Shown: piece by piece, positions 1 through 52,389 of the stretch | How the letters are laid out: each line of letters begins with the position of its first letter | Numbering within the stretch: position 1 is the first letter of the stretch | Assembly: GCA_902779165.1 (NCBI GenBank) | Contig: CACZAN010000022.1 | Coordinates: 1-52,389 of the forward strand | Length of the DNA: 52,389 nt | Source: an uncultured Bacteroidales bacterium | Lineage (GTDB): Bacteria; Bacteroidota; Bacteroidia; Bacteroidales; Bacteroidaceae | Reading direction: 5' to 3' | Made by a program: the position numbers and the translations under genes | The notes under the pieces: generated by a model | Databases searched by the model: none | Seen by the model: the letters and a program-made list of their open reading frames with translations, nothing else | Told to the model about the DNA's origin: nothing

Positions 1-300
1 CGCTCGGCCCAAAGGGACGCTTGACACTTCAAGAACCATTGTCACGCCCCGCTGGGGCTTTGTATTACAGCTGGTTCTTCGAAGAGTCGAAGCGAACAAG
101 TTCGAGCGAGCATAAAGCGAAACTTGAGTATTTTATCATTCACTGGCTTCGCCGAACTCCGTCATGAAAGGCTACGGGTTTCCAAGTGTGGAGCGTCCCT
201 TGGGCCGAGCGGGCTACTTACATTCTTCACGTTTGGACATCTGCAAACTGGCTTGTATGCCCCAGCAGGGTGTGACAAAGGTTGCCCCGCTGGGGCTTTT
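1..300. repeat. Dispersed hairpin-repeat cluster, no gene
   Basis: No gene is supported here. The stretch is a mosaic of short repeats seen elsewhere in the window. GCTCGGCCCAAAGGGACGC (2-20) recurs inverted at 193-210 (one base short) and at 43326-43343. A 42-bp block at 35-76 recurs inverted at 1373-1414 with one mismatch. GCCCC-GCT-GGGGC hairpins lie at 47-59 and 283-295. The second is followed by seven T and looks like a rho-independent terminator on the plus strand. Short open frames here are spurious. Confidence 0.6.
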
Positions 301-302
301 TT
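283..302 (+). terminator. Rho-independent terminator-like hairpin
   Basis: A GCCCC/GGGGC stem with a GCT loop is followed by a run of T. No intact plus-strand gene precedes it in the window, so it may serve a gene left of the window or simply be part of the repeat family. Confidence 0.5.
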
Positions 303-772
303 TATACACTTTTCATGCGAAAGTATTTCTAATACACTTTATCACTTTAATTTTGTGAAACCATTGAATATCAACGGATAACCTGTTTTGCTAAAGTGAA
401 TATCCGAAATTTAACGTGTAGAAAACCATATATGTTTTTCCAAATTTCGTTCCTTAAAGTGAATATTTCGTGCATTTTTCCTTAAAAATGATGGGGGTTT
501 TATTAAAATGATGGGGCTTTTATTATATTTCCGATCTCTTCTCGGGATATGAGATCTGGATAGGAGATAGTTCTTCATGACATTTTCGCCCTATTTTATA
601 CACTTTAACACCTAAAATTTCACGTTATTGCACCTAAATATTCACTTTATTTCATCAATTTCACAGTTACCTACCCCTATTTATTCACTTTAATTTGTCT
701 ATCTACACGTTAATAAATGACTTATTATATTGATAATAAAGGATATAGCATTTTTAAAGTGATAACGTGTAT
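303..772. repeat. AT-rich region with about 13 CAC(T/G)TTA motifs
   Basis: No gene is supported. Copies of a short motif, approximately AT(A/T)CAC(T/G)TTAA, occur in both orientations near 304, 332, 342, 392, 412, 454, 598, 619, 638, 681, 703, 754 and 763. Such density is far above chance for an 8-9 bp motif in under 500 bp, even in AT-rich DNA. It could be a protein-binding array (iteron-like or operator-like). No replication gene lies next to it, so its function is open. Confidence 0.55.
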
Positions 773-864
773 CAGACATACTTTCGCGCATGAATTTCTC
801 CAAGATGTCAGGCCGTCCTTCCCCCTTCGTCCTGTCATCGACCTCCTAACCTCCATTACTTTTC

Positions 865-954
865 CTTGACGACCCAAGGGTCGTCAAGCAACACATCCCG
901 TTGTCTCGGCCTATACGTCCCGTTCTTCAGCTTGACGACCCTTGGGTCGTCAAG
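865..954. repeat. Pair of 24-bp near-palindromes with opposite central dinucleotide
   Basis: Two 24-bp sequences (865-888 and 931-954) have 11-bp arms CTTGACGACCC/GGGTCGTCAAG. The centre is AA in the first and TT in the second, so each is the exact reverse complement of the other. They are 66 bp apart, start to start. No gene overlaps them convincingly. Confidence 0.8.
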
Positions 955-1064
955 GCCTACGTCCTGATATCCACCTCTATCTTTCTTTATCTAACCGGTC
1001 TCACAACTACCAGATTTTCCCATTCTACCTATCACTCCTCGTTCTTCAACCTTACGCGACAGGT

Positions 1065-1334
1065 TTATCCTAATCTCAATACTCGCCGTTTAGTGCGTGA
1101 CGAGACATCACTTATTGAGCACCGTATGGAAAGGCTATGTAACCCAATACTTTCAGCTCCTGCAACCAAATTGGCCAATGATACTCCTTCATGGGTTAAA
1201 CCACACAGATGACTTAGTAGCTCCAATGAATAGTTATAGCCAAAATATTTCGCAATCATCATTAGAGATACAGGCCCGCAGGACTGCGAATCCTGTTGAT
1301 ATTCTATTGGGAAACGATTATGTAGGTTGTTCAT
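1065..1334 (-). pseudogene. Truncated C39 peptidase (bacteriocin exporter N-terminus)
   Basis: About 89 codons from ATG 1334 encode the start of a C39 (bacteriocin-processing) peptidase domain: an early QDSQSCGP motif with the catalytic Cys at residue 19, then the usual helix and the GLTHEGVSLANL segment. This matches the N-terminus of the exporter at 6762-8981 (MDCGP, TREGVSMLGIADA). The frame loses homology after about residue 70, before the catalytic His and Asp, and runs out at 1065. The whole ABC transporter part is missing. The break lies at the 15-bp core GTCACGCACTAAACG, also found at the two agcS-tail copies, so the gene was probably cut by the same rearrangement. It is a relic and unlikely to be functional. 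Confidence 0.75.
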
Positions 1335-1372
1335 TATGTTTGCCAGAATAATTGAAGTTTCGGAAGTATGCC

Positions 1373-1530
1373 AACCAGCTGTAATGCAAAGCCCCAGCGG
1401 GGCGTGACAATGGTAGCCAGCCGTTTCAACGGCTGGTATAAAGCAGCTAGGAAAAAGCGTGCCCATTGAAAGGGCTGGCCGCTCGACCTCTGGTCGCTTC
1501 ATACCTGAAGAACCATTGTCAGATGCCTAC
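1373..1530. repeat. Inverted copy of 42-bp repeat plus CCAGCCG hairpin
   Basis: Positions 1373-1414 are the reverse complement of 35-76 with one mismatch. Next comes a perfect hairpin, CCAGCCGTT/AACGGCTGG with a TC loop (1417-1436). The phrase GAAGAACCATTGTCA (1507-1521) repeats part of 31-44. The rest of the gap between the C39 relic and the gene ending at 1657 shows nothing recognisable. Confidence 0.7.
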
Positions 1531-1656
1531 GGCATCACTTGAGAAACTTCAACAGAATAAAAAAATAGTCGTTCCATATTACACACTGAATAGAGAAAGA
1601 TTTTATAATACAATATCATAATTATGTAATCATAAGTAATTCATCCTTCCCGATTG

Positions 1657-2823
1657 TCATTTCATCCCTGATGTGGCTATAAACCTTTCTTCCGCAGTTT
1701 GTTTTATGATCTGATGATTTGCCCAAAATGCGGAATCATATCCTACAGAATTAACGTGCTTAACAATTGTCTCCTTCGGTCCCAATTCACTGCCTCTGAA
1801 ATTAATTTCATTTCGAGATATTTCCTTTTCAAGACGGAAAAGAGTTGTCCTATTTGTAAGCCCTTTGGCTACCACGCAAAAAGTGGTAATATTGCTGACC
1901 TCCGAAAAGCCGTTCACATGGGTATATTCAAGATGCAAAGAAACCTTGCAGTTTTGAATGAGAAAGTGTCTATTTCCCCCGGTCCATACTTCAACATTTT
2001 CAATATGTCCATGCATTACCAATGGAGATAAGGTCTCTGCATCCAAAAAAAGGAATCCTGTAATTATCGATTGCCTCGTATTATCTTTCTTTTTCTGAAA
2101 ATGTATTTGATATATTCTTCCCCCACGACTGTCATCAAGGATTTTATAGGTAATATTGTAATATTTCTTATAGAATTCTTCACTTGCATCTGAGGATAGG
2201 GGCGATATTAGAGGACCATGTTCTTTCCAATACTTTACGCCTTTTGTCATAACGCCTACTTGCGAGTTCAGCCAGAGTTCACTTGTTTTCCATTTAGCTC
2301 CCATTTGTCTGCCTGTACGCATATAAAGATGTCGTAAGTTCACAGCAGAATTCGCATCAACAAATGCCTCTATGAGGCTTGAAATTGAATCATGTTTCAT
2401 GCGTTCCCTATAGAAATAGCGAGCTTTCTTAAACTGATGACGTCTATACTCTCGACGAAGCTTCTTGGATGCTTTTATTAGCCAATACTCTATGGGACGA
2501 ATCGTCACTTCATGCATCATTTTAGTTAGCATTTCCATTTGTACCACCAGCCCTAAATCTTTTATAGCTTTATTGATAGGCTTGTATCCAAAGCAGGTAA
2601 TGCAGATGCTGTCTGTAGGAGAGCCCTTTATAGAAAAGTCACCATCAAAATTAGTCATTGTCAGATTCTTTCCACCTCGATAAACCTGAGCAAATGGTAA
2701 GGCTTCACCAGTTTCTACATTCTCCACATGTATCGTAAAGGAGTTACTTTCCTGTGCAACAAGTAGCTGCACAGGAAAGAGTAATATAATAAATATGGTT
2801 TGAAACAATTTGAGTTGTCTCAT
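1657..2823 (-). CDS. Exported protein with carboxypeptidase-regulatory-like N-terminal domain
   Basis: The product is about 388 aa. From ATG 2823 it has a clear signal peptide (MRQLKLFQTIF followed by a hydrophobic core and VAQES). A short beta-sandwich domain of the CarboxypepD_reg type follows (TGEALPFAQVYR..., TNFDGDFSI, DSICITCFGYKP), as is common at the start of Bacteroidota cell-envelope proteins. The remaining 300 residues are predicted mixed alpha/beta and I do not recognise them. The usual TonB barrel is absent because the protein is too short. An upstream in-frame ATG at 2937 also starts a hydrophobic stretch and lies only about 20 nt below the predicted transcription start, so the longer 426-aa form is possible. 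The gene has its own promoter in the duplicated cassette upstream. Role unknown. Confidence 0.6.
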   Translation of the reverse strand: MRQLKLFQTIFIILLFPVQLLVAQESNSFTIHVENVETGEALPFAQVYRGGKNLTMTNFDGDFSIKGSPTDSICITCFGYKPINKAIKDLGLVVQMEMLTKMMHEVTIRPIEYWLIKASKKLRREYRRHQFKKARYFYRERMKHDSISSLIEAFVDANSAVNLRHLYMRTGRQMGAKWKTSELWLNSQVGVMTKGVKYWKEHGPLISPLSSDASEEFYKKYYNITYKILDDSRGGRIYQIHFQKKKDNTRQSIITGFLFLDAETLSPLVMHGHIENVEVWTGGNRHFLIQNCKVSLHLEYTHVNGFSEVSNITTFCVVAKGLTNRTTLFRLEKEISRNEINFRGSELGPKETIVKHVNSVGYDSAFWANHQIIKQTAEERFIATSGMK

Positions 2824-2964
2824 ATTACCACGGGTATACCACAGCTTTCCTTCCTCAACGAAGAGGCGGTAGTCGTCATGTCGTGTGGATACGCAGAAGG
2901 GATAAAGTATCGTAAGAAGGAATTGGAATCGTTTCATAGATGTACGATTTTCTATTCAGCGCTG

Positions 2965-2997
2965 CAAAGATACACATTTTTATCTAATATTGGCAAA
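2965..2997 (-). promoter_or_regulatory. Bacteroidota-type promoter
   Basis: On the minus strand TTTG (2997-2994) is followed after 21 bp by TATCTTTG (2972-2965), the -33/-7 pair of the primary sigma factor of Bacteroidota. It would drive the gene ending at 1657. The same promoter with near-identical flanks occurs at 5950-5982. Confidence 0.75.
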
Positions 2998-3094
2998 TTT
3001 TTTATGAAAAAATAATTCATCAAGAATTCATCAAAAATAGGGTAAGTAAATGATAATCAAATGGAAGCGGCCTATTCTGAAAAACGTTTAGATC

Positions 3095-3191
3095 TTATTC
3101 CCAACACTCCACGTCGGTCTTGATCTCAGGCAGCTGATGGCGGTGGAATACGGGTTCGCGGATTCCTCGGCGCTTCTGTTCGCGATAATCG
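3095..3191 (-). pseudogene. Copy of the 3' end of agcS (copy A)
   Basis: These 97 bp match the end of the symporter gene at 18279-18377 with about five substitutions. They encode DYREQKRRGIREPVFHR and on to the ECWE stop. Homology begins exactly at the stop codon and ends inside the gene. This is the pattern left when an element integrates at the 3' end of a gene and carries or duplicates that end. It has no start and is not a gene in itself. Confidence 0.85.
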
Positions 3192-3255
3192 CCGTTTAGT
3201 GCGTGACGGGTGCGCTCTTTTTCTGTTAAAAATTGAAAAAATATCGCAACACGCG

Positions 3256-3300
3256 TTTGTGTCATACAAATTTGTGCCACACAAGTTTGTGTTATTAAAG
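3256..3300 (+). promoter_or_regulatory. Three tandem 15-bp operator-like units
   Basis: TTTGTGTCATACAAA (3256-3270), TTTGTGCCACACAAG (3271-3285) and TTTGTGTTATTAAAG (3286-3300) lie head to tail. The first two are near-palindromes. The third supplies the -33 TTTG of the promoter of the toxin-antitoxin pair. This arrangement suits autorepression by the antitoxin or the antitoxin-toxin complex. Confidence 0.65.
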
Positions 3301-3317
3301 AATAATATCTACTTTTG
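3286..3317 (+). promoter_or_regulatory. Promoter of the toxin-antitoxin operon
   Basis: TTTG (3286-3289), a 20-bp spacer and TACTTTTG (3310-3317) form a consensus Bacteroidota promoter. The next bases (GCAGCGTCAAA) also follow the -7 box of the HU-like gene at 52029. The antitoxin ATG at 3341 leaves a leader of about 17 nt. Confidence 0.8.
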
Positions 3318-3340
3318 CAGCGTCAAAAGACAATTTCATT

Positions 3341-3688
3341 ATGAATACGCAAAGAAGAACTATCCAGCTGTCCATCCCGCAGAGCGACTTTGCCTTGCTG
3401 TGCCATTTGTCTCATGACAATGGATGGATTATCGTTGAGCAGGAGGCTGAAGACCGAGAGGCAGAACGCTATCAACACGCAGAAGAGATGGCACGCAAGA
3501 TAGCCTTCACCGAGGAGGATTTTCAACGCATGAAGGAGCATGAATTCTATATACACGAGGCTCCAGAGCAACCTGCGTATGCCACTCCCGAAGAGGAGGC
3601 AGCGGCCCTTGATGCATACGATGAGGAGGGTTATGTTAGCGATGAAGAAGTGGGACACTTGCGTAATCTATGTACAATCTTCGCCTGA
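3341..3688 (+). CDS. Antitoxin-like protein of a ParE/RelE-type module
   Basis: A 115-aa, strongly acidic protein. Its N-terminal 30 residues (IQLSIPQSDFALLCHLSHD) could form a small DNA-binding or dimerisation fold. The rest is Glu/Asp-rich and probably wraps the toxin. I do not recognise a named antitoxin family; the role is inferred from position. The gene overlaps the toxin gene by 19 bp, which implies translational coupling, and its promoter carries three operator-like repeats. Length is typical of type II antitoxins, slightly long. Confidence 0.7.
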   Translation: MNTQRRTIQLSIPQSDFALLCHLSHDNGWIIVEQEAEDREAERYQHAEEMARKIAFTEEDFQRMKEHEFYIHEAPEQPAYATPEEEAAALDAYDEEGYVSDEEVGHLRNLCTIFA

Positions 3689-3975
3689 AAATATCAGAAA
3701 AGGCATCTGACAAACTGCAAGACCAAGTTGTTTGGTATGTCGAGAATGCCGGCACCAGTTTTGCTCAGACTCTGCTTACGGAGTTTTGGAATGACGTTGA
3801 CCGCCTCTGCACAATGCCGACAATCGGCAGAAAAACAGGCCTCCCAAGCAAACACGAGATACGAGTGTTCATTTCCAACAGGAAATGTCTGATAAAATAC
3901 TGGTACAACACGCGCACGCTCTACGTGGTAGACATTGTCTTCACAGACACCCATTCACCCCGCTTCTTCAGATAA
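3670..3975 (+). CDS. ParE/RelE-superfamily toxin
   Basis: A 101-aa basic protein with the RelE/ParE layout: N-terminal beta strand (YNLRLKISEKASDKLQ), two helices with LLTEFWNDVDRLCTMPTIGRK, then the C-terminal strands IRVFISNRKCLIKYWYN and TLYVVDIVFTDTHSPRFF. The pattern I(F/S)xxxKxxIxYW...I...DTRxxP is typical of ParE-like proteins, which act on gyrase or mRNA; which target applies cannot be told from the sequence. It is coupled to the antitoxin gene by overlap. No downstream gene shares the operon. Confidence 0.82.
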   Translation: MYNLRLKISEKASDKLQDQVVWYVENAGTSFAQTLLTEFWNDVDRLCTMPTIGRKTGLPSKHEIRVFISNRKCLIKYWYNTRTLYVVDIVFTDTHSPRFFR

Positions 3976-4061
3976 AAGATTCTCCATAAGACGTATTCTC
4001 ATCCCTACTTTCAAACCTACTGTTAGAGTGCTTGGGAGGAAGACTTGATGACGCATGCCGC

Positions 4062-4136
4062 TCACTTAATCAGAACCTTCTTCCCATCTCTGATATACAC
4101 TCCCTTGCGGGTTGGAGGTGTAGAGACTGATAGCCA
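4062..4136 (-). pseudogene. Relic of a T9SS C-terminal sorting tail
   Basis: Read on the minus strand, 24 codons end in GVYIRDGKKVLIK and a stop. This is the characteristic last segment of proteins exported by the type IX system of Prevotella (compare GVYVIDGKKIVVQ at the end of the C10-like protein at 45594). An in-frame stop lies directly upstream and no reading frame precedes it, so this is the leftover end of a lost secreted protein. The rest of 3976-4182 is featureless. Confidence 0.6.
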
Positions 4137-4182
4137 TCATCGAAGTGATAGTCCATGTTTCCTTCCAACTAATTATGAACAC

Positions 4183-4848
4183 CTACTGAATAATTAAATC
4201 ATAGAATGTTATAACATTTTGATTATTCACAAACACATTGTTTTTAAGAAATATATGTCCGTTTGAATAAAACCAATCCTGAATACCATGAAGCCCCAAA
4301 CTTCGTAAAGATTTGCAGAACAACATATTTAAGCCATCTGAATTCATTTGCCACAGCTCTATCAGGAGGGGACTATCTGCATAATCTCCTTCCACACAGA
4401 GTATTTTATCACCATAGATTCTAGGTTCTCCAATCAATGATGTAAGGCTGTCAGTATTGAGATTAATCATGTAAAAACGTTGTTGATGATAGTCTTGCCC
4501 ATAAACAATAAGCCATTGTTTGAATTGCCCCCATGAGAAAAATTCATGGTAATTTGAATCTGATAAATCATCACGAAAGATGAAATTCTTATTTTGACAC
4601 TTCACCTTTATTTCCCCTCGTCTTTTAGCAAAGGGGAATCGCCAGTCAACTATATCGGATTGCCTCCATTGTTTACAATAAACTTGACTATCCACCTCTT
4701 CCATTTTGCATGGATAGTCCCTATATGGCTCGTATGTAGTCCACTGAATATACGTGTAATTCCTTCTAAATAGAAGATTACTACTTCCTATTATATTTCC
4801 CGCAATAATAGGACTTAGCAATATTGAAATCAACAAAAATTTTTTCAT
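4183..4848 (-). CDS. Exported protein of unknown function
   Basis: A 221-aa product. The N-terminus (MKKFLLISILLSPIIAG) is a signal peptide or anchor. The body is rich in Tyr, Trp and Phe and predicted mainly beta (FSWGQFKQWLIVYGQD, FYMINLNTDSLTSLIGEPRIYGDKILCVEGD), with an alternation that might be a small beta-propeller or WD-like sheet. Three cysteines are scattered. I do not recognise the family. It is AT-rich compared with the core genes and lies between two relics, so it is probably accessory. No convincing promoter was identified in the 222-bp gap upstream. Confidence 0.6.
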   Translation of the reverse strand: MKKFLLISILLSPIIAGNIIGSSNLLFRRNYTYIQWTTYEPYRDYPCKMEEVDSQVYCKQWRQSDIVDWRFPFAKRRGEIKVKCQNKNFIFRDDLSDSNYHEFFSWGQFKQWLIVYGQDYHQQRFYMINLNTDSLTSLIGEPRIYGDKILCVEGDYADSPLLIELWQMNSDGLNMLFCKSLRSLGLHGIQDWFYSNGHIFLKNNVFVNNQNVITFYDLIIQ

Positions 4849-4927
4849 TGTAGTCGTGATGAGATTTGCCTTGTTATTTGATGTAAAATTAGTTCCTTTG
4901 TTATTATAACACGCAGTATATATGATT

Positions 4928-4950
4928 TATTACGCCACGAGGCCACTATT
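4928..4950. repeat. Short repeat TTATTAYGCCAYGAGGCCACT
   Basis: This phrase, followed by an AT-rich run, recurs at 5881-5901. The two copies bracket the lipoprotein gene 5071-5862, one beyond its stop and one before its start. The remainder of 4849-5070 holds no recognisable feature. Confidence 0.5.
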
Positions 4951-5070
4951 TACGGAGTTTTCGTCATTTTTAAATGACTTTTATGACTTTTAGTAATGCA
5001 AGAGAAATCCGATGTCTCCAATGAAGGTGATTTCTCCGCGCTTCCGTATAGTAGCCACCCTTTGAGAGCT

Positions 5071-5862
5071 TTATTTATCTTGCAATGATGAAATTCTGTC
5101 GTCATCAAACTGAATTCTCTGATATGACGGAACTTGACGTGAGGGGCTGGAAGCCTCATAAGGTTTTGGCCAACGGGCATTGCGTATGGAGTCCATAGCA
5201 TAGACCAATGTATCTATGAAATGGCTGGGGCCCTCATTCTGATAAGTGACCATACAATAGGTGTACGGATTGGTGTCGGTGATTCTGGGCATGACTTCGA
5301 ACCATCGGATAGCTATCATGGTCTTGCCGTCTAAATATACGATTCTGAAGATGGAGGCGTGCTTTCCGTCTTGGTCTGCGAACCAATGATACCCCACATT
5401 GTCGAAATGTGTTAATCGTATTCTTTCAAGATGACGAGTTGTTGGCTCATTCCTTTCCATCCGTTCTCTCCAGTCATAGTTACCATAGAAATAATAAAGA
5501 CAAGTATCGGTGAAGAACAAATCTTTTGGGATATAATAAGATTGGGCGGCGTTTGCAAAAGGCCACCAATACCACTGCTTTATAGGGTAGCTGGTGCCAT
5601 CGACCTCGATTTTATACGTGGAGTCCTTCACTTCCACCCATTTATATCCTATCAACATCTCCTTCAACTCGCTTTCGGAATAGGTGGGCGTCGGCACGGG
5701 GAGATACGGACAGCTGTCCTGGTCTAAAGAGAATACGGCATCCGCTGTACGGACGTAGGTGCCGTACTTGCGGACATCCTCCTCATCGTTTGAACAAGAG
5801 ATAATCAGCGAGAAGAGTATGCCGATTATCGCCACAAAGGGAGAGTACTGAAATTTCTTCAT
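5071..5862 (-). CDS. Predicted outer-membrane or surface lipoprotein, unknown function
   Basis: A 263-aa product. The N-terminus has a signal peptide ending in the lipobox LIISC at about residue 23, followed by SNDEEDV; acidic residues after the Cys resemble the Bacteroidota lipoprotein export signal to the cell surface. The mature part is Tyr/Trp-rich with repeated beta-strand patterns (YKWVEVKDSTYKIEVDGTSYPIKQWYWW, CLYYFYGNYDW). I do not recognise the family. The promoter at 5950-5982 lies in the duplicated cassette and gives a leader of about 80 nt. Confidence 0.7.
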   Translation of the reverse strand: MKKFQYSPFVAIIGILFSLIISCSNDEEDVRKYGTYVRTADAVFSLDQDSCPYLPVPTPTYSESELKEMLIGYKWVEVKDSTYKIEVDGTSYPIKQWYWWPFANAAQSYYIPKDLFFTDTCLYYFYGNYDWRERMERNEPTTRHLERIRLTHFDNVGYHWFADQDGKHASIFRIVYLDGKTMIAIRWFEVMPRITDTNPYTYCMVTYQNEGPSHFIDTLVYAMDSIRNARWPKPYEASSPSRQVPSYQRIQFDDDRISSLQDK

Positions 5863-5949
5863 ATTCTTTATATTCTTTAATTATTATGCCATGAGGCCAC
5901 TTTTTTGATTTTATCGCCATTTTTTAATGCTATTTTCTGTTCTGCGGCG

Positions 5950-5982
5950 CAAAGATACGCATTTTTATCTGATATTGACAAA
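5950..5982 (-). promoter_or_regulatory. Bacteroidota-type promoter of the lipoprotein gene
   Basis: Minus-strand TTTG (5982-5979), 21-bp spacer, TATCTTTG (5957-5950). Same architecture as 2965-2997 in the other repeat copy. Confidence 0.75.
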
Positions 5983-6079
5983 TTTTTTATGAAAAGAAAA
6001 TTCATCAATAATTCATCAAAAATAGGATAAACAGATGATAATCAAACGGAAGCGACCTATTCTGAAAAACGTTTAGATC

Positions 6080-6179
6080 TTATTCCCAACACTCCACGTC
6101 GTTCTCGATCTCGGGCAGCTGATGGCGGTGGAATACGGGTTCGCGGATTCCTCGGCGTTTCTGTTCGCGATGATCGTCG
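6080..6179 (-). pseudogene. Copy of the 3' end of agcS (copy B)
   Basis: About 99 bp are almost identical (one difference seen) to the end of the symporter gene at 18279-18377, again starting exactly at the stop codon. With the native end it forms direct repeats that flank the entire peptide gene cluster. The high identity suggests a recent event or gene conversion. Confidence 0.9.
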
Positions 6180-6230
6180 TTTAGTGCGTGACGGGTGCGC
6201 TCTTTTTCTGTTAAAAATTGTTTTTGATAA

Positions 6231-6758
6231 TTATCTTTTTAAGATTCGCTGCAGCAGACGTTTGTTTGATAATGCGATTACGACGGTGGCTTCCAGTAGT
6301 GGCCTTGACGTATCAATGCTCTTTTTTGTAAGTTCATCAATTGATGCATTTCCTACACTCGTCTTTTCAGATTTGTTTAACTGGACAGATATATGATAAA
6401 GCATAGTAGAGTCGGTCGTCATAGGAATTCGTTTAACCACACCTTTATAAACTCCCCATTCCATCCCTTTTACTTTGAGAGAAACGTTGGCTTCCATCCC
6501 TTCGCGCAAGTTCCTGACTTGTTCCGCAGACAATGGAATCGTCATCTCTATCCATGGGTTAGTAGAACTTGTAACTTCTATGTAGCCGTGAGCCGTCAGT
6601 GTGTCTGGACATTGTACAAACCACGAGGATACAAGCAGGCAGCCTACAATAACAGCAATCATAGTGATGCCCCATCTGAATACCCAAGATGGGGTTTGCC
6701 CCATCACAGCCTCCACTTCTTCACTGCGTTCTCGCAGCCCCTTTAACTCCGTTTCCAT
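6231..6758 (-). CDS. Short HlyD-like membrane fusion protein
   Basis: A 175-aa product. It has an N-terminal cytoplasmic stretch, one membrane helix (about residues 28-48, FRWGITMIAVIVGCLLVSSWF) and a periplasmic part opening with PDTLTAHGYIEVTSSTNPW, like HlyD/EmrA-type adaptors. The later segment MTIPLSAEQVRNLREGMEANVSLKVKG resembles the C-terminal beta domain of these adaptors. The lipoyl halves and the coiled-coil hairpin, which make the family 270-450 aa, are missing. It starts 3 bp after the exporter gene and is the last gene of the operon. It probably pairs the ABC exporter with an outer-membrane exit, but its short length means either reduced function or a specialised small adaptor. 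Confidence 0.7.
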   Translation of the reverse strand: METELKGLRERSEEVEAVMGQTPSWVFRWGITMIAVIVGCLLVSSWFVQCPDTLTAHGYIEVTSSTNPWIEMTIPLSAEQVRNLREGMEANVSLKVKGMEWGVYKGVVKRIPMTTDSTMLYHISVQLNKSEKTSVGNASIDELTKKSIDTSRPLLEATVVIALSNKRLLQRILKR

Positions 6759-6761
6759 TTT

Positions 6762-8981
6762 CTATTTTCCCAGTTCTAATTGATTCTTGACTAGATTAAA
6801 GTATACTCCTTTCAGAGCCGATAGTTCTTCATGCGTTCCTTGTTCTACGACCTTCCCTTTGTCGAGAACGATAATATTGTCAGCATCACAGACTGTGGAC
6901 AGGCGGTGGGCCACGATAACTACCGTACGCCCATGATAGAAATCATGCAAGCGTTCCATGATGATGCGCTCATTGTTGGCATCGAGTGCGTTGGTTGCCT
7001 CATCGAAGAATATATATTCAGGTTGCTTGTACACAGCCCTGGCTATGAGCAGACGCTGTCGTTGTCCCTGACTGATGCCGTTACCCTCCATGCCAATCTT
7101 GGTGCTGAACCCTAATGGCAGACTCTCTATGAAATCGCCGATATTAGCAACCACCACAGCATGACGCAGCCGCTTGGCATCCACATGGTCATCTGCTACG
7201 GCGATATTTTTTGTGATGGTGTCCGAAAAGATGAACCCGTCCTGCATCACGCAGCCAGTAGCTCTTCGCCACACATGAGGATTGATAAGTGTCAACGGAG
7301 TGTCGCCCACACGGATATGACCGCGCTGAGGATTGTAGAACCCCAGAAGTAATTTCACCAATGTCGTCTTGCCGCTACCACTGGATCCCACGATGGCTGT
7401 CACTTTACCTGCAGGAATTGTCAGCGACAAGTTTTCGAGTGCATAATCGCGGTCGGCGCCACTGTAGCTGAAAGTCAAATTTTCCACGCTGATATCACGC
7501 CGTGCTGGCAAATCACATAGTTGTCCTTCGGCTATCATCTCTTCATCTTCCTGCGCGTGCACTTCATTGAGGCGTTCAAGGCTGATTTTTGCATCCTGCA
7601 GACTTTGTGCGAAACCTATGAACTGGCTGATGGGGGCCGACACCTGTCCAATGATGTATGTGAGCGACATCATCATGCCTATCGTCATCATCCCCTCTAC
7701 AACAGATTTCGCGGCGATAAAGGAGATGATGATATGTGTTGTCTGTGTGAAGAACACCGACCCCACTTCCTGCACCTGCCCAATGGTCAGTCCCCTGACA
7801 CTGATGCGAAACAACTTAACCTGAATACGCTCCCATTCCCACCGTTTCTGCCGTTCGCAATTATTAAGTTTGATTTCCTGCATACCCTGTATGAGCTGAA
7901 TGATGTTGCTTTGTTCTGCTGCACTCTGGTTGAAACGGCGTATATCCAACTCACGGCGGTATTTCATGAACATAAGCACCCATGCCACATACAGTGAGTT
8001 GCCGAGTAGGAATATGGCGAGAATATTCCAGTTGTAATAGGCAAGTATCGCCCCGAAGACCACAAAGTTCGACAGCGAGAATAAAATGCTAATGGAGTTA
8101 CCCATCAAGAAAGCTTTGACGCGACTGTGGTCGCCGATGCGCTGCATAATGTCGCCCGTCTTCTTCGTGTCGAAGTACCGAAGTGGCAGCCGCATCAGCT
8201 TCATCAGGAAGTCAGAGATGAGGGCGATATCGATGCGGGCGTTCATGTGCAGCGTCACCCAACTGCGGATGAAGTTCACGACTAACTGCGCTATAAAAAA
8301 TCCTAACTGTGCCAGAAGCACCAAGGTGATGAACCCCAAGTTCCTGCCACCAATGCCCTGATCCACCATCGCCTGTGTCAGGAATGGAGCAAAGAGTTGC
8401 AGTACCATTCCCAAGGCCATACCGAGTACCAACTGTAGGAAAGCGCGGCGGTGCGGCAGCAGGTAGCGGGCGAAGAACAGCAGGTCGCGCTTCACGGATG
8501 CCTCCGGCTCGTCGTCGATGCGCTCGAAGTCCGGCGTGGGAGTCAGCAGCAGGGCCACGCCCAGGCGCTCTCCCCGCGATGATGTAGTGCTTCCCCAACA
8601 GCTAAGAAAATCCTTTTCAGAATAACGAACCAGCTGTGATGCGGGATCTGCTATGCAGAAGGTATGCCCTCCAGTTCGCCTGTTCTTTTTGATATCATAC
8701 AACACCACGAAGTGATTCTGATTCCAATGGAGAATGCAGGGCAGCGGTTGCTGTTCCACCAACTCCTCCACGGTGGTGCGTATACCAGTAGTTCTGAAGC
8801 CTATCGTCTCAGCCGCATCGGCGATGCCCAGCATCGATACACCCTCACGAGTGATGAAGCTCCGCTCTCGCAACGTTTCCAAGCGGTAGTGCTTGCCGTA
8901 GAAGCGGGCTACCATGCATAGGCACGCGGGGCCACAGTCCATGGAGTCGAGCTGGTGGGTGTGGGGGAAGGTCAAAGGCAT
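6762..8981 (-). CDS. Peptidase-containing ABC transporter (C39 domain), peptide exporter
   Basis: A 739-aa inner-membrane protein that cleaves double-glycine leaders and exports the peptide. Start 8981 is chosen because the C39 domain begins at once; an upstream start would overlap the barrel gene. C39 domain 1-130: catalytic Cys16 (DCGPAC), His90 (NQNHFVV), Asp112 (ADPASQ). Membrane domain about 150-450 with six helices. ATPase domain: Walker A GSSGSGKTT, signature ISQGQRQR (a variant of LSGGQ), Walker B IFFDEATNALD, switch His in VAHRLST. All key residues are present. It lies 19 bp downstream of the barrel gene and 3 bp upstream of the HlyD-like gene. The two precursors upstream in the operon carry matching GG leaders and are the obvious substrates. 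Confidence 0.93.
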   Translation of the reverse strand: MPLTFPHTHQLDSMDCGPACLCMVARFYGKHYRLETLRERSFITREGVSMLGIADAAETIGFRTTGIRTTVEELVEQQPLPCILHWNQNHFVVLYDIKKNRRTGGHTFCIADPASQLVRYSEKDFLSCWGSTTSSRGERLGVALLLTPTPDFERIDDEPEASVKRDLLFFARYLLPHRRAFLQLVLGMALGMVLQLFAPFLTQAMVDQGIGGRNLGFITLVLLAQLGFFIAQLVVNFIRSWVTLHMNARIDIALISDFLMKLMRLPLRYFDTKKTGDIMQRIGDHSRVKAFLMGNSISILFSLSNFVVFGAILAYYNWNILAIFLLGNSLYVAWVLMFMKYRRELDIRRFNQSAAEQSNIIQLIQGMQEIKLNNCERQKRWEWERIQVKLFRISVRGLTIGQVQEVGSVFFTQTTHIIISFIAAKSVVEGMMTIGMMMSLTYIIGQVSAPISQFIGFAQSLQDAKISLERLNEVHAQEDEEMIAEGQLCDLPARRDISVENLTFSYSGADRDYALENLSLTIPAGKVTAIVGSSGSGKTTLVKLLLGFYNPQRGHIRVGDTPLTLINPHVWRRATGCVMQDGFIFSDTITKNIAVADDHVDAKRLRHAVVVANIGDFIESLPLGFSTKIGMEGNGISQGQRQRLLIARAVYKQPEYIFFDEATNALDANNERIIMERLHDFYHGRTVVIVAHRLSTVCDADNIIVLDKGKVVEQGTHEELSALKGVYFNLVKNQLELGK

Positions 8982-9000
8982 GAACTTGGAATGAAAGAAA

Positions 9001-11598
9001 TCACTTTGGCAATAGGTTAAATCTATATTGCACATGTAGCATACAATAAAAAGGGCGAGTATCTCTCCATGTTTCTGACCATCCAAAGGCTCCTCCTCCC
9101 ATACTTGTTGAGGTTTGCTGCTGAAGAAGATCTTTTGCCTCAAACTGGAAACTCCATTTAGCAGAAAGGTCGTAGTTTATGCTGGCATCCCAAATAACAT
9201 AACATCTGTTTAGTTTTGCATTTGATGCTCCTTGATTAGAGCCCAACACACAATCTGTTGATAGAGAGAAACCCTTAAATGAGGGCGTTCTCAACCCGAT
9301 GCCACATTGTAAATAGCAATAGTTCAAATTACTGAAGTTGTTTTGTATACTTCTTGTGTGTCGCCACTGATATTCTCCAAAAAAATTTATGATCCACCCC
9401 CCTTTTTTGTATGACAGATCAATTTTCCCGACAGAATATAGCCTATGTGCAGAATACAACTTCTGTTCAGAGGAATTGGTGTCAAATTCATTATCATTAG
9501 ATATAATGAAATGTAAATTTGTATCTATGTGCCAATTTTGCTTGGTCCCTAATATCTGATTATATCGCCCCCTTAAACTAAAATCCCAGTCACCGTCAAC
9601 ATTTCTCGTCTGGCTTGTTATTACACCCGTTTCTGGATCTGAGTAGAACATCCTTTTGATTGCATTCTTGTGTATTTGAATATCTGAATGCAAGTTTAAC
9701 ATTGCTTGTTTTCCAAGCCTCGTAGAATATGCTATAGAAGGATTGTGAGTATAGGATCTTCGTAGTTCGCTGTTCCCCTTTTTAATGAATAATGGGTCGG
9801 AATCATCTGTTCGGCTAATCAAATCCTGCATGGCAGGTAGGTCGGTCTTAAGGTTATATCCAAAAGAGAGCCCTTTCATATTGAAGGATATATTAGGGTT
9901 CAATATCCATTCTGATCTATGTAGGTTGACGTGTGACTGATATCTCAGATCCGAAGTCCATTGGTACAGATATTCTATTGGGAGTCCGAGTGCAAGTCCA
10001 ACACTACTGTTAAAGTTGTATGATACATTCGCGTTTACAGTCTGCCTGCATTTTCGCTCCTCCGAGATATAGCTGTTGTTCAAATCCATAAGAGATTTTG
10101 TTTTCGTATTGTCAGGAAAGCCCCAAACAAATTCGGGAACAGAGCCCATGGCTTGCTCAAGATTATATAACCAATTCTCACGATTCTCATCATTCCACTC
10201 AGAGCGGTAATTAAGCATTAATTCACCTCTTCTATTCTCTGAGGCAAAGGTCCATGCCATATATTTTAAATCAATACTCAGGTTTGTTGTACCAGTTGAG
10301 GACATGTCATGCTGCTTTCTCCGGTCGTTTTCGTGTGCTATTCTGAAATAATTGACATTGTTCTCATCATCGCCTACTTTTTTATTTGATGAGTAGTTGG
10401 CTATTATTGTAACATATAGTGGGGTACGAAACGAGGCGGGTCTGATTGTTGATTTGCCTACAAGACTCAATTCCAATCCTTTTATCTGCCATATTTTCTC
10501 TATAGCCTGACTGTTTATCAGATTAGAATCCTTGATTAAACTGTCTTCAATACTGTATATACGATTTAATATAGAAGTGATGTCGCCTTTTGGGATATCA
10601 CTGAATGAGGCCTTTAGCAGGTGAGTCCTATCTTTGTTCCTAGATAGTTTCACAATAGGCTTGATATCTATCGTAAAGTATTTGGCGGGAAAGAACAAAT
10701 TACCGGACCATTCAGCACTTATCTTTTTTTTTGAAGCTTTAGTGGCCGAAACTGTATATAGATTTCTATTTGTCAGGTAGCTCATGTCAGAGTGTTCTAC
10801 CATGATATCCTGCTGCGATCCGACAATCTTGAACATTCCATTGAGTGTCAGTTTATTCTCCGTATTTGTATATGTATAATCTGCACCGCCTATTTCAAGG
10901 CTTTGTGTACCGATATTATCTGCATGATTTTTCCAGGCTCCCTTGCTTTGAGGTCGTCCCAGATCGTTAATATTGTTTACACCTAAATATCCGGAAAGGC
11001 TTTGGCGTGGATTGTAATGCAACCCGAATAGTCGCTTAAGGAACAGATATTTGGTCTCACCTTTAGTCGGTAATCCGTCTGCAGATTCTACATTTGCAAT
11101 GATACCATCCTGATATTTTGCTTTCAGTTTCACATCCATGACAAGAGGATCGGTATCCAATGCTTTACGGCCCTTGTCCTCTCGCGACAAATAAGCATCA
11201 CGGGGAACCCGACGGTATACTTTGACTTTGTTTACTGTAAAGGCGGGCAGGTTTTTCAAGGCAATGGTCGGGTCGCCATGAAAAAAATCACGTCCCTCAA
11301 TCAACAAGGATGACACAGGCTCACCTTTTACTATAATAAGTCCATCTGCATTTATTTCAGTGTTTGGGAGATTGTTTATCAATGCATCCAACATGGCTCC
11401 AGCAGAAAGGCGCAGGGCATCGGCGTTATAGACCATCGTGTCGCCCCTTTGGACCATCAGGATTCTTGAGGCCTTTATCTTGACCTCTTTCATGGTAGTC
11501 TCCTTTTCAATGACGGCGATTGAATCTGTCTGCCCCTTCACCATAAGGGGAAGAAGAAGAAACAGCATACCAATACATGTCCTTATTTGATAATTCAT
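9001..11598 (-). CDS. Outer-membrane beta-barrel protein (TonB-receptor-like)
   Basis: An 865-aa product with a signal peptide (about 1-24, ending KGQ). A short plug-like region follows (KIKASRILMVQRGDTMVYNADALRLSAGAMLDALINNLP), as in outer-membrane proteins related to TonB receptors. The rest is a long series of amphipathic strands rich in Tyr, Asn and Ser and ends VQYRFNLLPK, a typical barrel closure with aromatic residues. The start ATG overlaps the stop of precursor 2 (TGATG), so it is translationally coupled to the peptide. Its place between precursors and exporter suggests it is the outer-membrane outlet or a receptor/immunity partner for the peptide. Noticeably AT-rich compared with the oxidase and LanC-like genes. 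Confidence 0.8.
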   Translation of the reverse strand: MNYQIRTCIGMLFLLLPLMVKGQTDSIAVIEKETTMKEVKIKASRILMVQRGDTMVYNADALRLSAGAMLDALINNLPNTEINADGLIIVKGEPVSSLLIEGRDFFHGDPTIALKNLPAFTVNKVKVYRRVPRDAYLSREDKGRKALDTDPLVMDVKLKAKYQDGIIANVESADGLPTKGETKYLFLKRLFGLHYNPRQSLSGYLGVNNINDLGRPQSKGAWKNHADNIGTQSLEIGGADYTYTNTENKLTLNGMFKIVGSQQDIMVEHSDMSYLTNRNLYTVSATKASKKKISAEWSGNLFFPAKYFTIDIKPIVKLSRNKDRTHLLKASFSDIPKGDITSILNRIYSIEDSLIKDSNLINSQAIEKIWQIKGLELSLVGKSTIRPASFRTPLYVTIIANYSSNKKVGDDENNVNYFRIAHENDRRKQHDMSSTGTTNLSIDLKYMAWTFASENRRGELMLNYRSEWNDENRENWLYNLEQAMGSVPEFVWGFPDNTKTKSLMDLNNSYISEERKCRQTVNANVSYNFNSSVGLALGLPIEYLYQWTSDLRYQSHVNLHRSEWILNPNISFNMKGLSFGYNLKTDLPAMQDLISRTDDSDPLFIKKGNSELRRSYTHNPSIAYSTRLGKQAMLNLHSDIQIHKNAIKRMFYSDPETGVITSQTRNVDGDWDFSLRGRYNQILGTKQNWHIDTNLHFIISNDNEFDTNSSEQKLYSAHRLYSVGKIDLSYKKGGWIINFFGEYQWRHTRSIQNNFSNLNYCYLQCGIGLRTPSFKGFSLSTDCVLGSNQGASNAKLNRCYVIWDASINYDLSAKWSFQFEAKDLLQQQTSTSMGGGAFGWSETWRDTRPFYCMLHVQYRFNLLPK

Positions 11599-11870
11599 CA
11601 AAACTCTCCAGATGCATTATAATGCACAAGATATCGAATACAATTGGATTTAGAAGAGCAGAGATTTGTACAAGCCTGAACGCACAATGATACAGAACTA
11701 GCGTTTTGAAATGTAGCTTTTTCAGTAGCTGTCAGTGGAATGGATACCGTTCCGCCATTCCCGTTTGACTGCCTAAGGTCACAGTCACATTCGTGGATTA
11801 TGGTTGTTCCACCGATAACTGCTTTTAGTTCATCATTAGAAAGAAACTGGTTTAATTTAATAGCTTTCAT
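11598..11870 (-). CDS. Double-glycine precursor peptide 2 (six-Cys core)
   Basis: A 90-aa precursor. The leader MKAIKLNQFLSNDELKAVIGG (residues 1-21) follows the double-glycine pattern (LS..EL..I.GG) cut by C39 peptidases. The core of 69 aa starts TTIIHECDCD. Six Cys are arranged CxC, then a loop of 32 residues, then CX3CX3CX5C. The last Cys is followed by (I/V)xYxxxYN, as in precursor 1. The loop is rich in Ser, Thr, Asn and Gly and could accept a sugar. The even Cys count and the oxidase in the operon point to three disulfides. Likely an exported bacteriocin or signalling peptide. Confidence 0.85.
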   Translation of the reverse strand: MKAIKLNQFLSNDELKAVIGGTTIIHECDCDLRQSNGNGGTVSIPLTATEKATFQNASSVSLCVQACTNLCSSKSNCIRYLVHYNASGEF

Positions 11871-11891
11871 ACTATAATAATATTTATAGTG

Positions 11892-12167
11892 TTAAACAAT
11901 TATATCGTCTTCAAAATTGTATTTCATTTCATAATGCACACAATAATATTCCCCTGAACATGCACTCCTACATATGCCAACACATGTTTGTTCACTCAGG
12001 AGCCCTGAATCTGTTCCAGATGTCTCAACGGAATCTATGTAGTCCCTATTAAAATTGTAAAGATAGCAAATGCAGGTAATGATGCTGCTTCCGCCTTTAA
12101 TCTCTTTTAACTCACGACGGCTCAAAAAGGTCGTTCTTTTAGTTGTCTTTAAATGAATCTTTTTCAT
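11892..12167 (-). CDS. Double-glycine precursor peptide 1 (six-Cys core)
   Basis: A 91-aa precursor from ATG 12167. The leader runs to GG at residues 25-26 (FLSRRELKEIKGG). The core of 65 aa begins SSIITCICYLYNFNR. Six Cys fall as CxC, loop of 27, CX3CX3CX5C, the same spacing as the neighbour 22 bp downstream, although the residues between differ. The tail CVHYEMKYNFEDD shares the C(I/V)xYxxxYN motif. The two peptides therefore arose by duplication and divergence and may act as a two-component pair or as variants. Located directly after the glycosyltransferase gene. Confidence 0.85.
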   Translation of the reverse strand: MKKIHLKTTKRTTFLSRRELKEIKGGSSIITCICYLYNFNRDYIDSVETSGTDSGLLSEQTCVGICRSACSGEYYCVHYEMKYNFEDDIIV

Positions 12168-12206
12168 CAAATCTAAGTTTTTATATTTTTAATGTGAATT
12201 GGATCT

Positions 12207-13433
12207 CTATAAATTATACGAATTTATCAAAGACAGATAGTTGTCTTTCATTTTTATTATGCTGTATATATCTTCAAATTTCTTTTTTGAAACTTTTTGC
12301 ATAAGTGCCCTTTTATTTTTCTGAAGGCATAGCGCTTCTTTTATTCTTTTTAAAAGTTCTACGCTGAATAAACTGAAACTGCCTTGTATTGCCGCAATGA
12401 GAGCTACATCATTATCAAACATATCTTTCATGTTATGCCCATCGGATGCTATTATAGTTTTTCCGTGTGCCAGCATCTCGATTCCAAAGTAACTGCACTG
12501 TTCAGTATAGGAAGGTAACACACACACATCTGCCACTTGATACCATTTTTCCATTTCTTCTTCTGGGATCAATCCTGTATATACAATATGTGAGCAACTA
12601 CATTTCGTAATTCTAGCATAATCATTTAACATGAAAACTTGTCCAGCTATGACTAAGCGAATGTCTTTATACTTTTTGTATGCAGATTCAAAAGCCATCA
12701 GTAAAGGAATAATACCTTTAGACTCCACGGTCCTACCTGCATATAAAAATACGTTTTCATCTTTTCCTATGCCTAATTCCATTCTTAGACGGGCAAGTTC
12801 TTTCTCTGATAATAGTTGCGATTCTACCTTTCTTCCATTTGGAATCAAATGAATCTTCGAGCTTTTAACATGGTAAATATCCTCCAGTATTCGTTTTGTC
12901 TGTTCTGCCAAGGATACGACATCATCTACAATAGAATACATCTTGCATTCTTCACGATAGTATCGACGTATGAATTGCCATTTCTGAATCATATCTTTGG
13001 GAATATGCCGAACTGATATGACTTTTTTGAACAAATCCACATCCCCTAAAAGAGGAGCACACCAACCTTGATCGTGAATTACAAAGATAATTCTTGACAA
13101 AGGAAATTGTTTTTTTATTGTTTTCAAGAATTGTACGCAAGGAGAATGATTGACGAAAAATACATTGTCCTTATTGTCAGAGAGGTATAATCTGAGTATT
13201 GAGATCGATAAGGCCCCATTTTGCAGAAACCCATGATTACCACAAATGGGGAAATGATACTCCGTATAGAATGATGACCTTTCTACTTTAAATTCTTTCT
13301 CATCGGAATTGAACGAAAGCAGATTCACGTCATGCTCACTTCCTTCAAAGCAATTCAGCAATTGTTGGATATAAGTTCCTACACCATTCTGTTTGGAACT
13401 CTGATGCTCGTCGATAATATAGATATGTTTCAT
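12207..13433 (-). CDS. GT4-family glycosyltransferase
   Basis: About 408 aa, start ATG 13433 (a TTG 12 bp upstream is the only longer option). GT-B fold with N-terminal domain (HIYIIDEHQSSKQNGVGTYIQQLL) and C-terminal nucleotide-sugar domain: IPNGRKV, FLYAGRTVESKGI, VCVLPSYTEQCSYFGIEMLAHG. The last contains the E-X7-E motif of retaining GT4 enzymes (E-QCSYFGI-E). It is cytoplasmic, without membrane segments. From memory, related transferases are found beside GG-leader peptide loci in Bacteroidota. Position directly before the two precursor genes suggests that it glycosylates them, or builds a glycan for them; this is inference. The gene is clearly AT-rich, unlike the LanC-like gene it adjoins. 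Confidence 0.85.
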   Translation of the reverse strand: MKHIYIIDEHQSSKQNGVGTYIQQLLNCFEGSEHDVNLLSFNSDEKEFKVERSSFYTEYHFPICGNHGFLQNGALSISILRLYLSDNKDNVFFVNHSPCVQFLKTIKKQFPLSRIIFVIHDQGWCAPLLGDVDLFKKVISVRHIPKDMIQKWQFIRRYYREECKMYSIVDDVVSLAEQTKRILEDIYHVKSSKIHLIPNGRKVESQLLSEKELARLRMELGIGKDENVFLYAGRTVESKGIIPLLMAFESAYKKYKDIRLVIAGQVFMLNDYARITKCSCSHIVYTGLIPEEEMEKWYQVADVCVLPSYTEQCSYFGIEMLAHGKTIIASDGHNMKDMFDNDVALIAAIQGSFSLFSVELLKRIKEALCLQKNKRALMQKVSKKKFEDIYSIIKMKDNYLSLINSYNL

Positions 13434-13445
13434 TGGGGGGTGCAA

Positions 13446-14114
13446 TCAGATAAGGGTGAATAATTTTCCGGCCAAGCCTTTGCGAAGTCCTAATTCGGGT
13501 GTGTTCAACTTCGGATGTTGAACAATGAGGTGAGCAAGGTCAAATTGGTAGTCGGCAGGCTGCCCCTGAACCATTGTCATGAAGGTCTTGCACAGGTCAC
13601 GCAGCGGTGAACTTTCATTTTGCATTAGAAGGTGCCGGCAGACCTGAGCACAGTCTTGCAGATATTTCGCATCAAAGACTTGCCTGCCACTTCTTTGCGC
13701 CCCTTGCAGGTGGGCTACGATGTAATGCAGCCATCCTTCCAGTCCCTTTTCCAGGCTGAGGTCTGTCTGCCGCAGGATATTCTGCTGCATCAACTTCTGG
13801 TCGATGGCGGCACAGATGTCTGCCCCTTGCCCGCGCTGGAACTGATTCTGCAACAGGTATTCCACGCCCCAACCGATGCCTGTCAGGCCGTTGGCGAAGT
13901 CCAGGGGCATCTCTGTGGACAGGTTATCGAGTACCTGATCCAGAAGGAAATTGATGGCTATCTTCAGGGGACGTAGCTTGCGGGCACGGGCATACTCCGA
14001 GAGAGCGAGGACGATGCCCATCTGACCTTCGAAGAGTCCGCGGGCAGGGACGTCGTTGGCATGGAGCACCACTTGGTGCAGCAGTAGTTGTTCTTGGGTG
14101 AAAGTATGTTCCAT
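13446..14114 (-). CDS. Half-length LanC-like protein
   Basis: A 222-aa product. Gly-rich helix-turn signatures of the LanC (lanthionine cyclase) alpha-toroid are visible: GLFEGQMGIVLALSEYAR (about 26-43), FANGLTGIGWGVEYLL (about 84-99) and KGLEGWLHYIVAHL. Full LanC proteins are about 400 aa. The zinc ligands (Cys, then a Cys-His pair) lie in the C-terminal half and are not seen here: no GWCYG or CHG motif exists. No LanB or LanM dehydratase is in the cluster. The protein may bind leader or core peptide as a scaffold or be a degraded cyclase. It begins 14 bp after the oxidase gene, and its stop is within 13 bp of the glycosyltransferase start. Confidence 0.7.
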   Translation of the reverse strand: MEHTFTQEQLLLHQVVLHANDVPARGLFEGQMGIVLALSEYARARKLRPLKIAINFLLDQVLDNLSTEMPLDFANGLTGIGWGVEYLLQNQFQRGQGADICAAIDQKLMQQNILRQTDLSLEKGLEGWLHYIVAHLQGAQRSGRQVFDAKYLQDCAQVCRHLLMQNESSPLRDLCKTFMTMVQGQPADYQFDLAHLIVQHPKLNTPELGLRKGLAGKLFTLI

Positions 14115-14128
14115 AGTACTTGTTCGTA

Positions 14129-15697
14129 TTATTCTTCAATTTTCAGCAGGTCGATGAAATCTTCTATTTGATATTCCCTGGGCAATCGGCGGTTATTGAC
14201 CAGCAGGGTGGGTGTAGCACTCAGTTCAGTCTGTTCCCGCCATTGCGTGTGTCGGCGGTATTCTTCAGCGACCTCCTCCGAATCGGCATCCAAACCGAGT
14301 CCATCGAAGAATGCCTCCTGCCGCGATTTGCCGCCGGCATACCACTCTTTATAGAGCTGCCATGTGCGTGCGGCTCCAAGTTGCAGATAGGCGGCCACCA
14401 TCAGCCGACTAACGCGCTCGTAGTCAGAACCGAAGGAGGTGAATACGAATTCGATGCTGCAGTCTTGATGGATGAGCCCGTGCAAGCGGCGGTGCATGGC
14501 AGCACAGGGATTGCAATAGGGATTGGTGAGCACGGTCAGTCGATAGCGTGCATCAGGGTTGCCAAAGCGGATGCAGGAATCTGCAGATATCTCATAAAGA
14601 GGCTCATTCTGGAGCAGGAACTCGAAGACTTCTTCTCGGAGTTTGAGGTTACGATAGCTGTATTTCCATAGCATGGCCTGTCGCGCTCGGGCAATGACGG
14701 GAAGTGCCAGATGTAGGCACAGGGTGGCGGCGAAGTAGGAAGACAGGAGGAAGAGGATCCGCACTAGTGCTTCCCAATGGAAGATAGAGTCAAATGAACA
14801 GACCTTACACCTCAAGGAAACGAGATATACGAGGGCTTGCACGATGAAGACGGCTTGCACCAGCAGACACAGCGGACACCAGACATGAGCGCGGAAGCGC
14901 TGGTACCATAAACTCCACGCAGAGTAGCCGACTGCGCCAAAAGAGAGCAGGGCAAGCATGGGCTGGGCGGTTGGCATGAAAAGGAGTACGAGAGCGTTCA
15001 CTCCGAAATAGGCCGTGCCTACCTCGCTCCAGCTGATGCCGAAGGCGACCTTGGAGGCTGAAGTATCGAGAAGGTCGATGCAAGTGGAATGCTTCAGTAA
15101 GTTGCAGAGGCGGTCAGCGGTGCTACTGGCTATCTTCAGCTGGCGCAGCAGGAGCAGATAGCAGACGTAGAGACCAAGTACATTCAGGATGATCAGGCCA
15201 GGAGTGAAGAGTGAAAAATGGGGAGCACGCAGGAAGAGGCAGCATACTAACCCTAATGCGATACCACCTGCGGCTCCCCATGCCTTCAGGCGTTGAATCC
15301 GTTCTGCATGGCGGTGCTCCTTGAAGTCGGGTTCACCGGCTTCACCGCTGGGATTCACCAGCAGGGCAACACCGCTCCAGATGCTCAGGAACTGCTCGTG
15401 CGGCACACGGACATCCTCACCATACCAGCGGTATGTGACGTCCTCGTCAGTGATACGGATGACGAGTGCCAGGTCACCTGAGACCTGTGCCACGAAAGGT
15501 GAGCCGAGTTCAGCCAGTGCAGCTTCCTTGTCATCGAAACGCATACCGCGGTTGTCGACCCCGTAGTCAGAGAGCATCATAGACAACCCATAGAGCGTAT
15601 GTTTATAAGGATGCTCGTCGAACGTGCGGTTGGTGTACGTCCGTGTATGTGGAATGTGTAATTCCTCACAGAGTTGCAGAAACAGATTCTTGGCCAT
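14129..15697 (-). CDS. Pseudo-C39 / VKOR / DsbA-like fusion, peptide disulfide oxidase
   Basis: A 522-aa membrane protein. Residues 1-115 resemble a C39 peptidase fold (HTLYGLSMMLSDYGVDN, LGSPFVAQV, EQFLSIWSGVALLV) but lack the catalytic CGP. Residues 135-335 are a vitamin K epoxide reductase-like bundle with loop cysteines C198 and C206 and the active pair CPLC (274-277). Residues 380-522 are a thioredoxin/DsbA-like domain with CNPC (395-398) and the cis-Pro motif ATPT. Such fusions pass electrons from substrate thiols through the thioredoxin domain to VKOR and quinone. Here it would form disulfides in the six-Cys peptides; the pseudo-peptidase domain may recognise their GG leaders. Both statements are inferences from the operon. 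Confidence 0.85.
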   Translation of the reverse strand: MAKNLFLQLCEELHIPHTRTYTNRTFDEHPYKHTLYGLSMMLSDYGVDNRGMRFDDKEAALAELGSPFVAQVSGDLALVIRITDEDVTYRWYGEDVRVPHEQFLSIWSGVALLVNPSGEAGEPDFKEHRHAERIQRLKAWGAAGGIALGLVCCLFLRAPHFSLFTPGLIILNVLGLYVCYLLLLRQLKIASSTADRLCNLLKHSTCIDLLDTSASKVAFGISWSEVGTAYFGVNALVLLFMPTAQPMLALLSFGAVGYSAWSLWYQRFRAHVWCPLCLLVQAVFIVQALVYLVSLRCKVCSFDSIFHWEALVRILFLLSSYFAATLCLHLALPVIARARQAMLWKYSYRNLKLREEVFEFLLQNEPLYEISADSCIRFGNPDARYRLTVLTNPYCNPCAAMHRRLHGLIHQDCSIEFVFTSFGSDYERVSRLMVAAYLQLGAARTWQLYKEWYAGGKSRQEAFFDGLGLDADSEEVAEEYRRHTQWREQTELSATPTLLVNNRRLPREYQIEDFIDLLKIEE

Positions 15698-15736
15698 TAC
15701 GTGCGTACCTTAATTTATATAGGCTGGACGTAAGTC

Positions 15737-16099
15737 CTATAGCAGGATTTCCGTATAGAAGCAGTAGTTGCCACTGATGATTTGTAGCTCATAATTGCCA
15801 CTCAGCGATGATGGTAGGTCAAGGCTGGAACTGGAGATTGGGATGATGGTGGAGTAAACGACCACACCATCACCATCGACCACACGCAGTTCGCAACCAT
15901 CGCACGGAGTATTAAAATACAAGGTGTAATCCTCGATGCCAATGACTGGGGGCAGAACGGGTGTACGATGCCCACCATCATTGTTTATTGGATCCTCGAT
16001 TCTGACCTGTAAGTTGAGGATGATAGGCTCAGCCTGCAGTTGTTGCAGTGGCAACATCGTTGCCAGTGCTAAAGTGAGAAGGAAATGTTTCTTTGTCAT
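15737..16099 (-). CDS. Small periplasmic DUF3244-like protein
   Basis: A 120-aa product with a signal peptide (MTKKHFLLTLALATMLPLQQLQAEP). The mature part is an all-beta, Ig-like domain with the features of DUF3244 (PPVIGIEDYTLYFNTPCDGCELRVVDGDGVVVYSTII, SGNYELQIISGNYCFYTEIL). Such proteins are frequent near peptide and regulator genes of Bacteroidota, role unknown. It is the first gene after the TPR regulator, 39 bp before the oxidase gene. A -7 box TAATTTTG (16136-16129, minus strand) lies about 30 nt above the start, so it probably opens the peptide operon. Confidence 0.75.
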   Translation of the reverse strand: MTKKHFLLTLALATMLPLQQLQAEPIILNLQVRIEDPINNDGGHRTPVLPPVIGIEDYTLYFNTPCDGCELRVVDGDGVVVYSTIIPISSSSLDLPSSLSGNYELQIISGNYCFYTEILL

Positions 16100-16128
16100 A
16101 ATATTGTGGTTTAGTGGTTAAGACGCCG

Positions 16129-16136
16129 CAAAATTA
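16129..16136 (-). promoter_or_regulatory. Putative -7 box of the peptide operon
   Basis: TAATTTTG fits TAnnTTTG, but no clean -33 TTTG stands 19-21 bp upstream. The gap 16137-16331 upstream also has the repeated phrase TTCACCTGAATTCACCT and a GGTGAA/TTCACC hairpin (16260-16275), possible sites for a regulator. Confidence 0.45.
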
Positions 16137-16331
16137 CAACAAAGATTATAAAGGAGAAAGAGTTCTCGTCAGAAAGAATTCACCTGAATTCACCTAACGG
16201 CTGTTAAAGAATGTAAATAGTGGGGGTAAAATATTGGGTATCAATAATCAAGTACATCGGGTGAAAAACTTCACCAAAATTCATTTAGAGGATGATAGGG
16301 GGGGCGCTTCTATCAACAAATGGTAAAAAGG

Positions 16332-18248
16332 TTATGATAGGATGCCGTACCTCCGTTCTAAATTCCTGAAGAGGGTGCGGGCCGACTTGTCTTTGAAAAG
16401 GGACTGGTTGATGTCGGACTTGTAGTTGGATACTGCGGTGTCGCCGACATTCAGGAAATGGGCGATGTCGCTTTCACGCAGTTTGATAATAACCAGGATG
16501 CATGTGTAGATACCCTTCTCGTTGATAGTCGGCACTTGATGTAGGTCGGAGAGCAGGGCCGGGTAGGACTTCCCGAATTCCAGCATGAGCGAATCCCATT
16601 CAGCTTTCAGCAGTTCATATCTTGATTTCCCTGCGAGGTATTGGATTCTGCGGACAATGTTTGTTTCTTGGAAGGCTCTTGCTGCTGCCAGACTATCTGT
16701 GACACCTGTCTTCTGCTGCAGGTCTTCTATCTTGGATTTCATGCGTTCGATCTCCTCTTGATGCATCTTGACGCGCTCTTCATACGTTCTTTGAAGTTCC
16801 ATCCGACGGTGTAGTGACTCTTCGTACTTGGCCCTATACAATTCAGAGTCATCTTGCGATGACTTCAATTCGCCTTGAATGAGTTCTATGACTTGCTGAT
16901 GGGCGCTCTCTAACAGGTTGAGGGTATCAATCTCCTTCAGGTATGCTGCTTTGGCCTCTTCGAGTTCCCGACGTGTCCGTTCTAATTCCTGCTGCTTGAG
17001 CAGACGGCGTTTGCGGAAGAACAGAACTATCCATATCGCTATTAAAAGGAGGAGTATGGCCAGGGCAATTAAGAATGTCATCCAGTTTTGCGCCTTTGCA
17101 GCTCTTGCTTTCTGCCTGAAAGCTTCCTTCTGTATTCGGCTGTAGTTATAGCTGGCGTGCATCTGGGTGATGAGTTCGCGGTCCCGCGTTGCCACAGACG
17201 AGTCGTTCGCCTGACAATAAAATAAGGTGTACTTGACGATGGAGTCAACATCCCCTTTTTTCCGAAAGACATCCAGAAGACCGTGGTACATGGCATCCTG
17301 ATGGGTGTATCTCATACCTGGATAGTACATCTTTCGATAAGCTTGTTCTGCCGAATCAAGTTTGCCTATAACCTCATAGTACTTTCCTAAATAACGATAG
17401 AACATTCGTTCTTTATATGGAAGAGTACCCTCTGATGTGAATTGACCTGATGTTGTTGTGTAGAGATCTAAAACGGCTTTTGTCTCTTTCAATCGCACAG
17501 GAGGAAGCAAGTACAGATGTGCCATGGGCAGCGATACAATGGCCCATTCTTTTTTATAGCCATGCTGAAGGTACATCGCCCTGGCCTTCATGAAGATTGC
17601 TTCTGCCGAATCGTTCTTGCCTTGCATCATATAGTCGGCAGTCATCTGCGTCAGGTCGTAGAGTGCATTCAGGGTATCTCCAATTAAGAAGGAATAATGG
17701 GCGGATTTTTGGCGGCTCTCAATGGCATCGGTCAGAGCCAGCTGCTGGTTGAAGAGGTAAGCCATCTGCGAGTAGATGCAGCTGAGGGTCTTGAAGTCAC
17801 AATCCGCGGACAACGTATCGGCACAGTCTATGGCATCCTGATAGCAGGCGATGGCTTGGGGCGTTTCTTTCAAATCCCGATAGACGCACCCTAAGAGGTA
17901 ATGGGCCAACATCCGTTCGTTAGGATTCCCCGTCTTGTCATAATAGGCAACGACAGATGTCATGATGGAATCGGACGTGAAATCAACCCACGTCTTGTTC
18001 ATTACCTCCGCTTTCAGGAGCTGAAAGCGCATTCGTTGTGCTTTGCTGAAGGTGGCTGCCTGAGCTTCGGACTCGTTAATCAGGGACGCTGCGGCGTAGG
18101 CAGAGTCCGAATCCAATAGCTGTTGGATGCGAGCCAACATTGAATCCGTGGCATTGCCATGACGGCATCCCGTCAGGCACACCACTATCATTAGCGCACT
18201 CGCAAGGCAATAGCTCAGTTTCGTATAGTTCTTTCTCTTTGTTGTCAT
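16332..18248 (-). CDS. TPR membrane-anchored regulator with C-terminal helix-turn-helix
   Basis: A 638-aa product. N-terminal lipoprotein-like signal (CLTGC). Then about 350 residues of TPR-like helices (YLLGCVYRDLKETPQAIACYQDAI, YRYLGKYYEVIGKLDSAEQAYRKMY). One membrane helix near residue 390 (MTFLIALAILLLLIAIWIVL) is followed by a long coiled coil and a C-terminal winged/LuxR-like segment (TCILVIIKLRESDIAHFLNVGDTAVSNYKSDINQS). This architecture is common in Bacteroidota as a one-protein sensor that carries DNA-binding function at the cytoplasmic end. Its place directly upstream of the peptide operon on the same strand suggests control of that operon. It starts 30 bp after the symporter stop, in the zone where the island joins the chromosome. 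Confidence 0.75.
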   Translation of the reverse strand: MTTKRKNYTKLSYCLASALMIVVCLTGCRHGNATDSMLARIQQLLDSDSAYAAASLINESEAQAATFSKAQRMRFQLLKAEVMNKTWVDFTSDSIMTSVVAYYDKTGNPNERMLAHYLLGCVYRDLKETPQAIACYQDAIDCADTLSADCDFKTLSCIYSQMAYLFNQQLALTDAIESRQKSAHYSFLIGDTLNALYDLTQMTADYMMQGKNDSAEAIFMKARAMYLQHGYKKEWAIVSLPMAHLYLLPPVRLKETKAVLDLYTTTSGQFTSEGTLPYKERMFYRYLGKYYEVIGKLDSAEQAYRKMYYPGMRYTHQDAMYHGLLDVFRKKGDVDSIVKYTLFYCQANDSSVATRDRELITQMHASYNYSRIQKEAFRQKARAAKAQNWMTFLIALAILLLLIAIWIVLFFRKRRLLKQQELERTRRELEEAKAAYLKEIDTLNLLESAHQQVIELIQGELKSSQDDSELYRAKYEESLHRRMELQRTYEERVKMHQEEIERMKSKIEDLQQKTGVTDSLAAARAFQETNIVRRIQYLAGKSRYELLKAEWDSLMLEFGKSYPALLSDLHQVPTINEKGIYTCILVIIKLRESDIAHFLNVGDTAVSNYKSDINQSLFKDKSARTLFRNLERRYGILS

Positions 18249-18278
18249 TATCGAAATATAAAAATTGACGAGTTTTCG

Positions 18279-19673
18279 TTATTCCCAACACTCCACGTCG
18301 TTCTCGATCTCGGGCAGCTGATGGCGGTGGAATACGGGTTCGCGGATTCCTCGGCGTTTCTGTTCGCGATAATCGTCAAGAAGTCGGAAGGCATAGCGAC
18401 CTAAGGCGATGATGGCTATCAGGTTGCAGCCGGTGAGCAGGGCCATACATAAGTCACCAAGGTTCCATACAATCTCGAGGGTGGCCAGAGCACCAAAGAG
18501 CACGAAGATGCCACCGGAGAGGAGGCGGTAGACGGTGGTGACGTGGCGGTTCCCTGTGAGATGTCGCACGTTGGCTTCTCCGTAGTAGTAATTGCCAATG
18601 ATGCTGGAGAAGGCAAAGAGGAGGGTGGCAACGGCTATGAAAAACTTCCCCCAGCTGCCGATTTCCTGCTGCAGGGCGGCCTGTGTGAGTGCGATGCCGT
18701 TCAGTTCCGGGGTGGTGTAGAGCCCGCTGAAGAGGATGATGAAAGCGGTGCAGGAGCAGACGAGCAGGGTGTCGGTGAAGACGCCAAGTGCCTGGATGAG
18801 GCCTTGCTTGACGGGGTGAGAGACGTCTGCCGTAGCAGCTACGTTGGGCGCGCTGCCTTCGCCAGCCTCGTTGGAGAACAGTCCTCGTTTGATGCCTATC
18901 ATCATGGTGGCGCCGATGCCTCCGCCGGCGACTTGCTGAACACCGAAAGCATCGAGGACGATGACTTTCAGCACGTGGGGAATTTGTTCCGCGTTCATCG
19001 TGATAACGACGACAGCCAGCGCAAAATACCCGATAGCCATCAGCGGAACCAATATGGCACTGACGCGGGCGATGCGATGAATGCCGCCAAAGACGACGAT
19101 GAGGGAGATGACTGCCAGTACAATTCCCGTCCACAGCGGTTCCCAGCCAAAGGCTTCGTGCATGGCGCTGCAGATGGTGTTGCTTTGTATGGAGTTGTAG
19201 GAGAGGCCGAAGGTAACGGTGATGAGTACGGCAAAAAGCGTAGACATCCAGCGGGAGTGGAGACCGTGGAGCATATAGTAGGCCGGACCACCGATGAAGG
19301 ATTCGGAATGCCGCCGCTTGAAGAGCTGGCTGAGCGTGGATTCTACAAAGGCGGTGGCGGCACCTATCAATGCAATCAGCCACATCCAGAACACGGCTCC
19401 CGGCCCACCCACTGCAATGGCTGTAGCGACACCTGCTAAGTTGCCCGTTCCTACCCGTGTGGCAACGGAGACGGCAAAGGCCTGAAAGGAGGATATGTGC
19501 TGTTCACGGCTGGTGCTGATGGCGCTGTCGGTCAACAGTCTCAGCATTTCGCCCATCATCCTGAACTGCACGAAGCGGGTGCGCCAGGTGAACCAGATAC
19601 CACATCCGAGGAGTGCGGCAATCAGGAGATAACCCCATAGCGCATTGTTCAGTTGGGTGATGAAGTCAAGCAT
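18279..19673 (-). CDS. agcS: Sodium:alanine/glycine symporter
   Basis: A 464-aa inner-membrane protein with about ten helices. Family signatures: FQAFAVSVATRVGTGNLAGVATAI near residue 65, which is the substrate and Na+ site of the AgcS/DagA family, and KRGLFSNEAGEGSAP near residue 265. It imports small neutral amino acids with Na+. The start overlaps the end of the upstream efflux gene by 25 bp. Its last 99 bp occur again at 6080-6179 and 3095-3191, so its 3' end appears to be an integration target; the native protein remains intact. Confidence 0.93.
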   Translation of the reverse strand: MLDFITQLNNALWGYLLIAALLGCGIWFTWRTRFVQFRMMGEMLRLLTDSAISTSREQHISSFQAFAVSVATRVGTGNLAGVATAIAVGGPGAVFWMWLIALIGAATAFVESTLSQLFKRRHSESFIGGPAYYMLHGLHSRWMSTLFAVLITVTFGLSYNSIQSNTICSAMHEAFGWEPLWTGIVLAVISLIVVFGGIHRIARVSAILVPLMAIGYFALAVVVITMNAEQIPHVLKVIVLDAFGVQQVAGGGIGATMMIGIKRGLFSNEAGEGSAPNVAATADVSHPVKQGLIQALGVFTDTLLVCSCTAFIILFSGLYTTPELNGIALTQAALQQEIGSWGKFFIAVATLLFAFSSIIGNYYYGEANVRHLTGNRHVTTVYRLLSGGIFVLFGALATLEIVWNLGDLCMALLTGCNLIAIIALGRYAFRLLDDYREQKRRGIREPVFHRHQLPEIENDVECWE

Positions 19674-20563
19674 TGCTGTTCTTTTACGGGTTCCATGTGA
19701 ATCGTTACGTGGGTCTGCAGACCGAATCGCGACTTAAGTTTCTGCTCAATGGCAGATGCGCGTTCGTGGGCTTTGTAGAGAGAGCAGTCGCCGTCCATGC
19801 GGATATGTACCTCGATGGCGATGCGGTCTCCGATACGTCGGGTGCGGAGGTTGTGGGGCTGCTGGACATCGGGGAAAGACTGGATGAGCTGCAAGATTTC
19901 CTCTTCGGTGTCTGCGGGCAGGGAACTGTCGGTGAGTTCTCCTACGCTGGTCTTCAGCAGGTCGATGGAAACCTTGATGAGCATGGCACCTACCACGATG
20001 GAGGCCAGCGGGTCGAGTACTGTCCAGCGGTCGCCGAGGAGGATGGCACCGCCAATACCGATGGCAGCTCCGATGGAGGAGAAGGCGTCGCTGCGGTGGT
20101 GCCAGGCGTTGGCAATCACGGCCTGCGAGTCCAGCGCCCGTCCGCGATGTGCGGTATAGTGATACAGCAACTCCTTGATGGCAATGGAGATGAACGCCGC
20201 CCACAAAGCCAGCATCCCGGGTGCCTGGAGTTGTTCGCCGCCGCACCATGCGGCCAGCTTCGTACTTCCTGCGACGATGATTCCTGTTGCAGCAGCCATC
20301 AGTGCCAGGCCAATAAGGAACGAGGCTATGGTCTCGAACTTTCCGTGCCCGTAGTCGTGGGATTCGTCCTGGGGCTTGGCACTGATGTGTACGAAGATGA
20401 GGACCACGATGTCTGTGAGGAAATCCGATAGCGAATGTGCCGCATCGGCAATCATCGCAGAACTATGTCCCAGCAGTCCTGCTATAAACTTAAACGTCAG
20501 CAGCGCCACATTACCTGCACTGCCGACGAGCGTTACCTTGTATATTTCGCGTTCACGCGTCAT
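19649..20563 (-). CDS. Cation diffusion facilitator family transporter
   Basis: A 304-aa product with six membrane helices and a C-terminal cytoplasmic domain. Metal-site residues typical of the family are visible: ADAAHSLSDFLTD (helix 2), HDYGHGKFE after helix 2, and HHRSDAFSS (helix 5). The C-terminal domain has VEVHIRMDGDCSLYKAHERASAIEQKL, as in metal-sensing CDF tails. It exports divalent cations such as Zn2+, Fe2+ or Mn2+ in exchange for protons; the exact metal is not evident. It lies 9 bp after the GH3 gene. Confidence 0.9.
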   Translation of the reverse strand: MTREREIYKVTLVGSAGNVALLTFKFIAGLLGHSSAMIADAAHSLSDFLTDIVVLIFVHISAKPQDESHDYGHGKFETIASFLIGLALMAAATGIIVAGSTKLAAWCGGEQLQAPGMLALWAAFISIAIKELLYHYTAHRGRALDSQAVIANAWHHRSDAFSSIGAAIGIGGAILLGDRWTVLDPLASIVVGAMLIKVSIDLLKTSVGELTDSSLPADTEEEILQLIQSFPDVQQPHNLRTRRIGDRIAIEVHIRMDGDCSLYKAHERASAIEQKLKSRFGLQTHVTIHMEPVKEQQCLTSSPN

Positions 20564-20572
20564 AACGGGCGT

Positions 20573-23194
20573 TTATTCCAGCGTCACCTCAATGCGCTTC
20601 AGGTCTCCGGGCCGCGAGCTGTTGCCGTAGAGCAGCTCATAGCGTCCGGCGTGGGCGTGTACGGTGTTGGTCTGCGGGTCGAAGAGCTCGAAGGTCTTTG
20701 CCGTGAGTGGAATCTGAACGGTAGCGGTCTGTCCGGCCTTGACGGCTACTCGCTGGAAGCCACGGAGGGAAAGCAACGGGCCTTCGCTGTCGGCAAGGTC
20801 ACGGACGTAGAGCTGCAGGACCTCGCTGCCATCACGGCTGCCGGCGTTGGTGACGGGAACGGATAGTTTCGAGTTTAAAGTTGAAAGATTAAAAGTGGTG
20901 GTGGGGAGCTGGGCCTCGCCAACGGTGAAGGTGGTGTAGCTCAGTCCGTATCCGAAGGCAAACAGCGGGTCGGAGAAGTAACGATAGGTGCGTCCCTTCA
21001 TGGAATAGTCTTCGTAGTCGGGCAGTTGCTCGTCGGAGCGGTAGAAGGTCACGGGGAGCTTGCCGCTGGGGTTGACGGTGCCGAAGAGAACGTCGGCGAC
21101 GGCCGTTCCCCCTTCCTGTCCGGCGTACCATGCTTGAATGATTGCATCGCAGGAAGCGGTCTCTGGAGTGAGGGCGATGGCGGAGCCTGAACAGTTGACA
21201 TAGATGACGGTCTTGCCGGCGGCCTTTAGGGCGCGAAGGAAGTCGCGCTGAACCTTCGGCAGTTCAATGCTGGTGCGGTCGCCGCCCTTGAATCCTTCGA
21301 TGGCGACTGGCATTTCCTCGCCCTCGAGTGCGGGCGAGATGCCACCCACGAAGATTACTTTCTGTATGCCTTTCAGCTGAGCGATGAGGGCATCGTAGTT
21401 GATGGGCTGTTCCTGTGCGATATCGATTTTCATATTCGCGCCCCACGTCTTCACGAACTGGTAGCGGATCTCAATGGCGTAGCTCTGACCCTTCTCGGCC
21501 TGGATGGCGGTGCGGGTGGGGGTGGTGCGCCAGGAGTGTACGCGCTGTTTGCGTTCGCCGTTAACATATACTTCGTAGTGTCCGCAACCTTCGACATTGA
21601 TGACGTATTCTCCTTCCACCTTGGGTGCGAAGGTGGTCTCGTACTTGGCCGAGAAGTCCTCGAGTGCCACGTTGGGGGCAAAGTTGTGCATTCCAGCCGT
21701 GGTGACGGCTACGGGGTTGGTATACAGCTGTGTGGACACGGGCAGCCCTTCCATTTCTGTATTGTTCCAGAAGGTGCCGCGCAATCCGCGCTTTCCATCT
21801 GCGGAACACTCTGTTGCCAGACGGCTGTCCATCACCAGTGTGTTAGTGAGGTCACAGCCGGCAAAATAGGTGAGCCTCGGGTTTTTCTTTAATTTCTCTC
21901 GCTTGATGTTCAACTTCGCGCAGATGCCGTCGAGGATGGTAATCGTATGGTTGGGTGTGCCGTTGTAGTTACCCCACATCATCGGGCTGTTGTCGGCGTT
22001 GGGGCCAACGACGGCAATCTTCTCTTTACCAGCTTGCAGGGGAAGCACGTTGCCTTTGTTCTGCAACAGCACGATCGATTGCCGGGCCATTTCGAGTGCC
22101 TTCGCGGCACTTTCCTTGGTGGACATGGCGGAATAGGGAATGCGGGCCCACTCCACCAGCGACGGGTCGTCCATCTCTCCGAGGTCGAAGCGTCCTTCGA
22201 GCAGGCGCAGTACATGCTTGTCGACCTCCGCCTCGCTGATGAATCCGCGTCGCACGGCTTCTGGAATCGAGCGGTAGGCATAGCCGTAGCCGCATTCTAC
22301 ATCGGTGCCAGCCAGCGTGGCCTTAGCGGAAGCGTGGACGGCATCCGTGGAACTCTTGTGGGAGGTGTAGAAATCACTCACGGCACCGCAGTCGCTGACC
22401 ACGAGGTACTGGAAACCCCAGTCCTCGCGCAGGATTTGCTGGAGCAGACGGGCGCTGCCGCAGCAGGGGTCGTCGTCCAGCCGCTGGTAGGCACACATCA
22501 CCTCGCGCACCTTGGCGTCTTCGACCAGGGTCTTGAAGGCGGGCATGTAGGTTTCCCAGAAATCGCGGGGCGAGATGTCGGTGAGGTTGGCTGTGTGGCG
22601 CGTGTATTCGGGCCCGCTGTGAACGGCGTAGTGCTTGGCGCAGGCCCAAAGCTTGCGGTATTTCGAGGTCTCGGGACCCTGCAGTCCTCTGACGACCTGC
22701 GTTCCCATGACGCTGGTGAGGTAGGGATCTTCGCCGTAGGTCTCCTGACCACGTCCCCAACGCGGGTCGCGGAAGATGTTCACATTGGGTGTCCAGACGC
22801 TGAGGCTGTGGAACTTCTCGTCTTCACCTCCGTTTTGCATACGGTGGTTATATTGTGCGCGAAATTCCGTGCTGGCCACATCGAACACCTTATATAATAA
22901 GTCGGGGTTGAAAGAGGCGGCCATGGCGACTGGCTCAGGGAATACAGTGACATTGCCCATATTGGCGGCGCCGTGAAGTGCCTCGCTCCACCAGAAGAAT
23001 TTCTTGATGCCGAGGCGGGGGATGGCAGGCGACTCGTCGAGCATCAGCTGTGCTTTCTCCTCCAGAGTCAGTCGCTGGCAGAGATCTGCGGCACGCTCGC
23101 GGGCGCTTAGCTCAGGGTTCTGATACGGTAGTGTTTGGGCGGCAGCGCAGAGGCTGACGACGAATGTGGTAGTCAGGAGGAGAAATCTTTTCAT
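20573..23194 (-). CDS. Glycoside hydrolase family 3, with PA14-like insert
   Basis: An 873-aa product with a signal peptide (to CAAAQ, about residue 20). The GH3 TIM barrel has KHYAVHSGPEYTRH and the nucleophile Asp268 in VVSDCGAVSD. The C-terminal alpha/beta-sandwich begins around residue 370 and is interrupted by a PA14-like domain (GLRGTFWNNTEMEGLP... YEVYVNGERK). It ends with a fibronectin-III-like domain (GSEVLQLYVRDLADSEGP). It probably removes terminal beta-glucose or xylose from plant oligosaccharides in the periplasm. One oddity: the segment around 20864-20895 (TTFNLSTLNSKL) is coded by period-8 DNA like the intergenic arrays. Confidence 0.92.
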   Translation of the reverse strand: MKRFLLLTTTFVVSLCAAAQTLPYQNPELSARERAADLCQRLTLEEKAQLMLDESPAIPRLGIKKFFWWSEALHGAANMGNVTVFPEPVAMAASFNPDLLYKVFDVASTEFRAQYNHRMQNGGEDEKFHSLSVWTPNVNIFRDPRWGRGQETYGEDPYLTSVMGTQVVRGLQGPETSKYRKLWACAKHYAVHSGPEYTRHTANLTDISPRDFWETYMPAFKTLVEDAKVREVMCAYQRLDDDPCCGSARLLQQILREDWGFQYLVVSDCGAVSDFYTSHKSSTDAVHASAKATLAGTDVECGYGYAYRSIPEAVRRGFISEAEVDKHVLRLLEGRFDLGEMDDPSLVEWARIPYSAMSTKESAAKALEMARQSIVLLQNKGNVLPLQAGKEKIAVVGPNADNSPMMWGNYNGTPNHTITILDGICAKLNIKREKLKKNPRLTYFAGCDLTNTLVMDSRLATECSADGKRGLRGTFWNNTEMEGLPVSTQLYTNPVAVTTAGMHNFAPNVALEDFSAKYETTFAPKVEGEYVINVEGCGHYEVYVNGERKQRVHSWRTTPTRTAIQAEKGQSYAIEIRYQFVKTWGANMKIDIAQEQPINYDALIAQLKGIQKVIFVGGISPALEGEEMPVAIEGFKGGDRTSIELPKVQRDFLRALKAAGKTVIYVNCSGSAIALTPETASCDAIIQAWYAGQEGGTAVADVLFGTVNPSGKLPVTFYRSDEQLPDYEDYSMKGRTYRYFSDPLFAFGYGLSYTTFTVGEAQLPTTTFNLSTLNSKLSVPVTNAGSRDGSEVLQLYVRDLADSEGPLLSLRGFQRVAVKAGQTATVQIPLTAKTFELFDPQTNTVHAHAGRYELLYGNSSRPGDLKRIEVTLE

Positions 23195-23212
23195 AGGATG
23201 ATTGTAGTTAAG

Positions 23213-24946
23213 TTAAATCACTTCTATTCCCTGCTCTTCGCAGAGTTTGAGGCTCAGCTCTTTGAGCTTGAACTTCTGTATCTTGCCAGAGCCCGTGAGG
23301 GGGAAACCGTCGACAAAGAAGACATACTTCGGGATCTTGTAGCGGGCAATCTTTCCGCGGCAGAACTCCTGCACGTCCTCGGGAGTCATCTTGGCACCTT
23401 CGTAAAGGATGATGAAGGCACCCACCTCCTCGCCGTACTTCTTGGAGGGAACGGCAGCCACCTGCACATCCTTGATACCTTCCATGTGATAGAGGAATTC
23501 CTCGATTTCGCGAGGATAGATATTCTCGCCGCCGCGGATGATCATATCCTTGATGCGGCCAGTGATCTTATAGAAGCCCTGTTCGTCCTTGATGCCCAAG
23601 TCACCGGAGTGCAGGAAGCCGTTCTCGTCGATGACTTCTGCGGTGGCGGTGGGATTCTTGTAGTAGCCCTTCATGACATTGAAGCCGCGGCAGCACATCT
23701 CGCCTTGCACGCCAACGGGACATTCCTCGTTGGTCTCGGGGTCGAGCACTTTTACTTCGACAAAGGGGAAGTCGCGGCCAACGGTGGTGCAGCGCTGTTC
23801 GAAGGTGTCGTTCAGACAGGTCTGTGTCATTCCGGGTGAGCTCTCGGTGAGGCCATAGACGCTGGTGATGGTCATATACATTTTCTCCGACACTTGCTTC
23901 ATCAGTTCCACCGGGCAGAGGCTTCCGGCCATAATGCCTGTGCGCAGACAAGTCAGGTCGAACATCGAGAACATCGGGTGGTTCAGTTCAGCAATGAACA
24001 TCGTAGGCACACCATAGACCGCTGTGCAGCGCTCCTTGTGGATCGATGCCAGCACGAGCAGCGGGTCAAACTTCTCTACCATGACTTCGGTGCAGCCGTG
24101 GGTCAGGCAGTTCATGGTGGCTAATACCACGCCGAAACAGTGGAACAGGGGTACGCAGACGCACAACTTGTCGTCCTGTGTGAAGCCCATGTTCTCGCCG
24201 GTGAAGTATCCGTCGTTGGAGATGTTGAAGTGCGTGAGCATTACTCCTTTCGGGAATCCCGTAGTACCACTGGTATACTGCATGTTGCAGACGTCGTGGC
24301 AGCTGACATTCTTCTTCATCTTGTCGAGTTCCTCGTCCTCAATATTCTGTCCGAGCAGCAGCAGTTCGGCGGTGTTGAACATGCCGCGGTACTTCTCCAT
24401 TCCGATGAATACCACATTCTTCATATAGGGGAAGCGCTCGCTGTGCAGGTGCCCGCGTTCGCAGGTCTTCAGTTCGGGCAGCATCGTGTAGGTCATATCC
24501 ACGTAGTTGCAGTCCCAGGTGCCGTCGGTGATACACAAGGTGTGCATATCCGAGTCTTTGCAAAGGTACTCCAGCTCGTTCTGTTTATAGTTGGTGTTCA
24601 CCGTCACCAGCACGGCACCGATTTTTGCGGTGGCGTAGAGGAAGGTGAGCCAGTCGGGCACGTTGGTGGCCCAGATACCTACGTTCGAACCTTTCTTCAC
24701 TCCGATAGCCAGCAGTCCCTTGGCCAAGTTGTCGACGCGCTCGTTGAACTGCTTCCAGGTGAAGCGCAGGTCGCGGTCGCTGTACACGATATATTCCTTG
24801 TCTGGCGTGGTCTCTGCCCAATGCTCCAGCCACTGACCAAGGGTGCGCTCATACAATTGATATCCTTCAGCACCTGTCTCTGCAGGATATGTTCTGTCAG
24901 GCAACGGCCTGCCTGCCATATCTAATTTAACGTTGGTAGTTGCCAT
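23213..24946 (-). CDS. AMP-forming acyl-CoA synthetase
   Basis: A 577-aa cytoplasmic enzyme that activates a carboxylic acid as acyl-AMP and then acyl-CoA. Motifs: [16 protein letters not shown] (A3, ATP binding), [10 protein letters not shown] (A5), SGDLG (A7), [19 protein letters not shown] (A8) and the C-terminal Lys in [10 protein letters not shown] (A10). The sequence is closest in style to medium/long-chain fatty-acid ligases. It follows the XRE-cupin gene after 53 bp, a pairing often seen in Bacteroidota, and precedes GH3 by 18 bp. An octamer array fills the gap upstream. Confidence 0.9.
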
Positions 24947-24960
24947 TGGTTTTGTTTTTT

Positions 24961-24992
24961 CGTTATATCGTTATATCGTTATTCCGTTATAA
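24961..24992. repeat. Tandem octamers (CGTTATAT-like, four units)
   Basis: CGTTATAT, CGTTATAT, CGTTATTC, CGTTATAA lie head to tail in the gap between the XRE-cupin stop and the ligase start. The last unit with the next two bases gives the palindrome CGTTATAACG. One of several period-8 gap fillers in the window. Confidence 0.85.
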
Positions 24993-24999
24993 CGAAAAA

Positions 25000-25581
25000 T
25001 TAAAACGGGATGTATACCACAGCCAGAATCTTTGCGCTCTTACCCGGCGCTCCGTGCACGTGGTGCTTTACGATGGAGTCATAAAAGATGCTGTCGCCCT
25101 CCTGCAGGGAGTATGTCTCTTTGCCATAGGCGATTTCCACTTCACCGCTCATCACGTAGATGAACTCCTCGCCCTCGTGGGCCGAGAGCTTGAAGTCCTT
25201 ATCCTCGCTGGGCTGGACGTCAATCACGAAGGGTTCCATGTGACGTCCTGCCTTTTGTTTGGCAAGTGAGTGGTAGATCATGTTCTGTCGCGCTTCGGTG
25301 GCATCATTACTGAAACTGATGCTGCGGTCGCGCTCGCGATCTGCTGCCCGACAGACTACCGGCCCCAGATCGTCGTTGTCATCGAGGAAGGTGCCAAGCC
25401 GCACGCCCAGTGCGCGTGCAATCTTAATCAGTGGTCCCAGTGAGGGCAGATACTGGTCGTTCTCGATAGACTGAATTTGTTCTGCGGAGAGTCCGCTGCG
25501 CTCGGAAATCTCCTCAATACTGAGGTTCTTAGATTCCCTGATGCCCTGAATCTTTTTACCTACGATAGTGTTATTGGTCAT
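25000..25581 (-). CDS. XRE-family transcriptional regulator with cupin domain
   Basis: A 193-aa product. Residues 5-65 form a Cro/C1-type helix-turn-helix (KIQGIRESKNLSIEEISERSGLSAEQIQSIENDQYLPSLGPLIKIARALG). Residues 110-190 form a cupin sensor (HMEPFVIDVQPSEDKDFKLSAHEGEEFIYVMSGEVEIAYG..., HHVHGAPGKSAKILAVVYIPF) that may bind a small molecule or metal. It probably controls the downstream acyl-CoA ligase operon. Promoter -7 box TACCTTTG at 25620-25613 (minus). Confidence 0.92.
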   Translation of the reverse strand: MTNNTIVGKKIQGIRESKNLSIEEISERSGLSAEQIQSIENDQYLPSLGPLIKIARALGVRLGTFLDDNDDLGPVVCRAADRERDRSISFSNDATEARQNMIYHSLAKQKAGRHMEPFVIDVQPSEDKDFKLSAHEGEEFIYVMSGEVEIAYGKETYSLQEGDSIFYDSIVKHHVHGAPGKSAKILAVVYIPF

Positions 25582-25612
25582 ATTGACAAAGTGTTTGCTC
25601 GAAAATCGGAGG

Positions 25613-25659
25613 CAAAGGTACGAAGAATAATTGAAAAAATGGCGCTTTCTGGCAGAAAG
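25613..25659 (-). promoter_or_regulatory. Promoter and palindromic operator candidate of XRE-cupin gene
   Basis: The -7 box TACCTTTG (25620-25613, minus strand) is about 32 nt above the start. A perfect odd-length palindrome CTTTCTGGCAGAAAG lies at 25645-25659, at about the -35 to -50 region, and could be an autoregulatory site. Confidence 0.5.
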
Positions 25660-25710
25660 TTCGTTCTTTTACGTCATTTTACCTACATTTTGAAAGCTAA
25701 AGTGCCATTT

Positions 25711-26829
25711 TCATAGCATCAGGTCACTCATAATGTCATCCGAAACCATTAAAGCGTCTTCGCTGAGATGTAGTCTTCCTTCCTCCACTACCAGCCTTCC
25801 GGCCTTGATATGCGGGTGTGCCATCTGCTGCAGATAGTCAGAACGTTGCTGCCCGAAGCGGCGCTCCACTTCGCAGAGGTCGATACCCCTTGCTGTACGC
25901 AGACCGCACATGACCGCTTCGTCGTACAATTCTTCGTTGGTCAATGTCTCAAAGGTGGCTGGAGCAACTTCCGCTTGCAGGTAAGCGGACAGATCTGCAT
26001 TGTTGGCGCGCCGTATGCGCTGTCCGTCATAGCTGTGTGCTCCCGGTCCGAATCCTAAATAAGGTTCGCCCGTCCAGTACGAACTGTTGTGTCGCGACCT
26101 GCGTCCAGGCTGAGCGAAGTTGGAGATTTCGTAGTGTAGGAACCCCGCTTCCTTCGCGCGTCGACAGAGTAATTCAAACATGTTAACGCTTAGAATTTCA
26201 TTGACTTCTCTTACCTCTCCCTGTTGTTGCATTCGCCAAAGCGGAGTGCCTTCCTCGTAGCTCAGCGCGTAGGCTGACAGGTGCTGCACTCCCAGTCCGA
26301 AAGCCTTGTCGAGGTCTCTCTCCCACAGCTCCATCGTTTGGCCCGGTAACCCGTAGATAAGGTCGATGCTGATGTTGTCGAAGCCTGTGTCCTGCAACTC
26401 TCTCACCGCTCTTACGGCAGTCTGTGCCGTGTGGCGACGGCGCAACAGTCGCAGTAGTTTCTCATCGAACGTCTGAATCCCCAAACTTACTCTGTTGACC
26501 TGCACTTTCTCATTTTCTCCACTTTCCTTATTTATGACATCCTCTGGATTCATCTCCACCGTCACCTCTGCGTCCTCCTCTACCTCATATTCCTCATGCA
26601 ACTTGCAGAGGATGTGGTTCAGCTGTTCTGATGAAAGCAGCGACGGAGTTCCACCACCTATATAAATCGTATGTACGCGCGTGTGAGCTAATTCCCGTTT
26701 CCGTGCCGTTATCTCGCGACAGAGGGCGTTAACATAAGCCTCCTTCTCCGCTTCGCGTGTGGTGGAGTAGAAGTCGCAGTAAATGCATCGCGACTTGCAA
26801 AAAGGGATATGAACATAGAGTCCAGCCAT
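25711..26829 (-). CDS. hemW: Radical SAM protein HemW (heme chaperone)
   Basis: A 372-aa protein. The radical-SAM cluster motif is CxxxCxxC with C11, C15 and C18 (PFCKSRCIYCDF). Other family marks: TIYIGGGTPSLL, VEMNPEDV, RVSLGIQTFDEKLLRLLRRRHT, DLIYGLPGQTMELWERDL, and GPGAHSYDGQRIRR. Long annotated as an oxygen-independent coproporphyrinogen oxidase, the HemW group lacks that activity and binds heme; the C-x3-C-x2-C-D-F form fits HemW. A minus-strand -7 box TACTTTTG (26847-26840) sits about 11 nt from the ATG, so the transcript is almost leaderless. Confidence 0.9.
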   Translation of the reverse strand: MAGLYVHIPFCKSRCIYCDFYSTTREAEKEAYVNALCREITARKRELAHTRVHTIYIGGGTPSLLSSEQLNHILCKLHEEYEVEEDAEVTVEMNPEDVINKESGENEKVQVNRVSLGIQTFDEKLLRLLRRRHTAQTAVRAVRELQDTGFDNISIDLIYGLPGQTMELWERDLDKAFGLGVQHLSAYALSYEEGTPLWRMQQQGEVREVNEILSVNMFELLCRRAKEAGFLHYEISNFAQPGRRSRHNSSYWTGEPYLGFGPGAHSYDGQRIRRANNADLSAYLQAEVAPATFETLTNEELYDEAVMCGLRTARGIDLCEVERRFGQQRSDYLQQMAHPHIKAGRLVVEEGRLHLSEDALMVSDDIMSDLML

Positions 26830-26839
26830 ATTTCGAGCG

Positions 26840-26847
26840 CAAAAGTA
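26840..26847 (-). promoter_or_regulatory. -7 box of hemW
   Basis: TACTTTTG on the minus strand, 11 nt above the start codon, which implies a very short 5' leader. Confidence 0.6.
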
Positions 26848-26961
26848 GCAATTTTCGTACAGAAACTAGCTCCTAAGGACAAAAAAATGAAAAAACAGCA
26901 GCTTCCGACCGTAAAAAAGAGCCGAAGATGCACGCCGTCTCATATTTTTTTCCTACCTTGC

Positions 26962-26994
26962 GGGCGTTTTCGCCCAAAATGTGCCTTTTAAGGC
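26962..26994 (+). other. Hairpins in the leader of the EF-G paralogue
   Basis: GGGCG-TTTT-CGCCC (26962-26975) and GCCTTTTAAGGC (26983-26994) are two small inverted repeats 75-105 nt upstream of the start. A TACCTTGC at about 26954 resembles but does not match a -7 box. No consensus promoter was found in this gap. Confidence 0.35.
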
Positions 26995-27068
26995 CGTAAA
27001 ATGATGTGCGAAACATTAGATTTCAAGCATGCAAATAACACTTCATAACTCATAAAACTCAAGAATCA

Positions 27069-29222
27069 ATGAGAAACTATCAGACAAAGGAAATCAAGAA
27101 CATTGCCTTGCTTGGCAGTGACGGGGCTGGTAAGACCACCCTCACCGAAGCGCTGCTCTTCGAGAGTGGCATCATCACACGTCGCGGACGCATCACGCAG
27201 AAGAACACCGTGTCCGACTACCTCCCCGTGGAGCAGGAATACGGCTACAGCGTCTTCGCTACTCCTTTCCATGTGGAGTGGAACAATAAGAAGCTGAACA
27301 TCATCGACTGCCCGGGCAGTGATGACTTCGCTGGTGCTGCTCTGACCGCTATGGCTGTCACTGACACTACCATCCTGCTCATCAACGCGCAGAACGGCCC
27401 TGAGGTAGCCACGCAGAACCACTTCCGCATGACCGAGAAGATGCAGAAGCCTGTTATCTTCCTCGTCAACCGGCTCGATGACGAGTGCGACTATGACAAC
27501 ATCCTCGAGCAACTGCAGAACGTCTATGGTTCCAAGGTCGTGCCTGTCCAGTATCCCATCAAGACCGGTCCGGACTTCAATAGCCTCATTGACGTCCTTC
27601 TCATGAAGAAGTATTCCTGGAAGCCCGAAGGAGGCGCTCCCATTATTGAAGATATTCCTGCCGACCAGCTCGACAAGGCAACCGAGATGCATCAGGCACT
27701 TATCGAGGCTGCTGCAGAGCACGACGAGGGTCTCATGGAGAAGTTCTTCGAGACCGAAAACCTCACGGAAGACGAGATGCGCGATGGTATTCGTGCCGGT
27801 CTCGCCAGTCGCGGTATGTTCCCTGTGTTCTGTGTCTGTGCAGGCAAGGATATGGGTGTTCGCCGTCTGATGGAGTTCCTCGGCAACGTCGTTCCTTTCG
27901 TGGATCAGATGCCCGCTGCCAAGAACAAACGTGGCGAAGATGTCAAGCCCGACTCCAACGCCCCCACCAGCCTCTTCTTCTTCAAGACCAGCGTTGAGCC
28001 CCATATCGGTGAAGTGCAGTACTTCAAGGTGATGTCGGGTACCGTTCATGAGGGCGACGACCTGACCAATGCCGACCGCGGCAGCAAGGAGCGCATCGCT
28101 CAGCTCTTCGTCTGCGCAGGTGCTAACCGCATCAAGGTTTCTGAACTCACAGCAGGCGATATTGGTTGCACCGTTAAGCTCAAGGATGTTCGCACTGGCA
28201 ACACCCTCAACGGCAAGGACTGTGAGAACAGTTTCTCCATCACCTATCCCGATCCTAAGTACATCCGCGCTATTCGTGCAGCCAACGAGGCCGACACCGA
28301 GAAGATGATGTCCATTCTCGCTCGCATGAGCCAGGAAGATCCTACTTGGGTTGTGGAGCAATCCAAGGAACTCCGCCAGATTCTCGTCAAGGGTCAGGGC
28401 GAATTCCACCTCCGCACCCTCAAATGGCGCATGGAGAACAACGATAAGATGCCCATTGTCTTCGACGAGCCCAAGATCCCATACCGCGAGACCATCACCA
28501 AGGCTGCCCGTGCCGACTACCGTCATAAGAAGCAGTCCGGTGGTGCCGGTCAGTTCGGTGAGGTTCACCTCATCGTAGAGCCTTATGTAGAGGGCGAACC
28601 CGTCAAGGAAGTCTATCGCTTCGGCAATCAGGAATACCGCATCAACGCCAAGTCAGAGGACGTTACTGATCTCGAATGGGGCGGCAAGCTCGTGTTCATC
28701 AACTCTATCGTGGGTGGTAGCATTGATGCCCGCTTCATGCCCGCTATCCTCAAGGGTGTCCTCTCCAAGATGGAACAGGGTCCTCTGACGGGTTCTTACG
28801 CTCGCGACGTGCGCGTCATTGTTTACGATGGTAAGATGCACCCCGTGGACTCCAACGAACTCTCCTTCATGCTCGCAGGCCGCAACGCCTTTGTACAGGC
28901 CTTCCGTGAGGCCGGACCGAAGTTGCTCGAGCCCATCTACGACGTCGAAGTCCTCGTTCCCGGCGACTGCATGGGTGATGTGATGTCCGACCTTCAGGGC
29001 CGTCGCGGTATGATTATGGGTATGAATTCCGAGAATGGTATTGAGAAGCTCAACGCCAAGGTGCCTCTCAAGGAGATGTCCAGCTACAGCACCGCTCTGA
29101 GCTCCATCACCGGTGGCCGCGGCTCCTTCACTATGAAGTTCTCTTCCTACGAGCTCGTACCCATTGATGTGCAGACCAAGCTCCAGAAAGAGTTCGAGGA
29201 ATCTCAGAAGGATCAGGACTAA
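27069..29222 (+). CDS. EF-G paralogue (EF-G2 type) with altered GTPase motifs
   Basis: A 717-aa, five-domain elongation factor G homologue. The P-loop is GSDGAGKT (16-23), conserved. Switch I has EQEYGYSV (55-62) where normal EF-G has EQERGITI, so the Thr that holds Mg2+ is Ser and the RGI is lost. Switch II has DCPGSDDF (80-87) in place of DTPGHVDF: the catalytic His is Ser84. The guanine-specificity motif is NRLDD rather than NKMD. In Bacteroides thetaiotaomicron a second EF-G without GTPase activity supports translation during carbon starvation; this protein fits that description. Domains III-V are intact (KQSGGAGQFGEV, GGSIDARFMPAI). Codon use looks strongly biased, implying high expression. 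Confidence 0.9.
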   Translation: MRNYQTKEIKNIALLGSDGAGKTTLTEALLFESGIITRRGRITQKNTVSDYLPVEQEYGYSVFATPFHVEWNNKKLNIIDCPGSDDFAGAALTAMAVTDTTILLINAQNGPEVATQNHFRMTEKMQKPVIFLVNRLDDECDYDNILEQLQNVYGSKVVPVQYPIKTGPDFNSLIDVLLMKKYSWKPEGGAPIIEDIPADQLDKATEMHQALIEAAAEHDEGLMEKFFETENLTEDEMRDGIRAGLASRGMFPVFCVCAGKDMGVRRLMEFLGNVVPFVDQMPAAKNKRGEDVKPDSNAPTSLFFFKTSVEPHIGEVQYFKVMSGTVHEGDDLTNADRGSKERIAQLFVCAGANRIKVSELTAGDIGCTVKLKDVRTGNTLNGKDCENSFSITYPDPKYIRAIRAANEADTEKMMSILARMSQEDPTWVVEQSKELRQILVKGQGEFHLRTLKWRMENNDKMPIVFDEPKIPYRETITKAARADYRHKKQSGGAGQFGEVHLIVEPYVEGEPVKEVYRFGNQEYRINAKSEDVTDLEWGGKLVFINSIVGGSIDARFMPAILKGVLSKMEQGPLTGSYARDVRVIVYDGKMHPVDSNELSFMLAGRNAFVQAFREAGPKLLEPIYDVEVLVPGDCMGDVMSDLQGRRGMIMGMNSENGIEKLNAKVPLKEMSSYSTALSSITGGRGSFTMKFSSYELVPIDVQTKLQKEFEESQKDQD

Positions 29223-29243
29223 ATCCCTCTCTCCATTCAATAA

Positions 29244-29275
29244 AACAGGGACATCGCTTTGGCGGTGTCCCTGTT
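29244..29275. terminator. Bidirectional terminator between EF-G paralogue and MscS gene
   Basis: AACAGGGACATCGC pairs with GCGGTGTCCCTGTT around a TTT(G) loop, with T-rich DNA on the right and A-rich DNA on the left, so it can serve the convergent genes on both strands. Confidence 0.85.
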
Positions 29276-29299
29276 TGCTTGTCATATCATGCCTTGATT

Positions 29300-31972
29300 C
29301 TATTCTTCCTGAATCAGATGCACGTCGCACTGCGGGAAGGGGATGGTGATTCCTGCGGCGGTGAGGGAGTCGTAAATCACCTCCTTCGCACGGTCCACGT
29401 AGCCGATTCTCTCTGCTACCAGCACCATCTGCTTCACGTTGATATCCACCGTGCTGTCGCTCATATTACCGACCACTACATTGAAGCCGTAGTCGGGATC
29501 CACGATTTCACGTCCGTATTTATCCTTGGTGCGCATTTTCTGCATACCCTCCACCAGCACCTCGCGTACTCGTTGGATTTCTTCGCCGTAAGCTACGCCT
29601 ACGGTGATGACGGTCAGCTCATAGGAGTTGTTGCGCGTCAGGTTATTGAAGTTCTTGCCAAAGAGCGACGAGTTGAGGAACGACATCTCCGTGCCTTCAA
29701 TGGTCTCGGCCTGTACGCACTGATAGTTGATGGCGGTCACCTTACCGCGTACGCCGTCGCACTCAATCCAGTCGCCAACTCGCAGGCGTCCGCCCATAAG
29801 CTGAATACCGTAGATGAAGTTGTTGATGACGTCCTTCAATGCGAGACCGATACCAGCTGAGAGACCTCCTGCCACCAAACCAAGCGAACCCGTGGGAATC
29901 TTCCAGACGTAAATCACCACCATCGCATAACCCATCCAAATGAGCACGCTGATGATACTGTTGCCCAACGACAGGTTGATTTCATTAGCGCGGATGGTCG
30001 TACGGTTATGCTTGCGCATGAATGCTGCATAGCGCGCGTATTGCCAGATGGCGTGAACGGCCTTGCTGAAGTAACTCAGCACATAATAGAGAATCAGCAG
30101 CCAGATGATGCTCTTGGCTGAAATGCATAGTGTCTCGAATCCACTCTTGTCATAAAGCTGGATAAAGGGATTCTCATAGAACTTCACGAAGAGGTTGTCG
30201 AAGTCAAACATACCCAACGACAAATTGATACACCGTGGCAGGGAGAGTACCACAATGGTGGGGATGGCCACCTGACGGATGAGGTCATAGAACCAGGTGG
30301 CACCAAAGAGCAGCGATTCGCGGTCTTCACCCGACACGTAGGTGATACGATTTCGCAAGGCCTCCACCCGCTTGTCTAACCAGCGCTCTTTGTAGCGGCT
30401 CATCAGGTCCAAGATACAGACTACTGTCAGCCATACAGCCAACTGGAAATACCACCACACCAGAATGAGCAAGGCCACAAATGTATATCCCAAGAACGCA
30501 AAGACGAAGGCTACGAGATAGACGGCCCACGACACCCAGCCCAGCGTACTGTCGATGGATGTGGCCTTGCCACGGAACCAGATACAGCAGCATAACTGCC
30601 ACACGACAATCAGCAGCAGAATGGGCGGGAAGAGGAACACCATCAGTTTGTCGGGCACAAAGGAGACGCGGCAGGATATGATCATCAGCATCACCAGGAA
30701 GGTGGCAGAATAGAGCAGAAATCCCTGTCGGAACTGATCTGGCTTGACGCGTAGCAGCAGCGAGCCGGAGATGACAATAAGCAGCCATAGGAAGGTGTTG
30801 ACGTGGCGGACGCCCAATTCGATGTATTCATCACCATATAAAGAGAAGCCAATCACAAAGAAGTACACGATGGTACCCACCAGTATTGAGATGATGGGCA
30901 ACTTCTTCTTAGCAACATAGCGTTTCAGCCTTGTGTGGCGGTAAAGCAACCAAAGAATCAGCATAGTGATGAGCCAGAAGAACACCAAAGCGACCACTTC
31001 AATGAAACAGACAATCAGCAACAAGGTATTTTCCGCCTTACTGGAAAGGAACTCCTCAAGCGAGTCGATATCTTTCTCGTCAGAAGTGTTCTCTTTAGCA
31101 TCGTTTTCCTCAAGAGCAGCATCCAATTCACTCAGGCTGTACTGCCCGCGCATATCCACTTTGACCTTATTCCAGTAGTAGCCGGGATTTTTCAGAATGT
31201 CTAAGAATGGTGTCTGCCCTTCCACAAAGATATACCGCTCAAGATCCCGATAGCGCGATTCGGCGTAGTCGTAGGTCTCCTTCTGTCGCAAGAAGGCCTC
31301 CTGATAGTGCGTGCTGTCGGCAATCATGGTGGCTCGGTTGTTGGCATGCATCTTCAGGAGCTCAGAGGCAAAGAAGATACAGGAGTCGCGATAGAGTTCT
31401 CCTTGCTTGTCCAAAACAAAAGGTGATGAGAGCGAATCCTTGAAGGCAATCCGGATAATCTCTTTTTCCAGCGAAGAGATGGAGTCCGACAGATGAAGGT
31501 CCAGCGAGTCGTTGTGGTACAGCAAACTGTCGGGCACGATTTCCATCTCAATCTCTTTCATCATCGGAGGCAGTCGGCGCAGAGCCTCAATAAGTCGGGC
31601 ATTGCGGTCAATCTCGTAGTTCAGGCCGTCCACGATATGGTCGTATGGACTGCGGTTCGTGTTGAAGACTTTATAGTTGGCCATGACCTTTTTCAGGGCG
31701 AAGGCCAGGTCGAAGGTCATCTCCTGCTCTTGTGTATAGAGCAGGATGGAGAGCTCGTTAGACTCGGTGACTAAGTCAATCATCTGCTGATGCTGACGCT
31801 CATAGTCGTCGTTGAAGCGTTGCTGAGCGTCCGAGCCATTGAGGTAAGCTGTTTTCAGCTCCGTGGAGAGCTCTTGGAGTGTTCTCGTCAGCGAATGCCC
31901 GCTAACTATTGCCCAGAGCGGGAGGGTACACACGCAGAGTGCAATGCCTAATGTGAGTAATTTCCTTTTCAT
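29300..31972 (-). CDS. Large MscS-family mechanosensitive channel
   Basis: About 890 aa; start ATG 31972 is chosen because a signal peptide follows (MKRKLLTLGIALCVCTLPLWA). A periplasmic, largely helical domain spans about 25-330. Several membrane helices follow (about 340-700), and the MscS core begins near 710: GNSIISVLIWMGYAMVV, then GLVAGGLSAGIGLALKDVINNFIYGIQLM, which is the pore helix TM3, then GDWIECDGVRGKVTAINYQCV, the beta domain. It resembles the large MscK/YbdG-style channels that open under hypo-osmotic stress. A DUF5009 gene lies upstream on the same strand, 23 bp away. Confidence 0.88.
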   Translation of the reverse strand: MKRKLLTLGIALCVCTLPLWAIVSGHSLTRTLQELSTELKTAYLNGSDAQQRFNDDYERQHQQMIDLVTESNELSILLYTQEQEMTFDLAFALKKVMANYKVFNTNRSPYDHIVDGLNYEIDRNARLIEALRRLPPMMKEIEMEIVPDSLLYHNDSLDLHLSDSISSLEKEIIRIAFKDSLSSPFVLDKQGELYRDSCIFFASELLKMHANNRATMIADSTHYQEAFLRQKETYDYAESRYRDLERYIFVEGQTPFLDILKNPGYYWNKVKVDMRGQYSLSELDAALEENDAKENTSDEKDIDSLEEFLSSKAENTLLLIVCFIEVVALVFFWLITMLILWLLYRHTRLKRYVAKKKLPIISILVGTIVYFFVIGFSLYGDEYIELGVRHVNTFLWLLIVISGSLLLRVKPDQFRQGFLLYSATFLVMLMIISCRVSFVPDKLMVFLFPPILLLIVVWQLCCCIWFRGKATSIDSTLGWVSWAVYLVAFVFAFLGYTFVALLILVWWYFQLAVWLTVVCILDLMSRYKERWLDKRVEALRNRITYVSGEDRESLLFGATWFYDLIRQVAIPTIVVLSLPRCINLSLGMFDFDNLFVKFYENPFIQLYDKSGFETLCISAKSIIWLLILYYVLSYFSKAVHAIWQYARYAAFMRKHNRTTIRANEINLSLGNSIISVLIWMGYAMVVIYVWKIPTGSLGLVAGGLSAGIGLALKDVINNFIYGIQLMGGRLRVGDWIECDGVRGKVTAINYQCVQAETIEGTEMSFLNSSLFGKNFNNLTRNNSYELTVITVGVAYGEEIQRVREVLVEGMQKMRTKDKYGREIVDPDYGFNVVVGNMSDSTVDINVKQMVLVAERIGYVDRAKEVIYDSLTAAGITIPFPQCDVHLIQEE

Positions 31973-31995
31973 GTATTTAGTCTTATCGTTATTTC

Positions 31996-33099
31996 TTAAA
32001 CCTTCAGGAATAGCCGGAGGCGGTAGAGCATGTAGAGAAAGAGCCAGCAGACGGCTACGTAGGCGGCGCTGGTGAAGAAGGGTTGGGCGGACTCTGGTAG
32101 GAAGTGGATGAGACCACCGAAGAGGCGGTCGGCGGTGAAACTGAAATTGATGAACTTCTGGCCGAGATAAATGGTGATGCTGTTGAGGCCAATCACGGTG
32201 AAGAACAAAGTCCAGCGGCGCCACCCTCGCACATCAATGAGGTAGTAGAAGAGGGCGAACAACAGCAGGGAGTAGGCCGCCACGACGAGGACGAAGCTGC
32301 TGGTCCACAGCTTCTTGTTGATGGGGAAGTCGAGGCTCCACAACAGCCCGAGAGCGAGGCAGGCGATTCCTGCGACGGCCATCCAGACGGCTTTTTTGCT
32401 GGGCGTGAGGCCCGGCCGCTGCAGCTTCACCCACTCGCCGGTGAACATTCCGAGGAGGGCCGTGCCGATTGCAGGTATGAGGCTGAGAATGCCCTCGGGG
32501 TCGAGGTTGCCGTAGTAGATTCTGCCAGGCAAGAGGATGCGGTCGATATATCCGACGATGGAGCCTTGGGCGGTGTAAACGCCTTCGCCCATCGCATCAG
32601 GGGCAGGGACGAAACGCACCAACAGCCAGTAGCCCACGAGGAGTGCGGCGGTGATGCCCGCGCGACAGCGCCAACCCGTGTGGATGAAGAGTAGGGCGGC
32701 AAACATCCAGGCGAAGCCAATGCGGGCGAGGACGCTGGCGTAGCGTATATTGACGAAATCCCAGCTGCTGAGCAGTCCGTTGTAGATTACGCCGAGTGCA
32801 AAGAGGACAAAGCCGCGGACGAAAACTTTGCGGTGAATCTGCCACTCGCTGCGGCCGTTGGCGCGCTGTTTTTCGAGTGAGAAGGGGAAGGAGATGCCGG
32901 CGATGAAGAGGAAGAGGGGGAAGATGGTGTCGTGGTGCGCCAGTCCGTTCCACTCTACATGATCCATTTGACGAGCCAGCTCCTCGGTGAAGCTACAGGG
33001 AAACCAGATAGCGAGGGCGGCAAGCAGACCGGCTCCGCCCATAATGAAAAACATATCAAAGCCGCGAAGGGCATCCAGAGATTGAAGGCGAGAGGACAT
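31996..33099 (-). CDS. DUF5009/heparan-alpha-glucosaminide acetyltransferase-like membrane protein
   Basis: A 367-aa protein with about ten membrane helices. The opening SLDALRGFDMFFIMGG and the following EWNGLAHHDTIFPLFLFIAGIS fit the family related to HGSNAT and NagX, which move acetyl groups across the membrane onto amino sugars; the His of LAHHD is the usual acetyl-carrying site. It stands between a membrane acyltransferase and the MscS gene on the same strand. Substrate unknown, likely a cell-envelope or imported glycan. Confidence 0.85.
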   Translation of the reverse strand: MSSRLQSLDALRGFDMFFIMGGAGLLAALAIWFPCSFTEELARQMDHVEWNGLAHHDTIFPLFLFIAGISFPFSLEKQRANGRSEWQIHRKVFVRGFVLFALGVIYNGLLSSWDFVNIRYASVLARIGFAWMFAALLFIHTGWRCRAGITAALLVGYWLLVRFVPAPDAMGEGVYTAQGSIVGYIDRILLPGRIYYGNLDPEGILSLIPAIGTALLGMFTGEWVKLQRPGLTPSKKAVWMAVAGIACLALGLLWSLDFPINKKLWTSSFVLVVAAYSLLLFALFYYLIDVRGWRRWTLFFTVIGLNSITIYLGQKFINFSFTADRLFGGLIHFLPESAQPFFTSAAYVAVCWLFLYMLYRLRLFLKV

Positions 33100-33105
33100 G
33101 GAAAG

Positions 33106-33145
33106 GTTGAAATGTTGAAAAGTTGAAATGTTGAAACGTTGAAAA
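33106..33145. repeat. Tandem octamers (GTTGAAAN, five units)
   Basis: GTTGAAAT, GTTGAAAA, GTTGAAAT, GTTGAAAC, GTTGAAAA follow without a break and fill the 48-bp gap between the two acyltransferase genes. Confidence 0.9.
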
Positions 33146-33147
33146 AA

Positions 33148-34353
33148 TCATCCAACAATCCATTTTCCGAGGCGGGGAATGCGCTGCACGAGGGTGCAGA
33201 CGATGGCGGTGAGGCAGAAGGTGGTGAGGGCGGTGAGGAGAATCTCGACTGGGGTGGTCCAGAGACCGAGGCTGCCTTCATCGGCGATTCCCAGCCAGTC
33301 GCGGAAGAACGAGGAGGCATAGGCGAGGACAACCATGTGGCAGAGGTACATTCCGTAACTGGCTTTGCTGACGGATGACAGTTGAAGAGCTGGAAGCTGG
33401 GGATGTTGCTGGCCTGATGCATCGGAAGATGCTCTGTGCAGGGTCCGATTAAACTTGCGGAAGATGAGCACCCAGCCAACGGTCATGAGGGCTACGCCGA
33501 GCGTGTCGTTGTACCAGGGCGTCTCCCAACCGACGGCGAGGTCCACAGGTCCCTCGATAGGGAAGGACTGTGAGGTGGCGTAGGCGCGGACGAGGAATCC
33601 GCCGAAGCAGAGGGCGAAACCCGCAAACCAAGCCGGGAGGGCTATGAGCAGGGTGCGCAGCCACGTGAACTCAGGCACGAAACGGCGGAAGTAGAGGCCG
33701 AGCAGCAAGTAGCCGATGAATCCACTGACGTAGTAGAAAAGACCATAGGCGTTCCAGCTGGCTTCGCCCCAGAGTGGATAGAGGGCAGGATAGGGGATGC
33801 CTGTGGGGCCGTGGATGACCAGCAGCTCACCGCCAGAGGCCCACTCGCGGATGAAGGGTATGGTCAGCGTCAGACCCCAAACGCAGAGGTAGCCTTGCAG
33901 CTCGCGCCGTCCCACACGCTCTGCCCAGGGCGAGAGTAGCGGCATCAACAGATAGATACCTAACAGCATATAGACGAACCACAGGTGGCCGGCTGCGTAG
34001 TTGAAGTTCAGCAATAGCGACCGTAGGTTCTCTGCAGGTTCGCCCCACAGGAAGGCATAGACCAGCGACCAGAGGATGAAGGGCACCAGCAACCGCGAAA
34101 GACGGCGACGGAAGAAGGCACCCGTGGATGTCTGGAGGGGGAAGAGCAGGTAGCTGGACGCTATAATAAAAAGAGGAACGCAGGCGCGCACAAAAGAGTC
34201 GAAGAACGAAGCCCATACGGCATCGGTGGCTGTGAGGATGCGAGCGCCCTCGCCACCTAAATAAAATGGCTCTGTAGAATGGACTACCATGACCATAAAA
34301 CAAGCGCAAACGCGCAACCAGTCGAGCCAAATAATGCGATTTTCTGTTTTCAT
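33148..34353 (-). CDS. Acyltransferase 3 family membrane protein
   Basis: A 401-aa protein with about ten membrane helices. The start IIWLDWLRVCACFMVMVVHST carries the family R/H pair (LR near residue 13, H near 25). LLNFNYAAGHLWFVYMLLGIYLLMPLL is the second signature (HLWF(V/L)). Such enzymes O-acylate sugars of surface polysaccharides or peptidoglycan. The promoter has TTTG (34412-34409), 20-bp spacer and TACCTTTG (34388-34381) on the minus strand, so it probably opens a three-gene unit with the DUF5009 and MscS genes. Confidence 0.87.
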   Translation of the reverse strand: MKTENRIIWLDWLRVCACFMVMVVHSTEPFYLGGEGARILTATDAVWASFFDSFVRACVPLFIIASSYLLFPLQTSTGAFFRRRLSRLLVPFILWSLVYAFLWGEPAENLRSLLLNFNYAAGHLWFVYMLLGIYLLMPLLSPWAERVGRRELQGYLCVWGLTLTIPFIREWASGGELLVIHGPTGIPYPALYPLWGEASWNAYGLFYYVSGFIGYLLLGLYFRRFVPEFTWLRTLLIALPAWFAGFALCFGGFLVRAYATSQSFPIEGPVDLAVGWETPWYNDTLGVALMTVGWVLIFRKFNRTLHRASSDASGQQHPQLPALQLSSVSKASYGMYLCHMVVLAYASSFFRDWLGIADEGSLGLWTTPVEILLTALTTFCLTAIVCTLVQRIPRLGKWIVG

Positions 34354-34380
34354 AACGGTTTTTTATGCTAATTCTGCCCG

Positions 34381-34412
34381 CAAAGGTAGGAAAAAAGTGC
34401 TTTTGGTACAAA
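34381..34412 (-). promoter_or_regulatory. Promoter of the acyltransferase/DUF5009/MscS genes
   Basis: Minus-strand TTTG (34412-34409), 20-bp spacer, TACCTTTG (34388-34381). A divergent -7 box TATCTTTG for the GH43 gene is at 34462-34469. Confidence 0.8.
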
Positions 34413-34461
34413 ATTATAAGAAAAGAAAACATCATTGAAAGTCCTTTTGCTCGAAAAACCT

Positions 34462-34469
34462 TATCTTTG
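34462..34469 (+). promoter_or_regulatory. -7 box of the GH43-GH31 pair
   Basis: TATCTTTG about 69 nt above the GH43 start. The -33 element is not clear: the nearest TTTG is too close and an ATTG is slightly too far. Confidence 0.55.
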
Positions 34470-34537
34470 CCCCGCAATTTGTGGGTTTTGAGCCTCTGAA
34501 TCACGTGAATCACGTAACTAAAAATATCAAAAGTCCT

Positions 34538-36625
34538 ATGAAACGTTTTCTTTTATCGATTTTTGTGATGGCGTCTGCTGCAGTCTGCAACGCCCAGAAT
34601 CCCTATCTGCCCCTGTGGGAGCATCTTCCTGATGGCGAGCCGCGAGTCTTTGAGGATCCAGACCAGCCCGGCAAGTTCCGTGCATATATCATCGGATCCC
34701 ACGATGTCACCTACACCGCCTACTGCGGTCCCGATATCCGAATGTGGTCGGCACCCGTCGAGGACCTGACGCAGTGGCGCGACGAAGGTCCCATCTTCAC
34801 GTGGTTCGTCAATGGTCAATGGGATACGATGTTTGCGCCTGACCTCGTGGAAGTCAGAGACAAGGTGACGGGTAAGAAAACCTACTGGCTCTATCCCCAC
34901 TCTCGCGGATGGGGGCGTATCGCCATGGTCTGCAAGAGCGACCGCCCCAACGGCCCCTTCACTCCTGTAAACCTCAATGCCGAAGGCACCCGCTGCCTGG
35001 ATGGCTCGCTCATAGACTTCGACCCCTCGGTGTTCATCGAGAACATCACCGACAAGAAAGATAAGGACTTCGACAAGGGCTACCGTGCCTATGTCTTCTA
35101 CGGCTTTCAGCACTCCACCGCTTGCGAACTTGACCAGAACACGATGTACAGCAAGCGCCCAGGCACGGAACTGATAGATCCCTTCATCCCCGCCAGCAGC
35201 CACGATGGTCGCCTCCTCGACAAGGAAGGCTCTACCTATCCTGCTCTCTACAAAGGCCAGAACCCCTTGGACTTCAATTTCTTCGAAGCCAGCAGCATCC
35301 GTCAGGTCGGCAACAAGTATGTGATGGTCTTCTCCGGCTACAGCGGCAAGGAGTACGGCTTAGGCAATACCAATAGTGCCCTGCGCTATGCTTATGGAGA
35401 TTCTCCACTTGGTCCTTGGCGTGCCGGTGGCGTGCTCGTCGACAGCCGCGGCGTGGTGCTGAATGAGGATGGCTCCAAGCTGATTACTTCCAACGCCGGC
35501 CACAACACCCACGGATCGCTGCAGGAAATCAACGGCCAGTGGTATGTCTTCTATCACCGTCCTCCCCGCGGCTTCGGCAATGCCCGTCAGCCAATGGTGG
35601 CTCCCGTGAAGATTGAATGGGACAAGAAGCCTGTGGCCAAGGGCGGACAGGTGCGCATCACCGCCTACGACCCCTTCACTCCCAACAATGAGTGGACAGC
35701 CAAGGCCAGCGACGGTAACGAATATCGTGGCGCAGAGGTCACCAGCGAAGGTTTCCAGATCTTCGGTCTCCCGCCCTACGCCTACTACTCTGCAGGTATC
35801 GCCTGCTACATGACGGGTCCTGGTTCCAACGAATGGATGCAGGACAACCACGATGTGTGGTCGAACCACATGGACCTCGTCGGCATCAAGAACGGTGGTG
35901 TCGTGGGCTTCAAGTACTTCGGCTTCGGTGGTCTTGAGCAGTCGCAGAAGGGTGTGCCCGCCTTCGAGGGCACCAAGCAGGGCAACCACACCCACTTCAA
36001 CCTCTACATCACTCCCAGCGGCAAGGGTGCCTTCCGGATCCGTGTGATGCTCGACGCTCCCTACGCCAACGGCACTTGGAACGGTCGTGAGATAGGTGTC
36101 TTTGAGGTCGATGCCGATGCCGATGCAAAGCGCGAACCCATAGTCCTCTCCAAAATAATGGACGCTGTCGAAGGGCTCACCGGAAAGCACGCTATCTACC
36201 TCGTCGTTGAAGGACCTGAAATCGAAGAACCCCAGCAGCCGCAGGGACGTCCGCAATGGGGGCGCCGCCAGCAGCCCCAGCGTCCGCAGGGTCTCTTTGA
36301 CCTCCACGGGCTGGGCTTCAGCAAGAACGGCAGCATTGAAGTGCCCATTGAGCAGTGGAAAGGGAAGTATGCTGTCGCTGCGGTCACCATCACAGTCGAT
36401 GGCCAGCGCCTGAACATCCCCGCTACGCCTATCTACAGCACCAACGCTAACGGCTACACCGATGCCACTCACTATCAGGTCTATGCCCCGCTGAAGGAGA
36501 ATTCCGAAATCAAGGCCACTTCCGAACTGCCAGGCGTGCAGTTTGAAATCAGCTCTATTTCAGCTGGTCGCGCTACCGTCCGCGCCACCTGGCAGGGTAA
36601 GACGAAGACGTTCCTGATTAATTGA
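34538..36625 (+). CDS. GH43-like glycoside hydrolase, secreted
   Basis: About 695 aa; ATG 34538 gives a signal peptide (MKRFLLSIFVMASAAVCNAQ). The N-terminal 330 residues look like a five-bladed GH43 propeller: RVFEDPDQPGKFRAYIIGSHD, FAPDLVEV, DGSLIDFDPSVFIEN (acidic helper Asp) and FFEASSIRQVGNKYVMVFSG (probable acid Glu). HGSLQEINGQWYVFYHR also fits. A beta-sandwich, probably carbohydrate-binding, follows from about 370. Near residue 570 a Gln/Pro/Arg-rich linker (QQPQGRPQWGRRQQPQRPQG) precedes a second beta domain. It probably acts on arabinose- or xylose-containing plant glycans with the GH31 enzyme 24 bp downstream. Confidence 0.8.
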   Translation: MKRFLLSIFVMASAAVCNAQNPYLPLWEHLPDGEPRVFEDPDQPGKFRAYIIGSHDVTYTAYCGPDIRMWSAPVEDLTQWRDEGPIFTWFVNGQWDTMFAPDLVEVRDKVTGKKTYWLYPHSRGWGRIAMVCKSDRPNGPFTPVNLNAEGTRCLDGSLIDFDPSVFIENITDKKDKDFDKGYRAYVFYGFQHSTACELDQNTMYSKRPGTELIDPFIPASSHDGRLLDKEGSTYPALYKGQNPLDFNFFEASSIRQVGNKYVMVFSGYSGKEYGLGNTNSALRYAYGDSPLGPWRAGGVLVDSRGVVLNEDGSKLITSNAGHNTHGSLQEINGQWYVFYHRPPRGFGNARQPMVAPVKIEWDKKPVAKGGQVRITAYDPFTPNNEWTAKASDGNEYRGAEVTSEGFQIFGLPPYAYYSAGIACYMTGPGSNEWMQDNHDVWSNHMDLVGIKNGGVVGFKYFGFGGLEQSQKGVPAFEGTKQGNHTHFNLYITPSGKGAFRIRVMLDAPYANGTWNGREIGVFEVDADADAKREPIVLSKIMDAVEGLTGKHAIYLVVEGPEIEEPQQPQGRPQWGRRQQPQRPQGLFDLHGLGFSKNGSIEVPIEQWKGKYAVAAVTITVDGQRLNIPATPIYSTNANGYTDATHYQVYAPLKENSEIKATSELPGVQFEISSISAGRATVRATWQGKTKTFLIN

Positions 36626-36649
36626 TAATGCATAATTGAGAATAGAAAG

Positions 36650-39052
36650 ATGAAAAAAGCACTATTAACTTTGACTTCGCTGCTGATGAGCCTCGGCCTC
36701 GCAGCTCAGGTAATAACGTTCTACACTCCGCAGACGGTTCGCGTGCAGAAAGCTGCTGCCGGCCAGGCACCCGTCCGCAAGTATAACTTCGTGGTGACAA
36801 CTCAGCCCGAGGCGGTGAAGGTGAAGACCACGACCAAAGGAGATCTTGTGACCTACGCCTCATCGGCTCTTGTGGTCACCGTCAACACCCGCACTCAGCA
36901 GGTCTCCTTCGCAGATGCTAAAGGACACGCACTTGTTGCTGAAGGTGCCATGTCGTTGACTCCCATAGCCGAAGGTCCCGACCAAGGCAGCTACCATGTG
37001 CGGCAGTCGTGGGCGCTGGCCGACGACGAGCCCCTCTACGGCGTAGGACTCTTGCAAAATGGCAAGATGAGCCAGCGCGGCGAGAAACGTCTGATGACCC
37101 AGTCCAATCTTGAGGACTTCGCCAATGTCTTCCAGAGTGTAAAGGGCTACGGCATATTCTGGGACAACTACTCGCCTACGGAACTCGATTCCCGTAGCGG
37201 ACTTACCCTTGAATCCCAAGTCGGCGAGGGCGTCGACTATTACTTCATGTATGGCGGTTCTGCAGATGGCGTCATCCGCGAATTGCGCCATCTGACGGGC
37301 CGTTCACCCATGCTTCCTCTTTGGACCTACGGTTTCCATCAGAGCCGAGAGCGCTACAAGTCGCAGGAAGAACTGCTCGAGGTCGTTGATACATACCGCC
37401 GCCTTGGAGTGCCCCTCGATGGCATCATTCAGGACTGGCAGTACTGGGGCAGTAACTATAACTGGAATGCGATGGAATTCCTCAACGAGAACTTTCAGGG
37501 CGGACAACGTATGATCGACCAGGTACATCAGAAATACCACGCACACATGAGCATCAGTATCTGGGCCAGCTTCGGACCTTTCACCAAGGGGTATAAGCAG
37601 ATGGAAGAAAAAGGCTACCTGATGAACTTCGAGACTTGGCCCCAAAGCGGACTTCCCATGTGGCCTCCTCGTATGGACTATCCCAGCGGTGTCCGCGTTT
37701 ATGCCCCCTACGCCACCGAGGCACGTAACATCTACTGGGAGAACCTCTCGCGCCTGCATAAGATGGGTATTGATGCCTGGTGGATGGACTCCACCGACCC
37801 GGATCACCACAGCTTCAAGGATAGCGACCTCGATGAGATCATCACTACTGCTGACAACCAGCGAGGTTCCTACCGCAGCGTGCGCAATGCCTTCCCGTTG
37901 GCCACCGTGCAGGGCGTCTATGACAGCCAGCGCGCCGTCGATACAGCCAAGCGCGTGTTCATCCTCACCCGCAGCTACTTCGCTGGCCAGCAACGTACAG
38001 GTGCCAACACGTGGAGCGGTGATATAAACTCCAGCTGGGAGAGCCTGCGCAAACAGATTCCCATCTGCCTGAACTACACCCTTACCGGCAACCCGCAGGT
38101 CAACACCGATATTGGCGGTTTCTTCGCAGGAGCCTACAGCACCCTCGGCCATAACTCCGCCACGCGTAATCCTCAGTTCCAGGAGCTATACGTCCGCTGG
38201 ATACAGTTCGGCGCCTTCTGTCCGATGATGCGCAGCCACGGTGCCGACGTCTATCGTGAGCTTTACTACTATGGGCAGCCTGGCGAACCCGTCTTTGAGG
38301 CACTCGTTGATGCCGTACGTCTGCGCTACCGCATGCTGCCCTATATCTACAGCACCTCCTGGCAGGTTTCCAAGAATGACGACAGCTTCATGCGAGCCCT
38401 CGTCATGGACTTCCCCAACGACAAGAAAGTGTGGGACATGAACTCCGAGTACCTTTTCGGCCGTTCGCTGCTGGTTGTTCCTGTTACTAAACCTCTTTAC
38501 ACCGAAGAGAGAATCATCCGCACCAACGAGATGTCTGGATGGGATCGTCAGAATCAGGGCGAACGTCAGGAACGCGCCTATCCCACCATTGATTGGAGCC
38601 AGACTCACACCTATGAGGCCTACCTTCCCGCTGGCACCGACTGGTATGATTACTGGACAGGCCAGCGTCTGCAGGGTGGACAGACTGTCACCTCCACCAT
38701 CCCGCTCAACCACAGTCCCCTCTATGTCCGTGCTGGCAGCATCCTTCCCGTCGGTCCCGATGTGCAGTACGCCGCCGAGAAGCCTTGGGATGACCTTGAA
38801 CTTATCGTCTATCCCGGTGCTAATGCCACCTTCACCCTCTATGAGGACGAAGGCGACAACTATAACTACGAGCGTGGCCAGTACACAGAGATTCCCATCA
38901 CCTGGAACGACCGCAGCCGTACCCTCACCCTCGGCCGCCGCAATGGCTCTTATCCAGGAATGATCACCACCCGCCAGTTCCGCATCCGCACCATCAGCGG
39001 TCAAACCAAGACCGTCCGCTACGCTGGCGAGAAGCAGACTGTTAAGCTCTAA
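36650..39052 (+). CDS. GH31 alpha-glycosidase, secreted
   Basis: An 800-aa product with a signal peptide (to about residue 20). An N-terminal beta-sandwich is followed by the GH31 barrel: PLWTYGFHQSRERYKSQEE, DGIIQDWQYWG, nucleophile Asp380 in DAWWMDSTDPD, and acid/base Asp458 in NTWSGDINSSW. FGAFCPMMRSHG and LRYRMLPYIYS are further family signatures. The C-terminal domains contain YVRAGSILPVGP and YEDEGDNYNYERG. The variant WWMDSTDPD fits alpha-xylosidase or alpha-glucosidase subgroups; the exact substrate is not readable. With GH43 upstream it forms a small glycan-degrading operon; no SusC/SusD pair is in view. Confidence 0.93.
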   Translation: MKKALLTLTSLLMSLGLAAQVITFYTPQTVRVQKAAAGQAPVRKYNFVVTTQPEAVKVKTTTKGDLVTYASSALVVTVNTRTQQVSFADAKGHALVAEGAMSLTPIAEGPDQGSYHVRQSWALADDEPLYGVGLLQNGKMSQRGEKRLMTQSNLEDFANVFQSVKGYGIFWDNYSPTELDSRSGLTLESQVGEGVDYYFMYGGSADGVIRELRHLTGRSPMLPLWTYGFHQSRERYKSQEELLEVVDTYRRLGVPLDGIIQDWQYWGSNYNWNAMEFLNENFQGGQRMIDQVHQKYHAHMSISIWASFGPFTKGYKQMEEKGYLMNFETWPQSGLPMWPPRMDYPSGVRVYAPYATEARNIYWENLSRLHKMGIDAWWMDSTDPDHHSFKDSDLDEIITTADNQRGSYRSVRNAFPLATVQGVYDSQRAVDTAKRVFILTRSYFAGQQRTGANTWSGDINSSWESLRKQIPICLNYTLTGNPQVNTDIGGFFAGAYSTLGHNSATRNPQFQELYVRWIQFGAFCPMMRSHGADVYRELYYYGQPGEPVFEALVDAVRLRYRMLPYIYSTSWQVSKNDDSFMRALVMDFPNDKKVWDMNSEYLFGRSLLVVPVTKPLYTEERIIRTNEMSGWDRQNQGERQERAYPTIDWSQTHTYEAYLPAGTDWYDYWTGQRLQGGQTVTSTIPLNHSPLYVRAGSILPVGPDVQYAAEKPWDDLELIVYPGANATFTLYEDEGDNYNYERGQYTEIPITWNDRSRTLTLGRRNGSYPGMITTRQFRIRTISGQTKTVRYAGEKQTVKL

Positions 39053-39085
39053 TAGTCAGACAGTTTTTCTACATCATACACAAAT

Positions 39086-39120
39086 AAGCTCCGCCGCGTC
39101 ATCACAACGCAGCGGAGCTT
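39086..39120 (+). terminator. Terminator of the GH43-GH31 operon
   Basis: AAGCTCCGCCGC pairs with GCAGCGGAGCTT (one mismatch) around an 11-nt loop, followed by CATTTTTC. It lies 34 nt after the GH31 stop. Confidence 0.8.
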
Positions 39121-39141
39121 CATTTTTCAATTTTAACTTCG

Positions 39142-39260
39142 TTCTTGAAGTGTCAAGCGTCGCAAGCGCCGAGCGGACTTTTGTCACGAAAGGCTACGGG
39201 TAGGCGAGCTTGGCTCGGGAATCTCGGCCATTTCAAGCAAGCTTGGTGGCGCTCGCTGCT
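39142..39260. repeat. Dispersed repeat copy (relative of positions 1-35 and 160-210)
   Basis: GTTCTTGAAGTGTCAAGCGTC followed by a GCCGAGCGG phrase matches the reverse complement of 1-35. The phrase TCACGAAAGGCTACGGGT resembles 163-180. The last codons of the M15 peptidase gene run into this repeat. Confidence 0.55.
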
Positions 39261-39741
39261 CCAAAAGTTCAATTTTCAATCTCCCCGCCATCTGCCTGTT
39301 TTCTCCTTCCCGCTTCAGCGAGACGTGAATCCAGTAGCTGTTGCCGCTGTGCTCGCGCAGGAGCTGGTCGAAGTGGAGGTTATCCATGATCCACTCTGCC
39401 CACTCGCGCATCTTCTTCCGCGCTTCTGGGCTATGGGAGTCGGGCACCAGCCTCCCCGCCTTATCGGTTGACGGGCTGAAGGGACAGATATCCGCCGCCT
39501 CGCCGCGCATGTGCTGGCTGTTGCGGACTCCGCCCACCGCCTTGTTGAGCTCCGCGCAGCGGTAGCCGCTGCTGACATAAATAGGTTCGCCGAAGTGCTC
39601 TCTCAGAGGTTCCAGCACCTCCTCGCACAAGTGCCTGATATTCGGCACCAATGCCGCCGGCACTCGGTTGTCGATGTGGAGTTGAGCGGCCGTCCCCGAC
39701 CGCTCGAACTCTTCTAATGTAAAATGTTTTGTCAATTGCAT
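39184..39741 (-). CDS. Peptidase M15-like (D-Ala-D-Ala carboxypeptidase fold)
   Basis: A 185-aa product without a signal peptide. It starts LTKHFTLEEFERS, as in M15A proteins, and has the zinc-site pattern IYVSSGYRCAELNKAVGGVRNSQHMRGEAADI (about 55-88), with SxHxxGxAxD the key motif, and a later WIHVSL with the third zinc His. Such enzymes cut peptidoglycan peptides and occur in phages and in Bacteroidota mobile regions. The end (EQRAPPSLLEMAEIPEPSSPTRSLS) is coded by the dispersed repeat, so the original stop was probably earlier. The gene overlaps the upstream 136-aa gene by 10 bp. Confidence 0.85.
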   Translation of the reverse strand: MQLTKHFTLEEFERSGTAAQLHIDNRVPAALVPNIRHLCEEVLEPLREHFGEPIYVSSGYRCAELNKAVGGVRNSQHMRGEAADICPFSPSTDKAGRLVPDSHSPEARKKMREWAEWIMDNLHFDQLLREHSGNSYWIHVSLKREGENRQMAGRLKIELLEQRAPPSLLEMAEIPEPSSPTRSLS

Positions 39742-40142
39742 AACTCTAAACTTTTAACTCTTAAACTCTTCTTATTCACATTTATCGGTGTACTCTTCGG
39801 ATACGCCACGCTGTACGCGGCGTCGAGGGCTCGGAGGTTTACGCGGTAGTAGCTGATGCCCAGCCGTACCGACACGATGGCGCGCAGCAGTTCGCGGTGT
39901 TTGCGGGGATAGAGCGAGGGCGGTGGCAGTTCATCGTAGCCGCAGGGTGTGTCCTCATCGTCGAGGTCTATGCGGTGGATGACCTCCCAGATGAAGTCGT
40001 CGTTGGCGCGGAGGCCAAACCACGACCGCAGCAAGTTCCTGATACAGAACCGCTTGTGCTGTCCGGCCAGAAGGCGCCTCGTGCGCCCCAGCCGTAGCCA
40101 GAGCTGCACGAAGCATTCTTGGGTGTTTTCAATGGTAATCAT
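39732..40142 (-). CDS. Conserved-looking small basic protein, unknown function
   Basis: About 136 aa from ATG 40142. It is Arg-rich with a helical N-terminal half (ENTQECFVQLWLRLGRTRRLLAGQHKRFCIRNLLRSWFGL). A second segment, RKHRELLRAIVSVRLGISYYRVNLRALDAAYSVAY, may also be helical. I do not recognise the family. The last residues (NKKSLRVKSLELCN) are coded by a period-8 array (39741-39771), so the C-terminus is likely not conserved. It sits between the DUF3987 gene and the M15 gene. Confidence 0.55.
   Translation of the reverse strand: MITIENTQECFVQLWLRLGRTRRLLAGQHKRFCIRNLLRSWFGLRANDDFIWEVIHRIDLDDEDTPCGYDELPPPSLYPRKHRELLRAIVSVRLGISYYRVNLRALDAAYSVAYPKSTPINVNKKSLRVKSLELCN
39741..39771. repeat. 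Degenerate octamer array (AACTCTTA-like)
   Basis: TAACTCTA, AACTTTTA, ACTCTTA, AACTCTTC lie in tandem just above the M15 start codon and inside the end of the preceding gene. Confidence 0.65.
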
Positions 40143-40162
40143 AGTTCCATGATTCAAAAACA

Positions 40163-40196
40163 TAGATGTCCGAAGTGAGTAAGTTGTAAGTGAGTA
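40163..40196. repeat. 34-bp repeat, copy 1 (AAGTGAGT units)
   Basis: Internally made of AAGTGAGT, AAGTTGT, AAGTGAGT. The same 34 bp occur at 51884-51917 in the same orientation, and most of it inverted at 51679-51712. Here it fills the gap between the DUF3987 stop and the next start. Confidence 0.95.
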
Positions 40197-40199
40197 TCC

Positions 40200-42761
40200 T
40201 TACGGCAACTCACTCACTGCCTTCTTATATAAGCCGTACTTCACTACCTCTATCACCCCGTCGTTGCGGAAACGGGTGATGGCACGCGAAGCGGCTTGCT
40301 GCGAGACCTCGAAGACCTCCATAAACTGCTGCGTCTTGAACTCATCGGGCAACTTGCGGAAACACTCGCTGTAGCGGGTGGTGCGCTTCCTCACCACGAA
40401 CTCCTTGTTCTGGTCGGCATAGTAGTTGAAGGCCATTTCGCCGAAGAAGAAGTGCTGGCAGCGGTACTGAATCTCCATCGCCAGGCGGCAGAGGCGCTTG
40501 TCCACCTCGTCCATGGTCAGCGTCTTCGACTCCTGCCACTCGTCCCAATGGCGCATCAGGATGAAGGGCAGGCTGATGCCGATGCCATAGTAGGGGATGC
40601 GCTTCAACAGGGAGCGATCGGCCTTGTCGCCATTGAACTCAGCGATTTCCAGGTGTGAGGACTGCCATTCGTAGGTCTCGTCGTTCAGGGGCTCGATGGG
40701 GATTTCACCCTCCACCTTGTTCAGGTTCTGTGCCCACGTGCTCAGGGTCTCGCTGGCTGCGGGGTCCACCTGCTGATGGCGCTGGGCGAGGCCTTTGTCG
40801 GGCAGGGGGATTACGGCCAGGCGGGTGCTCATTCCCGTGCCGAAATTGCGCTGGTTCACCTTGCGGTGCAGGGCGTAGGGCGTGCCGGTGTAGATGAAGT
40901 TCCAGAAGACGTTGAACATGCCCGTGATGCTCTCCTGATTGGCATACATCTGGCCGTCCTGCTCATTGTGGAATGCCTTTAACTCCATGATTTCGCGGTC
41001 TTTCCAGTCGCCGCCCTTGTTGTTCTTGGTGACGTTGTCCAGCTCCGAATCGAAGGAGAACATGTGGAGGTTCAGGCGCTGCCCCTGAATGGTCTCCACG
41101 GCGGCCAGCATGTGGCGGATGAACTCGCCCGTGGCCGTTCTGGCTGGGTGAACCCTGATAGCCACTACGGGCTTCTTCAGCGCGTCGCCCTTCTGTGCCT
41201 TGGTGGAGGTGGTGCGCTCTGTGCGCCCTTCCTTGTAGCGATTCACGGCATCGATGCCGGCCTGATCAGCCTGAATCATCGGCTCGGCAATCTTGAAGTA
41301 GAACTTCTCGATGACGTTCTTTCCTGCGCCAGGGTCGCCGATGATGAAGATGCAGTAGTTCAGGCGGCGCATGACCTCTGGCTCATACCAGAAGTGGTAC
41401 CACGCCCTTGTCATCAACGTTCCGAACAGGGCAGCACTGGAGAAGAGCACAGCCGGCAGCTTATGTGGGTGCACATTCAGGAACAGCTCCTTCATGCAGG
41501 GGAATTCCTTCGACAGCTCCTGCAGCTCCTCTGCCCATTTGTCCAGAGGCAGCTGGGCGTAGATGTCGTCCCCCTGAGAGCGGAGTGTGGAGGCCTTGGC
41601 GTTCAGAGACTCGTCTTTTGATGTTGCCCCCGCAGCCTCCAGGGCTTTCTGCATCCTTCGGGGTATGCCTTTCAGGAATTCGTAGCCCTGAGCACTCTTC
41701 ACCGTCTGAGCCACATCCTCGTTGCGCTCCTTGACGATATCCTTCACGAAGGGCGTCTGGCGCAGGATCTGCTCGATGAGCGAGGCGTCGTTGTCCGTGA
41801 TATACCTGAGGTGGTCGGCCAGCACCAGCGAGGTGCGATGCCTGTCGCCAGGCTCCACCTGCTTATCGCCCAGCCAGGCCTCCACGATCTTCGAGTAGGG
41901 GACGCCGTGGTAGGAGGCCACCCCTAACCCATCCCCAGGTGAGGGGGATTCGTTGCCGCTTGGTTGGTTTGCTGCCTGCTTGGACTCCCCTCCCTTTGGG
42001 TGTTGGGCCACGCCTTTACTCTTCCCTTCCCTGTAAAGCTCCGTATACTTCTCTGCAAATTCCCTGTTCTCATACGTGAACAGTTCCTTGTCCAAGTACA
42101 GGATATCCTCCTCCTTACAGATGAAGCTCATGCGCGAGGCATCCTTGCAGCTCTCGTCCACCTCCACGCCCAGCACCTCAGCCATCGCGTGCTGGTTGTC
42201 GATGAGGTTGCCCTTGGCGGCATCTGCCTTGAACACGATCTTCAGGCCCTTGCCGCTCGGCGTGATGTACACCAGGAGGATAGAAGACCCACCCTGCCCG
42301 TTGGGCATCCCTCCCGTAATGGAGGGAGTTGGCTGCGCTTGAATTCCGAACAGTTCCGGGTGCTCCTGCTGCCACTTCTGGAACAATTCTCTTGGAGCCA
42401 TGCTCATATTCTCGAGCATTTCCTCCTTCCTTCCGGAGGCCTCCCCTCCTTTACGGGAGGGGTCGGGGGTGGGTCTTTCGGGTGTGGGTCTGTTCAGATG
42501 GTCGATATCCATCACCACCAGTCCCGTCAGCCTTGTGGCAGCCTGCTTGCGCCAGCGTCCCATCTTGCCGGCTTTCGACAGCGTCTCGTCGAAGGTCGCC
42601 TGGAAGATGAAGGCAGGCAGCTTGCGCTTCAGCGACTGGTCGCCCGTCTGGCGGAACCGATCGATGAGCTCCGCCCAGAGAGTGCCCCTGACGAGCGCAT
42701 AGAACTGCGACTCGTCAACGGGCATCGTTGGTTGTGTGAAATTTTTCTGGAAACTAAACAT
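40200..42761 (-). CDS. DUF3987/BT4734-type primase-helicase-like protein
   Basis: An 853-aa product. N-terminal part (about 1-230) resembles the BT4734/VirE-N archaeo-eukaryotic primase-like domain (LTGLVVMDIDHLN with the D-x-D pair near 85; PSGKGLKIVFKAD near 170). A DUF3987 ATPase follows, with Walker A FIIGDPGAGKNV near 474-482. The C-terminus has a winged helix (VFEVSQQAASRAITRFRNDGV). Such proteins occur near HU-like, SSB-like and lysin genes in Bacteroidota. Four Pro/Gly/Ser-rich segments (PTPDPSRKGG near 98, PTPSITGG near 145, HPKGGESKQ near 255, SPSPGDGLG near 273) are coded by hairpin-forming repeats inserted in frame. Role in DNA replication is inferred only. Confidence 0.85.
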   Translation of the reverse strand: MFSFQKNFTQPTMPVDESQFYALVRGTLWAELIDRFRQTGDQSLKRKLPAFIFQATFDETLSKAGKMGRWRKQAATRLTGLVVMDIDHLNRPTPERPTPDPSRKGGEASGRKEEMLENMSMAPRELFQKWQQEHPELFGIQAQPTPSITGGMPNGQGGSSILLVYITPSGKGLKIVFKADAAKGNLIDNQHAMAEVLGVEVDESCKDASRMSFICKEEDILYLDKELFTYENREFAEKYTELYREGKSKGVAQHPKGGESKQAANQPSGNESPSPGDGLGVASYHGVPYSKIVEAWLGDKQVEPGDRHRTSLVLADHLRYITDNDASLIEQILRQTPFVKDIVKERNEDVAQTVKSAQGYEFLKGIPRRMQKALEAAGATSKDESLNAKASTLRSQGDDIYAQLPLDKWAEELQELSKEFPCMKELFLNVHPHKLPAVLFSSAALFGTLMTRAWYHFWYEPEVMRRLNYCIFIIGDPGAGKNVIEKFYFKIAEPMIQADQAGIDAVNRYKEGRTERTTSTKAQKGDALKKPVVAIRVHPARTATGEFIRHMLAAVETIQGQRLNLHMFSFDSELDNVTKNNKGGDWKDREIMELKAFHNEQDGQMYANQESITGMFNVFWNFIYTGTPYALHRKVNQRNFGTGMSTRLAVIPLPDKGLAQRHQQVDPAASETLSTWAQNLNKVEGEIPIEPLNDETYEWQSSHLEIAEFNGDKADRSLLKRIPYYGIGISLPFILMRHWDEWQESKTLTMDEVDKRLCRLAMEIQYRCQHFFFGEMAFNYYADQNKEFVVRKRTTRYSECFRKLPDEFKTQQFMEVFEVSQQAASRAITRFRNDGVIEVVKYGLYKKAVSELP
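41920..42471. repeat. Four intragenic GC-rich palindromic repeats
   Basis: ATCCCC-AGGTGA-GGGGGAT (about 41931-41949), CTCCCCTCCC (about 41985-41994), CCCTCC-CGTAAT-GGAGGG (42310-42327) with an adjacent TGCCC-GTT-GGGCA hairpin, and CCCCTCC-TTTACG-GGAGGGG (42443-42462). All lie in the DUF3987 gene, in frame, and encode linker-like residues. Confidence 0.7.
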
Positions 42762-42769
42762 GGTTAGAT

Positions 42770-42838
42770 TTTTACGATTTGACTATTTTACGATTTTCAC
42801 GATTACATTAATTTTACGATTTGACTATTTTACGATTT
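42770..42838. repeat. 27-bp direct repeat built of octamers (TTTTACGA/TTTGACTA)
   Basis: The unit TTTTACGA-TTTGACTA-TTTTACGA-TTT occurs at 42770-42796 and 42812-42838 with related octamers between. It fills the 91-bp gap between the DUF3987 start and the next stop. Confidence 0.9.
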
Positions 42839-42852
42839 CGATAATTGCTCGA

Positions 42853-43176
42853 TTAAAGCAATTCCAGTTCGCGTTCGATGAGTGCGTTCTGGGCATCGCG
42901 GATTTCGCGATCCAGCACGCCTGTCACCTTCATGGTGCCCAGCACCTTGGGGATGCTCTCATAGACCTTGATGCGTTCTGCGCTCTCCTTCACCCAGCCG
43001 TGCTCCAGCAGGCAGATCAGGCGATTGCGCTGCAAAGACTTCGGCTTGCGATTGTACGCCTTGAAGGTTAAACGACCCGTGTTCTCGTCGACATACAGAA
43101 CACCTTCCACTCTCTTGCTGCTCAGCAGCTTATCCATCACCGTGATGGCATTGTTGATAAAGATAAATTTTTTCAT
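42853..43176 (-). CDS. Small protein of unknown function
   Basis: About 107 aa; ATG 43176 (MKKFIFINNAITVMDKLLSSKRVEG) is preferred to a longer form reaching into the upstream repeat. An N-terminal beta strand, a helix with VLYVDENTGRLTFKAYNRKPKSLQRNRLICLLEHGWVKES and a C-terminal helix (DREIRDAQNALIERELELL) are visible; no family recognised. It lies between the DUF3127 gene and the primase-like gene, so a DNA-related accessory role is possible. Confidence 0.6.
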   Translation of the reverse strand: MKKFIFINNAITVMDKLLSSKRVEGVLYVDENTGRLTFKAYNRKPKSLQRNRLICLLEHGWVKESAERIKVYESIPKVLGTMKVTGVLDREIRDAQNALIERELELL

Positions 43177-43366
43177 TGTTTGAGTTGTTTTGCGAGAAGA
43201 AGTTTCCAGAATCCGGCGGCCACCTTTAATCACGTGAAGACCCCTTCCGCTTCAACTCAAATGGTTAATTTTCAATTCTCAATTCTCCGCTCGGCGCCTT
43301 CTTAAGACTCGCTTTGCTCGAATAAGCGTCCCTTTGGGCCGAGTGGCGACGCTTCACGCTTGAAGA

Positions 43367-43454
43367 ACTTGTCTACTTGTCAACTTGTCTACTTGTCTAC
43401 TTGTCTACTTGTCAACTTGTCTACTTGTCAACTTGTCTACTTGTCAACTTGTCA
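43367..43454. repeat. Eleven tandem octamers ACTTGTC(T/A)
   Basis: A perfect run of 11 units of 8 bp in which only the last base alternates T/A. The left part is intergenic; the right end runs over the DUF3127 stop codon (43444) and encodes its last residues. The remaining gap 43177-43366 holds a short AATTCTCA-type array and a copy of the GCGTCCCTTTGGGCCGAG repeat (43326-43343). Confidence 0.95.
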
Positions 43455-43716
43455 ACTTATACACGTTTACGTCATTATAAACCTTGCCGTTATATTCGCG
43501 AGTGCGAATGCCGAAGTGTACGTCCACGCGCTGTCCTACGGCCAGCTGCGTCTCGGGGATTTTGTCGTTGAAGAGGTCGAACACCATTTCATTCGGAAAT
43601 GCGATGTTCGCATCGTCCTCCACGACCACAATAGGTTGCTTGCGCCAGTGGGCGCCTTGGCTGCTCACGCCCTCCTGGAGGGGGAGCACCTGACAGATTT
43701 TACCAGAAATCTTCAT
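43444..43716 (-). CDS. DUF3127 protein (OB-fold, SSB-like)
   Basis: A 90-aa product. It begins MKISGKICQVLPLQEGVSSQGAHWRKQ and continues with FDLFNDKIPETQLAVGQRVDVHFGIRTREYNGKVYNDVNVYKL, which matches the DUF3127 pattern of a small OB-fold domain (G-K-x-W(R/K)KQ; REYNGRxYND). DUF3127 proteins are thought to bind single-stranded DNA. The final codons are formed by the octamer array. It lies at the head of the run DUF3127, 107-aa protein, DUF3987, 136-aa protein, M15. Leader about 330 nt long with hairpins. Confidence 0.85.
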   Translation of the reverse strand: MKISGKICQVLPLQEGVSSQGAHWRKQPIVVVEDDANIAFPNEMVFDLFNDKIPETQLAVGQRVDVHFGIRTREYNGKVYNDVNVYKLTS

Positions 43717-43940
43717 AAGCTTAATTATTTTTATAGATGTTTGTGCGCCTGCCTACATGCATGTGCGAGCCTGCGCGGTTCATCGTTTTTTTCTTGAAAA
43801 ACCTGCCGGGCTTCACAGCAGGGCAGGGGGGTCAATCCGAAAATATGACCAGATATTCAACTCAACAAATGACAAACTAATATGGAAACAAAATGACAAA
43901 CTTTACTATCCCAACATGTCAAAGAACGTGCGAGCCGAAC

Positions 43941-44051
43941 GCAAAGCGAAAGCTCGCTTTCAAGCTTTGCTGAGGCGAAGCCGTTTTTCGAGGCAACGCC
44001 TCAGAGAGCGCCGTCAAACGCGCTTTCGTTCTGTTTGACGGTGCAAAGGTA
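43941..44051 (-). other. Structured leader and -7 box upstream of DUF3127 gene
   Basis: The 410-bp gap 43717-44126 has a minus-strand -7 box TACCTTTG (44051-44044). Below it are three hairpins: CGTCAAAC/GTTTGACG (44012-44040), CTGAGGCG/CGCCTCAG (43970-44004) and GCAAAGC/GCTTTGC (43941-43970). Further on comes GTTCTTTGACATGTTGGGA (about 43909-43927), a phrase of a type I associate with Bacteroidota leaders. The last 150 bp before the ATG show nothing more. Confidence 0.5.
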
Positions 44052-44062
44052 CGGCAAAGGCA

Positions 44063-44101
44063 CAAAAAAAACCTGCTACGTAGTAGGTACGCGTAGCAGG
44101 T
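44063..44101 (-). terminator. Terminator of the 387-aa gene
   Basis: ACCTGCTACG (44071-44080) pairs with CGTAGCAGGT (44092-44101). On the minus strand the hairpin is followed by a run of T and starts 26 nt after the stop at 44127. Confidence 0.85.
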
Positions 44102-44126
44102 ACGGATAAATATAGGCGACTGATTA

Positions 44127-45290
44127 TCAGCCTAAAATCTTTTTCAGTTTTTCTTGGTAGATAAGCGACTTCTTCTGGTCGAGAGCCTTGTTCAGGTAGC
44201 TACGGAGCGTTTCGGGTTTCTCGTCCCACAGCTGTCCGAACACCTGCCACACCTCTTTGATGTCAAGGCGGTCGCAGATGGCTTTAGCCACCAAACCGCG
44301 TTCCGTGCAGCTCAGATTCGAGGGCTGCCAGTCATCAGCGAGCACCCCAGCATCAACCAGTTTGCCCATCAGCACGCTTGCCTCATCTCCCAGCAGCCTC
44401 TCTGGCAATTCAACAGCCTTTGGCAGATGGGTTGTGACTCCCTCCGTGTCCTCCTGCTGTTCTGCCAGTAACTGCCGCAACTCTTCTTGCGCCAAATCGA
44501 TTTTGTGCATGTATTTCAAGAAGTTAGTGCGGTCCGCCTTTGCGTTCGCATCCTTGCGGCAGGCATAGAAGTGATGCCCTACGCGCACAGGGTTAACCAT
44601 CAGGCACCCATCGCGGAAATCCACCAGCTTGCGCAGTGCCGCATAGTGCTTATACACCGTCTTCTTCAGTGGGTGATCCTCGTCCAGCTGCTCGAAATCC
44701 ACCTCGCCCGGGTAGCGCTTTGCACGCTGGATATGCTCTACACTCGAAGCCAGTGCACCCTTCTCGAACATGTGAAGCAGTTTCTCGGTGCGGTAGTCCT
44801 CGACATGCTCCAGCTGCGGATGTCCGTTGCACTCGAAATCCTTCCATTCCTCAAATTTCTGCTTCGCCCTGCGCGCCGTGCCTGAGTTCAGATAGCGGCG
44901 TTTCTCCTGCTCATACAGGCGCACATATTCCTCATCCTTGTGGTGGCGCGACAGCTGCTTGTCCACATCCGCCAGCGTACCACTTAGCAACCCAAGTGCC
45001 TCGTTCACAGACTGCGTCTGCTCGCGCACAACCGCCTCAGCATCAGCCGCCTCCGGCAGTTCCATCGTCAGTACCTGCTCAGCCAGCGCCGCATAATCCG
45101 TATCCGTATCCACATCCAGCACCGCCTCCTGGCTCACGCGCTGCAGGATCTCCTCCTGCAACCCCTCAGCCACCTCCGCGATGTCAGCCACCAGGGCCAT
45201 CAGCCTGAACTTCGTCCCAGCCGACACAGCCCTATTTTTCACTTTCTCTATGTCCGAGAATAAGCAGTTAAGTATTTCTTTAGTGTTCAT
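44127..45290 (-). CDS. Cytoplasmic protein of unknown function, 387 aa
   Basis: Acidic, largely helical protein without signal or membrane segments. Residues 1-140 look like a helical bundle (EILNCLFSDIEKVKNRAVSAG..., EGLQEEILQRVSQEA). The middle has YRTEKLLHMFEKGALASSVEHIQRAKRYPGEVDFEQLDEDHPLKKTVYKHYAALRKLVDF. The C-terminus (WQPSNLSCTERGLVAKAICDRLDIKEVWQVFGQLWDEKPETLRSYLNKAL) resembles the helical end of small Bacteroidota mobile-element proteins, a weak impression. I cannot assign a family. It has a good promoter with a dyad between -33 and -7, and its own terminator, so it is a monocistronic, probably regulated gene. Confidence 0.7.
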   Translation of the reverse strand: MNTKEILNCLFSDIEKVKNRAVSAGTKFRLMALVADIAEVAEGLQEEILQRVSQEAVLDVDTDTDYAALAEQVLTMELPEAADAEAVVREQTQSVNEALGLLSGTLADVDKQLSRHHKDEEYVRLYEQEKRRYLNSGTARRAKQKFEEWKDFECNGHPQLEHVEDYRTEKLLHMFEKGALASSVEHIQRAKRYPGEVDFEQLDEDHPLKKTVYKHYAALRKLVDFRDGCLMVNPVRVGHHFYACRKDANAKADRTNFLKYMHKIDLAQEELRQLLAEQQEDTEGVTTHLPKAVELPERLLGDEASVLMGKLVDAGVLADDWQPSNLSCTERGLVAKAICDRLDIKEVWQVFGQLWDEKPETLRSYLNKALDQKKSLIYQEKLKKILG

Positions 45291-45372
45291 AAAAGTCTCA
45301 TTATAATATTAATAAAAGCGTACATATATCCGCCTCCGAGCAACCCTTATTTTCATCGAGGCGAATCGGGTA

Positions 45373-45404
45373 CAAAGGTACGGATTCTGCATGAATCCGC
45401 CAAA
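45373..45404 (-). promoter_or_regulatory. Promoter with internal dyad operator
   Basis: Minus-strand TTTG (45404-45401), 20-bp spacer, TACCTTTG (45380-45373). The spacer contains the dyad CGGATTC-TGCAT-GAATCCG (45381-45399), which fills it almost fully. A repressor bound there would block the promoter. The rest of 45291-45593 holds the terminator described next and AT-rich DNA. Confidence 0.75.
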
Positions 45405-45509
45405 CTTTTTCTCCACTTTTTATGCAAAACAACCCCTGAAAAATCGAATTGATTGATTATCAAGAAGTAGCAAAACGAGCACTTCTATAGCCTTAGTTGC
45501 AATGGAAAA

Positions 45510-45534
45510 GAAGCGCCTCAAAATGAGACGCTTC
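45510..45534 (-). terminator. Terminator of the C10-like gene
   Basis: GAAGCGCCTC pairs with GAGACGCTTC (one mismatch) around a 5-nt loop. On the minus strand it is followed by TTTTCC. It lies about 60 nt after the stop. Confidence 0.7.
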
Positions 45535-45593
45535 GGCATGAAAATGACGACTGCGACTGGTTGATGGTCACGTGCGCTGTAACGGGAGTGTCG

Positions 45594-48500
45594 TTACTGG
45601 ACAACTATCTTTTTTCCATCGATGACATATACGCCTTTACGGAGACCTTGCAGCGAGGTGGCCTGCCTGCGAACTACAGCACCAGCAATGTTATAGATGT
45701 TGAAGGGTTGCCTGCTCGCAGGCTGTTCATCGATGGCCACTTCGGCATCGTAGATGACAGGCGTCTGAGCCGCATTCATGATTTCTCCCGTGCTGCCATC
45801 GATAAGCAGGGTGACGATTCGCAGATTGCTTTTTTGCTGGATGTTCTCCGGCAATGTCAGTTTGTAAGTGTGGCTATAGGTTTCACCTTCTTTGATGATA
45901 CTCGGCACACACCCGGAGGCTCCCTCCCAATTAGGAAGAATGCTGCGAGCGACGTCGTTGAATGTCATAGATACTTGATTATCAAGGATCCTCCATTCAC
46001 CTAAATAATCCCCTTCACTATTATATCCTTGTGGGTCGCTATAGTTGTTAGCCTGCAAATATGGCCCTACTTGGTCTTCCAGCACGACGTATGCAATGCG
46101 ATATTCGGTGACATTATTTTCGCTGTAGCCAAAAGTCGTTTGGGTGGTTACAGCTACACGTGAACTATCTATGGATACGAAGTAAGCCGAAGCTTCAATA
46201 GTTGCGTCACCATTGTCCTTCGCATCTTCGAACATATCTAGTATATAGTCCAGATTTGGATCAAATTTCCCAGTACGATTGATCAGAGAACCAGGGATAG
46301 AGTTGAACATGGCGTAAAATGGGTCAAAGCTATTACCTATAGGGTGCATCATGTCATTTTCGTGTATGCTTATGGCGATAAAATTGTCAGGATATTGAGT
46401 CGAAAACCTCTTAATGGCCGCGATATAACGAGGACACCAGCCACACCAGGTCGCTGTTATTTCTTCCATCACTACACGACGGGGGAAGCGGGTGGTGGGA
46501 GGAAGGGCAAAGGCAGTGGTGTCGCTGCTGTTGGCCTTTATCTCATCAGATTTCCCATTAATTTCTGAGACTTCAAGTACCACTTTATGATTGCGCCCCC
46601 CGATTCCTGTGGGCAGGTCGATGAGATAGGTGCCCTCGTGGTTGGGTAGCAGACAGGTATCAAAACTCTGACTACCCTGAATATGATTGTCGATGTTCCA
46701 GCTGAACGTGAGCGAGCGTATGGGGTCAACGGTGCGGCTGCGAACATCTGCCTGGAGTTGAAAATGACCGTCGGAGGCTCGTCTCAATATATGCTGAGGG
46801 GTAGTTTCTATGGGAGTTGCAGGTTTGCCCGTAGATAATGTAAAATACTTATCATTGGTGAAATACTGTCGTGATGAGTGCTGCACCTGTTCGCGAGAGG
46901 GCACAGGATGTGCCTTGAAGGGTTTTGAGGATTCTTGCTCTGGTTGCTGATTGGCTAACGACACCTGATTTATACATAAATCTACGGGTAGTTTTTCCCC
47001 TTCAATATAGAAGCGAATGGGCAATGCGAAATTCCAATCACTCACACCAGCATGTTTTTGCCAGACTCCCACTTCATCTGCCATTCCAAAACTATCATCA
47101 TGACCCATTACACGCAGATAAAAACCTTCGTCCACTACGTCTTTATCTGCCCAGAATGCCTCCAATATTTCATTACGACCAATACCCACAAAAAGCGTAT
47201 CCCCTGTGATTACGTATGGTTTAGGTAACTCCACGATGTTCCACGTACCACGAATGGTGGTTACAGGTTCCTTCGCAAGATAATCCGTACCTGGTTTGGT
47301 TAGGAATACATATTCCACGTCTTCCATCATATTAGAGTATAAATTATGCCGAGTATGAAATTCTATCTTCGTCACTTTGCAGCCTTTGTATGGTTCAATA
47401 AGCCGAGCTGGCACACACATCGCAAACTCTACATTGTTATTTCCACGGCTAATATAAATGCCCCATCCCCCACTTCCTGCTGCATCTTTCACATAAAGCG
47501 GGTTGTTTCCACAGTAGTCCCATTTCACACAAGGGGATAAAGGTGGAAGGTCTTCTTGAATATTCCAGTCTTTCCACTGCGTCTGCTGATAAACAGGCAA
47601 TGTGCCTTGGGGAATGTGAATGGTAACATTAGGATTGACCACCATGTCCTCGCTTTCATATATAAACTCCATTGGAAAATCGGAATTAAAATACACGTCA
47701 GTCAAGGCCGGCATCCTTTCATGATCCCATAACAATATATTATCTTTCCAAGAATTATATGAAGTGTTTACTCTAAAAAGCTTATCGTTGTTGATTGTAA
47801 AACTCTTCAAACTCTTACAAAGACCAGGTAAAACACCGCTACTCATACTTTTGGGATATGAGAGTGTCTCCAAAGCATCGCACTGAGAAATCTGCCCAAA
47901 TACAATTACACCTTGACGGATATCGAGGTTTTTCAGTTTAGGACAATTAGAAACAGAAACGGAGACACCAACGGAGAGAGACGTCAGTTCTGGACAATCG
48001 ATAAAAGGAGTTTCATGTTCATACATTCCGATTACATTAAATATCTTATTGTCATAGGAGACTTGATTAGGGACATAGATGTCTCCAGCATATTTCTCAG
48101 TCTCGTTGTAACGTACTAAGTATGCATAAAGGTTGGAGAAACGAGACTCTAGACAATAGGTAATTCCGTCAATGGTATGTATGCCGAATTCTTCAGTACC
48201 TCTGGCAATTTCTGCCTTGGGTCTTGCTCGTAATTCTGCCCGCCCTTTTTTAACAGTCAGTTTTATGTAATAATTGTTGGATGCTGCGTCGCTGTGCCAA
48301 GTATCGTCATCCTGTAAACGATAAATAGCCTTTATGGTATAATCACCTATTGGCAGGCTGGAGAGGTGTACATCATAGTCGTGTACGCAGGCTTCATCAC
48401 TACAGAAAGTATGGCTTATGCTATCCAGAACAAGAATTAGACCATTATTATTGTAGACACCAAGTCCAAGTTGCATTGTCGCATCTGCATCGAGATCACT

Positions 48501-49682
48501 CACAACGGAACTAATTATTGAAAAACGAGGCGTAAAGTCTTCGCTAACATCGGAGCGGATAAGAGTTTTCGTGCTGGCATATATATCTTTTACTACAACC
48601 TTCGGGCGGTCGCTATCCATCGTTCCTGCTGAGGGCTGAATGCCGACAAAAGCCGTTTGGTAGGCACCATTATCCACATTGTTGGTGGGAGTCAAGCCTG
48701 TCAGCGCATAATATCCGTCGTAGTCTCCACTCCACCCCCAGTTCATATGGAAGAGTTGGTCTTTGTAGCCGCTGACAATGAATGAAGCCGCCCCTTCGCT
48801 ACTGCTCCCATTATAAACCAGAGGACGTCCTTCGCTAAGTTCCTGATAGATGATGTCCTCCCATTCGTCTTCATCGTAATCTTCCCGATAGATAAAACTT
48901 GTACTCCTGCTATATCCGAATACTTTGGTCAGAGCCATGACCGCCTGATCTGGATTCGTTCTTGATTCTTGGGGGCCATAGTCCATCCGAACGGATTGGC
49001 CACAATAGAGCATCAGCCGAGCTACCTCCGTTTCGGTCATATCCTCCCAATTGAATTGTGTGGGCGGCAACTCCGGCATGGAGATCTGATAACTGCTACT
49101 GACGTAGGCATCTACACAGGAGGTCTGTGCTTGCGGCCAACGGTGAAAGTTGATAATCTGTGCCATGGATGTAGCAACACAGCCAGTCTTACAGGTTTCT
49201 CCCTGGAATTTTGGACATAGGGCGTTGTATGGCGAGCCCTGCCCCCATTGTGTGGTAATTAGCGGAGAGATGTCAGCTCTTTGAGCAGAATTAGAGGACA
49301 CGCTGGCTTCTGCACTCTCATCAGGCAAACCACCGATACAGGAATCGTAATAGTCAAGCAACCATCGCAGATTACATGGGACAGTTGACAAGTTGAAAGT
49401 ACCATGGGAAGCGTACCCCAGGATGACAGGAACACGGTCGTCTGCTGCTACGATAACAAAGCCGCAGTCTTGTTCCTCTGAGTTAAAAACAAAATAATTA
49501 CACTTCTGCGACATTTGAGCTTTGCTTTTCAGCAGGCGAGGAACGGCCGACTGCCTAATGTTCTTACCTTGCAGAAAGTTCACAGCATGCTGCAATGCCT
49601 GTTGTTCAGAAATTCTGGCAGCCCATGCGCCGCTGTTGCATAGCAAAGCGACAAGCAGGAGTAGAGTAAAATGTTTGTTCAT
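45594..49682 (-). CDS. Secreted C10-peptidase-like multidomain protein lacking catalytic His
   Basis: A 1362-aa product. Signal peptide 1-21; Spi-like inhibitory prodomain about 22-110; C10 (streptopain-like) domain about 137-350 with the nucleophile Cys168 (KTGCVATSMAQIINFH) and Trp of NWGW (314-317). Where C10 peptidases have GGHAF, this has GAASF, so the catalytic His is Ala299. A leucine-rich-repeat-like region spans about 530-650 (LTSLSVGVSVSVSNCPKLKNLDI). An Omp28/thioredoxin-like domain with CGWC follows (EEITATWCGWCPRYIAAIKRF). The T9SS-type tail ends GVYVIDGKKIVVQ, so it is exported to the surface. It overlaps the nuclease gene by 4 bp (ATGA), hence is translationally coupled. It may bind peptides rather than cut them. 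Confidence 0.85.
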   Translation of the reverse strand: MNKHFTLLLLVALLCNSGAWAARISEQQALQHAVNFLQGKNIRQSAVPRLLKSKAQMSQKCNYFVFNSEEQDCGFVIVAADDRVPVILGYASHGTFNLSTVPCNLRWLLDYYDSCIGGLPDESAEASVSSNSAQRADISPLITTQWGQGSPYNALCPKFQGETCKTGCVATSMAQIINFHRWPQAQTSCVDAYVSSSYQISMPELPPTQFNWEDMTETEVARLMLYCGQSVRMDYGPQESRTNPDQAVMALTKVFGYSRSTSFIYREDYDEDEWEDIIYQELSEGRPLVYNGSSSEGAASFIVSGYKDQLFHMNWGWSGDYDGYYALTGLTPTNNVDNGAYQTAFVGIQPSAGTMDSDRPKVVVKDIYASTKTLIRSDVSEDFTPRFSIISSVVSDLDADATMQLGLGVYNNNGLILVLDSISHTFCSDEACVHDYDVHLSSLPIGDYTIKAIYRLQDDDTWHSDAASNNYYIKLTVKKGRAELRARPKAEIARGTEEFGIHTIDGITYCLESRFSNLYAYLVRYNETEKYAGDIYVPNQVSYDNKIFNVIGMYEHETPFIDCPELTSLSVGVSVSVSNCPKLKNLDIRQGVIVFGQISQCDALETLSYPKSMSSGVLPGLCKSLKSFTINNDKLFRVNTSYNSWKDNILLWDHERMPALTDVYFNSDFPMEFIYESEDMVVNPNVTIHIPQGTLPVYQQTQWKDWNIQEDLPPLSPCVKWDYCGNNPLYVKDAAGSGGWGIYISRGNNNVEFAMCVPARLIEPYKGCKVTKIEFHTRHNLYSNMMEDVEYVFLTKPGTDYLAKEPVTTIRGTWNIVELPKPYVITGDTLFVGIGRNEILEAFWADKDVVDEGFYLRVMGHDDSFGMADEVGVWQKHAGVSDWNFALPIRFYIEGEKLPVDLCINQVSLANQQPEQESSKPFKAHPVPSREQVQHSSRQYFTNDKYFTLSTGKPATPIETTPQHILRRASDGHFQLQADVRSRTVDPIRSLTFSWNIDNHIQGSQSFDTCLLPNHEGTYLIDLPTGIGGRNHKVVLEVSEINGKSDEIKANSSDTTAFALPPTTRFPRRVVMEEITATWCGWCPRYIAAIKRFSTQYPDNFIAISIHENDMMHPIGNSFDPFYAMFNSIPGSLINRTGKFDPNLDYILDMFEDAKDNGDATIEASAYFVSIDSSRVAVTTQTTFGYSENNVTEYRIAYVVLEDQVGPYLQANNYSDPQGYNSEGDYLGEWRILDNQVSMTFNDVARSILPNWEGASGCVPSIIKEGETYSHTYKLTLPENIQQKSNLRIVTLLIDGSTGEIMNAAQTPVIYDAEVAIDEQPASRQPFNIYNIAGAVVRRQATSLQGLRKGVYVIDGKKIVVQ

Positions 49683-50296
49683 AAAATCTTTGCAATTAGT
49701 GTGGAAAGAGTAAGCACCTCACCCCCGACTACATGGCAGAACGTAGTGTCGTTTTCTTCGTCGCGAACGGAGCCAGTCATTAATTCGCTGAAGAAGCGGG
49801 AACGTTCGGCATGGGAATCGTCGGTGAGTGTATTACGTCGTTGGCGAGCCTTGACCAAATCTTCAACTTTCTGGGGAGGTGTGGCGATGACACCTGTGTG
49901 GAGATAGCTCTCAGCAGCAATTCCTGCCAAAGAAGTGAGCACTGCCTTGAAACGCTCTTGGCTGGCGAGAATCTGCTGGCGGGCATCGCGACAGCGGTTG
50001 GCATTGCAGTTGGATTTCAGCTCAAAATACCAAATGAGATGCTGGTTTTCGTCAATCGCAATGATACCATCACAGATCTTATCCTTGGTCGCAGATATAG
50101 CAGCAACATGGAATGCGCCGGTTCGTAAGGCTTCGAGGAAACTCTTCCTAACCAACAGAACTGACGTGCCATCATGTGAAATCGTGACAGCCCTCAATCT
50201 GGCAGATGAACTCTCTTCCTCTATCACCGTCTGCGTCGTGCTGACAGAGAAGTGTTCGGCTGGGTAGTGTGCCGTTAGCTTGTCGTACAGCTCCAT
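49679..50296 (-). CDS. PD-(D/E)XK-like nuclease, partner of the ATPase
   Basis: A 205-aa cytoplasmic protein. The core ICDGIIAIDENQHLIWYFELKSN gives D76, then E92-L-K94, the classical PD-(D/E)XK active-site layout of restriction-like nucleases, followed by a helix with Arg and Gln (RDARQQILASQERF). I do not recognise the specific family. It starts 3 bp after the ATPase stop, so the two are almost certainly made together. The pair resembles nuclease-plus-ABC-ATPase defence modules in outline, but it does not match one I can name. Confidence 0.7.
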   Translation of the reverse strand: MELYDKLTAHYPAEHFSVSTTQTVIEEESSSARLRAVTISHDGTSVLLVRKSFLEALRTGAFHVAAISATKDKICDGIIAIDENQHLIWYFELKSNCNANRCRDARQQILASQERFKAVLTSLAGIAAESYLHTGVIATPPQKVEDLVKARQRRNTLTDDSHAERSRFFSELMTGSVRDEENDTTFCHVVGGEVLTLSTLIAKIL

Positions 50297-50299
50297 ACC

Positions 50300-51538
50300 T
50301 CAGCCCTCCATCATCGTTTCAATCTGATCATCAACGCGTTCCTGCTGGGTCACGATCTCGTGGAACGTAGTGAAGGGGATGCCGTCGGCAGCGTCCTGCC
50401 GCTCGATGCTGACAAGTCCTCCAGGTCCTTCGCGGAAGAAGTAAGCGCCGACTTCCTCAGGCAGCAGGTAGAGGTCGGGATCGTGGTGGTTGGCCACACA
50501 AAATTCGTTGAAGCGGGCTTCGTCTGTCTGTCCGAGCTTTCCTATACGCAGGAGCTGGTTCAGACGGCTGAGGAGGTAGTCGCTGTGGGTGGTGATCTGG
50601 AACTGTGTTCCACGACGGCGACAACGTACAATGGCATCTGCTACGCGGTTCTGCTTCATGGGATGCACATGGGCCTCGGGCTCCTCGAAGAGGATGGAAT
50701 AATCATCAATCTTCTCTGCACGAAGCATCAACAGGCAGAAAGCGGCCAACTCCTTAGAGGACGAGGCGGCAGCACTGATGGGAATTTCTGTCCGGCCGTC
50801 TTGCAGTCGAAGGAAAGTCTGCCCCTCGCGTGTGACCAAGTCGCCTTCGCAGAGCAGGTTGACGGTGCGCAGGATATCTTCCTCATCGGTATCATAGAGC
50901 GTGGCGCTGTGCAAAGTGTCCAGCAGGGCGATGAAATCAGAGTACATCCCGATGCTCTCGAAGGCGGGCTTCGCGTTGCGGGCACCCATGAAGGCAGCGC
51001 GAGCTGGAGGCAGGAGAACGGAATTCATCACGCCGACGCCTTCAGCCACACTCACCCGCAGCTCACCAGCAAGCAGCTCTGCATAGAGTTTTGGCCAGTT
51101 GAAATAATCCTTGGGATAAGAATTCGTCGCGCCATTGAAAGTCAGTTTACAGTAATTCGGGTCACCGTTTTCGCTGAAACTGAAGCTGAAAGCCATCTCA
51201 TCAGGTTGCCCAAACTCATAGCCGATGCTCAGCTGAAGAGCCTGATTGCCTGTCAGATAACGCAGATGACGCTCTACATCGCTCTCCATCCAAGTGCGAA
51301 GGTCGCCCAGAGTGAACGAGAAGTCCACACGAGGATTCTTCTCGTTACTGATGAGCTGAAGACGCTCACGGATAAACGCTTCTGTCCGCTTCCCGTCTAA
51401 GCACTGATGCACGTGATCCACGAGAAACGCCGTGTAGCTCTTGCCCAAACCGGAGTCACCTGTGAACACCATGAAAGGCTTGACCTCAATCTCCGCATCG
51501 CAGACACGACCGAGTTTATTGATGAGAATCTTTATCAT
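50300..51538 (-). CDS. ABC/AAA-type ATPase (AAA_15-like)
   Basis: About 412 aa; ATG 51538 is chosen because the -7 box overlaps the only longer (TTG) start. Walker A is GDSGLGKS (27-34). Family features include LPPARAAFMGAR in the middle, ASSSKELAAFCLLML in place of the ABC signature, Walker B SILFEEPEAHVHP and the switch His in TTHSDYLLSRL. This is the OLD/RecF/AAA_15 type of single-chain ABC ATPase, which acts on DNA or as a sensor in antiphage systems. No coiled-coil or Toprim domain is attached. It is first in an operon with the nuclease and the C10-like protein. Confidence 0.85.
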   Translation of the reverse strand: MIKILINKLGRVCDAEIEVKPFMVFTGDSGLGKSYTAFLVDHVHQCLDGKRTEAFIRERLQLISNEKNPRVDFSFTLGDLRTWMESDVERHLRYLTGNQALQLSIGYEFGQPDEMAFSFSFSENGDPNYCKLTFNGATNSYPKDYFNWPKLYAELLAGELRVSVAEGVGVMNSVLLPPARAAFMGARNAKPAFESIGMYSDFIALLDTLHSATLYDTDEEDILRTVNLLCEGDLVTREGQTFLRLQDGRTEIPISAAASSSKELAAFCLLMLRAEKIDDYSILFEEPEAHVHPMKQNRVADAIVRCRRRGTQFQITTHSDYLLSRLNQLLRIGKLGQTDEARFNEFCVANHHDPDLYLLPEEVGAYFFREGPGGLVSIERQDAADGIPFTTFHEIVTQQERVDDQIETMMEG

Positions 51539-51568
51539 AACTCTGCTTATTTCATTGATTTTTCGCCG

Positions 51569-51576
51569 CAAAGTTA
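51569..51576 (-). promoter_or_regulatory. -7 box of the ATPase-nuclease-C10 operon
   Basis: TAACTTTG on the minus strand, about 31 nt above ATG 51538. No clear -33 was seen. Confidence 0.65.
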
Positions 51577-51678
51577 GCGTTTTTCTCCGAAACTCCCCTA
51601 ATCACCCCCGAAAAATACACATTATTTAACTATAGGCCGACTGAACGAGGCAGCCTTCATCGAGAAAACTTGGTAGGT

Positions 51679-51712
51679 GGTTACTCACTTACAACTTACT
51701 CACTTCGGACAT
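51679..51712 (-). repeat. 34-bp repeat, inverted copy
   Basis: Perfect reverse complement of 51887-51920. Shares 31 bp with the copy at 40163-40196. Confidence 0.95.
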
Positions 51713-51800
51713 TTAGGTTTTTCAAAATCCGATGGGTATGGATGGAGGGAGAAACGGGGATGGCTAGATGAGGTAGAGGGGTATGTGTTAAAATTATAAC

Positions 51801-51854
51801 TTATATTATATATTATATATATTATAATAATAATATATATAATATATAATATAA
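51801..51854. repeat. Perfect 25-bp AT-only inverted repeat (cruciform)
   Basis: Arms 51801-51825 and 51830-51854 are perfect complements made only of A and T, with a 4-bp loop AATA. It lies roughly in the middle between the two 34-bp arms. No gene is present between 51539 and 52218. Confidence 0.95.
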
Positions 51855-51883
51855 AATTTCCGTTTCAAGAAAATCGCAGAATG

Positions 51884-51917
51884 TAGATGTCCGAAGTGAG
51901 TAAGTTGTAAGTGAGTA
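51884..51917 (+). repeat. 34-bp repeat, copy 2 (same orientation as 40163)
   Basis: Identical over 34 bp to 40163-40196 and forms the right arm of the nested inverted repeat. Confidence 0.95.
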
Positions 51918-52028
51918 ACCTCGCCCGTTTTTTTCCTGAAAAGGTTGACTCCATTAAAACTCAATTTTTTTTTCGTCCCTCATCGAAAATAATTGCCAAA
52001 AAAATCGTGAACCGCAATGGGAATGTCG

Positions 52029-52036
52029 TACTTTTG
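52029..52036 (+). promoter_or_regulatory. -7 box of the HU-like gene
   Basis: TACTTTTG followed by GCAGCGTCAAA, as at the toxin-antitoxin promoter. The leader of about 175 nt contains repeated ATAATGT/GATAATGT units (52055-52088). Confidence 0.6.
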
Positions 52037-52218
52037 CAGCGTCAAAGATCAATCGATAATGTATAATTGATAATGTATAATGTATAATTGGCTGCGCGCG
52101 CCGATTTACACGCTACGTTTGACATTTACAACTCTCGGTACAAACTAAACTAACTAACTAAACTCCAAGCCCCGATACGAGTTGCTCCGCAAGGAGTTAA
52201 ATAGGGGGCCAGAACCAC

Positions 52219-52389
52219 ATGAAGAAGATCCAGTATTCGGTCGCCATGCGACCCAACCCCATGCACGAGGGGGATCCCAAGAAGGCTTACGCCACTCTTC
52301 AGCTCACCGGTCAGGTCAGCCTCGCTGACCTCGCCCAGCACATCAGCGAGCACAACAGCGTTTTCTCGAAGGGCACCACGGTAGGCATC
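52219..52389 (+). CDS. HU-like DNA-binding protein, N-terminal part
   Basis: 57 codons are in the window and the gene continues beyond its end. The sequence MKKIQYSVAMRPNPMHEGDP, then KKAYATLQLTGQVSLADLAQHISEHNSVFSKGTTVGI, matches the short HU-related proteins of Bacteroidota (often annotated as HU family DNA-binding protein) in which the helical dimerisation part precedes the DNA-binding arm. Such genes are often paired with lysin, amidase and DUF3987 genes, which are found at 39-43 kb. Confidence 0.75.
   Translation, partial: MKKIQYSVAMRPNPMHEGDPKKAYATLQLTGQVSLADLAQHISEHNSVFSKGTTVGI

Follow-up and report, generated by a model that had tools for sequence, protein, structure and literature searches.

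A Bacteroidales gene cluster for six-cysteine double-glycine peptides with a membrane oxidase predicted to face the cytosol

The disulfide bonds of exported peptides are normally formed outside the cytosol, and the locus described here raises the question of where, and by which enzyme, the cysteines of two such putative peptides could be oxidised. The window analysed is a stretch of 52,389 nucleotides from an uncultured Bacteroidales bacterium, a gut bacterium of rumen type, in which nine minus-strand genes (A to I) fill positions 6231..16099 (Table 1). All nine were recovered as the initial annotation had them, and its reading of a peptide pathway with precursors, thiol oxidase, glycosyltransferase, C39 exporter and envelope partners is supported by domain matches and by recurrence in other genomes.

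Table 1. Genes of the cluster and the adjoining gene J, with positions in the window
Gene	Product	Position	Strand	Basis
A	Short HlyD-like membrane-fusion adaptor, 175 aa (predicted)	6231..6758	-	homologues with HlyD_3
B	Peptidase C39 / ABC exporter	6762..8981	-	C39 E 3.3e-31, ABC domains
C	Outer-membrane barrel, ~865 aa	9001..11598	-	OMP_b-brl_3-type via homologues
D	Precursor, double-glycine leader 21 aa, core 69 aa, six Cys	11598..11870	-	
E	Precursor, double-glycine leader 26 aa, core 65 aa, six Cys	11892..12167	-	
F	GT4 glycosyltransferase, 412 aa	12207..13433	-	TIGR04157-like, 287 bits vs cut-off 400
G	Half-LanC protein, 222 aa	13446..14114	-	LanC-like Pfam E 0.0058, under cut-off
H	Oxidase, VKOR + thioredoxin, 522 aa	14129..15697	-	Pfam
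I	DUF3244-like protein, 120 aa	15737..16099	-	23.4 bits vs cut-off 25, E 6.2e-5; synteny
J	TPR membrane protein adjoining the cluster	16332..18248	-	recurrent neighbour in related loci

Cluster layout, precursors and recurrence

The start sites of E (12167), F (about 13433), C (11598) and B (about 8981) were adjusted by eye, and the start of C overlaps the stop of D. Protein A gave no family match above cut-off itself and is predicted from its relatives to be an adaptor: two homologues of about 440 aa match HlyD_3 and another, in locus L020, has 178 aa. Similarly, C itself gave no Pfam match, OMP_b-brl_3 was found in three of the four homologues scanned, and the protein is a candidate for the outer-membrane exit of the peptide. 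From its domains, B would be both the leader protease and the exporter of the cluster. The protein encoded by I is an accessory or immunity candidate, and J, which recurs next to related clusters on either strand, is a candidate sensor. PADLOC returned no anti-phage defence match for the four cluster genes submitted.

Both precursors contain, after the leader, six cysteines in the common pattern CxC...CxxxCxxxCx5C, and both leaders match TIGR04149 below threshold (17.4 and 16.5 bits vs 25). Homologues of E are present in L019, L020, L108 and L122. Across an alignment of eight hand-picked precursors (A3) the cysteine pattern is kept, with the last spacing being x11 in one of the eight, and divergence is otherwise strong (25-37% identity to E). 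The L020 homologue has lost the cysteines C1 and C3 together, which is the expectation for a disulfide pair. Related to this, 66 peptides with a double-glycine leader and at least two cysteines were collected from 80 loci retrieved with the oxidase; 65 of them share the strand of the oxidase and 63 have an even number of cysteines, and after removal of the five that directly match D or E the figures are 60/61 and 58/61. The mature peptides from D and E appear, as far as can be read from their sequences, to have three disulfide bonds, and they probably carry a sugar. Ser-Gly repeats of the core were considered as a signature of glycosylation and discarded, because they are enriched in loci with a glycosyltransferase (62 vs 32.2 expected) and also in those where none was detected (32 vs 18.8), so that they are not specific to the former.

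Five further members of the genus (L017-L021) have the cluster too, with some losses, up to the limits of their contigs. In L017 a precursor was not detected before the contig end, in L020 there is a single precursor, and in L018 the oxidase is reduced to its end piece; this piece was briefly taken for a free-standing N-terminal domain, an interpretation dropped since its sequence corresponds to the C-terminal end. Individual parts of the cluster are found again across Bacteroidota. Among the 80 named oxidase loci, several of which share a genome with the set of close oxidases described below, a double-glycine Cys peptide was found in 47, a glycosyltransferase in 41, a C39 ABC exporter in 38 and a LanC domain in 33, counts that are lower bounds because many contigs are short; 29 of the 33 loci with a LanC domain also have a glycosyltransferase. 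Conservation of the precursors with oxidase and exporter in other genomes had been set beforehand as a test of the pathway, and this co-occurrence was found. No glycosyltransferase was detected in 39/80 loci and no LanC domain in 47/80, so the sugar may not be universal; oxidase, double-glycine peptide and exporter occur together where no glycosyltransferase was detected in L158, L170 and L172, for example. The glycosyltransferases that recur in related loci are of GT4, GT2, GT7-like and GT25-like types, called with single-sequence seeds from the same loci on stop-to-stop ORFs (the GT7-like seed being one Pfam-confirmed protein of L022). In L108 a near six-Cys precursor pair stands beside a GT25-like/methyltransferase protein, with a GT25 match just under cut-off, in place of the LanC-GT4 pair.

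Domains and loop charges of oxidase H

Oxidase H is a single membrane fusion, the sole oxidase arrangement of this kind among the nine genes, which include no thioredoxin-like pair. Its model (AF2, pLDDT 86) and profile matches give the order: degenerate C39-like domain (about 1-118), extra transmembrane helix (about 138-153), VKOR unit (about 166-332) and thioredoxin domain. The VKOR assignment is based on Pfam (PF07884, E 1.6e-13), as VKOR is missing from the 50 Foldseek matches shown for H; the loop cysteine pair and the CxxC are both present (C198, C206, C274, C277) and invariant among the 17 H-type sequences of alignment A1. These are 17 of 33 matches, from which fragments, sequences with internal stops (G120, G152, G184 and one of those from G221) and more distant full-length ones were omitted. 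The thioredoxin domain (C395, C398) resembles DsbA/BdbD by Foldseek.

The N-terminal domain is related to the C39 domains of exporters. Comparison with 14 of these gave an hhalign probability of 97.9% (P 4.8e-13), and Foldseek matched the isolated peptidase domain of PCAT1 (7n87, E 1.2e-4, TM 0.56 of the target). In the profile match of H to PCAT1 (E 1.1e-6), the catalytic-His segment is a gap and the Cys segment is unaligned, so that the fold is retained and the catalytic Cys and His are lost; the match spans 57-178 and extends beyond the peptidase domain. This domain is C39-like and predicted to be protease-dead. No signal was seen by eye in it.

Lysine and arginine residues were counted at three places, namely the TM2-3 loop, the stretch before the CxxC and the stretch after TM4, with loop borders judged visually on the basis of model and hydropathy. 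In 16 canonical VKORs of Bacteroidota, several of them near-identical, the means are 3.25/0.31/2.44, i.e. the active-site side is poor in K and R, whereas in the 17 oxidases of A1 they are 0.06/2.18/0.59 and the stretch before the CxxC is thus far from K/R-poor. For 76 named oxidases the means are 0.07/2.51/0.41, with the stretch before the CxxC highest in 74/76; these were drawn from the 80 loci (an ORF >450 aa is absent in L124, L153, L155 and L161), and the counts are not independent because L131 and L132 are near-identical and genomes are shared with A1. The order of charges is likewise reversed in all six more distant relatives of H examined. In a sample of the phylum with a usable CxxC in 28 of 29 proteins (not L210), 8 of the 12 N-terminally extended VKORs are strictly reversed, and the exceptions are one tie (L217), two flat distributions (L224 and L225, 1/1/1) and one canonical protein (L213). 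Positive-inside charge is a prediction of topology, and the reversed loop charges predict redox sites that face the cytosol; judged in this way, H seems to be turned round. The degenerate C39 domain and the reversed charges are additions to what the initial annotation described.

As a precedent for variation in VKOR topology, the VKOR of Aeropyrum pernix was reportedly active in two compartments, in work attributed to Hibender et al. (2017); this archaeal protein is not known to have a C39 domain or to belong to a peptide cluster. A phylogeny of the VKOR family (PMC4555120) uses none of the terms C39, peptidase, inverted or Bacteroid-.

Half-LanC protein G and its glycosyltransferase partners

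Protein G was modelled with high confidence (AF2, pLDDT 91.7) and its Foldseek matches are LanCL1, NisC and LanKC, none of them with E below 0.001. The profile match is weak (E 0.0014-0.0057) and covers NisC 29-174, the N-terminal half, whereas the zinc ligands of NisC are located further on, at positions 284, 330 and 331. No invariant Cys or His was found among 22 hand-picked half-LanC sequences (alignment A2).

In 35 loci selected by LanC, a subset of the matches comprising 15 genus and 20 family neighbourhoods, 38 half-LanC ORFs were found, of which 14 are fused to a glycosyltransferase and 21 adjacent to one (35/38 in total). Such fusion or adjacency holds for 16/203 other long ORFs, 4/24 C39 ABC proteins and 6/27 outer-membrane proteins of the same loci. 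The partners are of GT4, GT2, DUF707 and GT7-like types, and the three ORFs without a close glycosyltransferase are those of L063 (at a contig end), L065 (first copy) and L071. In the loci selected by the oxidase, the proportion is 32/38, and the six without a glycosyltransferase include L150 and L151, which are one contig. Pfam analysis of eight LanC-matching ORFs revealed a glycosyltransferase domain in all eight and LANC_like in seven, four of these above cut-off; one further ORF is a DUF707 + LANC_like fusion, above cut-off. Since the match is confined to the N-terminal half and fusion or adjacency to glycosyltransferases is so frequent, G is best read, from sequence comparison, as a half domain without the zinc-site half that would act as a glycosyltransferase partner. 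The LanC-like half protein of the initial annotation consequently stands as half of a LanC fold and is better described as a glycosyltransferase-associated domain than as a cyclase. Its partner F matches Glycos_transf_1/GT4 models, and Glycos_transf_2 is absent from the Pfam matches of this protein.

Known systems, proposed route and alternatives

The closest described set is that of the bacteroidetocins (class IIf; PMC6671954), in which a double-glycine peptide, a thiol oxidoreductase and a C39-type exporter were already known together in Bacteroidetes. Shared features are the phylum, the short double-glycine leader, the cysteine peptide, the ABC exporter and, in most of their regions, the dedicated thiol oxidoreductase. 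On the other hand, bacteroidetocins A and B have four cysteines in 42 aa, and the longer six-cysteine cores found here fall outside the class IIf mature peptide (about 42 aa, four or at least two Cys). Their region is described with four genes, including a 5-TM protein, and the text available mentions neither a glycosyltransferase nor a half-LanC; inspection of the nine genes revealed no obvious separate 5-TM gene.

The glycocin-like logic proposed initially, i.e. glycosyltransferase, thiol oxidase and C39 exporter together, holds, and membership of that group does not. Glycocins are Gram-positive and use a separate thioredoxin-like pair instead of one membrane fusion; their glycosyltransferase is of the SunS type (GT2 family), whereas F belongs to GT4. 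A C39 exporter and a leader cut by it are common to both, the leader here being of double-glycine type and its cleavage predicted. Six disulfide cysteines are shared with three-disulfide glycocins such as thermoglycocin, which lacks the double glycine and is cleaved at GK, but the nested Cys7-30/14-23 disulfides and CX6C spacing of glycocins (PMC12457901) have no equivalent in the cysteine spacing found here.

Clusters BGC3-5 of Bacteroidales (PMC10352776) share LanC-likes devoid of the zinc motif, a glycosyltransferase (BGC3) and double-glycine precursors, so that combinations of radical SAM, LanC-like and glycosyltransferase genes were already listed there. They carry radical SAM proteins, unlike the present cluster; their LanC-likes were considered by the authors closer to endoglucanases and not glycosyltransferase partners, and 'VKOR' and 'vitamin K' are absent from the main text. 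The TIGR04149/TIGR04157 natural-product system has a related leader and glycosyltransferase, with both matches here under the curated cut-offs, and a radical SAM protein, as in rSAM-modified RiPPs with TIGR04149 leaders, was not found among the ten genes scanned. Partial sets are known (bacteroidetocins, rSAM clusters), and among open-licence PMC papers, searched by title and abstract opening, none was found that describes the full set.

In the route proposed, E and D would be made as ribosomal peptides of the RiPP/bacteriocin kind, and their leader would be held in the cytosol by the protease-dead domain of H. The extra helix would flip the VKOR unit, and this turn would bring the VKOR and thioredoxin cysteines to the cytosolic side, where H could install three disulfides and pass the electrons to the quinone pool. 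The sugar would be added by F with G as peptide-binding partner and, lastly, B would cut after GG and the finished peptide would leave through A and C. This scheme as a whole is considered moderately probable. Deletion of the thiol oxidoreductase, which weakens bacteroidetocin activity (PMC6671954), offers a precedent for the importance of such an enzyme.

Another orientation of H was weighed, in which VKOR, thioredoxin and C39-like domains are all periplasmic and the peptides are oxidised after export. In bacteria, partners of the DsbA/VKOR kind usually work outside the cytosol, the thioredoxin domain resembles DsbA/BdbD, and a third of the extended VKORs in the phylum sample (4/12) are not strictly reversed; the charge reversal relative to the 16 canonical proteins, the additional hydrophobic helix before the VKOR, an N-terminal domain without visible signal whose homologues are cytosolic in exporters, and a PCAT1 match (57-178) running past the peptidase domain make this orientation rather unlikely. 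Somewhat less likely still is that F and G have another target (a partner protein or a surface glycan), the peptide being a six-Cys relative of bacteroidetocins with disulfides only. The loci lacking a detected glycosyltransferase (L158, L170, L172) and the four-gene bacteroidetocin region, which is enough in E. coli (PMC6671954), would fit this, but F and G belong to the same tight operon, where they separate the oxidase gene from the precursor genes, and glycosyltransferases of four types recur in the loci. That G makes, or helps to make, thioether (lanthionine) rings is very improbable. The fold and the weak sequence match to LanC would speak for it, but the match is confined to the N-terminal half, A2 has no invariant Cys or His, the glycosyltransferase partners are near-constant, and the ten genes scanned include no dehydratase (LanB, LanM or LanKC kinase-lyase), so that G was rejected as a lanthionine cyclase.

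A further alternative concerns the role of the product and not its chemistry. A pheromone-like signal sensed via J, instead of a bacteriocin, is a minority possibility, though a less remote one than those above; it would agree with the repeated presence of J beside the clusters on both strands and with the putative signalling proteins that follow BGC5 precursors (PMC10352776, a 2023 survey), whereas the nearest peptides to have been characterised, the bacteroidetocins, have killing activity (PMC6671954) and the precursors diverge strongly, in the manner of weapons.

The cluster is read as one of RiPP/bacteriocin type, in which a cytosolic peptide oxidase, if confirmed, would be a new enzyme arrangement. 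A wider claim, put forward tentatively and at slightly less than an even chance, is that H represents a RiPP maturase of a new class, namely a leader-guided cytosolic disulfide synthetase with a dead C39 for leader recognition and a helix-inverted VKOR plus thioredoxin feeding the quinone pool, modularly paired with half-LanC-using peptide glycosyltransferases and widespread in Bacteroidota (Bacteroides fragilis and Parabacteroides distasonis have relatives). A dedicated cytosolic oxidase working on a held precursor would then be an added reaction type in RiPP biology and could be used to fold proteins oxidatively in bacteria, and it would help to explain Cys-rich peptides from anaerobic gut bacteria such as Bacteroides, which is said to be without general disulfide machinery (PMC6671954). 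Besides, the association of half-LanC domains with glycosyltransferases suggests a testable function for the LanC-like genes without dehydratases that surveys flag as lanthipeptide cyclases.

Gene content and recurrence of the cluster

The nine adjacent minus-strand genes described in the initial annotation are all present and closely packed. From the promoter side they encode proteins of demonstrated domain content: a DUF3244-like protein, a VKOR-thioredoxin fusion (H, the oxidase), a LanC-like protein of 222 amino acids (G, half-LanC), a GT4 glycosyltransferase (F), two precursors (E and D), each with a GG leader and six Cys, an outer-membrane barrel (C), a C39-ABC exporter (B) and a HlyD-like adaptor (A). 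The window is contig 22 of a genome with a completeness of 86%. Among the best 80 of 303 named relatives, the closest match to H is, at 81% identity, from the uncultured Bacteroidales MAG RUG11694; judged by title, several of those ranked next are ruminant-gut MAGs. The adaptor A has 175 amino acids (178 in its L020 homologue, about 440 in several other clusters) and seems to be without most of the normal HlyD protein. A TPR membrane protein (J), directly upstream, is a repeated neighbour of such clusters, on one strand or the other, and is a candidate sensor.

The cluster is real, recurrent and informative. Counting the own genome, the LanC-like query found a match in 14 of the 139 genomes of the genus and in 41 of the 301 of the family, and the oxidase query in 27 of these 301. 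Close orthologues (52-90% identity) with the surrounding cluster are found in five other genus genomes (L017-L021); the L017 contig ends without a detected precursor, L020 has a single one, and in L018 the oxidase is reduced to its end, a C-terminal piece beside open half-LanC and GT4 frames, which suggests that it has been lost there. The L021 oxidase (genome G120) has its reading frame broken by one TAG stop, as has that of L114 (G152), which may reflect error, decay or recoding.

A scan of named genomes with the oxidase gave 303 confirmed relatives, and the counts of named oxidases rest on the best 80 loci. Their titles point mostly to Bacteroidales, plus a few Sphingobacteriales, strains of Bacteroides fragilis and Parabacteroides distasonis being among them; labels such as Paenibacillus and Oscillospiraceae belong to metagenome bins and are possibly mis-assigned. 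The 80 loci contain a GG Cys peptide in at least 47 cases, a glycosyltransferase in at least 41, a C39 ABC protein in at least 38, a LanC domain in at least 33, an OMP in at least 22 and HlyD in at least 21, these figures being minima in view of the contig ends and the small number of seeds. The parts of the cluster behave as modules, whose combinations are listed in the table.

Module combinations and located features (L-numbers are loci in other genomes)
Locus	Coordinates	Feature
Window		Oxidase + LanC-GT4
Window	6231-6758	Membrane-fusion adaptor A
Window	16332-18248	TPR membrane protein J
L108	7179-9176	GT25-like protein with methyltransferase domain in the place of LanC-GT4 (oxidase also present); adjacent six-Cys precursors related to those of the window
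L122	4017	As L108
L022, L193, L195		Oxidase + LanC-GT4 + GT7-like enzyme
L026	7990-11725	GT2-half-LanC fusion, then radical SAM enzyme (~437-444 aa), OMP nearby
L062, L064, L067		Layout like L026: GT2-half-LanC fusion, then ~437-444 aa protein, OMP nearby
L158, L170, L172		Oxidase + exporter, no glycosyltransferase detected
L018	9229-9534	C-terminal piece of oxidase
L021	2567-4162	Oxidase with TAG stop
L115	9531-11291	VKOR-thioredoxin relative beside GG peptides
L117	8580-10474	VKOR-thioredoxin relative beside GG peptides

Domains and predicted orientation of the oxidase

Pfam detects VKOR and thioredoxin domains in H, and no other VKOR-domain match was found in the window's genome at E <= 0.001. 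All 17 aligned oxidases share six invariant Cys, namely a pair in the VKOR loop, the two of a CxxC motif at the VKOR helix and the two of a CxPC motif in the thioredoxin domain. Residues 1 to about 118 match the C39 peptidase domains of exporters (profile comparison 97.9%, P 4.8e-13). PCAT1 chains were top-ranked by Foldseek for the H model, with poor whole-chain superpositions; the isolated PCAT1 peptidase domain (7n87) fits H with E 1.2e-4 and rmsd 4.2 over 112 columns, and a profile search reached PCAT1 at E 1.1e-6. In the alignment to PCAT1, the segment carrying the catalytic His coincides with a gap and the one carrying the catalytic Cys is left unaligned, on which grounds the N-terminal domain is read as protease-dead.

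H has an extra hydrophobic helix upstream of the VKOR unit. Averaged over the 17 oxidases, the count of Lys and Arg (K+R) per ten residues is, loop by loop, 1.71, 0.55, 1.18, 0.11, 2.18, 0.32 and 1.64; the positive segments are the N-terminal domain, the Cys loop of VKOR and the sides of the CxxC and of thioredoxin. The controls were 16 canonical VKORs, without N-terminal extension, from a phylum search in which 26 of 118 genomes matched. Their K+R values are 3.25 in the TM2-3 loop, 0.31 before CxxC and 2.44 after TM4, and the corresponding values of the 17 oxidases are 0.06, 2.18 and 0.59. The 76 named relatives gave 0.07, 2.51 and 0.41 (pre-CxxC highest in 74), and six distant oxidase relatives all keep this order; among VKORs of the phylum sample, the 12 with an extension have means of 0.50, 2.17 and 0.58, only eight of them being strictly reversed. 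Given the positive-inside rule, the reversed charges predict that the redox sites of H would face the cytosol. A VKOR of Aeropyrum reportedly acts in two compartments. The reversed order is also shared by the oxidases of L115 and L117, which lie with two ABC transporters and GG peptides having, by eye, twin CxxxC, apparently a different peptide family.

The half-LanC protein and glycosyltransferases

G was modelled confidently by AlphaFold (pLDDT 91.7), and the best structural matches of the model by Foldseek are LanCL1, NisC and LanKC enzymes (lowest E 5e-3). The profile of 22 half-LanC sequences aligns with NisC residues 29-174 only (E 0.0057); the zinc ligands of NisC, at 284, 330 and 331, belong to the half that is thus absent. 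No Cys or His is invariant in these 22 sequences.

The domain is fused at the C-terminus of GT4 enzymes in L058 and L061, of GT2 enzymes in, for example, L061, L062, L069, L070 and L075, and of a DUF707 protein in L069. Of the 38 LanC ORFs in 35 loci selected by LanC search, 14 include a fused glycosyltransferase (11 GT2, 2 GT4, 1 DUF707), 21 have one at a distance of at most 400 bases (18 GT4, 2 GT7-like, 1 GT2) and three have neither. In the same loci, the control proportions are 16 of 203 for other long ORFs, 4 of 24 for C39 ABC ORFs and 6 of 27 for OMP ORFs. The 80 oxidase-selected loci also hold 38 LanC ORFs (5 fused, 27 adjacent, 6 neither). The simplest reading is that half-LanC assists peptide glycosyltransferases as a partner that binds the substrate or serves as a scaffold.

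Proposed pathway and precursors

The GG leader persists only until the exporter cuts it off on the cytosolic side, so a C39 domain that is dead as a protease and attached to redox domains facing the cytosol would be sensible as a leader holder. The inferred scheme, covering the orientation of H, its binding of the leader, the transfer of sugar and the sequence of events, is as follows: the C39-like domain of H would hold the leader during oxidation of the core; F with G would add a sugar to the peptide, also in the cytosol, which contains the nucleotide sugars; B would then cleave and export the product, and A and C would complete the path. The cytosol-facing, leader-holding oxidase and half-LanC as glycosyltransferase partner are two mechanistic proposals, both directly testable.

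In bacteroidetocin systems, a C39-type exporter and a thiol oxidoreductase accompany the GG peptide; activity is weaker once the oxidoreductase is deleted, and four genes are enough in E. coli (PMC6671954). Gram-positive three-disulfide glycocins combine a glycosyltransferase with a C39 exporter and a pair of thioredoxin-like proteins (PMC12457901), and Bacteroidales rSAM-LanC-GT clusters are already listed, with LanC-like proteins without zinc motifs (PMC10352776). No published description of the present gene set was found in the titles and abstract starts of the literature searched.

The peptides counted in the 80 oxidase loci (best of 303) either fitted a GG-leader pattern and had two or more Cys or were direct matches to D or E. 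This gave 66 peptides, 65 of them on the oxidase strand, and Cys number is even in 63 (six in 38, four in 20, eight in 4, two in 1) and odd in 3; among the 64 distinct cores, 61 are even. The eight aligned members of the E/D family have the spacing CxC ... CxxxCxxxCx5C (x11 in one member), and invariance is limited to leader positions and four Cys. The L020 precursor, the sole four-Cys member, is without both the first and the third Cys, and this joint loss suggests that the two pair with each other.
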